Shown: positions 1-64,000 of the stretch, piece by piece
Layout of the letters: each line of letters starts with the position of its first letter
How positions within the stretch are numbered: position 1 is the first letter of the stretch
Assembly (NCBI GenBank): GCA_024304985.1
Contig: JAMWZC010000011.1
Span: 1 to 64,000 of the forward strand
Direction of reading: 5' to 3'
Length of the DNA stretch: 64,000 nt
DNA from: Paracoccaceae bacterium
GTDB taxonomy: Bacteria > Pseudomonadota > Alphaproteobacteria > Rhodobacterales > Rhodobacteraceae
Notes under the pieces: model-generated
Seen by the model: only the letters and a program-made list of their open reading frames with translations
The model's database searches: none
Told to the model about the DNA's origin: nothing
Made by a program: the position numbers and the translations under genes

Positions 1-233
1 AAGAGACAGGGGGCGTTGCTGCCGGGGGGGACCAGATCGGGCAGATCCCACATCAGGCTGACGCCCTGAAACGCGGCCTCATGCGTGGCGCGGGACACGC
101 CTGCAGCACGGGCGCGGGGCCAGACGGTGTCATCCAGCCATGTGCGGAACTGCCGTTCCACGGCGGCGCGGTCCTGCGCCATCACGGGCGGGGCGGGCAG
201 AAGCAGGAGCAGGGCAAGGATCAGGGCGCGCAT
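1..233 (-). CDS. Lytic murein transglycosylase, N-terminal part only
   Basis: Only the first 77 or so residues are inside the window; the gene runs off the left edge. The start ATG (plus-strand cat at 231-233) is followed by a clear Sec signal peptide (MRALILALLLLLPAPPVMAQ), then residues such as FRTWLDDTVWPRARAAGVS. In Rhodobacterales this is how periplasmic lytic transglycosylases of the MltB/SLT_2 type begin; these enzymes cleave the MurNAc-GlcNAc bond of peptidoglycan. The catalytic Glu lies outside the window, so the family call rests on the N-terminal pattern alone. The gene starts 47 bp downstream of the tdk stop on the same strand and may be co-transcribed with it. Confidence 0.6.
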   Translation of the reverse strand, partial: MRALILALLLLLPAPPVMAQDRAAVERQFRTWLDDTVWPRARAAGVSRATHEAAFQGVSLMWDLPDLVPPGSNAPCL

Positions 234-280
234 GGGGACTCCGTCATGTGCGGCGAGCCTAGCACGCGGGATGCGGGGCG

Positions 281-877
281 TCAGCCTTGTGTCTTGGGGC
301 GGTCGCCCACGGCTTCACGCCAGTGGATGCGGCAAAGGCTTTCATAGCTTTCATTGCCACCGATGAAGACCTGCGCGCCATCGGTCAGCGCGCGGCCGTC
401 GGGGCCTTTGCGCACGACCATCGTGGCCTTCTTGCCGCAATGGCAGATCGTGCGGACTTCGCGCAATTCATCGGCCAGCGCCAGAAGCGTGGCCGAGCCG
501 GGGAAGAGTTCGCCCCGGAAATCGACGCGCAGACCATAGCACATGACGGGCACGCCCAGATCATCGACGGCGCGGGCCAGATCCCAGACCTGCGCGGGTT
601 CCAGAAACTGCGCCTCGTCGATGAATACGCAGGCGATGGGGGCCGCGTCCAGTCGCGCGGCCAGCCGTGCAAAGAGGTTGTCGCCGGGGGCGAATGTATC
701 CGCTTCCTGCCCGATGCCGATGCGCGAGGCGACGCGGCCATGGCCCGCGCGCCCGTCCACTTGCGCTGTCAACAGATAGGTCTGCATCCCGCGTTCGCGG
801 TAGTTGTGCGAGGCTTGCAGCAGGACAGTGGATTTGCCCGCGTTCATGGTGGAGTAATGGAAATAGAGCTTGGCCAT
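281..877 (-). CDS. tdk: Thymidine kinase
   Basis: 198 aa, the normal length for a type II thymidine kinase. It phosphorylates thymidine to dTMP with ATP in the pyrimidine salvage pathway. The P-loop MNAGKST is at residues 11-17. FIDEAQF (about 85-91) carries the catalytic Glu88. A zinc lasso is formed by C145 and C147 (CHCGKK) together with C182 and H185 (CRIHW). YESLCR near the C terminus belongs to the lid that closes over the thymine. The start ATG at 877 needs no adjustment. It is unlinked to the nucleoside salvage operon at 52.7-58.3 kb but acts in the same metabolism. Family assignment is secure. Confidence 0.95.
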   Translation of the reverse strand: MAKLYFHYSTMNAGKSTVLLQASHNYRERGMQTYLLTAQVDGRAGHGRVASRIGIGQEADTFAPGDNLFARLAARLDAAPIACVFIDEAQFLEPAQVWDLARAVDDLGVPVMCYGLRVDFRGELFPGSATLLALADELREVRTICHCGKKATMVVRKGPDGRALTDGAQVFIGGNESYESLCRIHWREAVGDRPKTQG

Positions 878-1226
878 GGGCGCGATCTAGCCGCCGGGGC
901 GGGGCAAAGGCAAGCCATCAGAGCGTGAGCTGCCTTGTTCAATCCGTCGCATCTTTTGCCCTATCGGGCCTCATCCCCTCCGACCGGGTGAGAACGCGAC
1001 GGATCTAAACAAACCCCGCTGGAGATACGGGGACACTCGTTAACGCTGCAGCCAAACGCAGCCATGACATTATATAACCAATGGTGGAAAAAGTATTAAC
1101 AGTTTTTGCCCGCGCCATGGACATTGATACGTTGGCGCAGAAATGTCACATGCGTTGTTCATGCATTAAATGACCAGATCCAATGATCATTTAATGCATG
1201 GTTTTTCAGGGGCCTTGCCGGTCGGG
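878..1226. promoter_or_regulatory. tdk upstream / carB downstream region with a 14-bp inverted repeat
   Basis: 349 bp without a convincing gene, between the carB stop and the tdk start (both on the minus strand). The stretch around 1020-1200 is much richer in A+T than its surroundings. It contains a perfect inverted repeat, CATGCATTAAATGA at 1160-1173 and its complement at 1187-1200, separated by 13 nt and followed on the plus strand by GTTTTT. This may act as a terminator for carB or as an operator/promoter element for tdk; the sequence does not decide between them. Confidence 0.4.
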
Positions 1227-4200
1227 TCAGCCTTGCAGCGGCATTACGGTGAAATCGCCTTCTTCGCGGGCGCGCATGGCCAGGGCTGCAGCATGGCTAC
1301 CCGCTGCGGTTGTGAAGTAGGGGATCTTGTCGTAAAGCGCGACCTTGCGGATCTCGCGGCTGTCTTCGACGGCCTGCGCGCCTTCGGTCGTGTTCATGAC
1401 CAGCGTGATGCCGCCGTCCTTGAGCATGTCCACCACATTGGGGCGCCCCTCATAGACCTTGTTCACCACGTCGCAGGCGACGCCGTTCTCCTCAAGCCAT
1501 GCGGCGGTGCCGCGTGTGGCGACAATCGTCAGACCCAGCGCCGTGACGATCTGCGCGGCCTCGACCATATCGGCGGTCTTGTCGGCGTCGCGGATCGAGA
1601 TGAACACCTTGCCTTCGCGCGGCAGATCGGTGCCGGCCCCCAACTGCGCCTTGAGGAAGGCGAGCGGGAAGGACACGTCCCAGCCCATCACCTCGCCGGT
1701 CGAGCGCATTTCCGGGCCAAGGATCGTGTCGACGCCGGGGAAGCGGGCGAAGGGCAGCACCGCCTCCTTGACCGAGAACCAAGGCATCGCCGGATCGGCC
1801 AGAGTCAGCGGATCGGCCATGGGCAGGGTGCCGGGCTTGGCGTCCGCAGGATAGGGGCCGCGATGGGGGAAGTTCGACATCGGCTCCCCTGCCATGAGAC
1901 GCGCGGCGATCGAGGCGATGGCGGAATCTGTTGCCTTGGCCACGAAAGGCACGGTGCGCGAGGCGCGGGGGTTCACCTCGATCAGATACACCTCGTCGTC
2001 CTTGATCGCGAATTGCACGTTCATCAGGCCGACAACGCCAAGGGCCAGCGCCAGTGCTTCGGTCTGTTTGTGAACCTCGTCGATGATGTGCCGGGGCAGG
2101 GAGTAGGGGGGCAGCGAACAGGCGCTGTCGCCGGAATGCACACCCGCTTCCTCGATATGCTGCATCAGGCCCGCCACATGCACGGTCTTGCCATCGCAGA
2201 GCGCGTCCACATCCATTTCCACGGCACCTGACAGATAGCTGTCGAGCAGGACGGGGCTGTCGCCCGACACGACCACGGCCTCGCGTATGTAGCGTTCCAG
2301 ATGGGCCATGTCGCGCACGATCTCCATCGCGCGGCCACCCAGCACGTAGGAGGGGCGGATCACCAGCGGGAAGCCGATATCTTCGGCAATGGTCAGCGCC
2401 TGCGCGTCGGTGGAGGCGATGCCGTTGCGCGGCTGTTTCAGACCAAGACGCTGGACAAGCTGCTGGAACCGCTCGCGGTCTTCGGCAAGGTCGATGGCGT
2501 CGGGCGTGGTGCCAAGGATGGGGATACCTTCCTCGTAAAGCGCATTCGCCAGTTTCAGCGGGGTCTGGCCGCCGAACTGGACGATCACGCCGTGCAACGT
2601 GCCGTTGGTCTGTTCGACCCGCAGGATTTCCATCACATGCTCGAAGGTCAGCGGTTCGAAATAGAGCCGGTCCGACGTGTCATAGTCGGTGGACACCGTT
2701 TCCGGGTTGCAGTTGATCATGATGGTTTCATAGCCCACGTCCGACAGCGCAAAGCAGGCGTGGCAGCAGCAATAATCGAACTCGATCCCCTGACCGATGC
2801 GGTTGGGGCCGCCGCCCAGAATGACCACTTTCTTGCGGTCAGAGGGGCGGGCTTCGCATTCCACATCGCCCATCGCGGGGGCCTCATAGGTGGAATACAT
2901 GTAAGGCGTCTGCGCTTCGAACTCGGCGCCGCAGGTGTCGATCCGCTTGAACACGGCATTGACCCCAAGGTTCTGGCGGGCGCGGCGGACGTTCGCTTCG
3001 GTCCGGCCTGTCAGATGGGCCAGACGCGCGTCGGTAAAGCCCATCATCTTGAGCTTGCGCAGACCGTATTCGGTGACAGGCAGGCCCTCGCGGCGCACGA
3101 TGTCCTCGGCCTCGACGATTTCGCGGATACGGGCCAGGAACCACGGATCGAACATGGTGGTCGCGTGGATTTCGTCATCGGTCAGGCCGTGGCGCATGGC
3201 CTGCGCGATGGTGCGCATCCGGTCGGGCGTGGCCTTGGAGATGGCCTTGATCACGGCGGATTTCTCGGGTGCGCCCTCGATCTCGACCTCGTCAAAGCCG
3301 GTCAGGCCGGTTTCCATCGAGGCCAGCGCCTTTTGCAACGATTCGTGGATGGTGCGGCCAATGGCCATCGCCTCGCCCACGGATTTCATCGCGGTGGTCA
3401 GGTTGGGCTGGCTGCCGGGGAATTTCTCAAAGGCGAAGCGGGGGATCTTGGTCACGACATAGTCGATCGTCGGCTCGAAGCTGGCAGGCGTCACCTTGGT
3501 GATGTCATTGTCCAACTCGTCCAGCGTATAGCCCACTGCCAGTTTCGCCGCGATCTTGGCAATCGGGAAACCCGTCGCCTTGGAGGCCAGCGCGGATGAA
3601 CGCGACACACGCGGGTTCATCTCGATCACGACCATGCGGCCATCGGCGGGGTTGATCGCCCATTGCACGTTCGAGCCGCCGGTTTCCACGCCAATCTCGC
3701 GCAGAACGGCGATCGAGCCGTTGCGCATGATCTGATATTCCTTGTCGGTCAGCGTCAGGGCGGGGGCGACGGTGATCGAATCGCCCGTATGCACCCCCAT
3801 CGGATCGACGTTTTCGATCGAGCAGACGATGATGGCGTTGTCGGCCTTGTCGCGGACCACCTCCATCTCGAACTCTTTCCAGCCGAGCAGGGATTCATCG
3901 ACCAGAATCTGCGCCATGGGCGAGGCTTCCAGACCGGACCGGCAGTAATATTCATAATCGTCGCGGTTATAGGCCACGCCACCGCCGGTGCCGCCAAGGG
4001 TGAAGGCAGGTCGGATGATGGCGGGCAGGCCGATCTCTTCCAGCGCGTCCATGGCCTGTTTCAGACCGGCGGCGATATCGTATTTGCCGTTCTCCTTCTT
4101 GGGGGCGGCGACGATGGTGGCCTTGGGGTTCTCCAGACCGATGCGGTCCATCGCTTCGCGGAAAAGTTTGCGATCCTCGGCCATTTCAATGGCCTGACGG

Positions 4201-4556
4201 TTCGCGCCGATCAGTTCCACGCCGAATTTCTCAAGCACGCCCATGTCCGCCAGCGCGAGACTGGTGTTCAGGCCGGTTTGCCCGCCCATCGTGGGCAGCA
4301 GCGCGTCGGGGCGTTCCTTTTCGATGATCTTGGCCACAACCTCGGGGGTGATCGGCTCGATATAGGTGGCGTCGGCCAGACCCGGATCGGTCATGATCGT
4401 CGCGGGGTTCGAGTTGACGAGGATGACCCGGTAGCCTTCCTCGCGCAGCGCCTTGCAGGCTTGCGCGCCGGAATAGTCGAATTCGCAGGCCTGTCCGATC
4501 ACGATGGGACCGGCTCCGATGATCATGATGGAGGAGATATCGGTTCTTTTCGGCAT
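1227..4556 (-). CDS. carB: Carbamoyl-phosphate synthase large subunit
   Basis: 1109 aa, starting [17 protein letters not shown]. The ATG at 4556 was chosen over an in-frame ATG 102 bp further upstream because the family starts here and an AAGGGGA ribosome-binding site lies just before it. The protein makes carbamoyl phosphate from bicarbonate, ammonia (delivered by CarA) and two ATP, feeding arginine and pyrimidine synthesis. Two homologous ATP-grasp halves are visible (about residues 10-400 and 560-930, each with a [10 protein letters not shown] or GAGPIVIGQ type start). They are separated by an oligomerisation region and followed by a C-terminal MGS-like allosteric domain from about 955. 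carA is not in the window. Identity is certain. Confidence 0.97.
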
Positions 4557-4749
4557 GTCGGTCCCCTTATGGCGCGGCGCATCAGGGAGGTGGCGCCCGC
4601 GCGGCAGCATGGCGCAGCGGGGCAGCCCCGCGCGCAAATTCTCGTGGGTTATAGACATCCCAAGATGCGGCGCAAGCCCTGTTTGGCGGTGGAAACTTCG
4701 GTTTTTTCGCAGGGCCCGCAGCCCTTGAATTCATGAATTTGCATACTTA

Positions 4750-4767
4750 TGTCAACTTTGATTGACA
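4750..4767. promoter_or_regulatory. PpsR/CrtJ-type box upstream of bchJ-1
   Basis: The sequence TGTCAACTTTGATTGACA fits the TGT-N12-ACA consensus recognised by the aerobic photosynthesis repressor PpsR/CrtJ. It lies in an A+T-rich gap between carB and the bch cluster, about 115 bp upstream of the leader ORF and 150 bp upstream of bchJ-1. An exact reverse-complement copy lies before bchE at 5550-5567. The consensus match is seen; PpsR binding is inferred. Confidence 0.7.
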
Positions 4768-4880
4768 AGTTCGGGTCATGGTTGGCGTTGCGACGCCGCT
4801 TTTTCCTTTTTAACCCATCTTCGCTTTCGATGAGGAAACTGTCCCGTCCCATCACATGGGCGCGGAGGGAAGGAACCTAC

Positions 4881-4922
4881 ATGGCACCGCCGCTTCGGCA
4901 GCTGCAAGGATATCGACCATGA
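4881..4922 (+). CDS. 13-codon leader ORF coupled to bchJ-1
   Basis: A short ORF encodes MAPPLRQLQGYRP and stops with a TGA that shares an ATGA overlap with the bchJ-1 start at 4919. It has the better ribosome-binding site of the two: a purine run GGAGGGAAGGA at 4864-4874, six bases before its ATG. The downstream bchJ-1 ATG has only a modest AAGGA at 4907-4911. This is the arrangement of a translationally coupled leader peptide. There is no homologue to recognise and no run of a single amino acid that would suggest classical attenuation. Whether it is translated is unknown. Confidence 0.4.
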   Translation: MAPPLRQLQGYRP

Positions 4923-5545
4923 CCGCCCCTACGGCCGGTTTGCTGCGCGCGCCCCGCCGCAAGGGCATGATGGGGTCGCAGACGGTTTTGCCGCTGGTCG
5001 CGGCGGTCGAGCGGAGGCTGGGCACAGAGGCTGTGGCACAGCTTCTGGATGAGGCGCGTTTCCTGCACCTGCCCGATCCGGGCGAGCCCGTGCGTGAACG
5101 GCAGGTGGCGGTTCTGCACCAGTCGCTGCGCCGCAACCATCCCGACACGGCGGAAGAGATTCAGCGCGAGGCAGCCCGCGACGCGGTGGAATGGATCATG
5201 GCCAACCGGATGCCTGCGCGGGCGCGTCTGTTGCTGACGAATATGCCCTATCCTCTGGCCGTCTGGATGCTGGGGCGGCATGCGGTGCAGAACGCCTGGA
5301 CCTTTGGCGGCTCGGGCAAGTTCAGCATTCTGGGGACCAACGAATTCCAGTTGATCGACAACCCGACTGTGCGCGGGGAGCACAGCGCCAGTCCTATCTG
5401 TGTCTGGCACGAGGAATTGTTCCAGCACACTTTCCGCCGGATGGCGCATAGCCGCCTGCGCTGCGTCGAGACGTCCTGCATGGCCGCCGGGGCCGATGCC
5501 TGTCGATTCCGGCTGGAAATGGAGCCCGCCCCCTCGGGCGCTTGA
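4919..5545 (+). CDS. bchJ: BchJ-like V4R domain protein, copy 1
   Basis: 208 aa from the ATG at 4919 (MTAPTAGLLRAPRRKGMMG), preceded by AAGGA. The C-terminal half is a V4R (4-vinyl reductase) domain, with the pattern NAWTFGGSGKF, then CVWHEELFQHTFRRM, then LRCVETSCMAAGADACRF. BchJ was first called a divinyl reductase. Divinyl reduction is now credited to BciA/BciB, and BchJ is thought to help the BchE step, perhaps by handling the porphyrin substrate. It stands 63 bp before bchE, in the same direction. It aligns well with the second copy at 7277, sharing the NAWTF.GSG, C.WH and CVET signatures, but has a longer N terminus. Family is secure; the exact role is not. Confidence 0.85.
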   Translation: MTAPTAGLLRAPRRKGMMGSQTVLPLVAAVERRLGTEAVAQLLDEARFLHLPDPGEPVRERQVAVLHQSLRRNHPDTAEEIQREAARDAVEWIMANRMPARARLLLTNMPYPLAVWMLGRHAVQNAWTFGGSGKFSILGTNEFQLIDNPTVRGEHSASPICVWHEELFQHTFRRMAHSRLRCVETSCMAAGADACRFRLEMEPAPSGA

Positions 5546-5555
5546 TCTGTGTCAA
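5542..5555. promoter_or_regulatory. FnrL-type box overlapping the bchE PpsR site
   Basis: TTGATCTGTGTCAA matches the FNR-family pattern TTGAT-N4-ATCAA at nine of ten fixed positions, with G for A in the second half. It overlaps the bchJ-1 stop codon (TGA at 5543-5545) and runs into the TGT-N12-ACA box. A box of the same form, TTGAT-N4-GTCAA, lies at 15758. FnrL activates bchE-type genes under low oxygen in Rhodobacter, so the position makes sense, but binding is inferred. Confidence 0.5.
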
Positions 5556-5567
5556 TCAAAGTTGACA
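5550..5567. promoter_or_regulatory. PpsR/CrtJ-type box upstream of bchE
   Basis: TGTCAATCAAAGTTGACA fits TGT-N12-ACA and lies 41 bp before the bchE start. It is the exact reverse complement of the box at 4750-4767, so the two flank bchJ-1 in opposite orientation. Two PpsR boxes could allow cooperative or looped repression across bchJ-1. Confidence 0.7.
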
Positions 5568-5608
5568 TTTAATGTGTCAGATTTCCTGAAAATCTCAGGG
5601 AGTCTGCC

Positions 5609-7273
5609 ATGCGCATTCTGTTCGTTCACCCCAATTACCGCTCGGGCGGGGCCGAGATCGCCGGAACCTGGCCGCCTGCCTGGGTGGCCTATCTGACAGG
5701 CAGCCTGCGACGTGCGGGTTTCGACGACATCCATTTCATTGACGCGATGACCGACAATATTGCGGATGACGATCTGGCGCGGCGGATGGCGGCGCTGGAC
5801 CCGGATGTGGTGGGCGTCACCTCGATCACACCGTCGATCTACCGGGCCGAGGACGTCTTGAGGCTGGCGCGCGATCATTGCCCGCGCGCGGTGCGGATGA
5901 TGGGGGGCGTGCATGCGACCTTCATGTTCAAGCAGGTCCTGTCCGAGGCCCCTTGGGTCGATGTGATCGTGCGCGGCGAGGGTGAGGAGATCCTGACCGA
6001 GTTGATGTTGACAGTCGAGGATGGCCGCTGGCCTGCGGATCGTCACAAGATCAAAGGCATTGCCTTTGCGGAAGGTGATCAGATCGTGGCCACGCCCGCC
6101 GCCAGCACGGTCAAGGATCTGGACGGGATTGATCCGGACTGGTCGATTCTGGAGTGGGAGAAATACAAATACATCCCCCTGAACACCCGCGTCGCCATTC
6201 CGAACCTTGCGCGGGGCTGTCCCTTTACCTGTTCATTCTGCTCGCAATGGAAATTCTGGCGCGATTACCGCGTGCGCGATCCGAAAAAGGTCGTGGACGA
6301 GATCGAGAACCTTGTGAACAATCACGGCGTCGGCTTCTTCATCCTTGCCGACGAGGAACCCACGATCAACCGCAAGAAATTCATCGAATTCTGTCAGGAG
6401 TTGATCGACCGTGGCCTGCCGGACCGGGTGAAATGGGGCATCAACACCCGCGTCACCGATATCTACCGCGACAAGGACCTGCTGAAATTCTATCGCAAGG
6501 CGGGGCTGGTGCATGTGTCCCTTGGCACCGAGGCGGCGGCGCAGATGAAGCTGGATATCTTCAACAAGGAGACGAAGGTCGAAGAGAACAAGACCGCGAT
6601 CCGCCTGCTGCGCGAGGCTGATATTCTGGTGGAGGCGCAGTTCATCGTGGGGCTGGACAACGAGACGCCAGAGACGCTGGAAGAAACCTACAAGATGGCC
6701 TGGGACTGGCAGCCCGATCTGGCGAACTGGTCGATGTATACGCCCTGGCCTTTTACCCCATTGTTTCAGGAGTTGAAGGATCAGGTCGAGGTCTTCGATT
6801 TCAGCCGATACAATTTCGTGACGCCCATCATGAAACCTGCCGCCATGACGCGGGGCGAGCTGCTGGACGGGGTGATGAACAATTACCGCCGCTTCTACAT
6901 GAAAAAGGCGCTGTTCCATTACCCGTGGCGCGGCACCGGGTTTCGGCGGCGCTATCTGCTGGGATGCCTGCATGCCTTTCTGAAGGCCGGGTTCGCGCGC
7001 ACCTTCTATGATCTGGGCAAGGTCGGCTATACGGGGCCGCAGTCCAAGAACAAGCTGGATTTCCATTTCGACGAGACCCGCACCATCGCCGAGGCGCAGA
7101 TGGAGGATTGGGAAGCCTCGGCCGACAAGGCCGCGCGGGCTGCCGAACGCCGCGTGGCGCTGCGCGCGCAAGGCAAGGAGCGCGCGGTGGAGCGGGCCAA
7201 GGGGTTCAAGATGCCCAACGGGGCCGAGGTGAAAGCCTGCGGCGGCGGGGCTGATCAGATGGAGGATGTCTGA
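5609..7273 (+). CDS. bchE: Mg-protoporphyrin IX monomethyl ester anaerobic oxidative cyclase
   Basis: 554 aa, the usual BchE length. It forms the fifth (isocyclic) ring of bacteriochlorophyll without oxygen, using cobalamin and radical-SAM chemistry with the keto oxygen coming from water. The N-terminal ~130 residues form a B12-binding fold ([10 protein letters not shown], then [10 protein letters not shown] and MMGGVHATF). The radical-SAM Fe-S motif CX3CX2C is C204-C208-C211 (CPFTCSFC). The C-terminal tail is charged and helical. The start ATG at 5609 has GGGAG just upstream. The two bchJ copies lie on either side, bchJ-2 only 3 bp after the stop, so bchE-bchJ-2 is an operon. Candidate PpsR and FnrL boxes precede it. 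bchG, which follows bchEJ in Rhodobacter capsulatus, is absent here. Confidence 0.93.
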
Positions 7274-7276
7274 TCC

Positions 7277-7864
7277 ATGCAGGTGCCGGGGACGGGGCTG
7301 ATCGGGCCGAATGCGGTGCTGCAACTGGTGCCGCTGCTGGACCGGGCGGGCGGGTCTGACTGGCGCGCGGTGCTGATGGCGCAAGCGGGGATTGCGGCGC
7401 TGCCCGATGGCAGCGGCATGATCCCCGAAGGTCCCGTGGCGCGGCTGCATCAGGCGATGCGCCGCGACCGGCCCGATCTGGCGCCGGGCCTTGGCTGGAA
7501 GGCAGGGCTGGCGACGGGAGATTACATTCTGGCCCATCGCATCCCGCGGGCTGTGCAAATGCTGCTGAGGGCGCTGCCGTGGCGGATCTCGGCGCGGGTG
7601 CTGTCACAGGCGATTGCCCGCAATGCCTGGACCTTCGCCGGATCAGGGCAGTTTCTTGTGATCACGCCGCAGGTGTTCGAACTGCGCGCCAACCCCCTGT
7701 TGCGGGGCGAGGTGGCGGATCATCCGGTCTGCGACTGGCACCGGGGCGTCTTTACGCGGCTCTATCAGCGCCTTGTTCATCCGGCCCTGACCTGTGTCGA
7801 GACACGCTGTTGCGCCATGGGGCATGCCTCCTGTCGGTTCGAGATGCGCCGGGATACACGCTGA
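7277..7864 (+). CDS. bchJ: BchJ-like V4R domain protein, copy 2
   Basis: 195 aa, starting 3 bp after bchE with GGAGGA upstream. Like copy 1 it ends in a V4R domain: NAWTFAGSGQF, then CDWHRGVFTRLYQRL, then LTCVETRCCAMGHASCRFEM. Both copies keep the two C-terminal Cys clusters (CVETxCC or CVETSC, then CRF). The N-terminal helical part (LIGPNAVLQLVPLLDRAGG) is typical of BchJ. By gene order this is the classical bchE-bchJ partner, which makes copy 1 the extra one. Family is secure. Whether the two differ in function, for example by forming a heterodimer, cannot be told from the sequence. Confidence 0.87.
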   Translation: MQVPGTGLIGPNAVLQLVPLLDRAGGSDWRAVLMAQAGIAALPDGSGMIPEGPVARLHQAMRRDRPDLAPGLGWKAGLATGDYILAHRIPRAVQMLLRALPWRISARVLSQAIARNAWTFAGSGQFLVITPQVFELRANPLLRGEVADHPVCDWHRGVFTRLYQRLVHPALTCVETRCCAMGHASCRFEMRRDTR

Positions 7865-7888
7865 GCGCCATGTTTTCGGGCTGATCCC

Positions 7889-7917
7889 TTGACTTCCAAG
7901 CGCGGGCGCGGTGTATC
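7889..7917 (+). promoter_or_regulatory. Sigma-70 type promoter for aspS
   Basis: TTGACT at 7889-7894, a 17-nt spacer and TGTATC at 7912-7917 lie 33 bp before the aspS start. Spacing is ideal; the -10 hexamer is imperfect, as is common in this order. Confidence 0.45.
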
Positions 7918-7950
7918 GGGCCAACCGATTTACCCCGAAGGGACCGTCCC

Positions 7951-9738
7951 ATGCACGCCTATCGCAGCCATACCTGCGCCGCTTTGAACATCTCTCACGT
8001 GGGCCAGACGGTCCGCCTGTCCGGCTGGGTGCACCGCGTGCGCGACCATGGCGGCATCCTGTTCATCGACCTGCGCGATCATTACGGCATCACGCAGGTG
8101 CTGTGCGACCCCGACAGCCCGGTGTTTGCGCAGGTGGAAAAGGTGCGTTCCGAATGGTGCATCCGCATCGACGGCGAGGTGAAGGCGCGCGATGCGTCAC
8201 TGGTGAACCCCAAGATCCCCACCGGCGAGGTCGAGGTATTCATTCGTGATATCGAGGTGCTGGGGGCCGCGAAAGAACTGCCGCTGATGGTCTTTGGCGA
8301 TCAGGAATACCCCGAAGAAACGCGCCTGCGCTACCGCTTCCTTGATCTGCGGCGCGAGGCGATGCAGCGCAACATGACGCTACGTTCGGACGTGGTGGCG
8401 TCCATGCGCAAACGCATGTGGGACAAGGGTTTCCGCGAATATCAGACGCCGATCATCACCGCCTCCAGCCCCGAAGGCGCGCGGGATTTTCTGGTGCCCA
8501 GCCGTCTGCATCCGGGCAAATTCTATGCCCTGCCGCAAGCCCCGCAGCAGTTCAAGCAACTGCTGATGGTGTCGGGCTTCGATCGGTATTTCCAGATCGC
8601 ACCCTGTTTCCGCGACGAGGACCCGCGCGCCGACCGCAGCCCCACGGATTTCTATCAGCTTGACATGGAGATGTCCTTTGTCACGCAGCAGGATGTGTTC
8701 GACACGATCTCGCCCGTGATCGCAGGTGTGTTCGAGGAGTTCGGCGGGGGGCGCAAGGTAGATGCGCCGCAGGATTGGCCGCAGATTTCCTATCGCGATT
8801 CCGCGCTGTGGTATGGCACCGACAAGCCCGACCTGCGCAACCCCATCAGGATGCAGGTCGTGTCCGAGCATTTCGCGGGGTCTGGCTTTGCCATTTTCGC
8901 CAAACTGCTGGAGCAGGAGGGCACCCAGATCCGCGCCATCCCCGCCCCCGGTGGCGGCAGCCGCAAATTCTGCGACCGGATGAACGCCTTTGCCCAGAAG
9001 GAAGGTCTGCCGGGCATGGGATACATCTTCTGGCGCGAGGCCGAGGATGGATCGGGCATGGAAGCAGCCGGTCCGCTGGCCAAGAACATCGGACCGGAGC
9101 GGACCGAGGCGATCCGCCAGCAGCTTGGTCTGGGCGTAGGAGATGCGGCCTTCTTCCTGGGTGGCAAGCCCAAGCAGTTCGAAAGCGTGGCAGGCAAGGC
9201 GCGTACCGTCATTGGCGAGGAACTGGGCCTCACCGACAAGGACCGGTTCGCCTTTGCTTGGATCGTCGACTTCCCGATCTACGAGCAGGACGCGGAAACC
9301 GGCAAGATCGACTTCGAGCATAACCCCTTCTCCATGCCGCAGGGCGGGATGGAGGCGCTGATGGGCGATCCCTTGGCCGTGCGCGGGTTCCAGTATGATC
9401 TGGCCTGCAACGGCTATGAGCTGGTGTCGGGGGCGATCCGTAATCATAAGCCCGAGATCATGTTCAAAGCCTTCGAGATTGCAGGCTATGGCAAGGACGA
9501 GGTCGAGAAGCGCTTTGGCGGCATGGTCAACGCCTTCCAATATGGTGCGCCGCCCCATGGTGGCTGTGCGGCAGGGATCGACCGGATCGTCATGCTGCTG
9601 GCCGACGAGGCGAATATCCGCGAGGTGATCTTGTTCCCGATGAACCAGCGGGCCGAGGACCTGATGATGGGCGCGCCCAGCGAGCCGCTGAGCCAGCAGT
9701 TGATGGAACTCAACCTGCGCGTGATCCCGCAGGATTGA
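7951..9738 (+). CDS. aspS: Aspartyl-tRNA synthetase
   Basis: 595 aa class II synthetase, the usual bacterial length. An N-terminal OB-fold anticodon-binding domain (about 1-110, [26 protein letters not shown]) precedes the catalytic domain. Motif 2 is [24 protein letters not shown] (about 215-240), a GAD insertion follows (about 290-420), and motif 3 is near the C terminus (GIDRIVMLL). It charges tRNA-Asp. In alphaproteobacteria lacking AsnRS it is often non-discriminating and also mischarges tRNA-Asn for the GatCAB route; this was not tested here. GAAGGGA lies ahead of the ATG. Confidence 0.97.
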
Positions 9739-9783
9739 GTGCAATCGGCGCGGTCCTTCTGGGCGCGCGAAAAGTTGAAAATG

Positions 9784-9823
9784 TGACGGGCGGGGCGGTA
9801 AAGGGCGGCTCCGCCCGTGTCAT
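9784..9823 (+). terminator. Possible aspS terminator hairpin
   Basis: TGACGGGCGG and CCGCCCGTGTCA can pair with a small bulge about 45 bp after the aspS stop, followed by ATTT. There is no strong T-run, so it is only a candidate. The remaining ~160 bp to the next gene (to 9987) show nothing recognisable. Confidence 0.35.
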
Positions 9824-9987
9824 TTGGACAGGATGGTGCAACCCCGGCAGGTGACAATCGGCTGTGATCTGATCCCGTTCCGGCGGAAATGCCGTTCAGC
9901 ATCAGGCTGTCCCCCGTGACCAGTCCGCCCGGGCGCCGCGTCATAAGGTTCTGCTGCTGCGCGGACGGCTGGCGGCGGGGCGGCAGA

Positions 9988-10164
9988 TCAGTCGGATGTG
10001 TCGGTCATGTGGTCCGCAGTGCCCTGCGCCAGGTCCAGCGTACCGGTTTCCGTCGCGAAGAAGGCCGCGACCCCCAGCATGAGGACGCCCGCGACCAGCA
10101 CCACCCATTCCGCGCTGACCGCCCCCAAATCGTCACGCGCAAAGGCCACAGGACGTTTCACCAT
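9988..10164 (-). CDS. Small Flp-pilin-like membrane protein
   Basis: 58 aa: a short charged N terminus (MVKRPVAFARDDLGAVSAEW), one hydrophobic helix (VVLVAGVLMLGVAAFF) and a polar acidic tail. The pattern 'D.GAVSAEWVVL' resembles the N-terminal part of Flp/Fap-type mini-pilins, where a Glu precedes the helix. The start at 10164 was chosen because CTGGAG lies before it; longer in-frame extensions upstream have no pilin-like character. Genes of this kind occur singly in Rhodobacterales, away from a tad locus. Its role (pilus subunit or membrane peptide) is unknown. Confidence 0.65.
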   Translation of the reverse strand: MVKRPVAFARDDLGAVSAEWVVLVAGVLMLGVAAFFATETGTLDLAQGTADHMTDTSD

Positions 10165-10321
10165 CTTCAACTCCAGAGCGCGGGATGCGCCATCATCCGT
10201 TCCATCCCATGCTTCTGCGCCCGGATTGTGGCGGGTTTGCGAAGGGAAGCGGTGCAGCAATCGGGCAAATGGTAAAGCAGACGTGACGCGGGGCCTGCAT
10301 ATGTGACGCAACCGGCACCGA

Positions 10322-11038
10322 TCAGATCGCGACCCGGTCTGACAATCTGTCCTGCAACAGCCCCGCCAGATGCGCCAGATCCGAGCGCAGCGGGCGACCG
10401 CTTTGATGTGCGAGGCGCAGCGATCTGTTCGCCTCCAGCAGGGGATGATCCCCGGCCAGCCCGGCCACGCCTTCAAGAAACTGGGTCACATAGTCCAGAA
10501 CGCCTGCATTCTCGCCGGATCCCAGCAGGTCGGCGACATGGGCCATGTCATCGCGATAGGCGATGCTGTCGGGGCTGACAACCTCGTCCTGGAGCGGGCG
10601 GGGGCTGTTGATCTGACGTTCCGGCGGCAAGTGGCTGAGGATTTCTGACTGAAAGAAGGCGAGCGATTGCAAAGGCTTTTCCAGAAAGCCATCCGCCCCC
10701 GCTGCAAGGCAAAGCATCCGCGCGTGATCATCCGCGCTGATGCCAAGGATCACCCCGATCCGGGGCGTGGCGGCATGTGCTTCGGCGATCAGATCGACGC
10801 CCGACCCATCCGGCAGGCCCAGATCGACGATCAGCACCGAGGGGCGATAGACCTGCAGGTGCCGCCGCGCCGACGTCAGGCAATCGGCCCGCCTGATCCG
10901 CGCGCCCGAGCGCATGCAAAGCAGGCGCATCGCTTCCGAGGCATAGCGGCTGTCTTCCACCAGCAGCACGGTCAGGCCCAACAGTGGCCGCGCCACCGAG
11001 GGGAAACGCATGGTCGAGAAGGGATCGCGGTCATCCAT
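10322..11038 (-). CDS. Response regulator, receiver domain with uncharacterised C terminus
   Basis: 238 aa. A CheY-like receiver occupies about residues 22-140: acidic pair E28-D29 (VLLVEDS), phosphoacceptor D72 (VLIVDLGLPDGSG) and the conserved Lys121 (FLEKPLQ). The C-terminal ~100 residues are helical, with no recognisable DNA-binding or enzymatic output motif. No histidine kinase is adjacent. The protein could act by protein-protein contact, like single-domain regulators. The start at 11038 is a normal ATG; a second ATG is at residue 10. The gap up to the next gene (11039-11271) holds no recognisable element. Confidence 0.8.
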   Translation of the reverse strand: MDDRDPFSTMRFPSVARPLLGLTVLLVEDSRYASEAMRLLCMRSGARIRRADCLTSARRHLQVYRPSVLIVDLGLPDGSGVDLIAEAHAATPRIGVILGISADDHARMLCLAAGADGFLEKPLQSLAFFQSEILSHLPPERQINSPRPLQDEVVSPDSIAYRDDMAHVADLLGSGENAGVLDYVTQFLEGVAGLAGDHPLLEANRSLRLAHQSGRPLRSDLAHLAGLLQDRLSDRVAI

Positions 11039-11271
11039 TGTGTCATCCTGTCGTCCGAGTGAGCCATGGGCGCGAGGCGGGGCCTTGGCCAGACACAGGT
11101 CCGACTCGCCTTCTCAGACTGGTCGAATCATCCCTAAGATGGGGTTAACGCCGCCGCGCCCACAGCGCCTTGAGCACACTGCGCGCCGATGCCGCCCCCG
11201 GCGTGTCTTGCCTTGATCGCGCGGGAAGGCCATATGCGGACAGAAGAGCCGCTTGAGAACAGGAGTTGCCC

Positions 11272-11676
11272 ATGATCGGACGCCTCAACCATGTCGCTAT
11301 CGCCGTGCCGGACCTGGCTGCGGCCTCGGCGCAATATCGTGACGCGCTGGGCGCAAAAGTCGGTGCCCCGCAGGACGAACCCGATCACGGAGTGACGGTC
11401 GTGTTCATCGAACTGCCCAACACCAAGATCGAACTGCTTTATCCCTTGGGGGAAAACAGCCCGATCAACGGGTTTCTGGAAAAGAACCCCTCGGGCGGCA
11501 TCCATCATGTCTGCTATGAGGTCGATGACATCATCGCGGCGCGCGATCATCTGAAATCCACGGGTGCGCGGGTGCTGGGGTCGGGCGAGCCGAAGATCGG
11601 CGCCCATGGCAAGCCGGTGCTGTTTCTGCATCCCAAGGATTTCAACGGCTGTCTGGTCGAGTTGGAGCAGGTCTGA
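11272..11676 (+). CDS. mce: Methylmalonyl-CoA epimerase
   Basis: 134 aa VOC-fold protein that interconverts (S)- and (R)-methylmalonyl-CoA on the path from propionyl-CoA to succinyl-CoA. It is also needed in the ethylmalonyl-CoA pathway used by many Rhodobacterales. It begins MIGRLNHVAIAVPDL with metal ligand H7, continues with GGIHHVCYEVDD (second His), and ends CLVELEQV with the Glu ligand. The ATG at 11272 has AGGAG seven bases upstream. The stop overlaps the start of the DUF1467 gene by one base (TGATG), a pairing common in this order. Confidence 0.92.
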   Translation: MIGRLNHVAIAVPDLAAASAQYRDALGAKVGAPQDEPDHGVTVVFIELPNTKIELLYPLGENSPINGFLEKNPSGGIHHVCYEVDDIIAARDHLKSTGARVLGSGEPKIGAHGKPVLFLHPKDFNGCLVELEQV

Positions 11677-11951
11677 TGGCGATCACATCAGCCCTCGTAC
11701 TCTATGCGGTGCTGTGGTTCATGACCTTTCTGGTCGTGCTGCCGATCCGCCTCAAGACCCAAGGTGATGTGGGCGAGATCGTGCATGGCACCCATGCCGG
11801 CGCGCCGCATGAGCCGCAGCTGAAAAAACGCGCGCTCATCACGACCGCCGTGGCCTTTGTGCTGTGGGCGATCATCGCCTATGTGATCATCTCGGGCACA
11901 CTGACGGTGCGGGATATCGACTGGTTCGGGCGAATGGCCCCGCGCGGATAA
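11676..11951 (+). CDS. DUF1467 family membrane protein
   Basis: 91 aa with two transmembrane helices, about residues 5-24 (ALVLYAVLWFMTFLVVLPI) and 55-73 (TTAVAFVLWAIIAYVIISG), joined by a polar loop containing HGTHAGAPHEPQLKKR. The pattern is that of the DUF1467 family, small inner-membrane proteins of unknown function found in alphaproteobacteria, often beside mce as here. It overlaps the mce stop by one base and is probably translated by coupling. Confidence 0.85.
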   Translation: MAITSALVLYAVLWFMTFLVVLPIRLKTQGDVGEIVHGTHAGAPHEPQLKKRALITTAVAFVLWAIIAYVIISGTLTVRDIDWFGRMAPRG

Positions 11952-11970
11952 GGGTGACTGCGCGGAGGCC

Positions 11971-12675
11971 TCAGCCCCGCGCGCGTAGCCCGTGGAACAC
12001 ATGGGTGAAGGTGGCGGCCCCCAGCACGGGCACGGCAAGGTTGATCAACGGGATCGACAGCGGCATCGCCATGAGCACGCCAGCCAGCCAGACCGTGCCA
12101 CCGTGGCGTTTGCGCATCTGCGCCGCCCCGGCCCGCCCCAGATGGCGTATGGCCACAAGCGTAAAGTATTCCCGCCCCAGCAGAAAGCCGTTCAGACCCC
12201 AGAAGATGAAGAGCGCCACGGGCGAGAAGATCAGATACAGCAGAAGCGCCACGATATTCGCGGCGATCATCACACCCAGAAATCCGATGGAATCGCGCAG
12301 GGCCTCCAGCAGAGGAATATCCTGTCCGGGGCCTGCCTGCGGATAGTGACGGGCCTCGACCGCATCCGCGACCCGGTCCAGAAACAGCCCCGACATGGCC
12401 GAGGCGACCGGCACCATCAGCACAACCGACAGCAGAATCATGACAATCGGGCCGGACCATCCGGCCAAGGTGGCGACCCACGTCACCTCTCCGATCCAGG
12501 GCAGGGTGAGCCCATCGCCCGCCCACCACAGCAAGAGGGCCTGCACCCCTGCCGATGCCAGCGCCAGCAGGATCAGCGCAAGGCCGATGCCCCACCAGAG
12601 CACACGCGACAGGCGGCGATCACCCAATTGGCGCAACGCCTTGACGAAGCTGGACAGGATCAGCGCGAGTCCCAT
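11971..12675 (-). CDS. EI24/CysZ-like integral membrane protein
   Basis: 234 aa with four or so strong hydrophobic segments (LLALASAGVQALLLWW, WSGPIVMILLSVVLMVPVASAMSGLFL, GVMIAANIVALLLYLIFSPVALFIFW and VWLAGVLMAMPLSIPLINLAVPVLGAATF). The motif FLLGREYF in the third loop is typical of the EI24 family, which includes the sulfate transporter CysZ. No cysteine-synthesis gene is nearby, so a sulfate role is not supported by context. The start at 12675 (MGLALILSS) begins one base after the nitroreductase stop; the much longer in-frame extension overlaps that gene and was rejected. Confidence 0.8.
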   Translation of the reverse strand: MGLALILSSFVKALRQLGDRRLSRVLWWGIGLALILLALASAGVQALLLWWAGDGLTLPWIGEVTWVATLAGWSGPIVMILLSVVLMVPVASAMSGLFLDRVADAVEARHYPQAGPGQDIPLLEALRDSIGFLGVMIAANIVALLLYLIFSPVALFIFWGLNGFLLGREYFTLVAIRHLGRAGAAQMRKRHGGTVWLAGVLMAMPLSIPLINLAVPVLGAATFTHVFHGLRARG

Positions 12676-12676
12676 C

Positions 12677-13255
12677 CTATGACCTGTGCCATGTGACGAT
12701 CCGGTCCAGATCGGGACGCGGCCTGTCTGGCGGGGCGCTGGATTCGGTGCCGATATGGATAAAACCGGCGATGCGCTCATGGTCGGACAAATCCAGCGCA
12801 TCGGCCATGAAGCCACGGTCATGGCTGGGCCAACCCGAAAGCCAGTTGGCGCCCCAGCCGCTGGCCAGGGCGGCATTGAGCAGCGCAAGACAGACGCCAC
12901 CCACGGCATAGGTCTGCTCGATCTCGGGGATCTTGTCCGAGGGTTTGCGCACCTCGATCACCGCGACGGCCAGATGGCCCGTTTCGAACTGCTGCGCGCC
13001 CTTGTCGGCCTGCTCGCCCTCCAGCCCAAGGGCCGAGGCGCGCGCGCGGGCGTGGTCGCCCAGACGGCGCAGGGCGATCCCTTCCAGCACGATGAAGCGC
13101 CAGGGCTCGAGCTTGCCGTGATCGGGGCTGCGGCTGGCGGCGGTCAGGATCGGCATCAACTGTTCGGGCGTGGGCACGGGCAGACCAAGGGTCTTTGCCG
13201 GGCGCGAGCGCCGGTTCAGCAGGAAATCAAGAGCGGCGGGATTGGGATCAGGCAT
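12677..13255 (-). CDS. Nitroreductase family protein (YdjA-like)
   Basis: 192 aa FMN-dependent oxidoreductase. The N-terminal LDFLLNRRSRPAKTL gives the FMN-phosphate-binding Arg cluster. AASRSPDHGKLEPWRFIVL is the usual second motif, and GVCLALLNAALASGWGANWLSGWP lies at the dimer and flavin contact region. The length and lack of extra domains match the YdjA-type compact nitroreductases. The substrate is unknown. It is followed directly by the EI24 gene, suggesting a two-gene unit. Confidence 0.88.
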   Translation of the reverse strand: MPDPNPAALDFLLNRRSRPAKTLGLPVPTPEQLMPILTAASRSPDHGKLEPWRFIVLEGIALRRLGDHARARASALGLEGEQADKGAQQFETGHLAVAVIEVRKPSDKIPEIEQTYAVGGVCLALLNAALASGWGANWLSGWPSHDRGFMADALDLSDHERIAGFIHIGTESSAPPDRPRPDLDRIVTWHRS

Positions 13256-13352
13256 CGGGGGTCCTTTGTTGACCTCGGGGCAGTCGCTTGGTCCGCGCGG
13301 CGGGGCGGGCGGACTGGCTTGGTCTCTTATGTCGGGGCTGCGGCGCGCGGGG

Positions 13353-14474
13353 TCAAGGTTGCGCGGGCAGGGGCAGCAGGGTTTGCGCCATCTCGTCGAT
13401 CAGCGACCCGACAAAGGCGTCCATCCGCGCCGACGGCTGCCGGGCTGCCACGATGGGCGCCATGGGATCGGGGGCGTCGATGTCGCTGCGCGCCAGTTCC
13501 TGAATGACGGCATGGCCACAGAAGGGGACGTAGGCCTCGGAATATCCGCCCTCATGGACCATGACCAGCCGCCCCGCGCATAGCCTTTCGGCCGCCGCCA
13601 TCACCTGCCGCGTCATCATGCGGAAGGTGTCGGCGGTGGCCAGCATCCGCGCCAGCGGATCGAAACAGCCCGCGTCATAGCCGCAGGCGATGATGATCAT
13701 GTCGGGGCGGAACTGGTCCAGCGCGGGCAGGACGATCCGCTCCATCGCGGCCAGATAGGTGACATGGCCCGCGCCGGGGGGCAGGGGAATGTTCAGGTTG
13801 AATCCCATCCCCTCGCCTTGTCCGCGATCCTCGACAAAACCGGTGTCGGTGGGATAGTTGCGATCCTGATGCAGGCTGATGGTCAGGACATCGGCGCGGT
13901 CATAGAAGACCGCTTCGGTTCCGTTGCCGTGATGCACGTCCCAGTCGATCACGGCGATGCGGCCATGATGGCCAGCGGCGCGCGCCGCACCGATGGCGAT
14001 GCCGATATTGTTCAGCAGGCAGAAGCCGTTCGGCCAGTCCGGCAGGCAGTGATGCCCCGGCGGGCGCGACAAAGCATAGGCGTTTTCGCAATCGCCATTC
14101 CAGACCGCCAGCAACGCCGCCTTGGCCAGACCCGCCGAAAGGGCCGCGATCTCGAACCCGCCCTTGGCAAAGGGCGTGCGCAGGCCCAGCTCGCCGCCGC
14201 CCATGTCGGACATGTCCTTGAAGCGCTTGAGAAACTCTTCCGGATGCACGCGGGCCAGATCCTCCCAACTGGCGGGCGCGGCGCGGCGCATGTCCAGATG
14301 ATCCGAAAGGCCCGTGACATCCAACAGGTTCTTGAGCCGCCGCTTGGTCTCGGGATTTTCGGGCAGGCCCCCCGCCGCCAGAGGCTGCACCAGCCCGCCC
14401 AGCGGCAGCGTCAGCGCATAGTTTCCGCCCGCATGCCAGAAGCAGCGCTCATCCCAGAAAAAACCCGTCCCCAT
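13353..14474 (-). CDS. Class II histone deacetylase-like deacetylase
   Basis: 373 aa, starting MGTGFFWDERCFWHAGGNYALTL. The ATG at 14474 is preceded by GGCGGGGA. Class II HDAC/acetylpolyamine amidohydrolase signatures are present: RPPGHHC with the catalytic His pair, DWDVHHGNGTE carrying the zinc Asp and His, and ACGYDAGCFDP with the second zinc Asp. Bacterial members remove acetyl groups from polyamines or protein lysines in the cytoplasm; Rhodobacterales usually have one or two. The substrate cannot be predicted. The gap to the nitroreductase start (13256-13352) contains no gene. Confidence 0.9.
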   Translation of the reverse strand: MGTGFFWDERCFWHAGGNYALTLPLGGLVQPLAAGGLPENPETKRRLKNLLDVTGLSDHLDMRRAAPASWEDLARVHPEEFLKRFKDMSDMGGGELGLRTPFAKGGFEIAALSAGLAKAALLAVWNGDCENAYALSRPPGHHCLPDWPNGFCLLNNIGIAIGAARAAGHHGRIAVIDWDVHHGNGTEAVFYDRADVLTISLHQDRNYPTDTGFVEDRGQGEGMGFNLNIPLPPGAGHVTYLAAMERIVLPALDQFRPDMIIIACGYDAGCFDPLARMLATADTFRMMTRQVMAAAERLCAGRLVMVHEGGYSEAYVPFCGHAVIQELARSDIDAPDPMAPIVAARQPSARMDAFVGSLIDEMAQTLLPLPAQP

Positions 14475-14577
14475 GTCATCCCCGCCTGTTGCGTCCTGCG
14501 TCAAATATCCCCGCCCGCGGCGGAAAGTCCATCGGCCTCACGCGTGGTGCGCGCGGCACGGGCGGATGCCTCCGGCG

Positions 14578-14600
14578 GGGATATTTAGGGCAAAAAGAAG
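14578..14600. repeat. Dispersed 3'-UTR motif, copy a
   Basis: GGGATATTT, AGGGCA and AAAAGAAG in series, 10 bp after the stop of the 78-aa gene (which reads the complement, CTTCTTTTTGCCC-TAAATATCC). A partial copy in the opposite orientation begins at 14501 (TCAAATATCC), giving a long-range inverted pair. Related copies lie at 29306, 29340, 45932 and 50221. Confidence 0.55.
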
Positions 14601-14610
14601 CCTGTCGCCC

Positions 14611-14847
14611 TCAGGTCTCGCGGCGCAGGTGATAGACGCCTTCGGGCAGGTTCAGCGCGGCGGCCAGATCGCGCAGCTGTGTCATCGACAGCGTGACGCG
14701 CCGCATCTCGTTCAGTCTGGGATCGAACTGTTCGATGGTCACGCAATCCTCGAAGGCATTGACGATGACATCTTCCTGCAAATGGCTTTCACCCTCGTCG
14801 ACAAGGGTGATCACGGTGGCGTCGAATTCGTGTTCGATGGTAAACAT
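14611..14847 (-). CDS. Conserved 78-aa hypothetical protein
   Basis: 78 aa, acidic N-terminal half (MFTIEHEFDATVITLVDEGESHLQEDVIV) and basic C terminus (LPEGVYHLRRET), predicted as a small alpha/beta soluble protein with no Cys, signal or membrane segment. I recognise the overall pattern as one conserved in Rhodobacterales but know no function. Codon use fits the surrounding genes. It is divergent from the M48 lipoprotein protease gene and upstream of the deacetylase gene on the same strand. Confidence 0.7.
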   Translation of the reverse strand: MFTIEHEFDATVITLVDEGESHLQEDVIVNAFEDCVTIEQFDPRLNEMRRVTLSMTQLRDLAAALNLPEGVYHLRRET

Positions 14848-15008
14848 GTCGCCAGCTTACGGCAGGAATTGGTCAATGCAAGCCCGGCCTGTCAGCGGGA
14901 TCACGCGCGCGCGGGACCCATGTCATGTCAACTGCGCGTGAGCAGGTCTGGCGTCCGGCTGTGGGGCTGCTAATGATAGACTTCGGTTTTCTGACAAAAG
15001 GGATGCAG

Positions 15009-15719
15009 ATGCGCTGGTTTGTTCTTTCGGCCATGATGATGCTGGCGGGGTGCGTCAGCCCGGTCACGCAGCCCGAGGCGTCGCGCCCGGGCATGGTGCA
15101 GCCTGTCGCCTCTGGCCCTGTCCAGCCGATCACACCGCAGCTGTTCCAGCAGGTCCAGGCCCGTGTGCAGCCGGTGGCCGAGCAGGAATGCCGCCGTCAG
15201 CGTGCCAATACGATCTGCGATTTCCAGATCGTGGTGGACAGCCGCCCCGGCCAGCCGCCCAATGCCTTCCAGACGCTGGACCGCAACGGCAACCCGGTGA
15301 TCGGTTTCACCGTGGCGCTGTTGAACGACATGCGCAACGCGGACGAACTGGCCTTTGTTATGGCGCATGAGGCGGCGCATCACATCGCGGGTCATATCCC
15401 GCGCCAGCAGCAGAACGCCGCTGCCGGTGCGGTGATCTTTGCCGGACTGGCTTCGCTGACGGGGGCCGATACCGGGGCGATCCGCTCGGCGCAGGAGCTG
15501 GGCGCCACGGTGGGCGCGCGCACCTATTCCAAGGAATTCGAACTGGAGGCCGATGCTCTGGGCACCGTTCTGGCGGCGCGGGCGGGTTTTGATCCGCTGC
15601 GCGGGTCCGAGTTCTTCAATCGCATCCCTGATCCGGGCGACCGTTTTCTGGGCAGCCATCCCCCCAATGCCGACCGCGTCGCCACCGTGCGACGCACCGC
15701 TGCGGGGATGGGTCTCTAA
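15009..15719 (+). CDS. M48 family metalloprotease, lipoprotein
   Basis: 236 aa. A lipoprotein signal (MRWFVLSAMMMLAGC, lipobox LAGC with Cys15) targets it to the periplasmic side of a membrane. The zinc protease motif HEAAHHIAGH (HExxH) appears mid-protein, and the third ligand lies in ELEADALG. It is the short, BepA/LoiP-like form without TPR repeats, so a role in outer-membrane protein quality control is possible. The ATG at 15009 has AAAGGG six bases before it; the ATG at 15003 touches that site and is less likely. Confidence 0.88.
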   Translation: MRWFVLSAMMMLAGCVSPVTQPEASRPGMVQPVASGPVQPITPQLFQQVQARVQPVAEQECRRQRANTICDFQIVVDSRPGQPPNAFQTLDRNGNPVIGFTVALLNDMRNADELAFVMAHEAAHHIAGHIPRQQQNAAAGAVIFAGLASLTGADTGAIRSAQELGATVGARTYSKEFELEADALGTVLAARAGFDPLRGSEFFNRIPDPGDRFLGSHPPNADRVATVRRTAAGMGL

Positions 15720-15757
15720 CTTCGTTTGATCCATTGCGGCGTCCGTGATCCGCGCGC

Positions 15758-15771
15758 TTGATTCAGGTCAA
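15758..15771. promoter_or_regulatory. FnrL-type box upstream of the DUF6455 triplet
   Basis: TTGATTCAGGTCAA fits TTGAT-N4-(A/G)TCAA and lies 78 bp before the first DUF6455 start. It has the same second half-site (GTCAA) as the box before bchE. It suggests induction when oxygen is low; binding is inferred. Confidence 0.55.
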
Positions 15772-15849
15772 GGCGCGCACCCCGCCTGTCGTGCTTTCCT
15801 GACGCTATCCCATCCGCTTTCGGAGATGGGACTGGGTGAGGAGAAGCAG

Positions 15850-16122
15850 ATGCCGTCACAGAACACATTGCGCCGCCACGCGGCTTTGGTGGACCGGATG
15901 GCCAGCGCGCGGGGCGTGGATCTGGAAGAAGCCGTGATGCGCGGTCAGCTGGCCGTGGATGCCTTGCCCGACATGGTGCTGCGCTGCACGGGTTGCGCCA
16001 ATCCCGAAGGCTGCGAGGGTTTCCTTGCCGAGAGGGAGGCTCTTGGCGCCGATCACACTGCACCGGACACACCCTATTACTGCCGAAACGCCGGGGTCTT
16101 TGATGATCTCGGACGGCGCTGA
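15850..16122 (+). CDS. DUF6455 small Cys-rich protein, copy 1
   Basis: 90 aa, starting MPSQNTLRRHAALVDRMASARGVDL with GAGGAG eight bases upstream. Four cysteines lie in two patches: LRCTGCANPEGCEGFL (CX2CX6C) and PYYCRNAGVF near the C terminus. This matches the DUF6455 family of Rhodobacterales, whose function is unknown. The helical first half (a short acidic 'GVDLEEAVMRGQL') is shared with the two following genes. The cysteines could bind a metal or an Fe-S cluster, but that is not shown. It leads a set of three, with a candidate FnrL box in front. Confidence 0.8.
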   Translation: MPSQNTLRRHAALVDRMASARGVDLEEAVMRGQLAVDALPDMVLRCTGCANPEGCEGFLAEREALGADHTAPDTPYYCRNAGVFDDLGRR

Positions 16123-16142
16123 AGCGACGGGCGGAGGCGCGT

Positions 16143-16430
16143 ATGGGCGTGGTTCTGGGACTTGGTGATCCGGACCGGCATTTCTGGCTGGCGCGTTCGG
16201 TCGCGCGGGTCATGGGGGTAGATCTTGGGGATGCGCTGGCGCGGGGGGATCTGCCCTGCGAGGACTATCGCGCCATGGTCAACCGCTGCCGGACCTGCCC
16301 GCTGGTTGCCGCCTGCGAAAGCTGGCTTGCCGCCTCGGGCGGGCGGGCCGAAACACCGCCGCCGGGATGTCTGATCTCGGGGGACCTGACACAACTGAAA
16401 CGCCGATTTCCAAACAAGGGAGCCCACTGA
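16143..16430 (+). CDS. DUF6455 small Cys-rich protein, copy 2
   Basis: 95 aa, 20 bp after copy 1. It keeps the family layout: a helical N terminus (HFWLARSVARVMGVDLGDALARGDL) then NRCRTCPLVAACESWL (CX2CX6C) and a fourth Cys in PPPGC. The C-terminal tail after that Cys is longer and lacks the YCRN motif of copies 1 and 3, so this is the most divergent member. Its stop overlaps the start of copy 3 (TGATG). Confidence 0.8.
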   Translation: MGVVLGLGDPDRHFWLARSVARVMGVDLGDALARGDLPCEDYRAMVNRCRTCPLVAACESWLAASGGRAETPPPGCLISGDLTQLKRRFPNKGAH

Positions 16431-16681
16431 TGGGACTGTTGAACAAGATCGACCACCGCGCCGATGTGATGAACCGTATGGCCGAAACGCTGGACGTGGA
16501 TTTCGCGGCGGCCATTGCGGAGCATCCCGAAGCGGTGCGCGAGTATCGTCAGGCGGTGCTGCGCTGTGTGGCCTGCGGTCATGAAGGGGAATGCACCGCA
16601 TGGATGGCGGAGCACCCCCATGCTGCCCAGGCACCGGACTATTGCCGCAACAAGGACATCATGGCGACGCTCAGGGCCTGA
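16430..16681 (+). CDS. DUF6455 small Cys-rich protein, copy 3
   Basis: 83 aa (MGLLNKIDHRADVMNRMAETLDVDF). The start ATG overlaps the copy 2 stop by one base. Cys pattern LRCVACGHEGECTAWM (CX2CX6C) and PDYCRNKDIM near the end. It is closer to copy 1 than to copy 2, fitting an old duplication. The last 11 bp overlap the 3' end of the convergent DCC gene. Confidence 0.8.
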   Translation: MGLLNKIDHRADVMNRMAETLDVDFAAAIAEHPEAVREYRQAVLRCVACGHEGECTAWMAEHPHAAQAPDYCRNKDIMATLRA

Positions 16682-17060
16682 GCGTCTGCGTGGCCCGGCG
16701 CTGCCGTCGCAGATGGCTGCGGTAGAGCAGGGGCGCGAGGATGTGGTCATAGACCAGCGTGGCGGCCTGTCGGATTCCCGGCAGCGCCACGATCCGTGCC
16801 AACCAGCGATAGCGGGGCATCTGCTGCCACAGGGTGATGAAGGCCGGGATGCCTGACAGAACCCGCCCCTCACGCACCACATGCAGGCGCCGTGCGGCCT
16901 GATCGGCGGTGACGCCCCACATCCCCAGATCGACGCGGTTCAGATCATCGAAGCCGATGGCCAGACCTTCGCGCCCGGCATAATCGGCGTAATGGGTGAT
17001 TTCCGCCCGGCAGACCGGGCAGGCGTGGTTGTAGAGAACGCGGGTGTCTGGCTGGGTCAT
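16671..17060 (-). CDS. DCC family (DUF393) thiol oxidoreductase-like protein
   Basis: 129 aa from the ATG at 17060 (MTQPDTRVLYNHACPVCRAEITHY). DCC/DUF393 proteins carry an N-terminal DxxCxxC motif in a thioredoxin-like context. Here the CPVC is kept, but the first Asp position reads Asn-His (YNHACPVC). SGIPAFITLWQQMPRYRWLARIVALPGI is the usual central region. A redox function is presumed from the CxxC only. The window also has a longer in-frame N terminus (MNSFISIF); it crosses the palindromic repeat at 17098 and was rejected. Confidence 0.82.
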   Translation of the reverse strand: MTQPDTRVLYNHACPVCRAEITHYADYAGREGLAIGFDDLNRVDLGMWGVTADQAARRLHVVREGRVLSGIPAFITLWQQMPRYRWLARIVALPGIRQAATLVYDHILAPLLYRSHLRRQRRATQTLRP

Positions 17061-17097
17061 GCCTGGCAGGTAGCGGGACGGGGCTGCGGGACAAGCC

Positions 17098-17145
17098 CTG
17101 TCCCATCGTGGGACAAAAATCGAGATGAATGAATTCAATGGGTTG
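17098..17145. repeat. Palindromic dispersed repeat, copy 1
   Basis: A 17-bp palindrome TGTCCCATCGTGGGACA (17099-17115) is followed by AAAAATCGAGAT, then a variable block, then AATTCAATGGGTT. It lies 39 bp upstream of the DCC gene, and its right end includes the stop codon of the ABC permease gene. A second copy with the same layout is at 60889-60936. Confidence 0.6.
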
Positions 17146-17920
17146 CACGCGGGCCTTCAGGATTTTTTAACGATTGGAGTGGTTTTGCAGGCAGAAGGGC
17201 GCGGCGTTGGCGCATCTGCGCGACACTGACAAGGGCCGCTGCGGCCAAAGTCCATGCGGCCAGCAAGCCAAGATCCTGTGCCGCCCAGGCTCGGCCCTCG
17301 ATCGCGGCCCAAGCCAGTTCGCCCATGGCCCGTGTCGGCGTCCAGACCGAGATGGCGTTGATCGCACCCGGCATGACCATCGGCGGCACCCAGAGCCCGC
17401 CCAGATAGGCCAGTGGCAGATAGATCAGGTTGGCCAGCGGCACCGCCGCGCGGGCCGAGGCGACGGAGCCCAGAGCGATGCCCATGATCGTGGCGGCCAC
17501 CGTGGCCATCAGGCAGACCGCGGCCAGCCGCGCCCATGCCATGGCGGGCAGGCTGATATCGGTCATGGCCAGCGATACCGCGACGACCAGCGCCACGGCG
17601 ATGGCCACGAAGATCACAGAGGCCAGAATCCGCGCGAGCCATAGAAACCCGGCAGGGCCGGGCAGGCTGCGTTGCCATGTGGCGAAGGGGCTGGCGCGAT
17701 CCTGCGCGACACTCACGCCAAATTGGAAAAACCCCACCCCCAGCACGGCATAGACCGCGAAAGAGGCCATCGCATGGCTGGCCCATGCCCCGCCGCCGCT
17801 GTTGGCCCCGAAAAAGGCATAGAGCATGGCCGGGAACAGGACCGTGGGCACCCAGAAGCCCGGTTGGCGGAACAGGATGCGCAGCGTCAGCTTGGTTTCG
17901 GCAGAGAGGTGGCGGGTCAT
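17135..17920 (-). CDS. ABC-2 type transporter permease
   Basis: 261 aa with six hydrophobic segments, for example FWVPTVLFPAMLYAFFG, AMASFAVYAVLGVGFFQFGVS, ILASVIFVAIAVALVVAVSL and LAAVCLMATVAATIMGIALGSV. The C-terminal region includes LANLIYLPLAYLGGLWVPP, the usual ABC-2 signature before the last helix. It starts inside the ATPase gene stop (ATGA overlap at 17917-17920). Together they form an exporter of unknown substrate, controlled perhaps by the divergent LytTR protein. Confidence 0.88.
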   Translation of the reverse strand: MTRHLSAETKLTLRILFRQPGFWVPTVLFPAMLYAFFGANSGGGAWASHAMASFAVYAVLGVGFFQFGVSVAQDRASPFATWQRSLPGPAGFLWLARILASVIFVAIAVALVVAVSLAMTDISLPAMAWARLAAVCLMATVAATIMGIALGSVASARAAVPLANLIYLPLAYLGGLWVPPMVMPGAINAISVWTPTRAMGELAWAAIEGRAWAAQDLGLLAAWTLAAAALVSVAQMRQRRALLPAKPLQSLKNPEGPRATH

Positions 17921-18810
17921 GGGCGGCTGTCCTTGTGTTGCAGGCGGTCGATCAGGTCTTTGAGGTCAAGCGGGTGCAGGGTGAGGTTGGCGAAGGGCAA
18001 CCCTTCGGTGACCATGCGGCGCAGCGTGGTGTCGCTGTCGGTGGTTTCGGCTTGCCAGCGGGCACCGTCCGGCGTGGCCAGCAACCACGGAGGCGGCATC
18101 CGGCCCGGTGGCAGATCGAAAGCCAAGCGGGTGATGCGGGTCTGAGCGCGGATCGTGTCGATCCGGCCAGACAGCACGATCTCGCCCCTGTCGATGAGGG
18201 CGATCGTGTCGCAAATGGCCTCGATCTCGTCCCAGTGATGCGAGGTCAGCACCAGAGCGCCGCCCTGCGCGACATAGGCGCGGGCCTGTATGCGAAACCG
18301 ATCCTGAGCAGCACTGTCGAGGCCGGATGTGGGTTCATCCAGAAAGACCAGCCGAGGCTGGCCCACGAAGGCCAGCGCCAATGCGACGCGGCGCATCTGT
18401 CCGCCCGAAAACCCCGCGATGCGGCGGTCGATCAGGTCGTTCAGGCCGAAATCACGGATCAGCGCGGAAATGTCGGGCGCCGTGCCATAACGGGCGGCGG
18501 CATAGGTCAGAATCTCGCGCGGGGTGATCTGATCGGGGAAATCCGTGGCCTGCGGCGTGGCGCCAGACAGGCGGCGCGCGGCGGGGCTGCCTGCGGGATG
18601 ACCGAAGATCAACGCCTGTCCGGTATCGGGGGCGCGCAGGCCCATCAGCAGGGACAGCGTGGTGGATTTGCCCGCGCCATTCGTGCCCAGCAGGCCAAGC
18701 GCCTGACCCGGTGCCAGATCAAGGTCGATGCGTGACACGGCCTGCACCGGGCCGAAGCGTTTGGCCAATCCGCGGGCATGGATGGCAAGGTCTGTAGGGG
18801 TATCCGTCAT
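17917..18810 (-). CDS. ABC transporter ATP-binding protein
   Basis: 297 aa, starting MTDTPTDLAIHARGLAKRFG with AAGGAAAG upstream. Walker A is GTNGAGKST (near residue 45), the signature is FSGGQMRR, Walker B is LVFLDEPTSGLD and the switch His is in LTSHHWDE. The ~80-residue C-terminal extension (after about residue 215) resembles the accessory domain of CcmA/NatA-like drug or sodium exporters. It partners the downstream permease. Confidence 0.92.
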   Translation of the reverse strand: MTDTPTDLAIHARGLAKRFGPVQAVSRIDLDLAPGQALGLLGTNGAGKSTTLSLLMGLRAPDTGQALIFGHPAGSPAARRLSGATPQATDFPDQITPREILTYAAARYGTAPDISALIRDFGLNDLIDRRIAGFSGGQMRRVALALAFVGQPRLVFLDEPTSGLDSAAQDRFRIQARAYVAQGGALVLTSHHWDEIEAICDTIALIDRGEIVLSGRIDTIRAQTRITRLAFDLPPGRMPPPWLLATPDGARWQAETTDSDTTLRRMVTEGLPFANLTLHPLDLKDLIDRLQHKDSRP

Positions 18811-18893
18811 ATGCTTTCCTTGGGCTTGCAACTTTCTGGGCAGACCCTATTCAATCGGATCAGTTGCAGGCCAAGGCAGGTTACGTGTCCGAC

Positions 18894-19733
18894 ATGAAAA
18901 ACCCCGCGAATGACGGCCCCATGTCGTTGACGCTTCGCCAAGTGCAGGGGATGGCGCGCGGCGTGGCCTTCTGGATCGTTGTCGGTGGTGCGGTGCTGAT
19001 CGCGGCCGTCGCCGGGCCTTACTACACGCTGGAGCGGCTGAGTTTTCCGGAACGTCTGGTCTATTGGGGCGTGGTGATCGGGGTGTCGTCGCTGGTCATG
19101 ACCTTCCTGTCGGTGCTGGCCCACCGGGTGACCGCGGCGCGGGGGTGGAACTGGGCGCTGGTGGCGCTGCTGGCCGGGACGGCGGGGGTTCTGCCGGTTC
19201 TGGGCACGGTCTGGCTGGCCGATGGATTGGCCACCGCATTCGGATCAGGCGGGGTGCGGATCGGGACGCTTGGGGCCTATGTCGCGCCATCGGTGATCGG
19301 GGTCACCTTGGCGGTCAATGCCTATATCGAGGTGCAGGAGCGCCGCGCCCCGTTGGCCAGCGCCGTGCCGCAGGCAGTGTCCGGCCAAGCGGCGCCGACA
19401 GTCTTGCAGGGCAAGCTGCCCCATCATCTGGGCCGCGAGATCGTGGCGGTGCGGGCGCAGGATCATTATCTTGAGGTTACCACGCCCAAAGGCAGTTGCA
19501 TGGTGCTGATGCGGTTGGGCGATGCGGTGCGCGATCTTGAGGGGTTGAACGGGATGCAGGTGCATCGGTCGTGGTGGATCAACCTTGCGCATGTCGCGCG
19601 GACCGAGAGGGGCGCGAATGGCCCCGAGATTGTCCTGACTACGGGCGGGCGTGTGCCCGTGGGGCGCAGCTATCGCGCGGCCTTTCGTGCGGCGGTGACG
19701 CCCGGTGCCGCGAATCTCAGGGTGCAGGGCTGA
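18894..19733 (+). CDS. Membrane-anchored LytTR-type transcription regulator
   Basis: 279 aa from ATG 18894; a GTG at 18885 with a better-spaced GGCAGG is also possible. Four hydrophobic helices fill the first ~150 residues (FWIVVGGAVLIAAVAGPYY, LVYWGVVIGVSSLVMTFLSVL, WALVALLAGTAGVLPVLGTVWLA, TLGAYVAPSVIGVTLAVNAYI). A LytTR DNA-binding domain covers about 180-275: REIVAVRAQDHYLEVTTPKG, then MQVHRSWWINLAHVAR. Membrane LytTR proteins are thought to sense membrane or small-molecule signals. It is divergent from the ABC-2 transporter, with an 83-bp gap, and probably controls it. The gap contains an imperfect inverted pair, CTTGCAACT and AGTTGCAGG. Confidence 0.87.
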   Translation: MKNPANDGPMSLTLRQVQGMARGVAFWIVVGGAVLIAAVAGPYYTLERLSFPERLVYWGVVIGVSSLVMTFLSVLAHRVTAARGWNWALVALLAGTAGVLPVLGTVWLADGLATAFGSGGVRIGTLGAYVAPSVIGVTLAVNAYIEVQERRAPLASAVPQAVSGQAAPTVLQGKLPHHLGREIVAVRAQDHYLEVTTPKGSCMVLMRLGDAVRDLEGLNGMQVHRSWWINLAHVARTERGANGPEIVLTTGGRVPVGRSYRAAFRAAVTPGAANLRVQG

Positions 19734-19737
19734 GGCC

Positions 19738-21117
19738 TTAGATCAGCCGACCCCAGAGATCATATTCCCCGGCCTCGTCCACCTCGACGCGGACGATGTC
19801 GCCGACGTTCAGTGCAGCGGTGCCCTCGTCGATGAAGAGGTTGCCGTCGATTTCCGGCGCGTCGGCCCATGTGCGGCAGGTGGCGATCCCGTCTTCGTCG
19901 ATATCGTCCACGATGGCCTCGATCACGCGGCCCACCTTGGCGGCCAGTTTCGCCTCGGATATGGCTTGGGCCTTTTCCATGAAGCGGTCCCAGCGGTCCT
20001 GCTTGACCTCATCCGGCACGTGGTCGGGCAGGGCATTCGAGCGGGCACCTGCGACGTTTTCGTATTGGAAGCAGCCGACGCGGTCGAGCTGCGCCTCGTC
20101 CAGCCAGTCGAGGAGGGTCTGGAACTCCTCCTCGGTCTCGCCGGGGTAGCCGACGATGAAGGTGGAGCGCAGGGTGATATCGGGGCAGATGTCACGCCAT
20201 GCGGCGATCTCGTCCAGCGTCTTGGCGGCGGCGGCAGGGCGGGCCATGCGGCGCAGCACGTCGGGGTGGGCATGCTGGAAGGGGATATCCAGATAGGGCA
20301 GCACGCCAGAGGCGGGATCGGCCATCAGCGGGATCAGGTCGCGCACATGCGGGTAGGGGTAGACATAGTGCAGGCGGACCCATGCGCCGAGTGAGCCCAG
20401 ATCGCGGGCCAGATCGGTGATATGGGCGCGGTGGCCATTGGCGGTGGCGTGTTTCAGGTCCAGCCCGTAGGCCGAGGTGTCCTGCGAAATGACCAGCAGT
20501 TCCTTGACCCCGTTCTGCACCAGACGTTCCGCTTCGCGGATCACCGCATGGGCGGGGCGGCTGGCAAGGCGACCGCGCATGTCGGGGATGATGCAGAATT
20601 TGCACTTGTGGTTACAGCCCTCGGATATCTTGAGATAGCTGTAATGGCGCGGTGTCAGCGACACGGCGGATGCGGGCAGAAGGTCGATGAAAGGATCGGG
20701 CGAGGGCGGCACGGCGCGGTGGACGGCGTCCAGCACGGCCTCGTATTGATGGGGGCCGGTGACAGCCAGCACCTTGGGGTGCGCGCCGGTGATGTAGTCG
20801 GGTTCTGCGCCCAGACAGCCGGTGACGATGACGCGGCCGTTTTCGGCCAGCGCTTCGCCAATGGCATCGAGGCTTTCGGCCTTGGCGCTGTCCAGAAAGC
20901 CGCAGGTGTTCACGATGACCGCATCGGCCCCCGAATAATCGGGGCTGATGGCATAGCCTTCGGCGCGCAGGCGGGTCAGGATGCGTTCGCTATCCACCAG
21001 CGCCTTGGGGCAGCCGAGGCTGACCATGCCGATGGTCGGCTGGCCGGGGCGGGGGGCATCCGTGATCAGCGCGCGCGGCGCGAGGTCGGGGCGAAGGCTG
21101 GGCGGGTTCTGGGTCAT
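19738..21117 (-). CDS. rimO: Ribosomal protein S12 methylthiotransferase
   Basis: 459 aa. The protein adds a methylthio group to the conserved Asp of ribosomal protein S12 (Asp89 in E. coli), using two Fe-S clusters and SAM. An N-terminal UPF0004 domain ([22 protein letters not shown] and [10 protein letters not shown] supply three Cys ligands) precedes the radical-SAM motif CX3CX2C in [15 protein letters not shown]-terminal TRAM domain ends in [14 protein letters not shown], a typical RimO ending (as opposed to MiaB). The stop lies 4 bp from the end of the convergent LytTR gene. The 243-bp gap to the ABC exporter (21118-21360) shows nothing recognisable. Confidence 0.95.
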
Positions 21118-21360
21118 GGCGCGCGTATACTGCGGGGGCGACCGCGTGGAAAGCGGGATTCATGCGCGACGCCTTGCCGATATTTCGGTCCGCAGGGGCG
21201 TGACAGTCCCGACAAGGCGCGCTAACGTGCCGCCATTGACGGAGGATGCGCCCCATGTATCGCGGGATCTGGTTTACCTGAGCACATTGGCCCGGCTGAC
21301 GGGCATTGTGGGTGCGCTGCCGCGCCCTAGCTTCACGTATTCCCCCGGAAGGCTTTCTTC

Positions 21361-23208
21361 ATGTTCCGTTTCTTTGAAAATCTTGTCGATCCCTATGGTC
21401 CCTATCCTGAAAAGGACCACCCGCCGCAGACCTTGTGGCGGTTCATGCTGGACTATGCGCAGCCCTTCAAGCGCGTGTTCTGGATCACCGGCATCACCTC
21501 GGTTCTTGTGGCGGCGGTCGAGATCGCGCTGATCTGGGTCATGGGCTGGATCGTCGATCTGTTGCAGGGCGATCCGGCGCAGGTCTGGGCAGAGCATGGC
21601 GCTATGCTGATTGCCCTTGTCGTCTTCATCCTGATCCTGCGCCCCGCGATTCAGGCGGCGAATGTGCTGTTGCTGAACAATACGATCCTGCCCAATTTCG
21701 GCACGCTGATCCGGTGGCGGGCGCATGCCCATGTGCTGCGTCAATCGGTGGGCTGGTTCGAGAATGATTTCGCGGGACGCATTGCCAACCGGATCATGCA
21801 GACACCCCCCGCGGCGGGCGAGGCCGTGTTCCAGATCTTTGACGCCATCACCTTTTCGATTGCCTATGTGGTGGGCGCGGTGGTGATTCTGGGGCAGGCC
21901 GATGCGCGGCTGATGCTGCCGCTGCTGGTCTGGCTGGTGGCCTATGCCGCCTTGATGCGCTGGGCGATCAAGCGCGTGCAGCCTGCGTCCGAGGCGGCGT
22001 CGGATGCGCGCAGCGCGGTGACGGGCCGCGTCGTGGACAGCTATACCAATATCCATTCGGTCAAGATGTTCGACCAGCACGGGCGCGAACTGGCCTTTGC
22101 GCGCGAGGCCATCGAGGAGGCGCGTCAGACCTTTCAGGCCGAGATGCGGCTGTATTCCAAGATGGATTTCGGTCTGGTCTTTCTGAATGGTCTGTTGATC
22201 GTGGGGGTCGTGGGCTGGGCGATCTGGCTGTGGATGCAGGGGCAGGCCAGCGTGGGGGCCGTTGCGGCGGCGACGGCGCTGACGCTGCGACTGAATGCGA
22301 TGACCGGTTGGATCATGTGGGCGCTGACCACGTTTTTCCGACAGTTGGGTGTCGTGGCCGAGGGGATGCAGACCATCGCGCAGCCCATCACCCTGCCCGA
22401 TGCGCCGGATGCCGTGCCGCTGCGGGTGACGAAAGGCGAGATCGTGATGGACGGCGTCCGCCACAGCTATGGCCGTGCCGGTGGTGGGCTGGAGCAGGTC
22501 GATCTGCGGATTGCGCCGGGTGAGAAGGTGGGTCTGGTGGGCCGGTCCGGTGCGGGCAAATCCACGCTGATGAAGCTGCTTTTGCGATTTTATGCGGCAG
22601 AGGGGGGGCGCATCCTGATCGACGGGCAGGACATCGCCAATGTCACGCAATCCAGCCTGCGGGCCCATATCGGCATGGTCCAGCAGGACAGCGCGCTGTT
22701 GCACCGCTCGGTCCGCGACAACCTGCTTTATGGTCGTCCCGATGCCTCGGAGGAGGAGATGCACCGCGCCGCCGCCCAAGCGCAGGCCCTGGAGTTCATC
22801 CCGGATCTGGAGGATGGCGCGGGACGGCGCGGCTTTGACGCGCAGGTGGGCGAACGCGGGGTGAAGCTGTCCGGCGGACAGCGCCAGCGCATCGCCTTGG
22901 CCCGCGTGATCCTGAAGAATGCGCCGATCCTGCTGCTGGACGAGGCGACGAGTGCGCTGGACAGCGAGATCGAGGCGGCGGTGCAGGACACGCTTTACGG
23001 CATGATGGCGGGCAAGACCGTGATCGCCATTGCCCACCGCCTGAGCACCATCGCGCAGATGGACCGGATCGTGGTGCTGGACCGGGGCCGGATCGTGGAA
23101 GAGGGCACGCATGCCGATCTGCTGGCGGCGGGCGGGCTTTATGCAGCGCTTTGGGCACGGCAGTCAGGCGGGTTTCTGGGCGATGAGCTGGAGGAGGGGG
23201 CGGCGTGA
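21361..23208 (+). CDS. ABC-type exporter, fused membrane and ATPase domains
   Basis: 615 aa half-transporter: six-helix membrane domain (about residues 35-330) then an ATPase domain (about 360-600). Walker A GRSGAGKST, Q-loop MVQQDSALLH, signature KLSGGQRQR, Walker B ILLLDEATSALD and the switch His in AHRLSTI are all intact. The N-terminal FFENLVDPYGPYPEKDHPPQTLWRF is characteristic of a multidrug/lipid exporter group found in Rhodobacterales. Substrate unknown. It should work as a homodimer since no second half lies nearby. Confidence 0.9.
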   Translation: MFRFFENLVDPYGPYPEKDHPPQTLWRFMLDYAQPFKRVFWITGITSVLVAAVEIALIWVMGWIVDLLQGDPAQVWAEHGAMLIALVVFILILRPAIQAANVLLLNNTILPNFGTLIRWRAHAHVLRQSVGWFENDFAGRIANRIMQTPPAAGEAVFQIFDAITFSIAYVVGAVVILGQADARLMLPLLVWLVAYAALMRWAIKRVQPASEAASDARSAVTGRVVDSYTNIHSVKMFDQHGRELAFAREAIEEARQTFQAEMRLYSKMDFGLVFLNGLLIVGVVGWAIWLWMQGQASVGAVAAATALTLRLNAMTGWIMWALTTFFRQLGVVAEGMQTIAQPITLPDAPDAVPLRVTKGEIVMDGVRHSYGRAGGGLEQVDLRIAPGEKVGLVGRSGAGKSTLMKLLLRFYAAEGGRILIDGQDIANVTQSSLRAHIGMVQQDSALLHRSVRDNLLYGRPDASEEEMHRAAAQAQALEFIPDLEDGAGRRGFDAQVGERGVKLSGGQRQRIALARVILKNAPILLLDEATSALDSEIEAAVQDTLYGMMAGKTVIAIAHRLSTIAQMDRIVVLDRGRIVEEGTHADLLAAGGLYAALWARQSGGFLGDELEEGAA

Positions 23209-23217
23209 GCGCCGCCC
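23198..23217 (+). terminator. Hairpin at the ABC exporter stop codon
   Basis: GGGCGGC and GCCGCCC pair around a loop that includes the TGA stop at 23206-23208. No T-run follows, so intrinsic termination is uncertain. Confidence 0.3.
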
Positions 23218-23240
23218 TTGGTTCCGTTGCCGCTTTGGCC

Positions 23241-23269
23241 TTGACGCCTGTGGCGATTCCGCCTAATCA
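23241..23269 (+). promoter_or_regulatory. Sigma-70 type promoter for rpmB
   Basis: TTGACG, a 17-nt spacer and TAATCA end 90 bp before the rpmB start. Spacing is optimal and both hexamers are close to consensus. Confidence 0.5.
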
Positions 23270-23359
23270 CCCCAAACGGAATTCGGGGCGCCGCCGGTCG
23301 CGGTGCCCTTATGTGTTGAAGGCGCCCGACGCGCCCCTGATCAAGACGAGGATAAAGCC

Positions 23360-23647
23360 ATGTCGCGCCGCTGCGAACTGACCGGAAAAGGCCCGATGTC
23401 TGGCAACAATGTCAGCCACGCCAACAACAAGACCCGTCGCCGGTTTCTGCCGAACCTGAACGATGTGTCGCTGCAGTCCGAGACCCTGAACCGGGTCGTG
23501 AAGCTGCGGATTTCTGCCGCTGCCCTGCGCTCGGTCGATCACCGTGGCGGTCTGGACGCGTTTCTGGCGAAAGCCAAGGACGACACGCTGTCCGACGCGG
23601 CGCTGAAGATCAAGAAAGAGATTGCAAAGGCACAGGCCACCGCCTGA
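23360..23647 (+). CDS. rpmB: 50S ribosomal protein L28
   Basis: 95 aa, the alphaproteobacterial length for L28. It begins [29 protein letters not shown], the family signature, with the typical N-terminal 'CELTGKGP'. L28 is a structural protein of the large ribosomal subunit. The ATG at 23360 was chosen over an upstream in-frame extension because L28 always begins at this motif. Confidence 0.97.
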
Positions 23648-23780
23648 TCCCTTTGATCGGTTTCATTATGGAGCAGCCCTGCCGGTTCGGCGGGGCTGTG
23701 TCCATTTGTGGCAGGGGCGCGACCGCCTGCGGGCGCAGATCCCTCTTTTCGCTGGGTGCGTGCGGACATATATCGGTCTG

Positions 23781-24131
23781 ATGATGCTTCGGTTCCGCCC
23801 TCTTGCCGCCATTGCGATGGCCCTGCTGCTGGTCCTGACGGCCCAGTCCATGGCCGTGGCGCGCGGGATGCCGGGGGCGGCGGGATCCGTGGTGCTGTGC
23901 ACCGGGACGGGACCCGTCACGATTCTGACCGATGCGGAGGGCCAGCCGGTTGGTCCCGCCCATATCTGCCCCGATTGCACCCTGTCGCTGATCGTGATGC
24001 TGGCGCAGGGCAGTGCGGTGGCGACCCGTCCCCTGACTGCGTCATTGCTGGACTGGCCCGCGACGGGCCTGCAGGTTCACGCGCAGGCCGTGCAGCCTTT
24101 TTCCGCACGTGATCCGCCTGCCGTCATGTGA
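23781..24131 (+). CDS. DUF2946-like exported protein
   Basis: 116 aa. It starts MMLRFRPLAAIAMALLLVLTAQSMAVARG, an N-terminal signal or anchor helix. It has the CTGTG and HICPDCT segments with a CxxC, and a C-terminal region rich in small residues. This is the layout of DUF2946 proteins, small exported proteins found next to copper handling genes. Here it stands 49 bp before a PCuAC copper chaperone, which supports that link. The ribosome-binding site is weak and the start is not certain (ATG 23781 or 23784). Confidence 0.7.
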   Translation: MMLRFRPLAAIAMALLLVLTAQSMAVARGMPGAAGSVVLCTGTGPVTILTDAEGQPVGPAHICPDCTLSLIVMLAQGSAVATRPLTASLLDWPATGLQVHAQAVQPFSARDPPAVM

Positions 24132-24180
24132 TCCGTTTCCACATCCGACAGACAGATACACAGCAGAAAAAGGGAGAGAC

Positions 24181-24675
24181 ATGATGTCTTTCAAATCCAC
24201 CATCCTTGCGGCCAGCGCGGCCGTTTTCCTTGCCCTTCCCGCCCTTGCCGCCGGGATCGAGGTGCAAGACCCCTATGCCCGCAGCGCCTCGGACATGGCG
24301 ACAACGGGCGCGGCCTTCATGGTGATCACCAATGCGGGCGGCACGGCGGATCGCCTGATCGGTGTCGCCTCGGAGGCGGCGGAAAGGGTCGAGTTGCACA
24401 CCCATCGCGAGGACAGCAACGGGGTCATGCGGATGATCCATGTCGAGGAAGGGTTCGACCTGCCCGCAGATGGGCAGATCGTCATGGAACGTGGGGGTCA
24501 TCACGTCATGTTCATGGGGCTGAAAGAACCGATGGCGCAGGGCGACATGATCGACGTGACACTGACCTTCGAACAGGCCGGTGACGTGACGGTGCAGATC
24601 CCCGTCGATCTGGAGCGCCAGCCGCAGGCGGGCGCGCATGGCGGCATGACCCATGGCGGCATGAAGAAAGACTGA
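24181..24675 (+). CDS. Periplasmic copper chaperone PCu(A)C
   Basis: 164 aa with a signal peptide (MMSFKSTILAASAAVFLALPALA). The PCuAC copper motif is visible as H-x(n)-M...H-x-M: VELHTHREDSNGVMRM and GGHHVMFMGL. It carries Cu(I) in the periplasm, usually to the CuA or CuB site of cytochrome c oxidase (or to nitrous oxide reductase). The His- and Met-rich tail (GAHGGMTHGGMKKD) is an additional potential copper site. GGGAGAG lies just before the start. It is probably co-transcribed with the DUF2946 gene. Confidence 0.92.
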   Translation: MMSFKSTILAASAAVFLALPALAAGIEVQDPYARSASDMATTGAAFMVITNAGGTADRLIGVASEAAERVELHTHREDSNGVMRMIHVEEGFDLPADGQIVMERGGHHVMFMGLKEPMAQGDMIDVTLTFEQAGDVTVQIPVDLERQPQAGAHGGMTHGGMKKD

Positions 24676-24699
24676 CGGGATTTGACCTGATCCGTCGGC

Positions 24700-24730
24700 A
24701 GGCCGGACCTTTCAGGGGTCCGGCCTTTTG
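24700..24730 (+). terminator. Intrinsic terminator after the copper chaperone gene
   Basis: AGGCCGGACC (24700-24709) pairs perfectly with GGTCCGGCCT (24717-24726) across a 7-nt loop, followed by TTTTG (including the T of the stem) 25 bp after the PCuAC stop. Confidence 0.7.
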
Positions 24731-24812
24731 CGTTTCTGCAAGCCGCGTCAACTTGCAACTTGGGCAAGCAGGCTGCACTGATGACACATCGAAGCAGGAA
24801 GAGGTCATCGTG

Positions 24813-26201
24813 ATGGGCGGCGTGGCAAACAGGATGGTCGGCCTTCTGCTTTGCGCGATCACGGCTCTGGTCGTGTGCCGGGAATGGGGCGTGGCGGAGT
24901 GGACCCAGCCGGCCAAGCCGGTGCTGGTTCTTGCGCTGGTGGCGATCCTGCTGTTTCAGGTGCGATTGTCCCGCAAGGCGTTTATCGCGGTGGCGGTGCT
25001 GATCAGCGTCGCGTTGGTCGCCACGCACCCGGACTGGCGCGGGATCATCACGCGCGGGCTGGAAACCGCGGCGTTCATCGGGGCCTTTTTCACGGCATTG
25101 TCCACGCTGCGCACGGTGGCGCAGACCTCTCCGGCGATCCAGCGGGCCGGAACCTTTCTGGCCGGTCAGCCCCCCGGCAGACGCTATGCGGCCTTGACGG
25201 TCGGTGGGCAGGCGTTTGCCTTGCTGCTGAACTATGGGTCCTTGCAACTGCTTGGGTCGCTTGCGACGACGAATGCGAATGCCGAACCCAATCTGGAGAT
25301 CCGCGGGCATCGCATAAGGCGGATGCTGCTGGCGATACAGCGGGCCTTCGTGTCGACCTTGCCATGGTCGCCGCTGTCCTTTGCGGTGGCGATCACCATC
25401 AGTGTCATTCCCGAGGCCACCTGGGGCAAGGCATTGGTGCCGGGGCTGGTGACATCGATCCTGCTGGCGGGGATCGGCTGGTCGCTGGACACTTTGTTCA
25501 AGCCGCGGCTGACGATCACGCCGGTCCGCAGCGCGCCGGTGGGGACATGGGGCACGATGTTGCCGCTGGTGCTGTTGCTGGCGGTTCTGCTGGTCGGCGT
25601 GGTGACCCTGAGCACGCTGACGCAGGTTCGGGTGGTGGGGATCGTCGCGGTTCTGGTGCCCTGTATCGCGGTTGTCTGGATGCTGATTCAGCATTGGGAC
25701 GACGCGCCCCTGTCCACCACGGGGACGCGCATCAAGACCTATGTGCTGCAAGAGCTTCCGGGGTATCGCGGGGAGCTGACCTTGCTGATGATGGCGGGAT
25801 TCATCGGGACGGCGGGCGCACAGTTGTTCGCGCCCATGGTGCAGGCGACAGGGTTCGATCTGTCGGCCCTGCCGTCCTGGGTCGTTCTGGTCGCCTTGGT
25901 GTGGATCATCCCGCTGGCCGGGCAGATCGGCATGAACCCGATCCTGGCCGTTACGCTGATTGCGCCGCTGATTCCCGCCGCCGCTGACCTTGGGGTGCAG
26001 CCGACCGCGCTTGTGGTTGCGATCACGGCGGGATGGGCGCTGAGCGGCGCAAGTTCGCCCTTCACGGCGACGACGCTTCTGATCGGTTCCTTTGGCGGTA
26101 TCAGCGCGACCCGCGTCGGGCTGGTCTGGAATGGTGCCTATACGCTGATCTGTGGGGTGGTGTTGTCGATCTGGGTCGTGGCCTTCGCGCATCTGTCCTG
26201 A
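24813..26201 (+). CDS. Integral membrane permease of unknown substrate
   Basis: 462 aa with about 11 to 12 hydrophobic segments. Notable stretches are LLNYGSLQLLGSLA, VSTLPWSPLSFAVAITISVIP, WIIPLAGQIGMNPILAVTLIAPLIP and AGWALSGASSPFTATTLLIGSF. The last one resembles the SxSPF loop of ion-transporter-superfamily permeases. The overall form points to an anion or organic acid transporter related to the IT superfamily, but I cannot name a substrate. The ATG at 24813 follows AGAGGTC. It lies alone between a terminator and the convergent sirtuin gene. Confidence 0.7.
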   Translation: MGGVANRMVGLLLCAITALVVCREWGVAEWTQPAKPVLVLALVAILLFQVRLSRKAFIAVAVLISVALVATHPDWRGIITRGLETAAFIGAFFTALSTLRTVAQTSPAIQRAGTFLAGQPPGRRYAALTVGGQAFALLLNYGSLQLLGSLATTNANAEPNLEIRGHRIRRMLLAIQRAFVSTLPWSPLSFAVAITISVIPEATWGKALVPGLVTSILLAGIGWSLDTLFKPRLTITPVRSAPVGTWGTMLPLVLLLAVLLVGVVTLSTLTQVRVVGIVAVLVPCIAVVWMLIQHWDDAPLSTTGTRIKTYVLQELPGYRGELTLLMMAGFIGTAGAQLFAPMVQATGFDLSALPSWVVLVALVWIIPLAGQIGMNPILAVTLIAPLIPAAADLGVQPTALVVAITAGWALSGASSPFTATTLLIGSFGGISATRVGLVWNGAYTLICGVVLSIWVVAFAHLS

Positions 26202-26245
26202 CCCCACCGGCCTGCGCGGCAGGCGGAGGCCGGCCCTGCGGTTCT

Positions 26246-26938
26246 TCAGCGGTGCAGCAGCCCGTCCACCCAGCGCGGCACCTCGACCGAGGCTTTGCCG
26301 AAGCGCGTCTCGGCGAAGTCCGAGACCACGGCAGAGGGATCAAGGTTGATCTCGACCGTATGGGCCCCGGCGCGGGCGGCATCCTGCACGAAGGCCGCCG
26401 CCGGATAGACCTGCCCCGAGGTGCCGATGGCGGCGAAGATGTCCGCCGCCCGCAGCAGATCCCAGATGTCGTCCATGTGATAGGGCATCTCGCCGAACCA
26501 GACGACATCGGGCCGTGCGGCGGGGGCGGCGCAGGCGGGGCAGGGCTGGCCCGGTGCCATTTCCGGCGGGGCGGTCCAGCGATGATCGCAGGCGGCGCAG
26601 AGCGCCCCCGCCAAGGTGCCATGCATGTGCAACACCCGGACAGAGCCCGCCGCCTCGTGCAGGCCGTCCACGTTCTGCGTCACGATGGTGACCTGACCGG
26701 GATAGTCGCGTTCCAGCCGGGCCAGAGCGTCATGGGCGGCATTGGGACGCGCGGCAGCCGCCTGCACCCGGCGCGCATTGTAGAAGCGATGCACAAGGGC
26801 AGGATCGCGGGCGAAGCCTTCGGGCGTGGCCACATCCTCGATCCGGTGTTGCGCCCAAAGGCCGCCTTCATCGCGAAAGGTGCCAAGCCCGCTTTCCGCC
26901 GATATGCCGGCCCCTGTCAGGATCACGATTTGCTTCAT
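26246..26938 (-). CDS. NAD-dependent protein deacylase, Sir2 family
   Basis: 230 aa, starting MKQIVILTGAGISAESGLGTFRDEGGLW. Class III sirtuin landmarks are present: GAGISAESG for NAD binding, TQNVDGLHEAAG, the catalytic His in LHMHGT, and a zinc-binding set CAACDHRW ... CPAC. The region just after GLGTFRDEGGLW carries HRIEDVATPEGF. In class III (SirT5/CobB-like) sirtuins, residues Y and R of the 'Y-x-x-R' pair (HRFYNARR here) favour desuccinylation as well as deacetylation. The start at 26938 has AAAGGGAAAG upstream. Confidence 0.93.
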   Translation of the reverse strand: MKQIVILTGAGISAESGLGTFRDEGGLWAQHRIEDVATPEGFARDPALVHRFYNARRVQAAAARPNAAHDALARLERDYPGQVTIVTQNVDGLHEAAGSVRVLHMHGTLAGALCAACDHRWTAPPEMAPGQPCPACAAPAARPDVVWFGEMPYHMDDIWDLLRAADIFAAIGTSGQVYPAAAFVQDAARAGAHTVEINLDPSAVVSDFAETRFGKASVEVPRWVDGLLHR

Positions 26939-27134
26939 CTTTCCCTTTCCGTGCACTGTCATGCGCCAGACCCAGAGTAGCCCGCATCCCTATGGGCGCA
27001 AGTCTGATGCGCGGGGTTTCGGCTTTCCTGAAACCCTCTTTCGCGGCTTTGAAAATGGGGCTTTCGGGTCTGTCTTGCCTCTTGCCCGATGTCCGGTTCT
27101 GCCGCCCAATGGCCGCAAGGAAGGAACCTGCGCC

Positions 27135-28442
27135 ATGGCCATGCGACACCTGAAAACCGCCCGCCCCCAGCCGCCTCAGGCGCAGGCCGACACATCCGCG
27201 GTGGTGCGCGATCTGCTGGCGCAGCTGGCCCGCGATGGCGAGGCGGCGGCCCGCGATCTGGCCTGCCGGATGGACGGCTGGGACGGCCCGATCGTGGTGG
27301 ACCCCGACACGGTGGCCCGCCTCAGCGCGACTGTGCCGCAGGCGTTGCGCGACGATATCGCTTGGGCGCATGAGAATATCCGCCGCTTTGCCGAGGCGCA
27401 GCGCGCCACCTGCACCGACATGCAGGTGGATCTGCGCCCCGGTCTGACCGCAGGGCAACGCTATATCCCGCTGGCCGTGGCCGGGGCCTATGTGCCGGGT
27501 GGACGCTATGCCCATATCGCCAGCGCGCTGATGACGATCACCACGGCCAAGGTGGCAGGCGTGGCCCATGTCACCGCCGCCTCGCCGCCGCGGGCGGGGC
27601 AGGGCATCCCGGCGCCGATCCTTTATGCGATGGATCTGGCGGGGGCGGATCACATCCTTGCTTTGGGCGGTGTGCAGGCCGTGGCGGCCATGGCGCAGGG
27701 GATGTTCGGTGCGCGTGCGGCGGACATCATTGTCGGTCCCGGCAATCAATATGTGGCCGAGGCCAAGCGCCAGATTTTCGGACCCGTGGGGATCGACATG
27801 TTCGCGGGACCGACCGATTCCATGGTACTGGCCGATGACAGCGCCGATCCCGAACTGGTGGCGCTGGATCTGGTCAGTCAGGCGGAACATGGGGCGAACT
27901 CTCCGGTCTGGCTGGTGACGACCAGTGCGGCACTTGCCGAGGCGGTGATGGCGCGGGTGCCGGGCTGTCTGGCCCATCTGCCCGAACCCAACCGCAGCGC
28001 CGCAACGACCGCCTGGGCCGAACTGGCCGAGGTGATCCTGTGCGACACGCCCGAGGCGATGGCCGTGGTCGCGGACCGGATCGGACCCGAGCATCTGCAT
28101 GTGCAGGCGCGGGACCTTGGATGGTGGCAGTCCCGGTTGCGCGCTTATGGATCGCTGTTTCTGGGCGAAGACACCACTGTGGCCTTTGGCGACAAGGCGG
28201 CGGGGCCGAACCATGTGCTGCCCACTTCGGGGGCGGCGCGGTATACGGGGGGACTGTCGGTGCACAAGTTCCTCAAATGCGTGACATGGCAGCAGGTCAG
28301 CGGTGCGGCCTTGCCCGATCTGGCGCGCGTCACCGCCCATATCAGCCGCATCGAGGGGATGGAGGGCCATGCCCGCGCCGCGCAGATCCGGCTGGACAAA
28401 TGCGATGCCATGTCCAGACTAGCGACACCCAGGACAGGATGA
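27135..28442 (+). CDS. Histidinol dehydrogenase family protein, non-canonical paralogue
   Basis: 435 aa from ATG 27135 (MAMRHLKTARPQPPQ) with AAGGAAGGA upstream. The HisD fold is clear: GRYAHIASALMTITTAKVAGV, NQYVAEAKRQIFGPVGIDMFAGPTDSMVLAD, AEHGANSPVWL and EHLHVQA. The C-terminal active-site region reads GPNHVLPTSGAARYTGGLSVHKFLKCVTWQQV, with YTGG...KFLK where biosynthetic HisD usually has (F/Y)SSGLS-V-(Y/D)DF. This is the pattern of HisD-like dehydrogenases such as HpsN (sulfopropanediol dehydrogenase) that occur as extra copies in Rhodobacterales. It has no histidine genes nearby but stands in front of an aspartate racemase. A zinc- and NAD-dependent alcohol dehydrogenase is likely; the substrate is unknown. 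Confidence 0.85.
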   Translation: MAMRHLKTARPQPPQAQADTSAVVRDLLAQLARDGEAAARDLACRMDGWDGPIVVDPDTVARLSATVPQALRDDIAWAHENIRRFAEAQRATCTDMQVDLRPGLTAGQRYIPLAVAGAYVPGGRYAHIASALMTITTAKVAGVAHVTAASPPRAGQGIPAPILYAMDLAGADHILALGGVQAVAAMAQGMFGARAADIIVGPGNQYVAEAKRQIFGPVGIDMFAGPTDSMVLADDSADPELVALDLVSQAEHGANSPVWLVTTSAALAEAVMARVPGCLAHLPEPNRSAATTAWAELAEVILCDTPEAMAVVADRIGPEHLHVQARDLGWWQSRLRAYGSLFLGEDTTVAFGDKAAGPNHVLPTSGAARYTGGLSVHKFLKCVTWQQVSGAALPDLARVTAHISRIEGMEGHARAAQIRLDKCDAMSRLATPRTG

Positions 28443-28451
28443 GACATGACG

Positions 28452-28549
28452 CTTGCGACACTTCCCCGCGCCCGCGACCAGCGAGATGAGGTGGCCGGAC
28501 CCCACCCGGTCCGGCAATGGTATTCAGGGGCTGAAAGGTGTGTCGCAAG
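28452..28549. repeat. Nested inverted repeat between the HisD-like and racemase genes
   Basis: An outer pair CTTGCGACAC (28452-28461) and GTGTCGCAAG (28540-28549) encloses an inner hairpin GCCGGACC (28494-28501) and GGTCCGGC (28508-28515). The whole 125-bp gap between the two genes thus folds symmetrically. The inner hairpin may attenuate or terminate; the outer pair is unusual. Confidence 0.5.
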
Positions 28550-28567
28550 GCTGCGGGTGAGCCTGTC

Positions 28568-29278
28568 ATGATGCGGCGGGTCGGTATTCTGGGTGGCATG
28601 GGGCCCGAGGCGACGATTCTCATGATGCAGAAATGCATGGGTGTTGTGGCGCGTGCTGCCAACGGCCCGCTGGATGATGCGGATCATATCCCCCTGATCG
28701 TGCATCAGAACCCGCAGGTGCCCAGCCGCATCGCGCGGCTGATCGAAGGGCGCGGACCGGACCCGGCCCCTGTTCTGGCGCAGATGGCGCGGGATCTGGC
28801 GGCGGCTGGGGCGCAGGCGCTGGCCATGCCCTGCAATACGGCGCATCACTATGCGGGCGCGATCCGCGCGGCGACCGACCTGTCATTCCTCGACATGATC
28901 ACGGCGAGTGCCGATCACCTTGTCCGCGCAGGCGTGACCCGGCCGGGAATGCTTGCCTCGCCGGCCACACGGATGGCGGCTGTCTTTGATGCGGCCTTTG
29001 CCGCGCGTGGCCTAGCCCCGGTCTGGCTTGAGGATGAAGCACCGCTTCTGGCCCTGATCCGGGCGGTCAAGGCGGGGCAGCCTGTCGCCGCATTGGGCCC
29101 GGACATGGCGGCGCTGGCCGGGGCAGCCCGCGCGCAAGGGGCGGATCACCTGCTGGTGGCCTGCACCGAACTGTCGCTGCTGACCCATGCGCTGCCCGGA
29201 GATCTGCCCTGGACGGACAGTCTGGACTGTCTGACGGCCTGCATCGCGGATTTTGCACGCGCGCCCGATGGCGGATGA
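28568..29278 (+). CDS. Aspartate/glutamate racemase family protein
   Basis: 236 aa, starting MMRRVGILGGMGPEATILMM. Asp/Glu racemases use two catalytic cysteines, seen here in MPCNTAHHY (N-terminal half) and ACTELSLL (C-terminal half). The protein is PLP-independent and likely racemises L-aspartate or a related amino acid. It is in the same direction as the HisD-like gene but separated by the nested inverted repeat. ATG 28568 is followed in frame by another at 28571. Confidence 0.88.
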   Translation: MMRRVGILGGMGPEATILMMQKCMGVVARAANGPLDDADHIPLIVHQNPQVPSRIARLIEGRGPDPAPVLAQMARDLAAAGAQALAMPCNTAHHYAGAIRAATDLSFLDMITASADHLVRAGVTRPGMLASPATRMAAVFDAAFAARGLAPVWLEDEAPLLALIRAVKAGQPVAALGPDMAALAGAARAQGADHLLVACTELSLLTHALPGDLPWTDSLDCLTACIADFARAPDGG

Positions 29279-29305
29279 GCCTCTGCGGGACCAGTCTTGC
29301 GTGAT

Positions 29306-29411
29306 GGATATTTGAGGCAAGAAGAAACAGGGTCTGCCGTTTCTTCTTGCGGGAAATATCCTCGGGGGGGCGTCGAACAACGTTCGACGTGGGGGGCGGA
29401 CAGCCCCCCGT
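29306..29411. terminator. Bidirectional terminator region built from the dispersed motif and two hairpins
   Basis: The gap between the convergent racemase and 107-aa genes holds three inverted repeats. First, two opposed copies of the dispersed motif (29306-29327 and 29340-29361), each with GGATATTT at one end and CAAGAAGAAA at the other, form a stem of about 20 bp. Second, CGTCGAAC-AAC-GTTCGACG at about 29369-29387. Third, GGGGGGC and GCCCCCC at about 29393-29411. Convergent gene ends make termination in both directions the simplest reading. Confidence 0.55.
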
Positions 29412-29420
29412 CGTGACGGA

Positions 29421-29744
29421 TCAGCTGCACATGGCGGCGGCTGTCTCGCCGAAGGCGCGGTATTTGCGCCAGAACGTCTCGTGATTGCGGTTGTCCGACT
29501 GGCGGATATCCTGTGCCATCTGCGGATCGCGGAAGAACTTGGCCGCCATCCGCTGATCGCTGCGCGACAGGGTCTGATCGGCGACCTGCTGGATGCAGGC
29601 GCACAGGCGCGGCGAACGGGCCCTGCGATCCGAAGCCATGCAGGCGCGGTCAATCGGTCCGGCCATGGCCATCGAGGGGGTCATGATGACCGTCACAGGG
29701 GTAAGGGCCACGGCCATCACGACCGCCATCAGAAACTGCTTCAT
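29421..29744 (-). CDS. Conserved periplasmic protein with a CACIQ motif
   Basis: 107 aa. A signal peptide (MKQFLMAVVMAVALTPVTVIMTPSMAMA) is followed by GPIDRACMASDRRARSPRLCACIQQVADQTLSRSDQRMAAKFFRDP and a C-terminal Cys. The pattern 'CM.SDR..S..LC.CIQ..AD..L....R..A..F..P' recurs in Rhodobacterales exported proteins of unknown function. The four cysteines (two spaced CxC) probably form disulfides in the periplasm. The start at 29744 was chosen for the signal peptide; a longer in-frame extension lacks one. Confidence 0.7.
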   Translation of the reverse strand: MKQFLMAVVMAVALTPVTVIMTPSMAMAGPIDRACMASDRRARSPRLCACIQQVADQTLSRSDQRMAAKFFRDPQMAQDIRQSDNRNHETFWRKYRAFGETAAAMCS

Positions 29745-30238
29745 TCCACGCCTCTTGTCTGAAAACCGCTGCCCCGGCCTTTGCGGCCATGTTGCGCGCG
29801 GCGCATCTGCTCTGGCGCGACTATGCCGCAGGACAGAGGCCATTTCAATTGGCTTGCATGGCCTGCGGCACCCAGACGCGGGATCTATCCTCCCTCGGAG
29901 GGCGATGCTGCCGCCATGGATACCCTGACGCGTTTGAGAACCTGTGGCACCATCCCGCCCTTGTCAGGAGGCGTCACGGTAATCGTGATGTCATCTCAAG
30001 CCCCGGATTGGGCAGGTTGCCGGTGATGTCGAGACAGGCCACGACGCCCTTTCTGCGGCGCTCCAAAACATGAACTGGTTCACGCGGCCCCCGCAGCTTG
30101 ACGCGCGCAGGGCAAGCCCCGTGTTGGTGGCCCGAGGCCCCTGGTCGGTCAAGACATTTCCGCTGCGGTTTTCCGTGGTCGCAACGCCCCCCTCAAGCCA
30201 CCTTGACCAAAGGCCGTTTCCCCATCATATCCCCCTGC
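29745..30238. other. Intergenic stretch before lepA, no confident gene
   Basis: 494 bp between the 107-aa exported protein gene (minus) and lepA (plus). A 94-codon open frame (29789-30073) contains FQLACMACGTQTRDLSSLGGRCC, a Cys-rich stretch, but it has no ribosome-binding site and no family resemblance I can name. Around 29888-29910 a small CCTCC-GGAGG hairpin is present. I could not fit a tRNA or a known riboswitch. Part of it presumably carries the lepA promoter. Confidence 0.3.
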
Positions 30239-32038
30239 ATGACAGAGCTTTCGCGCATTCGCAATTTCTCCATCGTTGCCCATATCGACCACGGGAAATC
30301 CACCCTGGCCGACCGGCTGATCCAATCCACCGGCACCGTGCAGGACCGGGACATGAAGGAACAGCTGCTCGACAGCATGGATATCGAACGTGAGCGCGGG
30401 ATCACGATCAAGGCCAACACCGTGCGCATCGACTATAAGGCCGATGACGGGCAGACCTATGTGCTGAACCTGATCGACACGCCCGGTCACGTCGACTTTG
30501 CCTATGAGGTGAGCCGGTCGATGCGCGCCGTGGAAGGTTCGCTTCTGGTGGTGGACAGTACCCAAGGGGTCGAGGCGCAGACGCTGGCCAATGTCTATCA
30601 CGCGCTGGACGCGGATCATGAGATCGTGCCGGTGCTGAACAAGATCGACCTGCCCGCGGCCGATTGTGACCGCGTGGCCGCGCAGATCGAGGATGTGATC
30701 GGCATCGACGCCTCGGACGCGATCCGGGTCAGCGCCAAGACCGGCATCGGCATCCATGAGACGCTGGAGGCCATCGTCAAGCGCCTGCCCGCGCCCAAAG
30801 GGGACCGCAATGCCCCGCTGACCGCCATGCTGGTGGACAGCTGGTATGACGCCTATCTGGGCGTGGTCGTGCTGGTGCGGATCATGGACGGGGTGCTGAA
30901 GAAGGGCGACCGGATCACGATGATGCAGAACGGGTCGGTCCATCAGGTGGACCGGATCGGCGTGTTCCGCCCGCAGATGCAGAATGTCGATCAGCTTGGA
31001 CCCGGCGAGATCGGTTTTATCACCGCCCAGATCAAGCAGGTCCGCGACACCCGTGTGGGTGACACGATCACCCATGAAAAGAAGGGCGCGACCAAGGCTT
31101 TGCCCGGCTTCAAGCCGTCGCAGCCCGTGGTGTTCTGCGGCCTGTTCCCGGTGGACAGTTCCGAGTTCGAGGATCTGCGGGATGCCATCGAGAAGCTGGC
31201 GCTGAACGATGCGTCATTCACCTATGAGATGGAAACATCGGCCGCACTTGGGTTCGGCTTCCGCTGCGGTTTTCTGGGACTGTTGCACCTTGAGGTGATC
31301 CGCGACCGGATCGAGCGGGAATATGACATCGACCTGATCACCACCGCGCCCTCGGTGATCTATCACGTCTATCTGCGTGACGGCACGATGAAGGAATTGC
31401 ACAACCCCGCCGACATGCCCGACCTGACCTATGTCGATCATCTGGAAGAGCCGCGCATCAAGGCAACGATCCTTGTGCCCGATGATTATCTGGGTGACGT
31501 GCTCAAGCTGTGTCAGGACCGGCGCGGCGTGCAGATGGATCTGACCTATGCGGGCAGCCGGGCGATGGTCGTCTATGACCTGCCGCTGAACGAGGTTGTG
31601 TTCGACTTCTACGACCGTCTGAAATCGGTGACCAAGGGTTATGCCAGTTTCGACTATCAGCTGACCGGCTATCAGGAAGACAATCTGGTCAAGATGTCGA
31701 TTCTGGTGAATGACGAGCCGGTGGATGCGCTGTCGATCATGGTGCATCGCGAGCGGGCCGAGATGCGGGGCCGGTCGATGGTGGAAAAGCTGAAAGAGCT
31801 GATCCCCCGCCACATGTTCAAGATCCCGATTCAGGCGGCCATCGGCGGCAAGGTCATCGCGCGCGAAACGCTGGCGGCCCTGCGCAAGGACGTGACCGCG
31901 AAATGCTATGGCGGCGATGCGACGCGCAAACGCAAGCTGTTGGACAAGCAGAAGGCGGGCAAGAAGAAGATGCGGCAGTTCGGCAAGGTCGAGATCCCGC
32001 AGCAGGCCTTCATCAACGCGCTGAAGATGGACACGTAA
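30239..32038 (+). CDS. lepA: Elongation factor 4 (LepA)
   Basis: 599 aa GTPase, the normal length. It back-translocates or remodels stalled ribosomes and is non-essential in most bacteria. G1 is AHIDHGKST, the switch region is [10 protein letters not shown]3 is DTPGH, G4 is NKID. The LepA-specific C-terminal domain ends [44 protein letters not shown]. The ATG at 30239 ([19 protein letters not shown]) is the family start; an in-frame extension of 47 residues upstream was rejected. The last five codons and stop are copied 130 bp downstream within the repeat array. Confidence 0.96.
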
Positions 32039-32379
32039 GAAGGGCGGGGCAGGGGTGTCCTTGCCCTTTGCAGCGCGGTAGGGTGCGTGTTTACACGCAC
32101 CGTTTGTTGATGCGGGGCGTGGTGCGTGCAAGCACGCACCCTACAGTTCGTTGAAGATGGACACGTAAGAGGGGCGGGGCAGGAGTGTCCTTGCCCTTTG
32201 CAGCGCGGTAGGGCGGGTGTTCACACGCAGAGTTTGTTGATGCGGGGCGTGGTGCGTGCAAGCACGCACCCTACAGACCGCCGCATGACGTGGCGACGCG
32301 TCACAGCGCGGTAGGGCGGGTGTTCACACGCAAAGTTTGTTGATGCGGGGCGCGGTGCGTGCAAGCACGCACCCTACAG
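32022..32379. repeat. Repeat array after lepA: three 76-bp MITE-like units, two of them within 125-bp direct repeats
   Basis: A 76-bp unit occurs at 32071-32146, 32201-32276 and 32304-32379. In the first copy the ends are inverted repeats, GTAGGGTGCGTG (32078-32089) and CACGCACCCTAC (32133-32144). An inner palindrome GGTGCGTGC-AA-GCACGCACC lies at the right end. The first two copies belong to larger 125-bp direct repeats (32022-32146 and 32152-32276, period 130 bp). These also include the last 14 coding bases of lepA plus its stop, so a second 'KMDT-stop' appears at 32153-32168. The unit resembles the short GTAGGGTGCG-type palindromic repeats found in many bacterial genomes. No ORF of transposase type is present. 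Confidence 0.8.
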
Positions 32380-32455
32380 CTGAGCCATCATGTCGCTTGG
32401 CGGCGGCGTGGCTCTGTCGTATTCTGCGCCTCGCATGTGACATCGGAGGTGCATC

Positions 32456-32956
32456 ATGCCGACCCCCATTCCCACCGCCTATTCCCGCCTTCAGATCCGG
32501 CTGCACTGGTTGGTCTTCGTGCTGCTGGCCCTGCAATACATCCTGCATGAACCGATCACCGAAGCCTTCGACATGGTTGAGGATGGTCTGACGCCCGCAT
32601 TCTCGCCGCTGGTCGCCGCCCATGTGTTCGGCGGTTTCCTGATCTTCGTGCTGGTGGCGGCGCGGATCTATATTCGCAAGGAACGCGGAGTGCCGCCTTT
32701 GCCGGAGACAGACCCGCCGCTGCAACGCATGGCGGCGCATGTCACGCATTACAGCCTTTACACGCTGATGATCGCCATGCCCGTCAGCGGTGCGGTTGCG
32801 TGGTTTCGCGGCAACGAGGCCGCCGCCGAAGCGCATGAGGTGATGCGTGCGATCCTGCTGGCGTTGATCGCGCTGCATGTCGTGGGGGCGCTCTATCACC
32901 AGTTTGTCGTGAAGGACGGCTTGATGCAGCGCATGCGCCGCGGTGATCCCGTCTGA
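32456..32956 (+). CDS. Cytochrome b561 family protein
   Basis: 166 aa with four transmembrane helices (LHWLVFVLLALQYILHE, LVAAHVFGGFLIFVLVAARIYI, HYSLYTLMIAMPVSGAVAWF, ILLALIALHVVGALYHQFV). Haem b ligands are likely H17 in RLHW, H55 in VAAHVFGG and H155-type HVVGALYHQ. It resembles the E. coli YceJ/CybB group that oxidises ubiquinol or superoxide. The ATG at 32456 has GGAGG upstream. The upstream region is the repeat array, so its promoter must lie in or after the last repeat. Confidence 0.87.
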   Translation: MPTPIPTAYSRLQIRLHWLVFVLLALQYILHEPITEAFDMVEDGLTPAFSPLVAAHVFGGFLIFVLVAARIYIRKERGVPPLPETDPPLQRMAAHVTHYSLYTLMIAMPVSGAVAWFRGNEAAAEAHEVMRAILLALIALHVVGALYHQFVVKDGLMQRMRRGDPV

Positions 32957-32966
32957 CACAGATCAA
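32953..32966. promoter_or_regulatory. Weak FNR-like half-site box
   Basis: CTGAC-ACAG-ATCAA matches TTGAT-N4-ATCAA at 8 of 10 positions, 63 bp before the small membrane protein gene. Like the box at 15758 it is followed by AAGG(T/C)GCGC. A weak candidate. Confidence 0.3.
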
Positions 32967-33028
32967 GGTGCGCCTCTGCGCAGTGGCTTAGACTCAGGGC
33001 ACATCAACGCCGCATCGGAGGCCGCATC

Positions 33029-33214
33029 ATGCTGAGACTGGGATTCGTTCTTCACCTGTTCATCGGCTCGACCCTTGCGGGGATCGGGGTGATCGCGGCG
33101 CTGGTGACGGGATATGACACGCTCTATCCGATCCTGATCGCGGCGCTTATCGGGTTTCTTGTGGCCTTTCCGGTCACCTGGGCGGTGGCGCGGGCGCTTT
33201 ACGACAGGGCTTGA
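33029..33214 (+). CDS. Small two-helix membrane protein ('CTP synthetase'-type misannotation)
   Basis: 61 aa with two hydrophobic segments (VLHLFIGSTLAGIGVIAALVTG and PILIAALIGFLVAFPVTWAVA) and a basic start (MLRLG). The same small protein occurs widely in Rhodobacterales and is often mislabelled as CTP synthetase in databases, though it has no relation to PyrG. Role unknown. A terminator follows at 33303. Confidence 0.65.
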   Translation: MLRLGFVLHLFIGSTLAGIGVIAALVTGYDTLYPILIAALIGFLVAFPVTWAVARALYDRA

Positions 33215-33302
33215 GGTTCGCGGATCCTGCCCTTCGGGGCAGGCGGGACGGTGGCGGTGCGAGGGAGGGGTCCCCGTTGGGGCCGCAACCGTTCCGAAAA
33301 CG

Positions 33303-33336
33303 GGCAGGGAGGGTCTTTTGCCCTTCCTGCCTTTTT
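33303..33336 (+). terminator. Intrinsic terminator, plus strand
   Basis: GGCAGGGAGGG (33303-33313) pairs with CCCTTCCTGCC across a short loop, followed by TTTTT. It closes the cytochrome b561/small membrane protein unit and lies 5 bp from the end of the convergent esterase gene. Confidence 0.7.
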
Positions 33337-33340
33337 CATG

Positions 33341-34099
33341 TCACCCGGCCAGCCAGGCGCGCACCGCCGCTTCGAATTCGCGCGGTTTCTCGGCATGCAG
33401 CCAATGGCCCGCATCGCGGATCTTGGCGAAACGCGCGGCGGGAAACAGCGCCTTGATCCGCGCGCGATGTTCGGGCTGCACATAGTGTGAATTCGCCCCG
33501 GTCAGGAACAGCGTGGGCTTGTCGAACTGCGCCTCGACCTGCGGAAAGCCAAGGATATGGGGCATCTGGTCGGCCAGCGTGTCAAGGTTCAGGCGCCAGC
33601 GCCGCTCTTTCAGGTCCAGCGATTGGGTGAAGAACGCAGGCAGCGTGGGATCATCGACGAGGGCCGCCAGTTGCGCCTCGGCATCCGAGCGCTTCTCGAC
33701 ACGCGACAGATCGACGGCGCGCATGGCGGCGATATAGCGGCTCTGGTCATGTTCATAGGCGACAGGGGCCACATCGCCCACGATCAGCCGCTCGACCAGA
33801 TCGGGATGCAGAAGTGCCAGCATCATCGCCGCCTTGCCGCCCATGGAGTGGCCCAGCGCCGCCATCGGGCCGCCTTGGGCGCGGATCACCTGCGCCAGAT
33901 CCTCGGCCATATCGGTGTAGCTGTGGCTGTCCATCCACGGGCTCAGGCCATGATTGCGCATGTCCACGGCGATCACGGTCCGGTCGCTGGACAGTCGCTT
34001 GGCGATGACCCCCCAGTTGCGCCCGGAGCCGTAAAGGCCGTGGGCGATCAAAAGAGGTGTGGGGCCGTCGGGGCCGTCATGGCGGATGATGTTCAGCAT
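33341..34099 (-). CDS. Alpha/beta hydrolase, YbfF-like esterase
   Basis: 252 aa, starting MLNIIRHDGPDGPTPLLIAHGLYGSGRNW. The nucleophile Ser sits in GHSMGG, HGLYGSGRNWG gives the oxyanion hole, and the catalytic His is in DAGHWLHAEKP near the C terminus. The pattern 'HGL.GSG.NWG...L....V...D.RNHG.S' is that of the YbfF/Epoxide hydrolase N-like esterases. Substrate unknown. The start at 34099 was chosen over a 40-residue longer form that lacks family similarity. Confidence 0.88.
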   Translation of the reverse strand: MLNIIRHDGPDGPTPLLIAHGLYGSGRNWGVIAKRLSSDRTVIAVDMRNHGLSPWMDSHSYTDMAEDLAQVIRAQGGPMAALGHSMGGKAAMMLALLHPDLVERLIVGDVAPVAYEHDQSRYIAAMRAVDLSRVEKRSDAEAQLAALVDDPTLPAFFTQSLDLKERRWRLNLDTLADQMPHILGFPQVEAQFDKPTLFLTGANSHYVQPEHRARIKALFPAARFAKIRDAGHWLHAEKPREFEAAVRAWLAG

Positions 34100-34140
34100 G
34101 GGCGCGGGGATAGACGCTTTCCTGCGCGCTGTCCACGGGA

Positions 34141-34803
34141 TCAGGCCCGCGCGGCAGCGACAAGGGCGCGGAACAGGGCGCGCTGGCGGCGGGCATAGAT
34201 CAGGTATTCCGGGTGCCATTGCACTCCCAGCGCAAAAGGTGGCGTGATCCGTTCGACCGCCTGCACCATCCCGCCCGCATCCCGCGCGGCGATCCGCAGC
34301 CCCGCGCCCAGACGGTCCACCGCCTGACTGTGCAGCGCATTGACCCGCATCGGCGCGGTGCCCGCGATCCGGGCGAGGCCGGTGTCCGGCAGGACGGACA
34401 CGGCCTTGCGCGGCAGGATCGTGCTGTAGCGGCGGCTGTCGGCGTAGTGGTCATAGGCGCGCTGGTGCAGGTTGCCGCCCAGGGCCACGTTCAGCATCTG
34501 TGCACCGCGGCAGATGCCCAGCACGGGTTTGCCCGCCGCCTGCGCCGCCATTACAAGCCTGCGTTCCAGCGCGTCGCGATCCGGGTCGAGACGGGCTTCG
34601 GCCACCATCTCGCCGTGATAGAGCAGGGGCGAGATGTCGTCGCCCCCGCCGACGATCAAACCATCGGCGGCGTCGATATCGGCATCGCGCCCGCTGTCCC
34701 AGCGCAGCGCCCGCCCGCCGGCCAGCCAGACGTTGAGCGCGATGACGGGAAAGACGCGCCATCCGGTGCGGCGCGAGGTGGTGACGCCGATACGCGGCCT
34801 CAT
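34141..34803 (-). CDS. Gamma-glutamyl-gamma-aminobutyrate hydrolase family protein (peptidase C26)
   Basis: 220 aa, starting MRPRIGVTTSRRTGW. Class I glutamine-amidotransferase fold. Nucleophile Cys in GICRGAQMLNVALGG, and the catalytic His-Glu pair in GVQWHPEYL. PuuD-type members hydrolyse gamma-glutamyl amides such as gamma-glutamyl-GABA. Here the start overlaps the stop of the amidoligase gene by four bases (ATGA at 34800-34803), so the two are translated together. The pair suggests making and breaking of a gamma-glutamyl or similar amide bond rather than putrescine use; no other put/puu genes are nearby. Confidence 0.87.
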   Translation of the reverse strand: MRPRIGVTTSRRTGWRVFPVIALNVWLAGGRALRWDSGRDADIDAADGLIVGGGDDISPLLYHGEMVAEARLDPDRDALERRLVMAAQAAGKPVLGICRGAQMLNVALGGNLHQRAYDHYADSRRYSTILPRKAVSVLPDTGLARIAGTAPMRVNALHSQAVDRLGAGLRIAARDAGGMVQAVERITPPFALGVQWHPEYLIYARRQRALFRALVAAARA

Positions 34804-35789
34804 GTCCAGATCGCTGCCTTGGCCAGCACCGCGTTCACTGTTGCGGCCCAGTCTCCGCGCAGCCGTGTCAGGTTGTTGCGATGATCGCCCCAAAGGGCGG
34901 CCAGCCGATCCAGCAGGGCCGGGTCGGCGGCCACACGCTCGACCAGCACCCATCGGTTCCATTCATAGGTCAGTGACCAGTCGGGCGCGCCCAGCCGCGC
35001 TTCGGGCAGGCGAAAGTGATAGGTGGGCCGTCCGCCCTTGAGCCTGTCCCGTGGGACGGCGGCGCGCAGCGTTTCGGGGCGCAGATGTTCCAGAAGTGGC
35101 AGCAGATCGAGGCCGTGGTTGCGGGTCGGGCAGAACGCGCCATAGGCGCGGGCCAGATCGTCCAGGCTCCAGCCTGCACCAGAGGCCAGCGCATCCACCA
35201 GTCCGCGCGGCCATGGATCGACGAAAGGCAGCAGGCGGCGCGCGGGATCGACCGGGTCGATGGCGCGCAACCAATCCTCCAGCAGCGCATAGGCCCGCAC
35301 GACCGGCAGGATGTCCGCGGCGGTTCCGTCCGCCACTTCGGGGTTCAGATGCAGACCGAAGCCATAGAGGATGCCGTCCCGTGACCCTTCGGCCCCCGCC
35401 TTGACCAGCGCCACGATCAACCTGTCGGCACGGTGCAGGTTGTGCTGCGCCAAGGGGGCCGTCACGATCTCGACCGGGACCACGGCGCGCGACCAGTCCA
35501 GCAACTTGTCTGCGATCACATGGCCCGCGTGATCGCGCAGCGGGATGTCCAGTTCAACCCGCACATCGCCCAGATCAGTGTCGCGGACAGTGATGTCATG
35601 GTCCGTGTCCCTGTCCAGCTGGCCGCCCCATTCTGCGGTGACGACCGCCGCCGCCTCGGCTTCGGTCAGCCCCGCGCATTCGATCTCGATCCCGGTCAGG
35701 CGCGGCTGGCCTTCGGCAGTGTCGGCGCGCGGCAGGGTCCAGGCATGGCTACGGGGGATACGGGCCAGAAGATCAGTGAATTCTGTCAA
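34800..35789 (-). CDS. Amidoligase family enzyme (COOH-NH2 ligase)
   Basis: 329 aa from a TTG at 35789 with GGAGAA 11 bases upstream. A GTG at 35846, giving an N terminus VTDLPISSS, is an alternative whose start would abut the divergent GGCT gene. The sequence carries amidoligase (PF12224-type) marks: RLTGIEIECAGLTEAEA, VRVELDIPL, VPVEIVTAPL, YGFGLHLNPEV and LLPFVDPWPRG, the region that binds ATP and metal in this glutamine synthetase-like fold. These enzymes join a carboxylate to an amine using ATP. The downstream C26 hydrolase and the GGCT-like gene complete a gene set described for this family. Product unknown. Confidence 0.85.
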   Translation of the reverse strand: MTEFTDLLARIPRSHAWTLPRADTAEGQPRLTGIEIECAGLTEAEAAAVVTAEWGGQLDRDTDHDITVRDTDLGDVRVELDIPLRDHAGHVIADKLLDWSRAVVPVEIVTAPLAQHNLHRADRLIVALVKAGAEGSRDGILYGFGLHLNPEVADGTAADILPVVRAYALLEDWLRAIDPVDPARRLLPFVDPWPRGLVDALASGAGWSLDDLARAYGAFCPTRNHGLDLLPLLEHLRPETLRAAVPRDRLKGGRPTYHFRLPEARLGAPDWSLTYEWNRWVLVERVAADPALLDRLAALWGDHRNNLTRLRGDWAATVNAVLAKAAIWT

Positions 35790-35846
35790 GGGGTTGCGTT
35801 CTCCGGTCTGACTGCGAAGACTGGAGCTTATGGGAAGATCCGTCAC

Positions 35847-36314
35847 ATGTGCAACCGATCCAGCCGTAAGAGCCGGGGCATGAGGCGTCTGCGTCGCCTT
35901 GCGTTGCCGGTGCTGATCGGGGTCTGGGCGCTGTGGTTCTGCATTGCCCATGCGCCCGTCTATCTGCCAGCGGTGACCCCTGCGATCACCGCCGCACAGC
36001 CCGGACCCGACGCCGGGTCGCAGCGCGTGTTCGGATATGCGACCCTGACCCATCCGTTGGTCCGGGTGGTGGTGATTGGCCGACCCGTTGCCGCGACACC
36101 CGCGCAACTGGAGGGGTTCACTCGCGCGGGGCGGGATATCCAGCCTGATCCCGGCGCGCGGCTGGAGGGGCAGGTGTTCACCGTCGGGGCCGAGGGTCTG
36201 TTGCGGCTGGACCGCTATGAGCGGCTTGGCGCACGCTATCGCCGCGACATGATGCGGCTGTCGGATGGAACCGAAGCCTGGGTCTATCGGTTATTGCCTG
36301 ATGCCGCGCCATGA
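35847..36314 (+). CDS. GGCT/AIG2-like gamma-glutamylcyclotransferase-fold protein, membrane-anchored
   Basis: 155 aa from ATG 35847 (MCNRSSRKSRGMRRL; GGGAAG upstream); an in-frame ATG at 35880 is possible. A basic start and one hydrophobic helix (LALPVLIGVWALWFCIAHAPVY) anchor it in the inner membrane. The rest matches the AIG2/GGCT fold: RVFGYATLTHPLVR (substrate loop, usually YG(T/S)L), LEGQVFTV and LDRYERLGARYRRDMMRL (the D-YE-YRR motif). GGCTs cyclise gamma-glutamyl groups to 5-oxoproline. It is divergent from the amidoligase gene, from an almost shared start region, and its end overlaps the MFS gene by 14 bp. Confidence 0.75.
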   Translation: MCNRSSRKSRGMRRLRRLALPVLIGVWALWFCIAHAPVYLPAVTPAITAAQPGPDAGSQRVFGYATLTHPLVRVVVIGRPVAATPAQLEGFTRAGRDIQPDPGARLEGQVFTVGAEGLLRLDRYERLGARYRRDMMRLSDGTEAWVYRLLPDAAP

Positions 36315-37599
36315 TGACCCTTCCGCCCCGCCGCCTTTGGACACGGGCTTTGCCCGTCTGACCGACAGCGATCCCCGTGACCTTGACCGCCATGAGGCGG
36401 GCAATGGGCTGATCCACATGGTCTCCCTCATCCTGACCAAGGCGGGGGACAGCCTGATTGATCCCAAGCTGGTGCTGTCATGGCTGCTGACAGTGCTGGG
36501 CGCGCCCGGTATGGTCATTGGGGCCTTGGTCCCGGTGCGCGAGGCGGGCGCATTGCTGCCGCAACTGGCGCTGGCGCGGCAGGTCGAGCGGGCGGCGCAG
36601 CGCAAGCGGATCTGGGCGGCCGGTGCGGTGGTGCAGGGGTTGGCCGCGCTGGGCATCGCGGCGGCTGTGCTGATGCTGGAGGGCGCGGCGGCAGGCTGGA
36701 GCGTTCTGGCGCTGGTGGCCGTGCTGGCTGTCGCACGCTCTGCCGCCTCGGTCAGTTACAAGGACGTGCTGGCGCGGACCATCGCCAAGGGGCGGCGCGG
36801 TGCGGTGACGGGCTTTGCCGCTGCTGTCGCCTCGGTTGCGGCTTTCGGTTTTGGCCTGTCGATGGCGCTGGGTCTGTTCGATGTGGCGGTTCCGGTGCTG
36901 GCCGGGGCCGTGGCATTGGCCGGGGTGGCCTTTCTGCTGGCCGGGGGGCTGTTCCTGCGCCTGCGCGAGCCTGCGCATGGCGACCACAGCCCGCAGGCCG
37001 AGGGGATCGCGGCCCTGATCCGCCCGCTGCGCGAGGATCGCCAGTTGCAGGTCTTTGTGGCGGCGCGCGCGGCCCTGACCGTGACGGCGCTGGCCCCACC
37101 CTTCATCGTCATGCTTTCTTCGGCAGGGGGCGAGGGGGCACTGGATCAGTTGGGGCCGATGGTCATGGCCTCGACCGCTGCGGCGGTGCTGTCCTCTTAT
37201 GTCTGGGGGCGGTTGTCGGACCGGTCCAGCCGCCAGACCTTGGTGATCGCGGGAGGGCTGGCTGCGCTGGTGTTGCTGCTGATCGGTTTGGCGGGGCTGC
37301 TGTTGGGCGGGCTGGGCGGCGCGTGGGGGGCGGGGCTTGCCATTTTTGCGGCGCAGATCGCCTATGAGGGGGTGCGGCAGGGGCGTAAACTGCATCTGAC
37401 GGATATGGCCGAGGATGATTTCCGCGCCCGCTATACCGCGCTGTCGAACACCCTGATCGGCGCGGCGCTGATGGCGGGGGGATTGTTCGGTCTGGCGGCG
37501 GATTATGTCGGGCCTGCGATCCTTCTTGTTGTTTTTGCAGTGATTTCCGCAATCGGCGCAGCCATCGCCGCGCGTCTGGACGAGGTGCAGCAGGACTGA
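36301..37599 (+). CDS. MFS transporter
   Basis: 432 aa with about 11-12 transmembrane helices and no long loops. The starting ATG 36301 lies within the last 14 bases of the GGCT gene; there is no clear ribosome-binding site, so translation is probably coupled. VSYKDVLARTIAKGRRGAVTG is the A-motif-like loop, and YVWGRLSDRSSRQTL the equivalent in the second half. The position beside the gamma-glutamyl cassette suggests export or import of its product, but this is an inference. The 154-bp gap after it (to 37753) shows nothing recognisable. Confidence 0.8.
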   Translation: MPRHDDPSAPPPLDTGFARLTDSDPRDLDRHEAGNGLIHMVSLILTKAGDSLIDPKLVLSWLLTVLGAPGMVIGALVPVREAGALLPQLALARQVERAAQRKRIWAAGAVVQGLAALGIAAAVLMLEGAAAGWSVLALVAVLAVARSAASVSYKDVLARTIAKGRRGAVTGFAAAVASVAAFGFGLSMALGLFDVAVPVLAGAVALAGVAFLLAGGLFLRLREPAHGDHSPQAEGIAALIRPLREDRQLQVFVAARAALTVTALAPPFIVMLSSAGGEGALDQLGPMVMASTAAAVLSSYVWGRLSDRSSRQTLVIAGGLAALVLLLIGLAGLLLGGLGGAWGAGLAIFAAQIAYEGVRQGRKLHLTDMAEDDFRARYTALSNTLIGAALMAGGLFGLAADYVGPAILLVVFAVISAIGAAIAARLDEVQQD

Positions 37600-37753
37600 A
37601 TCCCCCTCGTCCGGTTGCGTTTCCGGGTCGTTTTCCATACTGTGACGCGTTCACTGACCGGGCTGCGCGCCAAAGTGCCCCCCGGTCCCCGCCACATGGT
37701 GGGGCCAGTGGCGGATCCACCGCCAGAGAACGACAAAAAGAAGGACAGTGCTC

Positions 37754-39415
37754 ATGCTCGAAGAGGACAAGACACCCCCCGCCGAGGACGAGGGGATTGA
37801 CGCCATTCCCGAGCCGGAAGGCGAGACCGAGATCATCGAGACCGATTACACCATCGGTCAGGACAATATCGCGACCCGCAAATGGGTGTTCGAGTTCGAC
37901 ATCCACAACCCGGTCTTTCCGGTGTCGGCTGTGGCGATCCTGCTGTTCACCTTTTTGACATTGGCGTTCCAGACTCAGGTCGAGCCGCTGTTTGTGGGGT
38001 TGCGTGACTGGCTGACCGGGAACCTGGACTGGTTCTTCATCGCGTCGGGCAACATCTTTGTCCTGCTTTGCCTGTTCCTGATCGTGTCGCCGCTGGGCCG
38101 TGTGCGCCTGGGCGGGCCCGAGGCCACGGCGGATTACAGCTATATCGGGTGGTTCTCGATGCTGTTTGCCGCCGGCATGGGGATCGGGCTGATGTTCTTC
38201 GGCGTCTCCGAGCCGATGTCCCATTACTCTGCGGCACTTGGCGGCGTCACCATGGGGGAGGACGGGCTGCGCACGGACTGGGCGCCTTTGGGCGGGGCCG
38301 AGGGCGACACCGAGGCGGCGCGCCGCCTTGGCATGGCCGCAACGATCTTCCACTGGGGGCTGCACCCCTGGGCCATCTATGCCGTAGTCGCATTGGCGCT
38401 GGCGCTGTTCAGCTATAACAAGGGGTTGCCCCTGACTCTGCGGTCGGCCTTCTATCCGATCTTCGGTGAAAAGGTCTGGGGCTGGCCGGGCCATGTCATC
38501 GACATTCTGGCCGTTCTGGCCACGGTCTTTGGTCTTGCCACATCGCTGGGCATCGGCGCGCAACAGGCCAGCGCGGGTCTGGATTTCCTGTTCGGTCTGG
38601 GCAGCACGAATACGGTGCTGATCGTGCTGATCATCGTGATCACGGCGATTGCCATCGTCTCGATCATCCGGGGGCTGGATGGCGGTGTGAAGCTGCTGTC
38701 CGAGATCAACATGGGCCTTGCCGCGCTGCTGCTGGCCTTCATCATCATCGTGGGGCCGACGATGTCGATCCTGTCCGGGTTCTTTGCCAATCTGGGTGCC
38801 TATGCCCAGCACCTGCCGGCCCTGTCGATGCCCTTCGGACGCGAGGATGCGAACTTTGCCAGCGGCTGGACGGGCTTCTACTGGGCCTGGTGGATCAGCT
38901 GGTCGCCTTTCGTGGGCATGTTCATCGCCCGCGTCAGCCGGGGCCGCACGGTGCGGGAATTCCTGATTGCCGTGCTGATCGTGCCGACCCTGCTGTCGGT
39001 GTTGTGGATGACCGCGCTGGGTGGCACTGCCATCAGTCAGGTCGTCGATCAGGGTCTGACATCCGTGCAGGACGCCGCACTTGAGCTGAAGCTGTTCGAG
39101 ATGCTGACGCATCTGCCGCTGACGGGCATCACCTCGCTGGTGGGGATCGTGCTGGTGATCGTGTTCTTCATCACCTCATCCGACTCGGGGTCGCTGGTGA
39201 TCGACACGATCGCGGCGGGCGGCAAGACCAATGCGCCGGTGATCCAGCGCGTGTTCTGGGCCAGCTTTGAAGGCATGGTGGCGATTGCCCTGCTGCTGGG
39301 CGGTGGTCTGGCCGCGTTGCAGGCGATGGCCGTGTCCACGGGCCTGCCGTTCACGCTGGTCCTGCTGGGGGCCTGCTATGCGATCATCCGGGGCCTGATG
39401 AACGAACCCCGCTGA
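37754..39415 (+). CDS. BCCT family transporter (betaine/choline/carnitine)
   Basis: 553 aa, 12 transmembrane helices. An acidic ~45-residue N terminus (MLEEDKTPPAEDEGIDAIPEPEGETEIIE) may sense ionic strength. Typical BCCT segments: GMGIGLMFFGVSEPMSHY, HWGLHPWAIYAVVALALALF and the signature TGFYWAWWISWSPFVGMFIARVSRGRTVREF. It moves a trimethylammonium compound or related solute (glycine betaine, carnitine or DMSP) with sodium or protons. The ATG at 37754 was preferred to a GTG six bases earlier for spacing from AAGGAC. Confidence 0.92.
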   Translation: MLEEDKTPPAEDEGIDAIPEPEGETEIIETDYTIGQDNIATRKWVFEFDIHNPVFPVSAVAILLFTFLTLAFQTQVEPLFVGLRDWLTGNLDWFFIASGNIFVLLCLFLIVSPLGRVRLGGPEATADYSYIGWFSMLFAAGMGIGLMFFGVSEPMSHYSAALGGVTMGEDGLRTDWAPLGGAEGDTEAARRLGMAATIFHWGLHPWAIYAVVALALALFSYNKGLPLTLRSAFYPIFGEKVWGWPGHVIDILAVLATVFGLATSLGIGAQQASAGLDFLFGLGSTNTVLIVLIIVITAIAIVSIIRGLDGGVKLLSEINMGLAALLLAFIIIVGPTMSILSGFFANLGAYAQHLPALSMPFGREDANFASGWTGFYWAWWISWSPFVGMFIARVSRGRTVREFLIAVLIVPTLLSVLWMTALGGTAISQVVDQGLTSVQDAALELKLFEMLTHLPLTGITSLVGIVLVIVFFITSSDSGSLVIDTIAAGGKTNAPVIQRVFWASFEGMVAIALLLGGGLAALQAMAVSTGLPFTLVLLGACYAIIRGLMNEPR

Positions 39416-39440
39416 ACAGGTCACATATCCAAAGACAGGG

Positions 39441-39470
39441 GGGCGGTGCGCGACAGTGCGCCGCCCTTCT
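39441..39470 (+). terminator. Possible terminator after the BCCT gene
   Basis: GGGCGGTGCGC and GTGCGCCGCCC can pair with two wobble pairs, followed by TTCTT, 25 bp after the stop. Confidence 0.5.
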
Positions 39471-39580
39471 TATGTGCGGTTGCAGAATCAACCATGCGCT
39501 GATCATCTGCTTGATCTTGTGGGATTATCGCGCTTGTCGCGATCTTGGCCACAAGCGGAGCGTGCAGGAAGGGCTATACG

Positions 39581-41509
39581 ATGACGGCGCCGCAAATGAT
39601 GATCTTCGGCATTCTGGCCCTGACCATGGCCCTCTTCCTCTGGGGTCGGCTGCGGCATGATGTGGTGGCGCTGGCCTCGCTCATGGCTTGCGTTGTCACG
39701 GGGCTGGTGCCCGCCTCAGAGGCCTTTGTTGGCTTTGGCCATCCGGCGGTGATCACGGTCGCCTGCATTCTGGTTCTGAGTCATGGATTGCAACAATCAG
39801 GCGCAATAGACGGGGTTACGCGCAAGATACTGCCGCGAAATGCGGCTCGGCTTGCAACTCTTGGCGCTTTGATGGGGCTTGGCGCGCTGCTGTCGGGTTT
39901 CATGAACAACGTCGGTGCGATGGCATTGCTGATGCCGATTGCCCTGCAGGCGTCGGGGCGGCTGGATATGACACCGGGTCAGGTGCTGATGCCGCTGGCC
40001 TTCGGGACAATTCTGGGCGGCATGACGACCCTGGTTGGCACGCCGCCGAACCTGATCGTCTCGGGTTTTCGCGCCGATGCCGGGCTGGGTCAGTTCAGGA
40101 TGTTCGATTTCACGCCCGTGGGTCTGGCGGTGGCGGTGGCGGGTCTGATCTTCGTGGTGCTGGTCGGTTGGCGTCTTGTCCCGGCGCGCAAGGCTTCGAC
40201 CGGCGAGGGGTTCGAGACCGGCGCCTATCTGACCGAGGTCCGCGTGCCCGAGAAAAGCAAGGCCGTGGGCATGACCCTGCGCCAGATCGAGACCGAGCTG
40301 GAAGGGGCCGAGGCGCAGATCGTGGCGCTGGTCCGCAACGAGGTGAAGATGAACGCCCCGCATGGCGGACGCCGGATCAAGGCCGATGACATCCTGATGC
40401 TGGAAGCCGACGTGGACGGTCTGGCCGAGGCGCTGTCGGCCTTTGGCATCAAGCTGGAACAGCAGGGCGCCTCGTCCGAGAAGGAGACCAAGGCCGAGAA
40501 GAAGGAGAAGGCCGCAGAGGCGACAAAGACCGCCCGCGCGGCGAAGGATGACACGGTGGTCGCCAGCGTCACGACGAAGGACGCGGACAAGGAGGACCGC
40601 AAGGACAAGGACACTGACAAGACCGACGAGGACGAGGACAGCCGCCGCGACGAGGATATCGTTCTGCGCGAACTGGTGGTTCTGCCTGCCTCTACCCTTG
40701 TCGGGCGGTCCGCGCGCGATCTGCGCCTGCGCTCGCGCTATGGTCTGAACCTGTTGGCTGTGGCGCGCGAAGGCCACCGCCCGCAGGCCCGGTTGCGGAC
40801 GCTGAAGCTGAAATCCGGCGATCTGTTGATGATGCAGGGCCCGGCCGAGGTTCTGTCGGACTTTGCCAATGATACCGGCTGCGTCCCGCTGGGCGAGCGC
40901 GACCTGCGCATTCCCGACACCCGGATGGCGGTGCTGTCCATGGCGATCATGGCAGGGGCTATCGCCTTGGTGACGTTCGGCCTTTTGCCGGCGGCGGCGG
41001 CCTTTGCGTTGGGGGTGCTGGTGTCCATGGTGGTGCGCACCGTGCCGCCACGCGACGTCTATACCGCCATCGACTGGCCCGTGGTCGTGCTGCTGGCCGC
41101 GCTGATCCCGGTGGCGGGGGCGATGGAGGCGACGGGCGCCGCCGATGTGATGGCGCGGTTTCTGGTCGAGACGGTGGCACAGGGAAATGCGATGGCTGCC
41201 ATTGCGGTCATCCTGATCGTCACCATGTTCCTGTCTGACGTGATGAACAATGCGGCCACGGCCGCCGTGATGTGTCCCATCGCCCTGGGGATTGCCGCCA
41301 CGCTGGGCGTCAGCCCGGACAGTTTCCTGATGGCGGTGGCGATCGGGGCCTCTTGCGCCTTCCTGACGCCCATCGGGCATCAGAACAACACCTTGATTCT
41401 GGGGCCGGGCGGGTTCCGGTTCGGCGATTACTGGCGGTTGGGCCTGCCGCTGGAGATTCTGGTCGTGGCGGTCAGCCTGCCCATGCTGCTGCTGGTCTGG
41501 CCCCTGTGA
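39581..41509 (+). CDS. SLC13-type transporter with two RCK_C domains and a charged insert
   Basis: 642 aa from ATG 39581 (MTAPQMMIFGILALTMALFLWGR; AGGAAGGG upstream). The layout is membrane half 1 (about 1-205), RCK_C (TrkA_C) domain 1 (about 215-300), a linker very rich in Lys, Glu and Asp (about 300-365: KETKAEKKEKAAEATKTARA, DADKEDRKDKDTDKTDED), RCK_C domain 2 (about 365-440), and membrane half 2 (about 450-642). SNO-type transporters of this kind carry sulfate or dicarboxylates. The loop LVGTPPNLIVSG and TPIGHQNNTLILGPGG are the twin substrate motifs. Linkers of this length and charge are unusual. Confidence 0.86.
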   Translation: MTAPQMMIFGILALTMALFLWGRLRHDVVALASLMACVVTGLVPASEAFVGFGHPAVITVACILVLSHGLQQSGAIDGVTRKILPRNAARLATLGALMGLGALLSGFMNNVGAMALLMPIALQASGRLDMTPGQVLMPLAFGTILGGMTTLVGTPPNLIVSGFRADAGLGQFRMFDFTPVGLAVAVAGLIFVVLVGWRLVPARKASTGEGFETGAYLTEVRVPEKSKAVGMTLRQIETELEGAEAQIVALVRNEVKMNAPHGGRRIKADDILMLEADVDGLAEALSAFGIKLEQQGASSEKETKAEKKEKAAEATKTARAAKDDTVVASVTTKDADKEDRKDKDTDKTDEDEDSRRDEDIVLRELVVLPASTLVGRSARDLRLRSRYGLNLLAVAREGHRPQARLRTLKLKSGDLLMMQGPAEVLSDFANDTGCVPLGERDLRIPDTRMAVLSMAIMAGAIALVTFGLLPAAAAFALGVLVSMVVRTVPPRDVYTAIDWPVVVLLAALIPVAGAMEATGAADVMARFLVETVAQGNAMAAIAVILIVTMFLSDVMNNAATAAVMCPIALGIAATLGVSPDSFLMAVAIGASCAFLTPIGHQNNTLILGPGGFRFGDYWRLGLPLEILVVAVSLPMLLLVWPL

Positions 41510-41569
41510 CGATCCGGCTTGGCCCGCCCGGCCCGCCGGTCTAGACTGAACGTGAAAAGGAATATCGCC

Positions 41570-42577
41570 ATGCATCATTATTCGCTTCTGGATTTGTCTC
41601 CCGTGCCCGAGGGGGCCAGCACGGCTGAGGCGTTGGCCAATACGGTCGATCTGGCGGTCAACGCGGAACGGGTCGGCTATCACCGCTTCTGGCTGGCCGA
41701 GCATCACAACATGCCCGGTATCGCCAGCGCCGCCACGGCGGTCGTGATCGGGCGGGTCGCGGCGGCGACCGCGACGATGCGGGTGGGGTCAGGCGGGATC
41801 ATGCTGCCCAATCACGCGCCCCTTGTGGTGGCCGAGCAGTTCGGCACGCTGGAGGCGCTGTTTCCCGGCCGGATTGATCTTGGTCTGGGCCGTGCGCCGG
41901 GCACGGACATGAACACGGCCCGCGCCCTGCGCCGCTATATGGACGGGGCCGATACCTTTCCGCAGGATGTGGCGGAACTGCTGGGCTATCTGGATGACGC
42001 CGCCCCCGATGCCCGCGTGCGCGCCGTGCCGGGGCAGGGGTCGCATGTGCCGGTCTGGATTCTGGGGTCCAGCCTGTTTGGCGCGCAATTCGCGGCCTAT
42101 ATGGGGCTTCCCTATGCTTTCGCCTCGCATTTCGCGCCCCAGATGCTGGACGAGGCGTTGCGCACCTATCGCGCCACGTTCCGCCCGTCCAAATATCTGG
42201 CCAAACCCTATGTGATGGTCGCCGCAGGTGTCTGCGCTGCGGAAACCGATGCCGAGGCGGCTTATCTGCGCAGTTCGCAGATCCTGTCCTTCGCGCGCCT
42301 GCGGTCCGGCCAGCCGGGCAAGCTGCCGCGCCCGGTGGACGATGTCGCGGCGCAGGTGCCCCCGCCCATGCTGCGGATGGTGGAAGAAGCGATGGCGGTG
42401 TCGGCGGTCGGGGGGGCGGATGCCGTGCACCGGGGCCTGTCGCAGATCGTGGCGCGCTATCGCCCGGACGAATTGATGGTCACGGGCATGATCCACGATC
42501 ACGCGGCGCGGGTGCGGTCCTTCGAGATCGCGGCGGCGGCGCTGAGCGATATTCAGGCAACCTCGCAAGCCGCCTGA
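41570..42577 (+). CDS. Luciferase-like monooxygenase (LLM class, MsnO8-like)
   Basis: 335 aa, starting [18 protein letters not shown] with AAGGA upstream. FMN-dependent TIM-barrel oxidoreductase marks: [60 protein letters not shown] and [15 protein letters not shown]. The arrangement matches the YhbW/MsnO8-type family common in bacteria, which generally lacks a known substrate. It stands alone between the transporter and a small membrane protein gene. Confidence 0.9.
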
Positions 42578-42635
42578 GCCGTCTTGCCTGCAGCCGGCGG
42601 ACGGGTCAGGATACCCCATTGCCGGAGACCGGATT

Positions 42636-43007
42636 GTGCAAGACGACGATATTTCAGCCAAGTCTCAGGAGCTGTGCGACCTTCTGGCCGCGCGGCTGTC
42701 TCTAAAACACGGTAGCCTTGAGGATCGGCTGCGCCGGGCCGGGCGACGCCTGCCTGCGCGGATCAGGTCGCAGGGGCAGATCGTCGCCGAGGCAGAGGCG
42801 CTGGCCACCCATCCCAAGCTGGCGCGTCGCGTTGATCAGGCCGCCGTCGCCCGCGCCCATGCCGAGGTGCGCGCGCATCTGAAAGGGATCGACGCGGCCT
42901 ATCTGCGGCGGGGGGCCTTGCTGGGGGTGTTGGGCGGTCTGGCCTTCAACATTCTTCTGTTCACCGCCCTGACGCTTGCTTTCTTGCGCTGGCAGGGGAT
43001 GATCTGA
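42636..43007 (+). CDS. Conserved hypothetical protein with a C-terminal membrane helix
   Basis: 123 aa from a GTG at 42636 with GGAG upstream. The N-terminal ~90 residues are helical, charged and probably coiled coil (LSLKHGSLEDRLRRAGRRLPARIRSQGQIVAEAEALATHPKLARRVD). One hydrophobic helix (LLGVLGGLAFNILLFTALTLAFL) ends the protein. The pattern is found in other Rhodobacterales, but I know no function. It ends in a terminator shared with the convergent glyA. Confidence 0.6.
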   Translation: MQDDDISAKSQELCDLLAARLSLKHGSLEDRLRRAGRRLPARIRSQGQIVAEAEALATHPKLARRVDQAAVARAHAEVRAHLKGIDAAYLRRGALLGVLGGLAFNILLFTALTLAFLRWQGMI

Positions 43008-43052
43008 CACGCGAAACGCCGCATCCGGTCAGGGATGCGGCGCTTTGTGTCA
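43006..43052. terminator. Bidirectional terminator between the 123-aa gene and glyA
   Basis: GCCGCATCC (43018-43026) and GGATGCGGC (43033-43041) form the core stem, extended outward by AAA/TTT and TGACAC/GTGTCA pairs. It includes the TGA stop of the 123-aa gene and lies between two convergent genes. Confidence 0.65.
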
Positions 43053-43069
43053 AACCATGATGCTGCGGA

Positions 43070-44353
43070 TCAGAGGCCCGGATAGATCGGGAAGCGTTTG
43101 CACAGCGCCTCGACCTCGGCCTTGACGGCGGCTTCGACTGCGTCATTGCCATCTTCGCCATTGGCGGCCAGACCGTCCACGACCTGCACGATCCAGCGCG
43201 CGATCTGGCGGAACTCTTCCTCGCCGAAACCGCGCGTGGTGCCTGCGGGCGAGCCCAGACGGATGCCGCTGGTGATCGTGGGCTTTTCGGTATCAAACGG
43301 AATGCCGTTCTTGTTGCAGGTGATATGGGCGCGACCCAGTGCCTTTTCGGTGGCATTGCCCTTGACGCCCTTGGGGCGCAGATCGACCAGCATCAGGTGG
43401 GTGTCGGTGCCGCCGGTGACGATATCGAGGCCACCTTTCATCAGCTCATCCGCCATCGCCTGCGCGTTCTTGATGACCTGCGCCTGATAGCCCTTGAATT
43501 CGGGGCGCAGCGCCTCGCCAAAGGCGACGGCCTTGCCGGCAATCACATGCATCAGGGGGCCGCCCTGAATGCCGGGGAAAATGGCCGAGTTGAATTTCTT
43601 GGCCAGATCCTCGTCATTGGTCAGGATCATGCCGCCGCGCGGGCCGCGCAGGGTTTTATGCGTGGTCGTCGTCGCCACATGCGCATGCGGGAAGGGCGAG
43701 GGGTAGTGACCCGCCGCGACCAGACCCGCGAAATGGGCCATATCCACCAGAAGCCAGGCACCGACGCTGTCGGCAATTTCGCGCATCTTGGCAAAGTCGA
43801 TGATGCGCGGGATGGCCGAGCCGCCGGCGATGATCATCTTGGGCTTATGCTCGGTCGCCAGTTGGGCAATCTGCACATAGTCGATTTCCAGATCCTGCTG
43901 GCGCACGCCATACTGGATCGCGTTGAACCACTTGCCCGACTGGTTGGGCTTGGCGCCGTGGGTCAGGTGACCGCCCGCATCCAAGCTCATGCCAAGGATC
44001 GTGTCTCCGGGTTGCAGCAACGCGGTGAACACGCCCTGATTGGCTTGGCTCCCGGAATTGGGCTGCACATTGGCGAAACCGCAGTTGAAAAGCTGGCAGG
44101 CGCGTTCGATGGCCAGATTCTCGGCCACATCCACGAACTGGCACCCACCGTAATACCGCTTGCCCGGATAGCCTTCGGCATATTTGTTGGTCATCACGCT
44201 GCCCTGAGCTTCCATCACGGCGCGGCTGACGATGTTCTCGGATGCGATCAGCTCGATCTCGTGGCGCTGGCGGCCCAGCTCGTCGGTGATGGACTTGAAC
44301 AGCTCGGGATCGCGCGAGGACAGCGCTTCGGTGAAGAAACCGGTATCGGTCAT
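43070..44353 (-). CDS. glyA: Serine hydroxymethyltransferase
   Basis: 427 aa, starting [22 protein letters not shown] enzyme that converts serine and tetrahydrofolate into glycine and 5,10-methylene-THF. The PLP lysine lies in [16 protein letters not shown]. Other marks: [35 protein letters not shown] and [10 protein letters not shown]. The length is typical of an alphaproteobacterial GlyA. The start at 44353 was chosen by family; a 73-residue in-frame extension upstream was rejected. It is divergent from nadK, with a 187-bp gap that should hold both promoters. Confidence 0.97.
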
Positions 44354-44540
44354 GTCAGGCTCCGTTTGGGGATCAGCGTTGCCTTCGTGTCCTAGTGCAA
44401 AGCGCCCAAGGGGGGAAGGGCTGAAAGCGACGCAGGGGCAGGGACATGCGGCAGGCTGGGTGGCGGGGCTGGCGCAGGGGGGAAGTTTGTGCTTCCATCG
44501 GCGCGCGACGACGCGCATTGGAAACAGGACGGCCCCCCGC

Positions 44541-45302
44541 ATGACCCTCAAGATCGCTTTTTGCGCCAGCACCGTCCCCAGCGCGCAGGAGGCTTTGACC
44601 CGGCTGGTCGATCGTTATGGCGCGGTGCCCGAGGATCAGGCCGATGTGATCGTGGCGCTGGGGGGCGACGGGTTCATGCTGACCACGCTGCACCGCACGC
44701 AGGGTCTGCACGCGCCTGTCTATGGGATGAACCGGGGCACGGTCGGTTTCCTGATGAACGAATACCGCGAGGATGATCTGCTGGCGCGTCTGGATGTGGC
44801 CGAAGAGGCCGTACTGAACCCGCTGGCGATGCGCGCGACCTGTGCCGATGGATCGGTGCATGAGGCGCTGGCGATCAACGAGGTGTCCTTGCTGCGGCAG
44901 GGGCCGCAGGCGGCGCGGCTGCGCATCAGCGTGGATGGGCGGTTACGGATGGCGGAACTGGTCTGTGACGGGGCGCTGGTCAGCACCCCTGCAGGATCGA
45001 CGGCCTATAATTACAGCGCGCATGGCCCGATCCTGCCGATCCGGTCGGATGTGCTGGCCTTGACGGCAATCGCGCCTTTCCGGCCCCGGCGCTGGCGCGG
45101 CGCGCTTCTGCCCAAGACCGCGTTGGTGCTGATCGAGGTCGAGGAGGCGGACAAGCGCCCGGTCATGGCGGATGCGGATTCCCGATCTGTCCGGGATGTG
45201 GTGCGGGTCGAGATCCGCAGCGCCCCCGAGATCGAGCATCGTATCCTGTTCGATCCCGGTCACGGGCTGGAAGAACGGTTGATTCAGGAGCAGTTCGTCT
45301 GA
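44541..45302 (+). CDS. nadK: NAD kinase
   Basis: 253 aa from ATG 44541 ([23 protein letters not shown]). It phosphorylates NAD to NADP. The GGDG motif is in [14 protein letters not shown], followed by [21 protein letters not shown] and [20 protein letters not shown] are the second and third conserved blocks. This short form, without an N-terminal regulatory extension, is normal for alphaproteobacteria. An in-frame extension of about 100 residues upstream overlaps glyA and was rejected. Confidence 0.95.
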
Positions 45303-45320
45303 CGCGGGTCTGAGACTGCG

Positions 45321-45869
45321 TCAGTAAAATCCCACTTCGGCCACCGAGACATCGGCGGCATGGTCGCGCCCATAGGCGACGATCCCGATGCTGCGGACGC
45401 TGTCGGGGCGGATCTGGTCGCGCAGCAGTCCGCCCGAGGGTTTGAAGGCGGAAAAGGGGATACGCACCTCTGTCCAGTCAGGCGTGGTTGCGAAAGGGGC
45501 CTGGTAATATTGCCAAGGCAACAGCGTGCCGCCGGTGCGCAGATGGATGAAATACCCTTCACCATTGCCGCGCGTGCGGATCAGCACGCCTGTGGCGCTG
45601 TCCGGTGGCGGGCTGTCCAGCGCGATCCGCGCCTGAATGAAGCCGCCGCGATTGGCGGTGCTGACCTGCCCGGTCAGGCGCAGATAGGAGTTGCCCTGCT
45701 CCGTCTCGATCCGGGCGCCGCCTGTCGAGACGCCGCCCATGACCTGATCGCTGACAAAGGTCCAGCTGGCATCGGGTGTCATGCGGATCGGATCGGTCAT
45801 CTGGGCCCTTGCGTGGATGGGCAGAAGAAGGGCAAGGCTGACAAGCGCGGCGAGCGATATCTGTTTCAT
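45321..45869 (-). CDS. CIA30 family exported protein
   Basis: 182 aa with a signal peptide (MKQISLAALVSLALLLPIHARA). The mature part fits the CIA30 (complex I intermediate-associated protein 30) fold, a beta-sandwich: SWTFVSDQVMGGVSTGGARIE, YLRLTGQVSTANRGGFIQARI and DWTEVRIPFSAFKP. Bacterial members are not tied to complex I; many are thought to bind sugars or quinones in the periplasm. The start at 45869 was chosen for the signal peptide. It is convergent with nadK. Confidence 0.82.
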   Translation of the reverse strand: MKQISLAALVSLALLLPIHARAQMTDPIRMTPDASWTFVSDQVMGGVSTGGARIETEQGNSYLRLTGQVSTANRGGFIQARIALDSPPPDSATGVLIRTRGNGEGYFIHLRTGGTLLPWQYYQAPFATTPDWTEVRIPFSAFKPSGGLLRDQIRPDSVRSIGIVAYGRDHAADVSVAEVGFY

Positions 45870-45931
45870 CCGCACGATATGGTGCGTCGGCCCTGCCGCT
45901 TCAACGGCGGGATCGGTGGCAAGGCCGGAAT

Positions 45932-45988
45932 GGATATTTGCAGCAAGAAGAAGCGGAAAGGCCCCCCGGATGCCATGACCCGGGGGGC
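45932..45988 (-). terminator. prpE terminator plus dispersed 3'-UTR motif (copy c)
   Basis: On the minus strand, GCCCCCCGG and CCGGGGGGC pair perfectly 7 bp after the prpE stop (45961-45988) and are followed by CTTTCC. Next comes the motif complement CTTCTTCTTGC-TGC-AAATATCC (45932-45953), also seen after three other genes. Confidence 0.65.
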
Positions 45989-45994
45989 AGGGGA

Positions 45995-47884
45995 TCACTT
46001 GGCATAGCCCAGCGTTTGCAGGGCGGTGCGGATCTCGTCCAGAATGGCCGGATCGTCGATCGTGGCGGGCACCTTGAACTCTTGCCCATCGGCCAGCTTG
46101 ACCATCGTGGCGCGCAGGATCTTGCCCGAGCGGGTCTTGGGCAGGCGGTCCACCACCACGGCCAGTTTGAAGGCGGCTACCGGCCCGATCTGGTCGCGCA
46201 CGCGGGCGACACATTCCTTGACGATATCGGCATGGGGCCGGTTCACGCCCTTGGTCAGGCAGAGAAAGCCCATGGGCAACTGGCCCTTGAGGTCATCCGT
46301 GACGCCGATCACGGCGCATTCGGCCACATCGGGGTGACCGGCGAGGATCTCTTCCATCGCGCCGGTGGAGAGGCGGTGTCCGGCGACGTTGATCACGTCA
46401 TCGGTGCGCGCCATGATGTAGAGATAGCCGTCCTCGTCGATCATGCCCGCATCGCCCGTCTCGTAATAGCCGGGGAAATGCGACAGATACGATTTGCGAT
46501 AGCGATCCTCGGCATTCCAGAGGGTCGGCAGGGTGCCGGGCGGCAGCGGCAGTTTGACGGCAATCGCGCCCAACTCGCCCGCAGGCATGGGGTGGCCCGC
46601 CTCATCGAGAATCTGCACATCCCAGCCGGGCATTGCCACGGAAGGCGAGCCGATCTTGACGGGCAGGGGATCGAGGCCCATCGGGTTGGCCGCAATCGGC
46701 CAGCCGGTTTCGGTTTGCCACCAATGGTCGATCACGGGCACCTTGAGCAGGTCCTGCGCCCAGATGATCGTGTCGGGATCGGCCCGTTCGCCTGCGAGAT
46801 ACAGCGCGCGCAGGCAGGTCAGGTCGTATTTCGCGCGGAACTCGCCCTTCGGATCCTCGCGTTTGATGGCGCGGAAGGCGGTGGGGGCGGTGAAGAAGGA
46901 GCGCACGTTGTGCTGCGAGATCACGCGCCAGAACGTGCCCGCATCGGGGGTGCCCACGGGCTTGCCCTCGAACACCACGGTGGTGTTGCCGTGGATCAGT
47001 GGCGCGTAGCAGATATAGCTGTGCCCCACGACCCAGCCCACATCCGAGGCGGCCCAGAACACATCGCCCGGATCGACGTTGTAGATGTTCTTCATCGTCC
47101 AGTTGAGCGCGACGAGATGGCCTGCGGTGGGGCGGATCACGCCCTTGGGTTGGCCCGTCGTGCCCGAGGTATAGAGGACATAGGCCGGATGATCGCCCGC
47201 GACCGGCACGCATTCGGCCGGTTCCACACCATATTGGAAGGCGTGCCAGTCATGGTCGCGGCCGGGGATCAGTTGCGCCACTTCCTGCTCGCGCTGGAAG
47301 ATCACGCAGAAATCGGGCTTGTGGCTGGCCTGTTCGATGGCGGCATCGACCAACGGTTTGTAGTGCACAACGCGGCCTGGTTCGATCCCGCAGGACCCGG
47401 CGATGATGGCCTTGGGGGTGCAATCGTCGATCCGCACGGCCAGTTCATGGGCCGCGAAACCGCCGAACACCACCGAATGGATCGCGCCCAGACGGGCACA
47501 GGCCAGCATCGCTTCGATCGCTTCGGGGACCATCGGCATGTAGATGATGACGCGGTCGCCCTTGGTGATGCCCTTGGCGCGCAGGGCACCCGCAAGGCTG
47601 GCGACGCGGGTCTGCAATTCGCCGTAGGTGATCTTGTGGACGGTATTCGTGACCGGGCTGTCATGGATGATGGCGATGCGGTCGCCGTGGCCCGCCTCGA
47701 CATGCCGGTCCACCGCATTCCAGCAGGTATTGACCTCGGCATCCTTGAACCACTCGTAAAGCGGCGCGTTATCGGCAAAGAGCGCCCTGGAGGGAGGCTT
47801 GACCCAATCGATGGCGCGGGCCTGTTCCATCCAGAACCCTTCGGGATCGGCCTTCCAGCCAGCGTAGACGTCCTTGTATGCCAT
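45995..47884 (-). CDS. prpE: Propionyl-CoA synthetase
   Basis: 629 aa ANL-superfamily enzyme, a length and layout that fit PrpE rather than Acs (about 650). It activates propionate to propionyl-CoA via an acyl-AMP. P-loop YTSGTTGQPKG; HWWQTETGWP for acyl-chain recognition; YETGDAGMIDEDGYL (hinge); PKTRSGKILR with the acetylation-prone catalytic Lys. It begins MAYKDVYAGWKADPEGFW, typical of Rhodobacterales PrpE. It stands 122 bp upstream of the CoA-transferase stop, and its product would feed mce (11.3 kb) via propionyl-CoA carboxylase (not in the window). Confidence 0.93.
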   Translation of the reverse strand: MAYKDVYAGWKADPEGFWMEQARAIDWVKPPSRALFADNAPLYEWFKDAEVNTCWNAVDRHVEAGHGDRIAIIHDSPVTNTVHKITYGELQTRVASLAGALRAKGITKGDRVIIYMPMVPEAIEAMLACARLGAIHSVVFGGFAAHELAVRIDDCTPKAIIAGSCGIEPGRVVHYKPLVDAAIEQASHKPDFCVIFQREQEVAQLIPGRDHDWHAFQYGVEPAECVPVAGDHPAYVLYTSGTTGQPKGVIRPTAGHLVALNWTMKNIYNVDPGDVFWAASDVGWVVGHSYICYAPLIHGNTTVVFEGKPVGTPDAGTFWRVISQHNVRSFFTAPTAFRAIKREDPKGEFRAKYDLTCLRALYLAGERADPDTIIWAQDLLKVPVIDHWWQTETGWPIAANPMGLDPLPVKIGSPSVAMPGWDVQILDEAGHPMPAGELGAIAVKLPLPPGTLPTLWNAEDRYRKSYLSHFPGYYETGDAGMIDEDGYLYIMARTDDVINVAGHRLSTGAMEEILAGHPDVAECAVIGVTDDLKGQLPMGFLCLTKGVNRPHADIVKECVARVRDQIGPVAAFKLAVVVDRLPKTRSGKILRATMVKLADGQEFKVPATIDDPAILDEIRTALQTLGYAK

Positions 47885-48007
47885 TGTATTCCTCCTCCGG
47901 CCCTGCGGATGGCTTACCCAAGGTCACAGGCATCGCGCAAGAGGCTTGTCCTTGGGCCCGGGCCCGCCGCCTGCGCGCTATGGTCACGTTTCGCGCTAAC
48001 ATGAGTG

Positions 48008-49228
48008 TCAGCGGGGACCGGCGACGATTCCCTGATCGAAAAGCTGCGCGATTTCGCCCGATGGCAGACCCGCGACATCGGCCAGCACTTCCTCGGTATG
48101 GGCGCCAAGAACCGGCGCGGGCGCGGGGGCGGGCGTCGCGGCAGCTGAGAAGGTCAGCGGCGAGGCGGGCACCGGATAGCGCCCGATGCCGGGTTGATCC
48201 ACATGGGCGAACATCGGGTTTTCACCCGGTTGCAGGTCGGGATCTTCCTGCACGGCGCGGGCGAAGCTGCGGAATTCGGACCATGTCAGCCCCTCGGCCT
48301 CGAACAATGGCGCGATGTCCGGCAGGGCGCGGCTGGCGAACCATGGGCGTAGCGCTTCGGTGATCAGGGCGCGGGCCTCCCACCGTGCCGCTTCCTTCGA
48401 CAGGTTCAGACCGGTCTGGCGGCTGATGCCCGTCATCGCCTCGGCGCTGCCTGTCACCTTGACCAGACCGCGCCATTGCCTGTCGGTCAGGCCGATCACC
48501 ATGATCCGCCGCCCATCGGCACAGATGAAATCCTGCCCATATGCCCCATAGAGCGCATTGCCGCTTTTGGGCCGGTCCACACCGTTCACCACCACTTCGC
48601 CGATGATGCCCAGATGGCCCAGCATGGCGGCGGCCACATCCTTGAGGGTCAGGTCCACATCCTGCCCTTGCCCTGTTCTGAGGCGGTGGCGTTCAGCGGC
48701 CAGCAGCGCCGACACGGCCATATTGCCCGCGATGCAATCCCATGCGGGCAGGACATGGGCCACGGGATCGGCGCTGCCTGCGGGGCCGGTGGCATCAGGA
48801 AACCCCAGCGCGGGGTTCACGGTGTAATCCACGGCCGGGCGTCCCTGCCGGTCGCCCGAGAGCGTGACCATGATCAGATCGGGGCGATACTGGCTGAGCG
48901 TGGGGTGATCCATCCAGCCGCGCACGCGCAGATTGGTCAGGAACATCCCCGCATCCTTGCCCGGTGCGGTGATGATCTGCGTCACCAGTTCGCGCCCGCG
49001 CGGGGATTTCATATCGACGGCGACCGAGCGTTTGCCCTTGTTCATCCCCGCCCAGAACAGGCTTTGGCCCGTGGGCGTGACGGGCCAGCGATGCGCGTCC
49101 AGCCCACCTTCCAGACGGTCGAAGCGGATCACATCGGCGCCCATCTGCGCCAGCGTCATGCCCGCCAGCGGGATCGCGACGAAGGCCGAGCCTTCGACCA
49201 CGCGCATGCCTTGCAGGATACCGGACAT
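48008..49228 (-). CDS. Class III (CaiB/BaiF) CoA-transferase, mesaconyl- or itaconyl-CoA type
   Basis: 406 aa, starting MSGILQGMRVVEGSAFVAIPLAGMTLAQMGADVIRF, the family start. RTGQGQDVDLTLKDVAAAMLGHLG includes the catalytic Asp. Its partner is a hydratase-like gene whose stop overlaps this start by ATGA. A CaiB-type transferase plus a Meh/Ich-type hydratase is the layout of mesaconyl-CoA C1-C4 transferase/mesaconyl-C4-CoA hydratase in the 3-hydroxypropionate bicycle, and of itaconate CoA-transferase/itaconyl-CoA hydratase. The sequence alone does not decide between them. Confidence 0.8.
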   Translation of the reverse strand: MSGILQGMRVVEGSAFVAIPLAGMTLAQMGADVIRFDRLEGGLDAHRWPVTPTGQSLFWAGMNKGKRSVAVDMKSPRGRELVTQIITAPGKDAGMFLTNLRVRGWMDHPTLSQYRPDLIMVTLSGDRQGRPAVDYTVNPALGFPDATGPAGSADPVAHVLPAWDCIAGNMAVSALLAAERHRLRTGQGQDVDLTLKDVAAAMLGHLGIIGEVVVNGVDRPKSGNALYGAYGQDFICADGRRIMVIGLTDRQWRGLVKVTGSAEAMTGISRQTGLNLSKEAARWEARALITEALRPWFASRALPDIAPLFEAEGLTWSEFRSFARAVQEDPDLQPGENPMFAHVDQPGIGRYPVPASPLTFSAAATPAPAPAPVLGAHTEEVLADVAGLPSGEIAQLFDQGIVAGPR

Positions 49229-50067
49229 CAGGACCAGCCTGCCGTGGCTTGGGTGCCGATATGGCCGGCGGGGGCGGCGGTGCAGAGGGTCATGGTGTCA
49301 TCCTTGTTCATGGTTCCGATCAGGCGCAGGGGATGCGTGTCGAACATCGGATGCACACCGCGATAGCGGAAGGTTTCAGGGGGGCGGCCAGCATGGCGTG
49401 TGGCGGCGTCGATCAGCAGCGTGGCTTGCAGCGGGCCATGCACGACCAAAGCGGGGTAATGTTCCACCTGCGTGGCGTAGTCGCGGTCATAATGGATGCG
49501 GTGCCCGTTGAAAGTCACGGCCGAGTAGCGAAAGAGGCGCACCGGATCCATCTGGACGGTCTCGTCGACATCCGCCGTATCGGGCGCGGGGATGGGTTTC
49601 GGCGGGCTGTAGCGGTCGGGGAGGGGAAGATAGACGATGGTCTGATCCTCTTCGATCGCGGTGCCTTGGGCGGTGTCGATCCGGTGGCGGAGGGTCAGCA
49701 CGGCCATGGGCGCGGTGCCCGCCTGCTTGTGCTCGAGGCTGATGATCTCGGACTGCCGCGTCAGCGTCTCACCGATATGCAGGGGGGCCAGAAACCGCAG
49801 GCTGCCGCCTGCCCACATGCGCCGTCCCAGCCCCAGATCGGGCAGAAAGCCGCCAAGGCGGGGATGACCATCGGGGCCGATCTCCTCCATCGGGGTGGCG
49901 GGTGGAAAGGCGGCCCAATGCCAGAGCGGGGGCAGAGCATCGCCATCCGCCAGCGTTCCGGCCTGCCAATGCGGGCGCAGGGTCGCGCCGATCATGTCGG
50001 CCTGCTGGACGGTGATGCTGCCTGTGGCTTGGGCTGTGCGGCCCACCGCCGATGTCGTGCCGTCCAT
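49228..50067 (-). CDS. MaoC/HTD2-like acyl-CoA hydratase (mesaconyl-C4-CoA or itaconyl-CoA type)
   Basis: 279 aa. An N-terminal FAS1-like half (MIGATLRPHWQAGTLADGDALPPLWHWAAF, then PHPRLGGFLP-type substrate loop) and a C-terminal hot-dog half with NGHRIHYDRDYATQVEHYPALVVHGPLQATLL. The H-Y-D and HGP blocks carry the catalytic Asp/His pair of MaoC hydratases. This is the arrangement of Meh (mesaconyl-C4-CoA hydratase) and Ich (itaconyl-CoA hydratase). The GAGGGGGATC ribosome-binding site is strong. It leads the two-gene unit with the CoA-transferase. Confidence 0.8.
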   Translation of the reverse strand: MDGTTSAVGRTAQATGSITVQQADMIGATLRPHWQAGTLADGDALPPLWHWAAFPPATPMEEIGPDGHPRLGGFLPDLGLGRRMWAGGSLRFLAPLHIGETLTRQSEIISLEHKQAGTAPMAVLTLRHRIDTAQGTAIEEDQTIVYLPLPDRYSPPKPIPAPDTADVDETVQMDPVRLFRYSAVTFNGHRIHYDRDYATQVEHYPALVVHGPLQATLLIDAATRHAGRPPETFRYRGVHPMFDTHPLRLIGTMNKDDTMTLCTAAPAGHIGTQATAGWS

Positions 50068-50113
50068 GGCGATCCCCCTCCCAGAATGATCGTGCCGGAA
50101 ACATTCAGACAGG

Positions 50114-50141
50114 GAGATATTATTGCCTATGTGCTTGTCAA
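50114..50141 (-). promoter_or_regulatory. Promoter for the hydratase/CoA-transferase unit
   Basis: On the minus strand TTGACA (50136-50141) is a perfect -35. A 16-nt spacer and TATCTC (50114-50119) follow, ending 47 bp before the hydratase ATG. The surrounding stretch is unusually A+T-rich. Confidence 0.4.
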
Positions 50142-50220
50142 CACATCATTTTTGTATGCCGAGGTGCACCGGAAGGGTATGCAACTGCATGCCGCGCGCG
50201 GGCGTCGCTGGGTGGATTTG

Positions 50221-50241
50221 AGTATTTAGGGCAAGATGAAG
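50221..50241. repeat. Dispersed 3'-UTR motif, copy d
   Basis: AGTATTTAGG and GCAAGATGAAG lie 45 bp after the maeB stop (minus strand sense CTTCATCTTGC-CC-TAAATACT). One position differs from copies a-c (GTATTT for ATATTT). Confidence 0.5.
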
Positions 50242-50286
50242 GGACAGTCGCGCGCCGGGATCAGGCGGCGCGCGGAGGAGGGCGGG

Positions 50287-52566
50287 TTAGCCGTAATGGG
50301 CGACGGGCGTGCCCGCGATGGCCGCCATGTTCAACAGGCCGCGCGGTGTGATCGAAGGGCTGACGATATGGGCGCGGTTGCCCATGCCCATCAGGATCGG
50401 CCCCACTTCCAGCCCACCCGCCTTCATCTTGAGGATGTTGCGCACGCCCGAGGCCGCATCCGCATGGGCGAAGATCAGCACATTGGCAGCCCCCTTCATG
50501 CGGCTGTCGGGGAAGATGCGGGCGCGCAGGTCGGGGTCGAGCGCGCTGTCCACGTTCATCTCGCCCTCATAGCAGAAATCGCGCGGGGCCGCGTCAAGGA
50601 TCGCCAGAGCCGCGCGCATCCGCTGTCCGGCGTCGGTGTCCATGTTGCCGAATTGCGATTGCGTGCAGAAGGCCACGTTCGGGACCAGACCGAAGCGGCG
50701 CACATGGCGCGCGGCCCCGATGGCGCTTTCGGCCAGTTCCTCGGGCGAAGGCGTGGCGCGCACATGGGTGTCGGCGATGAAGAGTGGGCCATCTTCGAGG
50801 ATCATCAGCGACAGCGCGCCATGGGGGCGATGGGTGGCGCTGCCCAGAACCTGGCTGACATATTTCAGATGCCAGCGGAATTCGCCGAATGTGCCGCAGA
50901 TCAGGCTGTCCGCCTCGCCACGATGGACCATCACGGCGCCGATGGCGGTGGTGTTGGTGCGCATGATGGCGCGCGCCAGATCGGGGGTGACGCCGCGCCG
51001 CGCCATGATCTGGTGATAGCTGCCCCAGTAATCGCGGTAGCGGGGATCGTTTTCGGGGTTCACGATCTGCACATCGCGACCGATCTTGATGGCCAGCCCC
51101 GCGCGCTGGCAGCGCGCCTCGATCACCTCGGGGCGACCGATGAGGATGGGTTTCTCGGTCGTCTCCTCCAAGATCGCCTGCGCGGCGCGCAGCACGCGTT
51201 CGTCCTCGCCTTCGGCAAAGACGATGCTGCGGGCGGCGGTGGCGGCGGCGCTGAACACCGGGCGCATGAGCAGGGCGGATTTGAACACCGATCCGTCCAG
51301 CTTGGCCTTGTAGGCGGCCATGTCCTCGATGGGCCGGGTGGCGACGCCGGTTTCCATCGCGGCCCGGGCCACGGCGGTGGAGACGACACCCGAAAGGCGC
51401 GGATCGAAGGGCTTGGGGATCAGGTAATCCGCCCCGAAGGTCATCTGTTCGCCCTGATAGGCAGCGGCGGCTTCGGCGCTGGTGGTGGCGCGGGCGAGGG
51501 CCGCGATACCTTCGATGCAGGCGATCTGCATGGCGTCATTGATCTCGGTCGCGCCCACATCCAGCGCACCCCGGAAGATGAACGGAAAGCACAGCACGTT
51601 ATTGACCTGATTGGGATAATCCGACCGCCCCGTGGCGATGATCGCATCGGGCACCACGGCGCGCGCTTCCGCAGGGTCGATCTCGGGCGAGGGGTTGGCC
51701 AGCGCGAAGATGATCGGGCGCTTGGCCATGCGGGCGACCATCTGGGGTTTCAGGACACCGGGGCCGGAGAGGCCAAGGAACATGTCCGCGCCGTCAATCA
51801 CGTCGTCCAGCGTGCGCTTGTCGGTCTTTTGCGCGAAGGCCGCTTTTTGCGGGTTCATATCGACCTCGCGCCCCTCATGGACCAGACCGTGGATATCGCA
51901 GAGCCAGATATTCTCGCGCTTCACGCCCAGTTTCAGCAGCATGTTGAGGCAGGCGATGCCTGCCGCCCCGCCACCGGTGCTGACGATGCGGATATCCTCG
52001 AACCGCTTGCCTGCCACGAACAGCGCATTGGTCGCCGCCGCCCCCACCACGATGGCGGTGCCGTGCTGATCATCGTGGAACACGGGAATGTTCATCCGCT
52101 CGCGGCACAGCTTTTCGACGATGAAGCAATCGGGGGCCTTGATATCCTCAAGGTTGATCGCACCGAAGGTGGGTTCCAGCGCACAGACGATTTCGGCCAG
52201 TTTCACCGGATCGGGTTCGTTCAGCTCGATATCGAAACAGTCGATCCCGGCGAATTTCTTGAAGAGGACCGCTTTGCCCTCCATCACTGGTTTCGAGGCG
52301 AGCGGGCCGATATTGCCCAGACCCAGCACGGCGGTGCCGTTGGTCACGACCGCCACAAGGTTGCCGCGCGCGGTATAGCGGCTGGCATTGGCGGGATCGT
52401 CGCGGATCTCAAGGCAGGCTTCGGCCACGCCGGGGGAATAGGCGCGGGCCAGATCGCGACCATTGGCCAAGGGCTTGGTCGCGCGGATCTCAAGCTTACC
52501 GGGTTTGGGGAATTCGTGATAGGCCAGCGCCGCCTGACGCAGGTTTTCCTTGAGGCTGTCTGTCAT
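50287..52566 (-). CDS. maeB: NADP-dependent malic enzyme with phosphotransacetylase-like domain
   Basis: 759 aa, the MaeB length. The N-terminal ~430 residues are a malic enzyme domain: [46 protein letters not shown] (metal/catalytic Asp) and [15 protein letters not shown] (NADP site). The C-terminal ~330 residues resemble a phosphate acetyltransferase but are inactive as such in MaeB and serve in acetyl-CoA regulation. It converts malate to pyruvate, CO2 and NADPH. This fits disposal of C4 acids made from propionyl-CoA and the adjacent CoA-transferase/hydratase pair. A palindromic operator-like repeat lies 22 bp before the start. Confidence 0.95.
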
Positions 52567-52587
52567 GTCTCGCTCCCGTTTTCCCGA

Positions 52588-52605
52588 TAGTTTAGCGTTA
52601 AACTA
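52588..52605. promoter_or_regulatory. Palindromic operator-like site before maeB
   Basis: TAGTTTA-GCGT-TAAACTA, perfect arms of seven with a four-base spacer, 22-39 bp upstream of the maeB ATG and 106 bp before the divergent VOC-cupin gene. Compact A+T-rich palindromes of this form are common MarR-family operators. No MarR gene is in the window. Confidence 0.5.
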
Positions 52606-52710
52606 ATTCCTGACGCATGGGAAGATACCGATTTTCGGCGCCTTTGCCAGCACCGGCTTGCAAATCGCGGGTGGCAGGGTCAAGGTTTTTTCACGCAAGA
52701 GGATATGACC

Positions 52711-53802
52711 ATGACCCAGACGATGGCCGAGGCCTGCCTGTCCACCACCGATCTGACCGGGGATATCGGCTTTTTCACCAAGGCGTTGGGTTTCCGGATG
52801 GACATGATCTATCCCGCCGACGACCCGGCGGTCGCGGTTTTTTCGGGCCACGGGTTGCGGGTCCGGCTGGAGCGCAGGACGGGTGCGCCGGGGCGGCTGC
52901 GCCTGTTGTCCGACACGCCTGACCAGATTGGGGGTGGCGCACGCAGCCTGACCGCGCCGGGTGGCACGACGGTCGAAATCGACGAATTGAATCCGCCCTT
53001 GGTCCTGCCTGCCACGTTGCACAGCTTTGTCGTGCGCCGTCTGGCGGATCAGGCGCCATGGGTGATTGGCCGCGCGGGGATGCATTACCGCGACCTGATC
53101 CCCGACCGTCTGGGCGGGTCGATCATCGCAAGCCATATCCGCATCCCTGATGGCGGGCCGGTGCCTGATATGGTCCATTATCACAAGGTCGGGTTTCAGC
53201 TGATCTTCTGCATCAAGGGCTGGGTCGATGTGGTCTATGAGGATCAGGGGCCGCCCATTCGCCTGACGGCGGGGGATTGCTTCATCCAGCCGCCCGAGAT
53301 CCGTCACCGCGTGCTGGAGGCCAGCGACGGGATCGAGGTGATCGAGATCGGCGTGCCCGCCGAGCATGTGACGGCGATTGACCATGACATGATCCTGCCG
53401 ACCCCGCATCTGCGCCCGGATCGCGCGTGGCAGGGCCAGCGGTTTGTACATCATGTGGCGCAGGGGGCAGACTGGCGCCCGTTCCGCATCCCCGGTTTCA
53501 TTGCGCGGGACACGACGATTGCCGCCAATACGCAAGCGGTGGCGGGCGTGCAGGTGGCGCGCCCTGATGGCGGGGCGACAATGTGGACGTGGCATGACAG
53601 CGACATCCTGTTCACCTTTGTGATGCAGGGCGGGATGCTGCTTGAGGGGGAAGGGCGTGATCCCTTTGCCTTGCAGGCGGGCGATGCTTTCGTCATCCCG
53701 CCCGGCATGAAAACCCGCTACTCTGACGCGACACCGGATCTGGAGCTGCTGGAAGTGGCGCTTCCCGGCCGGTTCAAAACCCATGCAGGAGAGATGCCAT
53801 GA
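52711..53802 (+). CDS. Fused VOC (glyoxalase-fold) and double-cupin protein
   Basis: 363 aa from ATG 52711 (MTQTMAEACLSTTDLTGDIGFFTKALGF; AAGAGG eight bases upstream). About 1-100: one VOC half-domain (CLSTTDLTGDIGFFTKALGFRMDMIYPADDP). About 150-230: cupin 1 with HYHKVGFQLIFCIKGWVDVVYEDQGPPIRLTAGDCFIQPPEIRH, which has the HxH...E/H metal set. About 270-355: cupin 2 (TWHDSDILFTFVMQGGMLLEGEGRDPFALQAGDAFVIPPGM). The stop overlaps the cdd start by ATGA, so it is the first gene of the nucleoside salvage operon. I do not recognise a characterised homologue; it may process a sugar phosphate or base released by the operon. Confidence 0.72.
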   Translation: MTQTMAEACLSTTDLTGDIGFFTKALGFRMDMIYPADDPAVAVFSGHGLRVRLERRTGAPGRLRLLSDTPDQIGGGARSLTAPGGTTVEIDELNPPLVLPATLHSFVVRRLADQAPWVIGRAGMHYRDLIPDRLGGSIIASHIRIPDGGPVPDMVHYHKVGFQLIFCIKGWVDVVYEDQGPPIRLTAGDCFIQPPEIRHRVLEASDGIEVIEIGVPAEHVTAIDHDMILPTPHLRPDRAWQGQRFVHHVAQGADWRPFRIPGFIARDTTIAANTQAVAGVQVARPDGGATMWTWHDSDILFTFVMQGGMLLEGEGRDPFALQAGDAFVIPPGMKTRYSDATPDLELLEVALPGRFKTHAGEMP

Positions 53803-54203
53803 CCATGATGGACCAGGCCCGCGCGGTGCGGGAAAACGCCTATGTGCCCTATTCGCATTTCAAGGTGGGGGCGGCGATCCGGGCGGGCTCGGGCACCGTC
53901 TATGTCGGATGCAACGTGGAAAACGTGGCCTATCCGCAGGGCACCTGCGCCGAAGCGGGGGCGATTGCCGCGATGGTGGCGGCGGGCGAGACGGAACTGA
54001 CCGAGGTGGCCGTGATCGCGGATGCGGAACACCCCGTGACGCCCTGTGGCGGCTGTCGTCAGAAGCTGGCCGAGTTCGGGCGCGGATCGGTGCCCGTCAC
54101 CATGGCGACGCTGGACGGGCAGGAATTGAAGATGACGCTGTCGGAACTGCTTCCGGGTGCCTTCACCACCGCCCATATGACGCGGGCCACGGGGGGCGCG
54201 TGA
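53799..54203 (+). CDS. cdd: Cytidine deaminase
   Basis: 134 aa, the compact (tetrameric) form. It converts cytidine and deoxycytidine to uridine and deoxyuridine. FKVGAAIRAG; the zinc site is CAEAGAIAAM (C, catalytic E) and PCGGCRQKLAEF (two Cys). The start overlaps the VOC-cupin stop by four bases; the stop lies 3 bp before deoA. Confidence 0.95.
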   Translation: MTMMDQARAVRENAYVPYSHFKVGAAIRAGSGTVYVGCNVENVAYPQGTCAEAGAIAAMVAAGETELTEVAVIADAEHPVTPCGGCRQKLAEFGRGSVPVTMATLDGQELKMTLSELLPGAFTTAHMTRATGGA

Positions 54204-54206
54204 CGG

Positions 54207-55514
54207 GTGGACGCGCGCCGGATCATAACGAAGCTGCGTGATCGGGAAGAGCTGAGCCGGGACGAACTTGACTGGTTCGCGCAAGGGCTGGCCGATGGGC
54301 GCGTGTCCGACGCGCAGGCCGGGGCCTTTGCCATGGCGGCGCTGCTGAACGGCTTGGGCGATGCGGGCCGCGTGGCCCTGACGCTGGCGATGCGGGATTC
54401 GGGGGCGGTGCTGGCGTGGGATCTGGACCGGCCCGTGCTGGACAAACATTCGACCGGCGGGGTGGGCGATTGCGTGAGCCTGATCCTTGCGCCCGCGCTG
54501 GTGGCCTGCGGTGCTTATGTGCCGATGATTTCGGGGCGTGGTCTGGGGCATACGGGCGGCACGCTGGACAAGATGGAGGCGATCCCAGGTCTGCGCACCG
54601 ATCTGGATGAGGCGCGTCTGCGCGCCGTGGTGGGGCAGGCGGGCTGCGCCATTGTCAGCGCGACTGCTGCGATTGCGCCTGCGGATCGGCGGCTCTATGC
54701 GATCCGCGATGTGACCGGGACGGTGGAAAGCCTTGATCTGATCACCGCCTCGATCCTGTCCAAGAAGCTGGCGGCGGGCTTGCAGGGGCTGGTGCTGGAC
54801 GTGAAGACGGGCAGCGGGGCCTTCATGACCACGCCGGAGGCGGCGCAGGCTTTGGCGCGGGCTTTGGTGGAGACGGCGAATAGCGCCGGATGCCCCACGA
54901 CCGCGCTGATCACCGATATGAATCAGCCGCTGGCCCCCGATCTGGGCAATGCGCTGGAGGTGGCCGCGTCCTTGCGCGTGCTGACCGGGCAGGCGGGCGG
55001 GCGTTTGCTGGAGGTGACGGTGGCGCTGGGCGGTGCGGTTCTGGCGGGTGCGGGGCTGGCGGCGGATGAAGCGGCTGGTGCGGCCATGGTGCGGGCCTGC
55101 ATCGGTGATGGCCGCGCGGCTGAGTGTTTCGGGCGCATGGTCTCGGCCCAAGGTGGGCCAGTCCGTTTTGTCGAGAACGGGGCGCGGATGCTGCCCGAAG
55201 CGCCGGTGATCCATGAGGTGAAGGCCCCCCGTGCCGGATACATTGCCGCGATGGACGGGCACGCCCTTGGCCTTTGCGTGGTGGAACTGGGCGGCGGGCG
55301 GCAGGTGGAAGGCGACCGCGTCGATCCCGCCGTGGGCCTGTCGGACATGGTCGAACTGGGCGCTTGGGTCGAGTCAGGTCAGCCCGTCGCCCGCATCCAT
55401 GCCGCGCGCCCCGATGCGGCGGAGCGCGCCATGCGGGCCGTGCTGGCGGCTGTCAGCATCGCCGACACCGCGCCCGAACTGCCGCCGCTGATCCACGGGC
55501 GGGTGGCATCATGA
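54207..55514 (+). CDS. deoA: Thymidine phosphorylase
   Basis: 435 aa from a GTG at 54207 ([28 protein letters not shown]). It splits thymidine and deoxyuridine to base and 2-deoxyribose-1-phosphate. [17 protein letters not shown] is the phosphate- and substrate-binding block; [21 protein letters not shown] and the C-terminal pyrimidine nucleoside phosphorylase domain ([18 protein letters not shown]) complete it. The stop overlaps the deoB start (ATGA). Confidence 0.95.
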
Positions 55515-56722
55515 CCCGCGCTTTCCTTGTGGTGATGGATTCGGTCGGTATCGGCGGCGCGCCCGATGCGGATCGCTTCTTCAACGGCACACGCCCCGAT
55601 ACAGGTGCCAATACGCTGGGCCATATCGCGCAGGCCTGCGCGGCGGGTCAGGCGGATCATGGCCGCCAAGGCCCGCTCCATCTGCCCAACCTTGACCGTC
55701 TGGGGCTGGGGGCGGCGCTTGCGCTTGCCAGCGGTATGACCGCGCCGGGGTTGGACGCCAGGCCACAGGGCTTGTGGGGGGCGGCGACGGAAGTGTCGAA
55801 CGGCAAGGACACGCCGTCAGGCCACTGGGAACTGGCGGGCGTCCCCGTACCGTGGGAGTGGCACCATTTCCCCGAAACGCAACCCGCTTTCCCGCCCGTT
55901 CTGTCGGCACAAATCGCGTCACTGGCCGGCACCGAGGGTATCTTGGGCGATTGCCACGCCTCGGGGACCGAGATCATCGCAAGGCTGGGCGCGGACCATA
56001 TCCGCACGGGCTGGCCCATCTGCTACACGTCCGCCGACTCGGTCTTCCAGATCGCCGCACATGAGACGGCGTTCGGCCTTGACCGGCTGCTGACCCTTTG
56101 CCAGCGCGCCGCGCCCATCCTGCACGGGATGCGCGTGGGACGCGTCATCGCGCGCCCCTTCACCGGCACCGCGGAAGAGGGTTTCACCCGCACGGCCAAC
56201 CGCCATGACTATGCCATCGCCCCGCCATCCCCCACGCTCTGCGATTGGGCGCAGGCGGAGGGGCGGCGCGTCCATGCGATTGGCAAGATCGGCGACATCT
56301 TCTCGATGCGCGGGATCACGGATGTGGTCAAAGGCGATGACGCCAGCTTGATGAAGCATCTGGCGCGGCTGGTGGACACCGCCGCAGATGGCAGCCTGAC
56401 TTTTGCCAATCTGGTCGAATTCGACAGCCTTTACGGACATCGCCGCGATGTGGCGGGCTATGCCAGCGCGCTGGAGCGGTTCGATGCCGCCCTTGGCCCG
56501 ATCATCGCCGGATTGCGCCCCGGTGACATGATGGTGCTGACCGCCGATCACGGCAACGACCCCACATGGACCGGCACCGATCACACCCGCGAGCGCGTGC
56601 CCGTGCTGGTCGCGGGGCAGGGCGCGGGAGAATTGGGCCATCTGGCCTTCACGGACGTTGCCACCTCCATCGCCACCCATCTGGGCCTGACCCAGACCGG
56701 ACCGGGAAGGTCATTCCGATGA
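55511..56722 (+). CDS. deoB: Phosphopentomutase
   Basis: 403 aa from ATG 55511 ([23 protein letters not shown]). Mn-dependent alkaline-phosphatase-fold enzyme that turns (deoxy)ribose-1-phosphate into the 5-phosphate. Metal motifs: [11 protein letters not shown] at the start, and [23 protein letters not shown] at the C terminus. [14 protein letters not shown] carries the phosphothreonine (T in KDTPSGHWE). It overlaps deoA and add by ATGA on both sides. deoC (deoxyribose-phosphate aldolase) is not in the window. Confidence 0.95.
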
Positions 56723-57717
56723 GCTGGCAATCGCTGCCCAAGATCGAGCTGCATCTGCATCTGGAAGGCGCTGCTCCGCCCGACCTGATCCGCCGTCTGG
56801 CCAAGCAGAAATCCGTGGACATCGCGGGGGTCTTTGACGAACAGGGCCATTACACCTTTGATGATTTTCCCCATTTCCTGCAGGTCTATGAGGCCGCGAC
56901 CAGTGTCCTCAAACGGCCCGAGGATTACGCCCGCCTCACCACTGCCGTGCTGGAGGAAAGCGCCGCGCAAGGCGTGATCTATACCGAGGCGTTCCTCAGC
57001 CCCGACTTCTGCGGTGGCGGCGATCTGGCCGCGTGGCGCGAATACCTGCACGCGATCCGCGAGGCGGCAGAGGCGGCCGAAACCGCGCACGGGATCACCA
57101 TGCGCGGCATCGTCACCTGCATCCGCCATTTCGGTCCCTATACCGCGCGTCAGATTGCCCGCTGCGCTGCTGAAACAGCCGGGGACTGGATCACGGGCTT
57201 CGGCATGGGCGGCAATGAAACCATGGGCAAGCAGGGCGATTTCGCATGGTCCTTTGACTGCGCGCGTGAAGCGGGGCTGCGCCTGACCACACATGCAGGC
57301 GAATTCGCGGGGCCGGACTCTGTCCGCCAGGCGCTGGATGATCTGCGTGTCACCCGGATCGGCCATGGCGTGCGCGCCGCTGAGGACCCGGCCCTGATGG
57401 AAAGGCTGGCTGAAAGCGGCACGGTGCTTGAGGTCTGCCCCGGATCGAACATCGCGCTGCGTCTTTATCCCGGTCTGCGCGCCCATCCCATTGCGAAACT
57501 GCGCGAAGCAGGGGTAAAGGTGACGGTGTCCACCGACGATCCGCCTTTCTTCCGCACGACGATGACGCGCGAGTTTCAGGGGCTGGAAAAAGCCTTCGGC
57601 TGGGACGAAAGCGATTTCGCCGCGCTCAATGGCACGGCACTGGATGCGGCCTTCTGCGATGCCGCTTTGAAAGACCGCCTGCGGGACAGGCTGAAGACAG
57701 GAGCCACGCCGACATGA
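56719..57717 (+). CDS. add: Adenosine deaminase
   Basis: 332 aa from ATG 56719 ([24 protein letters not shown]). It converts adenosine and deoxyadenosine to inosine forms. HLHLEG gives two zinc His; THAGEFAGP carries the third His and catalytic Glu; [15 protein letters not shown] carries the last zinc Asp. The start is an ATGA overlap with deoB and the stop an ATGA overlap with upp. Confidence 0.95.
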
Positions 57718-58346
57718 CCGACCATCTGACCATCGTCACCCACCCGCTGGTGCAGCACAAACTGACGCTGATGCGCGACAAGAACACCTCGACCGGGGAA
57801 TTCCGCGCGCTTCTGCGCGAGATTTCGGCCCTGCTGGCCTATGAGGTCACGCGCGAGCTGGAACTGACCACCCGCGCGATCGAAACGCCCATGCAGGAGA
57901 TGGACGCGCCGGTTCTGAAGGGCAAGAAGCTGGCGCTCGTCTCGATCCTGCGGGCGGGCAATGGCCTGCTGGACGGGGTGCTGGAACTGATCCCATCGGC
58001 CCGCGTCGGTTTCATCGGCCTTTACCGCGACGAGGCCACGCTCAAGCCCGTTCAATATTATTGCAAGCTGCCCGAAGGGCTGGAGGATCGTCTGGTGATC
58101 GTCGTCGATCCGATGCTGGCCACGGGCAATTCCTCGGCCGCTGCGGTCGATCTTTTGAAGGCGGCAGGGGCCACAAATATCCGCTTCATGTGCCTTCTGG
58201 CTGCCCCCGAAGGTGTCGCCCGGATGGCCGAGGCGCATCCCGACGTGCCCATTGTCACAGCAGCGCTGGACAAGCGTCTGAATGACAAGGGATATATCCT
58301 GCCGGGACTAGGGGATGCGGGTGACCGCATGTTTGGCACTAAATAA
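57714..58346 (+). CDS. upp: Uracil phosphoribosyltransferase
   Basis: 210 aa, the normal length. It makes UMP from uracil and PRPP, completing salvage of bases released by DeoA. PRPP-binding loop [29 protein letters not shown] and the C-terminal [11 protein letters not shown] motif are intact. Last gene of the operon, followed by a terminator. Confidence 0.96.
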
Positions 58347-58352
58347 GCCATC

Positions 58353-58371
58353 CGCCCTTTACGGGCGTTTC
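58353..58371 (+). terminator. Terminator after upp
   Basis: CGCCC and GGGCG pair across TTTAC, followed by TTTCC. Short but well placed 7 bp after the upp stop. Confidence 0.5.
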
Positions 58372-58414
58372 CGTTTCAGGCACAGTAACCCCACGCTATG
58401 TTTGGGGGCGATTG

Positions 58415-59752
58415 ATGTCTGTACGAGTTATGACGATGGCGGCGCTGCTCGCCGCGACGACCTTTTTGTGGGTAGGCCCGGGCGATGCGCAGACGCGCTA
58501 TCGCGAACCGGCCGAGTTTCCACCGGCATCCTTCACCGGGTCGCAATATGTCGACAGTCGCGGCTGCATCTTCGTGCGTGCCGGGATCGCGGGGACCACG
58601 ACCTGGGTTCCCCGCGTCACCACATCGCGGCAGAATCTTTGCGGCGCGCGTCCAACCTTTGCCGACGGGACCTCGGCCCAGAATACGGTGACCGCGCAGG
58701 GGGCCATTCCGCCCGGCGCGACCCTGATCACGGCTCCTCCCGCGTCGGCGGCTGCTCCGGCCATGACACGGCCCGCCGCTGTGCCCGCCGCCCCCGCGCC
58801 GCGCCCGCAAGCCACGGCCCGCGTCAATGCCCGCGTGGCACCGATGCCCCCTGCGGTCATCGAACGCCCCGGCGCGCCGATGCAGACCATCGCCTCGATC
58901 ACGACCATGCCCGCCATCCGTCCCACGGCTGAGGCGGCGACACGACCCGCCCCGGTGAAAGCGGCCGCAGCCAATGGTTGCCCGGCCGGCGTGCGCTGCG
59001 GGCCACAGGCGCAGGATCCGGTCCCACGCGGGGCAGGCGCTGCCGTCCGCACGGGCCGGGTTGGACAGCAGCCCGCGATGGTGGTCAACCGCCGCGACCT
59101 GCCTTCGCTTGCCCCCCAGACCCGCATCGTGCCCCGCCATGTCGCCGAGGCGCAGGCCCAGGCGGCCACTGCGACGGTCGTGCCGCCGGGCTATCGTCCG
59201 GTCTGGACGGATGACCGCCTGAACCCGCGTCGGGCTCATGGAACCGTGGCGGGTCAAATGGCGATGGATCTGATATGGACCCAGACCGTGCCGCGCCGCC
59301 TGATCGACCGCAAGTCGGGGCGGGACATGACCGCCTATAACCCCAACCTGCAATATCCTTATACGGACCTGACCACGCAGGTGCGCGCCGGAGTGCCGGT
59401 CAAGGCGGGGGCAACCCTGTCCACCGCTGGCACGGCCACCCCGAAGGCGCGGCAGGCGGATGTCGCCCATGTCTCGACCCGGGCGACGCCTCAGGCGACC
59501 GCAGCGCCGCAGCCGCAGCGCATCGCCGGGCGGTTCGTGCAGGTCGGGGCCTTCGCCGACCCGAACAACGCCGACACGGCCATCCGTCGGTTGCAGGCCG
59601 CCGGCCTTCCGGTCAGCGTGCAGCGCTCCAGCAGCAAGGGCAAGCCGGTGCAGGTCATTCTGGCGGGCCCCTTCGGCAATCCGGGCGCGCTGTCGCAAGG
59701 GTTGGGTGTGGCGCGTGCCGCAGGTTTCCGCGACGCCTTCCCGCGCAACTGA
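58415..59752 (+). CDS. SPOR-domain exported protein
   Basis: 445 aa from ATG 58415 (MSVRVMTMAALLAATTFLWVGPGDA, signal peptide). An N-terminal conserved block with GCIFVRAGIAGTTTWVPRVTTSRQNLCGARPTF and two Cys (probable disulfide) is followed by a long Pro/Ala/Arg-rich low-complexity region (about 100-350). A C-terminal SPOR domain (RFVQVGAFADPNNADTAIRRLQAAGLPVSVQRSSSKGKPVQVILAGPFGN) binds denuded glycan strands of peptidoglycan at the division site. It is probably an envelope or division protein. Confidence 0.85.
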   Translation: MSVRVMTMAALLAATTFLWVGPGDAQTRYREPAEFPPASFTGSQYVDSRGCIFVRAGIAGTTTWVPRVTTSRQNLCGARPTFADGTSAQNTVTAQGAIPPGATLITAPPASAAAPAMTRPAAVPAAPAPRPQATARVNARVAPMPPAVIERPGAPMQTIASITTMPAIRPTAEAATRPAPVKAAAANGCPAGVRCGPQAQDPVPRGAGAAVRTGRVGQQPAMVVNRRDLPSLAPQTRIVPRHVAEAQAQAATATVVPPGYRPVWTDDRLNPRRAHGTVAGQMAMDLIWTQTVPRRLIDRKSGRDMTAYNPNLQYPYTDLTTQVRAGVPVKAGATLSTAGTATPKARQADVAHVSTRATPQATAAPQPQRIAGRFVQVGAFADPNNADTAIRRLQAAGLPVSVQRSSSKGKPVQVILAGPFGNPGALSQGLGVARAAGFRDAFPRN

Positions 59753-59759
59753 TACGGGG

Positions 59760-60788
59760 CTACACGCCGCAGATGGATTGCAGCCGCAGCCAGTCCCCGT
59801 CGGACAGCAGCGGCTGCGGCGGGGCGCTGGCAAAGGGATCGGCCTCGATCAGCGCAATCGTCTTCTCGCCTGTCGCATCCTTGGCATAGGCATAGGGCGT
59901 GGCGCGGACGGACAGGCGGGCGAAGCCGTCCTTCAATGCCTGATCCGACACCGGCAGGGGCGGGGCGGTCAGCAGCGTCTCGGCATAGGCGCGCAGGGTG
60001 TCGTCGGGCAGGGTGCCGGTGGTCAGCATCCGGAAGCTGGCCATGATCCCGCCCCAGTCCAGCAGGCGCCCCAGCGGATCGCTGGCCTCGGCGCGGGCCT
60101 GCTCGGCGATGATATAGCCAGCCATCACGTCAGGCTCGTCGTAATCCTCGACCAGCCTGCGCCCGATCAGCAGGATGCGGCCGGGCAGGCGGACGGTGTC
60201 GCGCACGCCGCTGCGGATCACGATCAGGGCGTTGCGCTGGCCCGAGGCGTCGGGCAGGCGGGCGGACAGCTTTTGCAGGACCTGCAACCCCTCGGGGGCG
60301 ACGCAAGGCAGGCCCGTCACACGCTCCAGATGGGTCATCAGGGAGCGGCCCAGATCTTCGCGCTTGGAATCCGGCACGAGGGTGAGGGTATGGTTCCGCA
60401 TCGCGCCGGGCAGCCAGAACAGGGCGATGGCCGCGACCACGGCGACCGAGGCGAGCAACCCGAACCCGCGCACCCGGCCGGGGCGGGGGCGGCGGCGTTC
60501 GACGGCGGTGCGCAGCTTTTCGATGGCGGCGATCATGGCCGCCTCATCCTCGGGGAGTTCGAGGGACTCGGACGGATCACCTTCGGGGTGATAGAGGGCG
60601 GGGCTTTCGCCGGGGTTGGCCCGCGCGATGGCGGCCAGCGACCAATGGGTGAGGGGGCGGTCGGTCAGGTCCGCGATCACCAGCGTCGCCTCGCCGATCG
60701 AGACGATGACCTCGCGCCGCTGCTCCTCGGGGGAGGGGCGCCAGAGGGCGGAAGCCTCGAGCCGTTGATACTCCTGCAATGCGGTCAT
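59760..60788 (-). CDS. Conserved hypothetical protein with one membrane helix
   Basis: 342 aa. The cytoplasmic N terminus (about 1-105) contains DRPLTHWSLAAIARANPGESPALYHPEGDPSESLELPEDEAAMIAAIEKL; one hydrophobic helix follows (VRGFGLLASVAVVAAIALFWLPGAM). The C-terminal ~210 residues hold DASGQRNALIVIRSGVRDTVRLPGRILLIGRRLVEDYDEPDVMAGYIIAEQARAEA, a pattern like an inactive zinc-protease relative (VMAGYIIAEQ replaces HE.GH). I recognise it as conserved in Rhodobacterales but know of no function. It is convergent with the SPOR-domain gene, 7 bp apart. The upstream gap (60789-61046) holds only the palindromic repeat at 60889. Confidence 0.65.
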   Translation of the reverse strand: MTALQEYQRLEASALWRPSPEEQRREVIVSIGEATLVIADLTDRPLTHWSLAAIARANPGESPALYHPEGDPSESLELPEDEAAMIAAIEKLRTAVERRRPRPGRVRGFGLLASVAVVAAIALFWLPGAMRNHTLTLVPDSKREDLGRSLMTHLERVTGLPCVAPEGLQVLQKLSARLPDASGQRNALIVIRSGVRDTVRLPGRILLIGRRLVEDYDEPDVMAGYIIAEQARAEASDPLGRLLDWGGIMASFRMLTTGTLPDDTLRAYAETLLTAPPLPVSDQALKDGFARLSVRATPYAYAKDATGEKTIALIEADPFASAPPQPLLSDGDWLRLQSICGV

Positions 60789-60888
60789 GGATGGGGCTGC
60801 CCTGCCTCTGTTTTCCCAAGTTTAGCATGAGGTGCGGCGGGGTGGTAGGGGGCAGGCTTGCCGGGGCCGCAAGGCGGGCCGGGTGGGG

Positions 60889-60936
60889 CTGTCCCACCGT
60901 GGGACATTTTTCGGGATCTTTGGAATCAAGGGGTTA
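60889..60936. repeat. Palindromic dispersed repeat, copy 2
   Basis: TGTCCCACCGTGGGACA (60890-60906) is followed by TTTTTCGGGAT, a variable block and GAATCAAGGGGTTA. It has the same layout as copy 1 at 17098. It lies 100 bp upstream of the minus-strand conserved protein and at the left edge of the low-GC island. Confidence 0.6.
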
Positions 60937-61046
60937 CGGGGGCGTGTTAGGGGAATTTTAACGATGATATACAGATTCTAATAATTGGGCTTACTCCTCA
61001 TCTTAAAAACTTAGCATGTAAAAATCTTTACAGATTCGAAAGGAGA

Positions 61047-61727
61047 CTACATTTCCCAAGGTGGCTTTGGTAAAAGACCATCTTTCTCAATCGCCGAGCG
61101 CCAAAGATGAATCTCATTGCTATTTCTTGCGAAGCAAACAGACAGCGCGTATGCTGAATTAAGGAGACCACATCCGATTGCGCGCACTCGAGAAAAATCT
61201 TCCTCTGACCACACTTTAAATGGCAGTTCATAGTTCAATTGAAATGGATCCTGGCGCATTTGTTGAAAAATCTTTAGATGATCCTTTCGATATGGATTTC
61301 CTGCTGCAACAAGTATTTTGCCTGGTAGGTCAGACCGTGAAGCAAATATTCCATGAGCAAGTAAATCTCTAAATTTTTTCACCTTCTCGCGCACGAGTAT
61401 AAAGTTGTGTACTGCTTCTGCCATGTCTTTCCTGTCCTGAAGCGAAACGACAACAGGCAAAAGCACACTTACGAAGTTATCTGCTCGTGCAAGATCGACG
61501 AGTGCGCTAGCTGCCTTTAAATCTTCACCGAACTTTCCAATCAGAAATATTCTAATTGTTGCATCAGTAGCAGACCAGTTCGCGATTATATCAGCTATGG
61601 CAAGACGGGATGACGGAATTTCGTCAAGTGCGTTTGGTCCGTGTTTCTCGAAAAATGGTCCTGTCGGGGAGGGGGCATCCACTGGGTTGGGAAACCGAAA
61701 TATAGTTTTCTCACTCATTTTACTCAT
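61047..61727 (-). CDS. Low-GC hypothetical protein with a HEPN-like RX4H motif
   Basis: 226 aa from ATG 61727 (MSKMSEKTIFRFPNPVDAPS; a second ATG at 61718). Base composition is strikingly more A+T-rich than every other gene here, and the intergenic DNA on both sides is equally A+T-rich, so the gene looks acquired. It is largely alpha-helical. VREKVKKFRDLLAHGIFAS near residue 115-130 has Arg120 and His125 spaced RX4H, the active-site spacing of HEPN domains, which are often RNases in toxin and antiphage systems. No antitoxin-type or partner gene is visible. The motif is suggestive, not proof. Confidence 0.5.
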   Translation of the reverse strand: MSKMSEKTIFRFPNPVDAPSPTGPFFEKHGPNALDEIPSSRLAIADIIANWSATDATIRIFLIGKFGEDLKAASALVDLARADNFVSVLLPVVVSLQDRKDMAEAVHNFILVREKVKKFRDLLAHGIFASRSDLPGKILVAAGNPYRKDHLKIFQQMRQDPFQLNYELPFKVWSEEDFSRVRAIGCGLLNSAYALSVCFARNSNEIHLWRSAIEKDGLLPKPPWEM

Positions 61728-61899
61728 TCTAACTATTGATTGCGTTCTAAAGTAAGATTTCCAAGGTCTATTTCAATACAAACTAATAGCTTTTTATTGG
61801 TGATCATGGAATTTTTTGCATTTTAGATAGTAAACTCAATAAGGTTTGTGTGTCAAAAGGTATGTGAGTAGATCCCTATTCCTGTGCTTAATTGTGCGC

Positions 61900-62299
61900 T
61901 GTCGTTTCGTGGGTGCCCCCCCGCGCGGAATCAAGGTGCGTAGCACCGCCGCGCGATCGCCGACACGCCCCCCGGGGCGGCGATTTTGCAACCGTAGTGA
62001 CCCGAACTGAGGTTCGATGACTGGGCGGGGATAAAGTGCCTCGAATTGTCGTTGGATCGCCACCCCGCGTGTCGGCGAAGGCGGGGTTGGTGCGAGGGGG
62101 CTTTCAATAAGAAGGGGTGTCGTCGTTTCATAGGGGCGCGCTCCGCGCGGAATCAAGGTGCGCAGCGCCGCCGCGCGATCGCCGACCCGCCCCCCGGGGC
62201 GGCGATTTTGCGAGGGTGCGGCACGAACTGCGGTTCGATGACTGGGCAACCATAAAGTGACCCGAACGGGCGTTGGATCGCCGCCCCGCGTGTCGGCGA
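61900..62299. repeat. Tandem ~180-bp imperfect direct repeat with inverted ends
   Basis: Two copies, 61900-62079 and 62121-62299 (period about 221 bp), share blocks such as GCGCGGAATCAAGGTGCG, CGCCCCCCGGGGCGGCGATTTTG, GGTTCGATGACTGGGC and GTTGGATCGCC. Within copy 1, TCGCCGACACGC near its left third and GCGTGTCGGCGA at its right end are inverted complements. The open frames across it are not coding-like. It lies between the low-GC HEPN-like gene and the end of the acyl-CoA synthetase gene. Confidence 0.65.
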
Positions 62300-62311
62300 C
62301 CGCGCGGCCCC

Positions 62312-63937
62312 TCACAAGCCTTTCGCGATGGCCCGCAGTTCGAATTTCTGGATCTTGCCTGTCGAGGTTTTGGGCAATTCCTGAAACACGACCTTTTTCG
62401 GCGTCTTGAAGCCTGCGAGTTTTTCGCGGGCGAAGGCGATGAGGGCGGCTTCGTCCCCCGTGACGCCCTCTTTCAATTCGACGAAGGCGCAAGGCACCTC
62501 GCCCCATTTCTCATCCGGTTTGGCGACCACGGCGCAGAGGAGCACATCGGGATGGGCCATGAGGACGCCTTCGACCTCGACCGAGGAGATGTTCTCGCCG
62601 CCAGAGATGATGATGTCCTTGGCGCGGTCGCTGATCTGCATATAGCCGTTGGGGTGTTGCACGGCGATATCGCCGGAGTGGAACCAGCCGCCGCGAAACG
62701 CCTCTTCGGTGGCTTTCGGGTTTTTGAGGTAGCCTTTCATCACGCCATTGCCGCGGAACATGATTTCGCCCTGTGTCACACCGTCCATCGTGATCTGGTG
62801 CATGTCGTCTGTCATGACGGTCACATCCTCCAGAAACGGCATGGCGACGCCTTGGCGGGCCTTGACGGCGGCGCGGTCGTCGCCTTGCAACTCGTCCCAT
62901 GCGGCGTTCCATGTGCATTCGGTGCCCGGCCCGTAGGTCTCGGTCAGCCCATAGACCTGCGTGACGTTGAAGCCCATCGGTTCGATCTTGGCCAGCGTCG
63001 CGGGGGCGACGGGGGCGCCTGCGGTAAAGACCTCGACCGTTTGGGAGAAGTCGCGGCGTTGGGCGGCGGGCGCGTTCACGAGGGTGTTGAGCACGATGGG
63101 CGCGCCGCCGAAATGGGTGACCCCCTCATCGGCGATGGCGTTGAAGATGGCGGGGGCGGTTATGTCGCGGCAGCAGATGAGGGTGCCGCCCAAGACGGGC
63201 ATCATCCATGTGTGGCACCAGCCGTTGCAATGGAACAGCGGCACGATGGTGAGGTAGCGCGGGTGGAGCGTCATGCGCCAGCTGATCACCTGTCCCATGG
63301 CGTTCAGATAGGCGCCCCGATGGTGGTAGACGACGCCTTTCGGCCGCCCCGTGGTGCCGGAGGTGTAGTTGAGGGCGATGGATTCCCATTCGTCCTGCGG
63401 CATGATCCATGGGAAATCGGGATCACCCGTGGCGAGCAGGTCTTCGTATTCCATGTAGTGGCCATGGGCATGGACGCCGGCGTGGGTGTCGGCGACCTCG
63501 ATCACCGTGGGGGCGGGGCCCTCCATCCGCTCCATCGCTTCGGCTGCCATGGGCAGGAATTGCGGATCGACAAGCAGGACCTTCGCGCCGCCATGGTCGA
63601 GGATATAGGCGACGGTGTCGGGTTCGAGGCGGGTGTTGATCGTGTTCAGGATCGCGCCACAGGCGGGGACGGCGAAATGCGCCTCGGCCTGCGCGGGCAG
63701 GTTGGGGATGAGGGTAGCGACGACATCACCCGGCTGGATGCCCAGTTTGGTCAGCGCCGAGGCGAGGCGGGTGACGCGGGCGTGGTATTGGGCATAGGTC
63801 TTGCGGTGGGACCCGTAGATCACCGCCGGGTGGTCGGGAAAGACGCGTGCCGCGCGTTTGAGGAAGGAGAGCGGGGTGAGGGGCGTATAATTCGCCGCCG
63901 TCTTGCCGAGACCCGTTTCATCTGCCATCCAGCCCAT
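62312..63937 (-). CDS. Acyl-CoA synthetase (AMP-forming)
   Basis: 541 aa from ATG 63937 ([35 protein letters not shown] upstream). An ANL-superfamily acid-CoA ligase. P-loop YTSGTTGRPKGV; FGGAPIVLN and VYGLTETYGPGTECTW; the hinge RAKDIIISGGENISSVEVE; catalytic Lys in PKTSTGKIQKFELR. It belongs to the medium-chain fatty acid / methylmercaptopropionate (DmdB-like) group of Rhodobacterales ligases, but the exact substrate cannot be told. A longer in-frame start at 63970 lacks the ribosome-binding site. The last ~60 bp of the window hold no further gene start. Confidence 0.88.
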   Translation of the reverse strand: MGWMADETGLGKTAANYTPLTPLSFLKRAARVFPDHPAVIYGSHRKTYAQYHARVTRLASALTKLGIQPGDVVATLIPNLPAQAEAHFAVPACGAILNTINTRLEPDTVAYILDHGGAKVLLVDPQFLPMAAEAMERMEGPAPTVIEVADTHAGVHAHGHYMEYEDLLATGDPDFPWIMPQDEWESIALNYTSGTTGRPKGVVYHHRGAYLNAMGQVISWRMTLHPRYLTIVPLFHCNGWCHTWMMPVLGGTLICCRDITAPAIFNAIADEGVTHFGGAPIVLNTLVNAPAAQRRDFSQTVEVFTAGAPVAPATLAKIEPMGFNVTQVYGLTETYGPGTECTWNAAWDELQGDDRAAVKARQGVAMPFLEDVTVMTDDMHQITMDGVTQGEIMFRGNGVMKGYLKNPKATEEAFRGGWFHSGDIAVQHPNGYMQISDRAKDIIISGGENISSVEVEGVLMAHPDVLLCAVVAKPDEKWGEVPCAFVELKEGVTGDEAALIAFAREKLAGFKTPKKVVFQELPKTSTGKIQKFELRAIAKGL

Positions 63938-64000
63938 TGGTTTCCCTCTCCCTTTTTTGCGGCGTGTCATGTCGCTTCGGGGACAGAGTATGACCTGAAC

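Follow-up and report, generated by a model that had tools for sequence, protein, structure and literature searches.

Operators of the PpsR/CrtJ type are described as paired, closely spaced TGT-N12-ACA palindromes before bch genes. For bchC of R. capsulatus, two CrtJ palindromes were reported at -47 to -30 and -21 to -4 with a gap of 8 bp (PMC5362033), gaps of 8 and 9 bp have been published for PpsR/CrtJ site pairs (PMC4452267), and the region upstream of bchEJ in R. sphaeroides was bound by PpsR in ChIP-seq with a 21.9-fold enrichment (PMC4344238). The bchE promoter of R. sphaeroides also carries an FnrL/CrpK site, the -57 element, and mutation of the T of TCAA at -57 lowered the FnrL-driven activity by about 90% (PMC4263372). 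The sequence of this FnrL site was given as TTGACatgcATCAA (PMC2908626), and the FnrL consensus TTGAY-N4-RTCAA appears in the tables of PMC2908626 and PMC4634722. In R. capsulatus, oxygen made little difference to the CrtJ peaks at bchE (PMC5362033), and the bchEJGP transcripts of R. sphaeroides were raised by deletion of fnrL, though reporter fusions indicated activation (PMC4263372); these observations argue against a simple on-off exchange of the two proteins in those species. Both bchE and bchJ have been classed as additional photosynthesis genes which are missing in some species (PMC6052148), and the loss of photosynthesis replicons has been proposed as a route to non-phototrophs (PMC6739100).

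The locus analyzed here lies in the window, a stretch of 64,000 nucleotides from a Paracoccaceae bacterium whose genome assembly comprises 3,760,603 bases in 13 contigs with a completeness of 98.3%. Four genes run rightward from the divergent neighbour carB (1227-4658, minus strand, PRK05294 1715.3 bits): a BchJ-like gene with a V4R domain (4919-5545, plus strand, PF02830), an intact bchE encoding the anaerobic Mg-protoporphyrin IX monomethyl ester cyclase (5609-7273, plus strand, TIGR02026 828.7 bits), bchJ proper (7277-7864, plus strand) and aspS (7951-9738). The BchJ-like gene, called bchJ-1 in the first-pass annotation, and bchJ scored 115.5 and 170.5 bits against TIGR02019, both above the curated cut-off of 74.3 bits. 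The true start of carB is probably near 4556, judging from the alignment of congeners. On the carB side, a block at 4638-4680 (plus strand GGGTTATAGACATCCC) was kept in the congeners, and the part GGGTTATAG of it was also kept in several other genera; by eye, the block reads as a candidate carB promoter on the minus strand, separate from the sites described below. A carB match starting no more than about 430 nt upstream of bchE was found in 9 of 80 bchE loci, without an intervening BchJ-like gene.

Two 18-mers flank the BchJ-like gene, box 1 (TGTCAACTTTGATTGACA, 4750-4767, plus strand) upstream of it and box 2 (TGTCAATCAAAGTTGACA, 5550-5567, plus strand) downstream of it. As the first-pass annotation had reported, both are exact TGT-N12-ACA matches and exact reverse complements of each other, and their starts lie 800 bp apart on either side of the gene. 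At three mismatches or fewer, the window held just these two boxes, compared with a mean of 0.01 in shuffled sequences. In the assembly, TGTCAA-N6-TTGACA occurred exactly at two places only, boxes 1 and 2, and with at most one mismatch at six sites including both, against one site for the reversed control pattern. The presence of the two sites is far beyond chance. Three features had been overlooked in the first reading: a third box 7 bp past box 2, an FnrL-type site overlapping box 2, and the near-palindromy of each box on its own. Since 6 of 9 base pairs are palindromic in each box, the "orientation" of the two boxes concerns the inner six bases only.

The control region of bchE was found to contain a compact group of sites. 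The FnrL-type site TTGATCTGTGTCAA at 5542-5555 (plus strand) matched TTGAY-N4-RTCAA exactly, its final six bases double as the left half of box 2, and the T of its TCAA at 5552 is located at -57 from the bchE start at 5609. The BchJ-like gene ends within this site, with which its stop codon overlaps (5542-5545), and the bchE control region begins inside the end of that gene. The sole other TTGAY-N4-RTCAA match in the window was TTGATTCAGGTCAA at 15758-15771. Box 3 (TGTCAGATTTCCTGAAAA, 5575-5592, plus strand), the proximal PpsR-type box, is degenerate and matched 5 of the 6 outer bases, with AAA for ACA; it was present with the same 7-bp gap in the window and four congeners. The designation of boxes 1 and 2 as PpsR-type in the first-pass annotation held for the type of site, and PpsR itself was not found in the genome, as detailed below. 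The assignment of boxes 1 and 2 as predicted PpsR-type operator sites is well supported by the conserved position before bchE, the TGT-N12-ACA pattern, the second site at 7 bp and the ChIP-seq binding upstream of bchEJ in R. sphaeroides. The sequence, position and conservation of these sites, and the gene content of the assembly, were directly observed.

This arrangement was widely shared among bchE loci. A TGT-N12-ACA-type box was located within 110 nt upstream of bchE in 69 of the 80 loci, and 78 of them (all except L079 and L082) had TTGAY-N4-RTCAA in the 140 nt before bchE, compared with 302 of 20,000 random windows from the same loci. When the upstream regions of the window, the congeners G198 and G203, and the 78 loci with an FnrL-type site were aligned (81 in total), a fixed layout was revealed, with the distal box beginning 8 nt and the proximal box 32-34 nt past the start of the FnrL-type palindrome. 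Full TGT-N12-ACA boxes occupied 37 of the 81 distal slots and 59 of the proximal ones, and ACA was present in 41 rows at the distal offset and in 48 at the main proximal offset, against 0-7 rows at any other offset between 14 and 49. A quick BchE tree, many of whose branches were poorly supported, required at least 18 changes for the distal box and 10 for the proximal box, and at least 15 for the distal-box ACA at exactly that offset. Dependence between the slots was also evaluated. The raw counts in the 78 loci were 17/17 against 42/2 for the distal versus the proximal box, and 34/4 against 19/21 for TGT versus ACA of the distal slot. Both associations were strong in the raw counts and not significant on kinship-independent pairs, of which too few were supported for significance to be reached.

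The composite of FnrL-type site and distal box was complete in 37 of the 81 upstream regions. The FnrL site of R. sphaeroides does not provide the TGT for such an overlap, and the shared half-site is thus confined to part of the set. No description of a half-site shared by FnrL and PpsR was met in the available parts of PMC4263372, PMC2908626 and PMC4634722 or in a non-exhaustive literature search. We tentatively propose, at somewhat under even odds for the two parts jointly, that in part of the Roseobacter group the right end of the FnrL site doubles as the left half-site of the distal PpsR box, which would render activator and repressor mutually exclusive, and that here the chromosomal target has stayed intact and the plasmid-type repressor cluster has gone.

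The genus was represented by seven genomes, in five of which a bchE match was detected: the window genome, G198, G203, L005 (Seohaeicola saemankumensis) and L006. The two genomes without a bchE match were 72% and 84% complete. Both boxes were conserved in position in all five. Counted from the start of bchE, box 2 stood at -59 and box 1 at -859 to -856, and the spacing was 797-800 bp, which indicated that both boxes predate the window species. Box 1 and inverted box 2 differed at no position in the window, at 3 in G198, 2 in G203, 2 in L005 and 4 in L006. These differences fell in the inner six bases, except for two of the four in L006, where two outer bases are altered; otherwise the half-sites were fully retained. 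The exact 18-bp identity is thus private to the window species among those compared.

The congeners bear directly on the suggestion of selection acting over all 18 bases, which might be, for instance, the sequence that PpsR binds best. The exact identity in the window species and the presence of only two perfect sites genome-wide would agree with it, and comparison with relatives had been named beforehand as a check that could refute it. In each of the four congeners the inner bases differed between the two boxes, and the outer parts were kept almost entirely (L006 aside, without change) as the inner bases varied, the very outcome that had been named as refuting. A wider set told the same. From 69 of the 80 bchE loci, 74 boxes were collected, including 20 with the strict halves TGTCAA and TTGACA; the inner hexamers of the strict boxes were many and diverse, and none of the 74 boxes matched the 18-mer of the window. 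Selection on the entire 18-mer is accordingly very improbable.

The probability of the identity was estimated from the same boxes. A column model built from the 20 strict boxes gave about 0.5% (0.55%) for identity in either orientation. Among the 190 pairs of strict boxes, 7 were identical, 3 directly and 4 in inverted orientation; the 4 inverted pairs all trace back to two sequences that are inverses of each other, each present at two loci, and some of the loci behind the strict boxes are close kin. An exact identity of two good boxes is uncommon, yet no special cause is required for it. It had also been suggested that the bchE control region was duplicated and inverted to give box 1, in keeping with the opposite orientation and the identity. 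This origin was not borne out by the flanks, which were compared in both orientations: the shared stretch covered only 18-19 bp, and 29 of 120 bases outside the boxes were equal in the inverted comparison, which is the chance level. Moreover, a motif scan detected no FnrL-type site beside box 1, no convincing second site was seen by eye at a 7-bp gap from it, and both boxes are older than the window species. Such an origin is hardly credible. Coincidence is the likeliest source of the exact inverted match between the two boxes, which carries no special meaning on present evidence.

The surroundings of box 1 were distinct from those of the bchE operator. Of the 80 loci, only L005 and L006, both congeners, had the BchJ-like gene upstream of bchE; the window, G198 and G203 had it there as well, and it had 208 codons in all five genomes. 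Among 149 family genomes, including that of the window, two separate full-length matches to the BchJ-like protein were obtained only in the window genome, and G022 showed two adjoining pieces of one match. A quick tree built from 85 BchJ-type proteins grouped the five upstream copies in a single clade (SH-aLRT 100), well apart from all others, which makes a recent tandem copy of the adjoining bchJ unlikely as the origin of the gene. The BchJ-like gene is a paralogue seen solely in the window's genus within the sets searched. Behind box 1, the alignment of the five congeners, window included, revealed a conserved block at 4768-4813 (plus strand), which had 6-8 mismatches over 46 positions in L006 and L005. 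In the bchE upstream regions of 12 loci from other genera the block was not found, the mismatches there numbering 23 or more. A terminator-like hairpin at 4783-4798 followed by a T run lies within the block, and the scan that found this one hairpin yielded 1.3 in shuffled sequences, which is the chance level. No sigma-70 promoter was found in 4540-5640 by a consensus scan.

The inverted identity had also raised the idea of DNA looping, in which PpsR tetramers on boxes 1 and 2 would meet, loop out the 800 bp with the BchJ-like gene and repress both promoters jointly. A precedent exists elsewhere, as looping of CrtJ between distant sites has been called likely in R. capsulatus (PMC9144470), and both boxes with a spacing of 797-800 bp were kept in the window and four congeners. 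This spacing follows from the length of the gene, which is constant in all five. Box 2 already has a nearby partner site, and equal sequences are not needed for looping. Besides, only 7 of 78 other loci carried any TGT-N12-ACA palindrome from more than 130 to 1600 nt upstream, none with TGTCAA and TTGACA halves. Looping is improbable here, and nothing in the sequence calls for it.

The genome was searched for PpsR. The best matches to TIGR02040 scored 19.9 and 18.7 bits, far below the cut-off of 275.4, and no match was obtained at an E value of 1e-20 either. The reaction-centre proteins (PufLM, PF00124) were also not found in the window genome. PpsR was present in all six other congeners and PufLM in three of them; the three without PufLM were 72%, 84% and 97% complete. 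Across 50 genomes, the window's own plus the genomes behind 49 of the 80 loci, PF00124 was detected in 46 and PpsR in 45. Among the 49, the bchE-bearing genomes of L007, L011 and L032 (two metagenome bins and Roseobacter sp. WL0113) had neither a PpsR nor a PufLM match, and the genome of L040 had PufLM without a PpsR match.

Part of the photosynthesis cluster of G198, 29.6 kb together, was searched against the window genome. The 20-kb stretch gave only matches of at most 200 bases at 68-84%, and the 9.6-kb stretch gave no match. A search of the same kind with the flanking carnitine genes obtained matches at 76-83%, which demonstrated that the method works on this genome. On a large contig of the window genome (G000:C7:490258-497891), the genes that flank hemA and the cluster in G198, carnitine 3-dehydrogenase among them, were located without hemA or the cluster alongside. 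The dN/dS of bchE against G198 was 0.036, and the dN to L005 was 0.045 for the window and 0.044 for G198, indicating that the window protein changed no faster than that of G198. Because bchE is intact and constrained, either the loss was recent or the cluster is missing from the assembly only. The PpsR-type boxes are thus without a known reader in the assembly, through recent loss or because of an unassembled plasmid-type cluster.

That the window species is a normal phototroph whose ppsR cluster is merely missing from the assembly is a serious possibility, though rather less than an even bet. The presence of PpsR in every other congener, the unhurried change of the bchE protein and the plasmid-like order of the G198 cluster speak for it; the completeness of 98.3% in 13 contigs and the lack of a clear fragment from the two G198 cluster stretches searched speak against it. 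It is compatible with the reading preferred here.

Taken together, we consider it probable, at roughly 0.75, that boxes 2 and 3 form an ordinary tandem bchE operator with an overlapping FnrL site, that box 1 is separate, that the identity arose by chance, and that the boxes are relics or belong with a missing plasmid-type replicon. Boxes 2 and 3 would be a tandem PpsR/CrtJ-type operator over the bchE-bchJ promoter, and the overlapping FnrL-type activator site has its right end in common with the left half of box 2. In a cell with PpsR, the repressor would occupy both boxes and keep transcription low in the presence of oxygen, and binding and activation by FnrL would be expected when oxygen is scarce. 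The two proteins could hardly share box 2 and would exclude each other, and this binding, repression, activation and exclusion are predicted from the arrangement of the sites. Repression via PpsR is impossible in the strain as assembled, since no PpsR was found. Box 1 would be a lone PpsR-type site serving the BchJ-like gene, which this genus has in the interval from carB to bchE, and the inverted identity would be a chance convergence of the same half-sites with similar A/T-rich cores. In the sequenced strain, the boxes may be relics, or partners of a plasmid-type replicon absent from the assembly. Against this reading stand the lack of a PpsR match, the missing second site of box 1, the negative consensus scan for a sigma-70 promoter, the slot associations that were lost once kinship was allowed for, and the CrtJ peaks of R. 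capsulatus and bchEJGP transcripts of R. sphaeroides that do not fit a simple exchange.

In this way, the tempting clue of an exact inverted identity is removed, and a testable promoter grammar of FnrL-type site, distal box and proximal box takes its place across some 80 bchE loci. Of greater interest are the bases that box 2 shares with the FnrL-type site, and a genome assembly in which PpsR was not found. With an intact, constrained bchE, intact PpsR-type boxes, and PpsR and reaction centre not found, the window species is a natural case for the fate of operators after loss of a regulator encoded in a separate cluster.

The photosynthesis plasmids of the Roseobacter group (R. litoralis, R. 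ponti, Tateyamaria omphalii and Thalassococcus sp. S3) were compared with the G198 contig, on which a ParB-like gene comes after bchD-bchO, as on R. ponti p1. Unlike in these plasmids, no such cluster was found in the window genome, and bchE-bchJ lies elsewhere, beside carB. Like the PpsR/CrtJ operators of R. capsulatus bchC and R. sphaeroides bchEJ, the window has paired, close TGT-N12-ACA sites before bch genes, here with a gap of 7 bp. It differs from them in the degenerate proximal site, in having another, unpaired box 800 bp farther upstream, ahead of a second BchJ-like gene, and in that ppsR was not found in the genome. The FnrL-type site of the window resembles the FnrL/CrpK site of R. 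sphaeroides bchE, an FNR-type palindrome with the T of TCAA likewise at -57 from the start codon (PMC4263372). As published, the R. sphaeroides site offers no TGT for an overlapping box at this offset, whereas the window site shares its right end with box 2.
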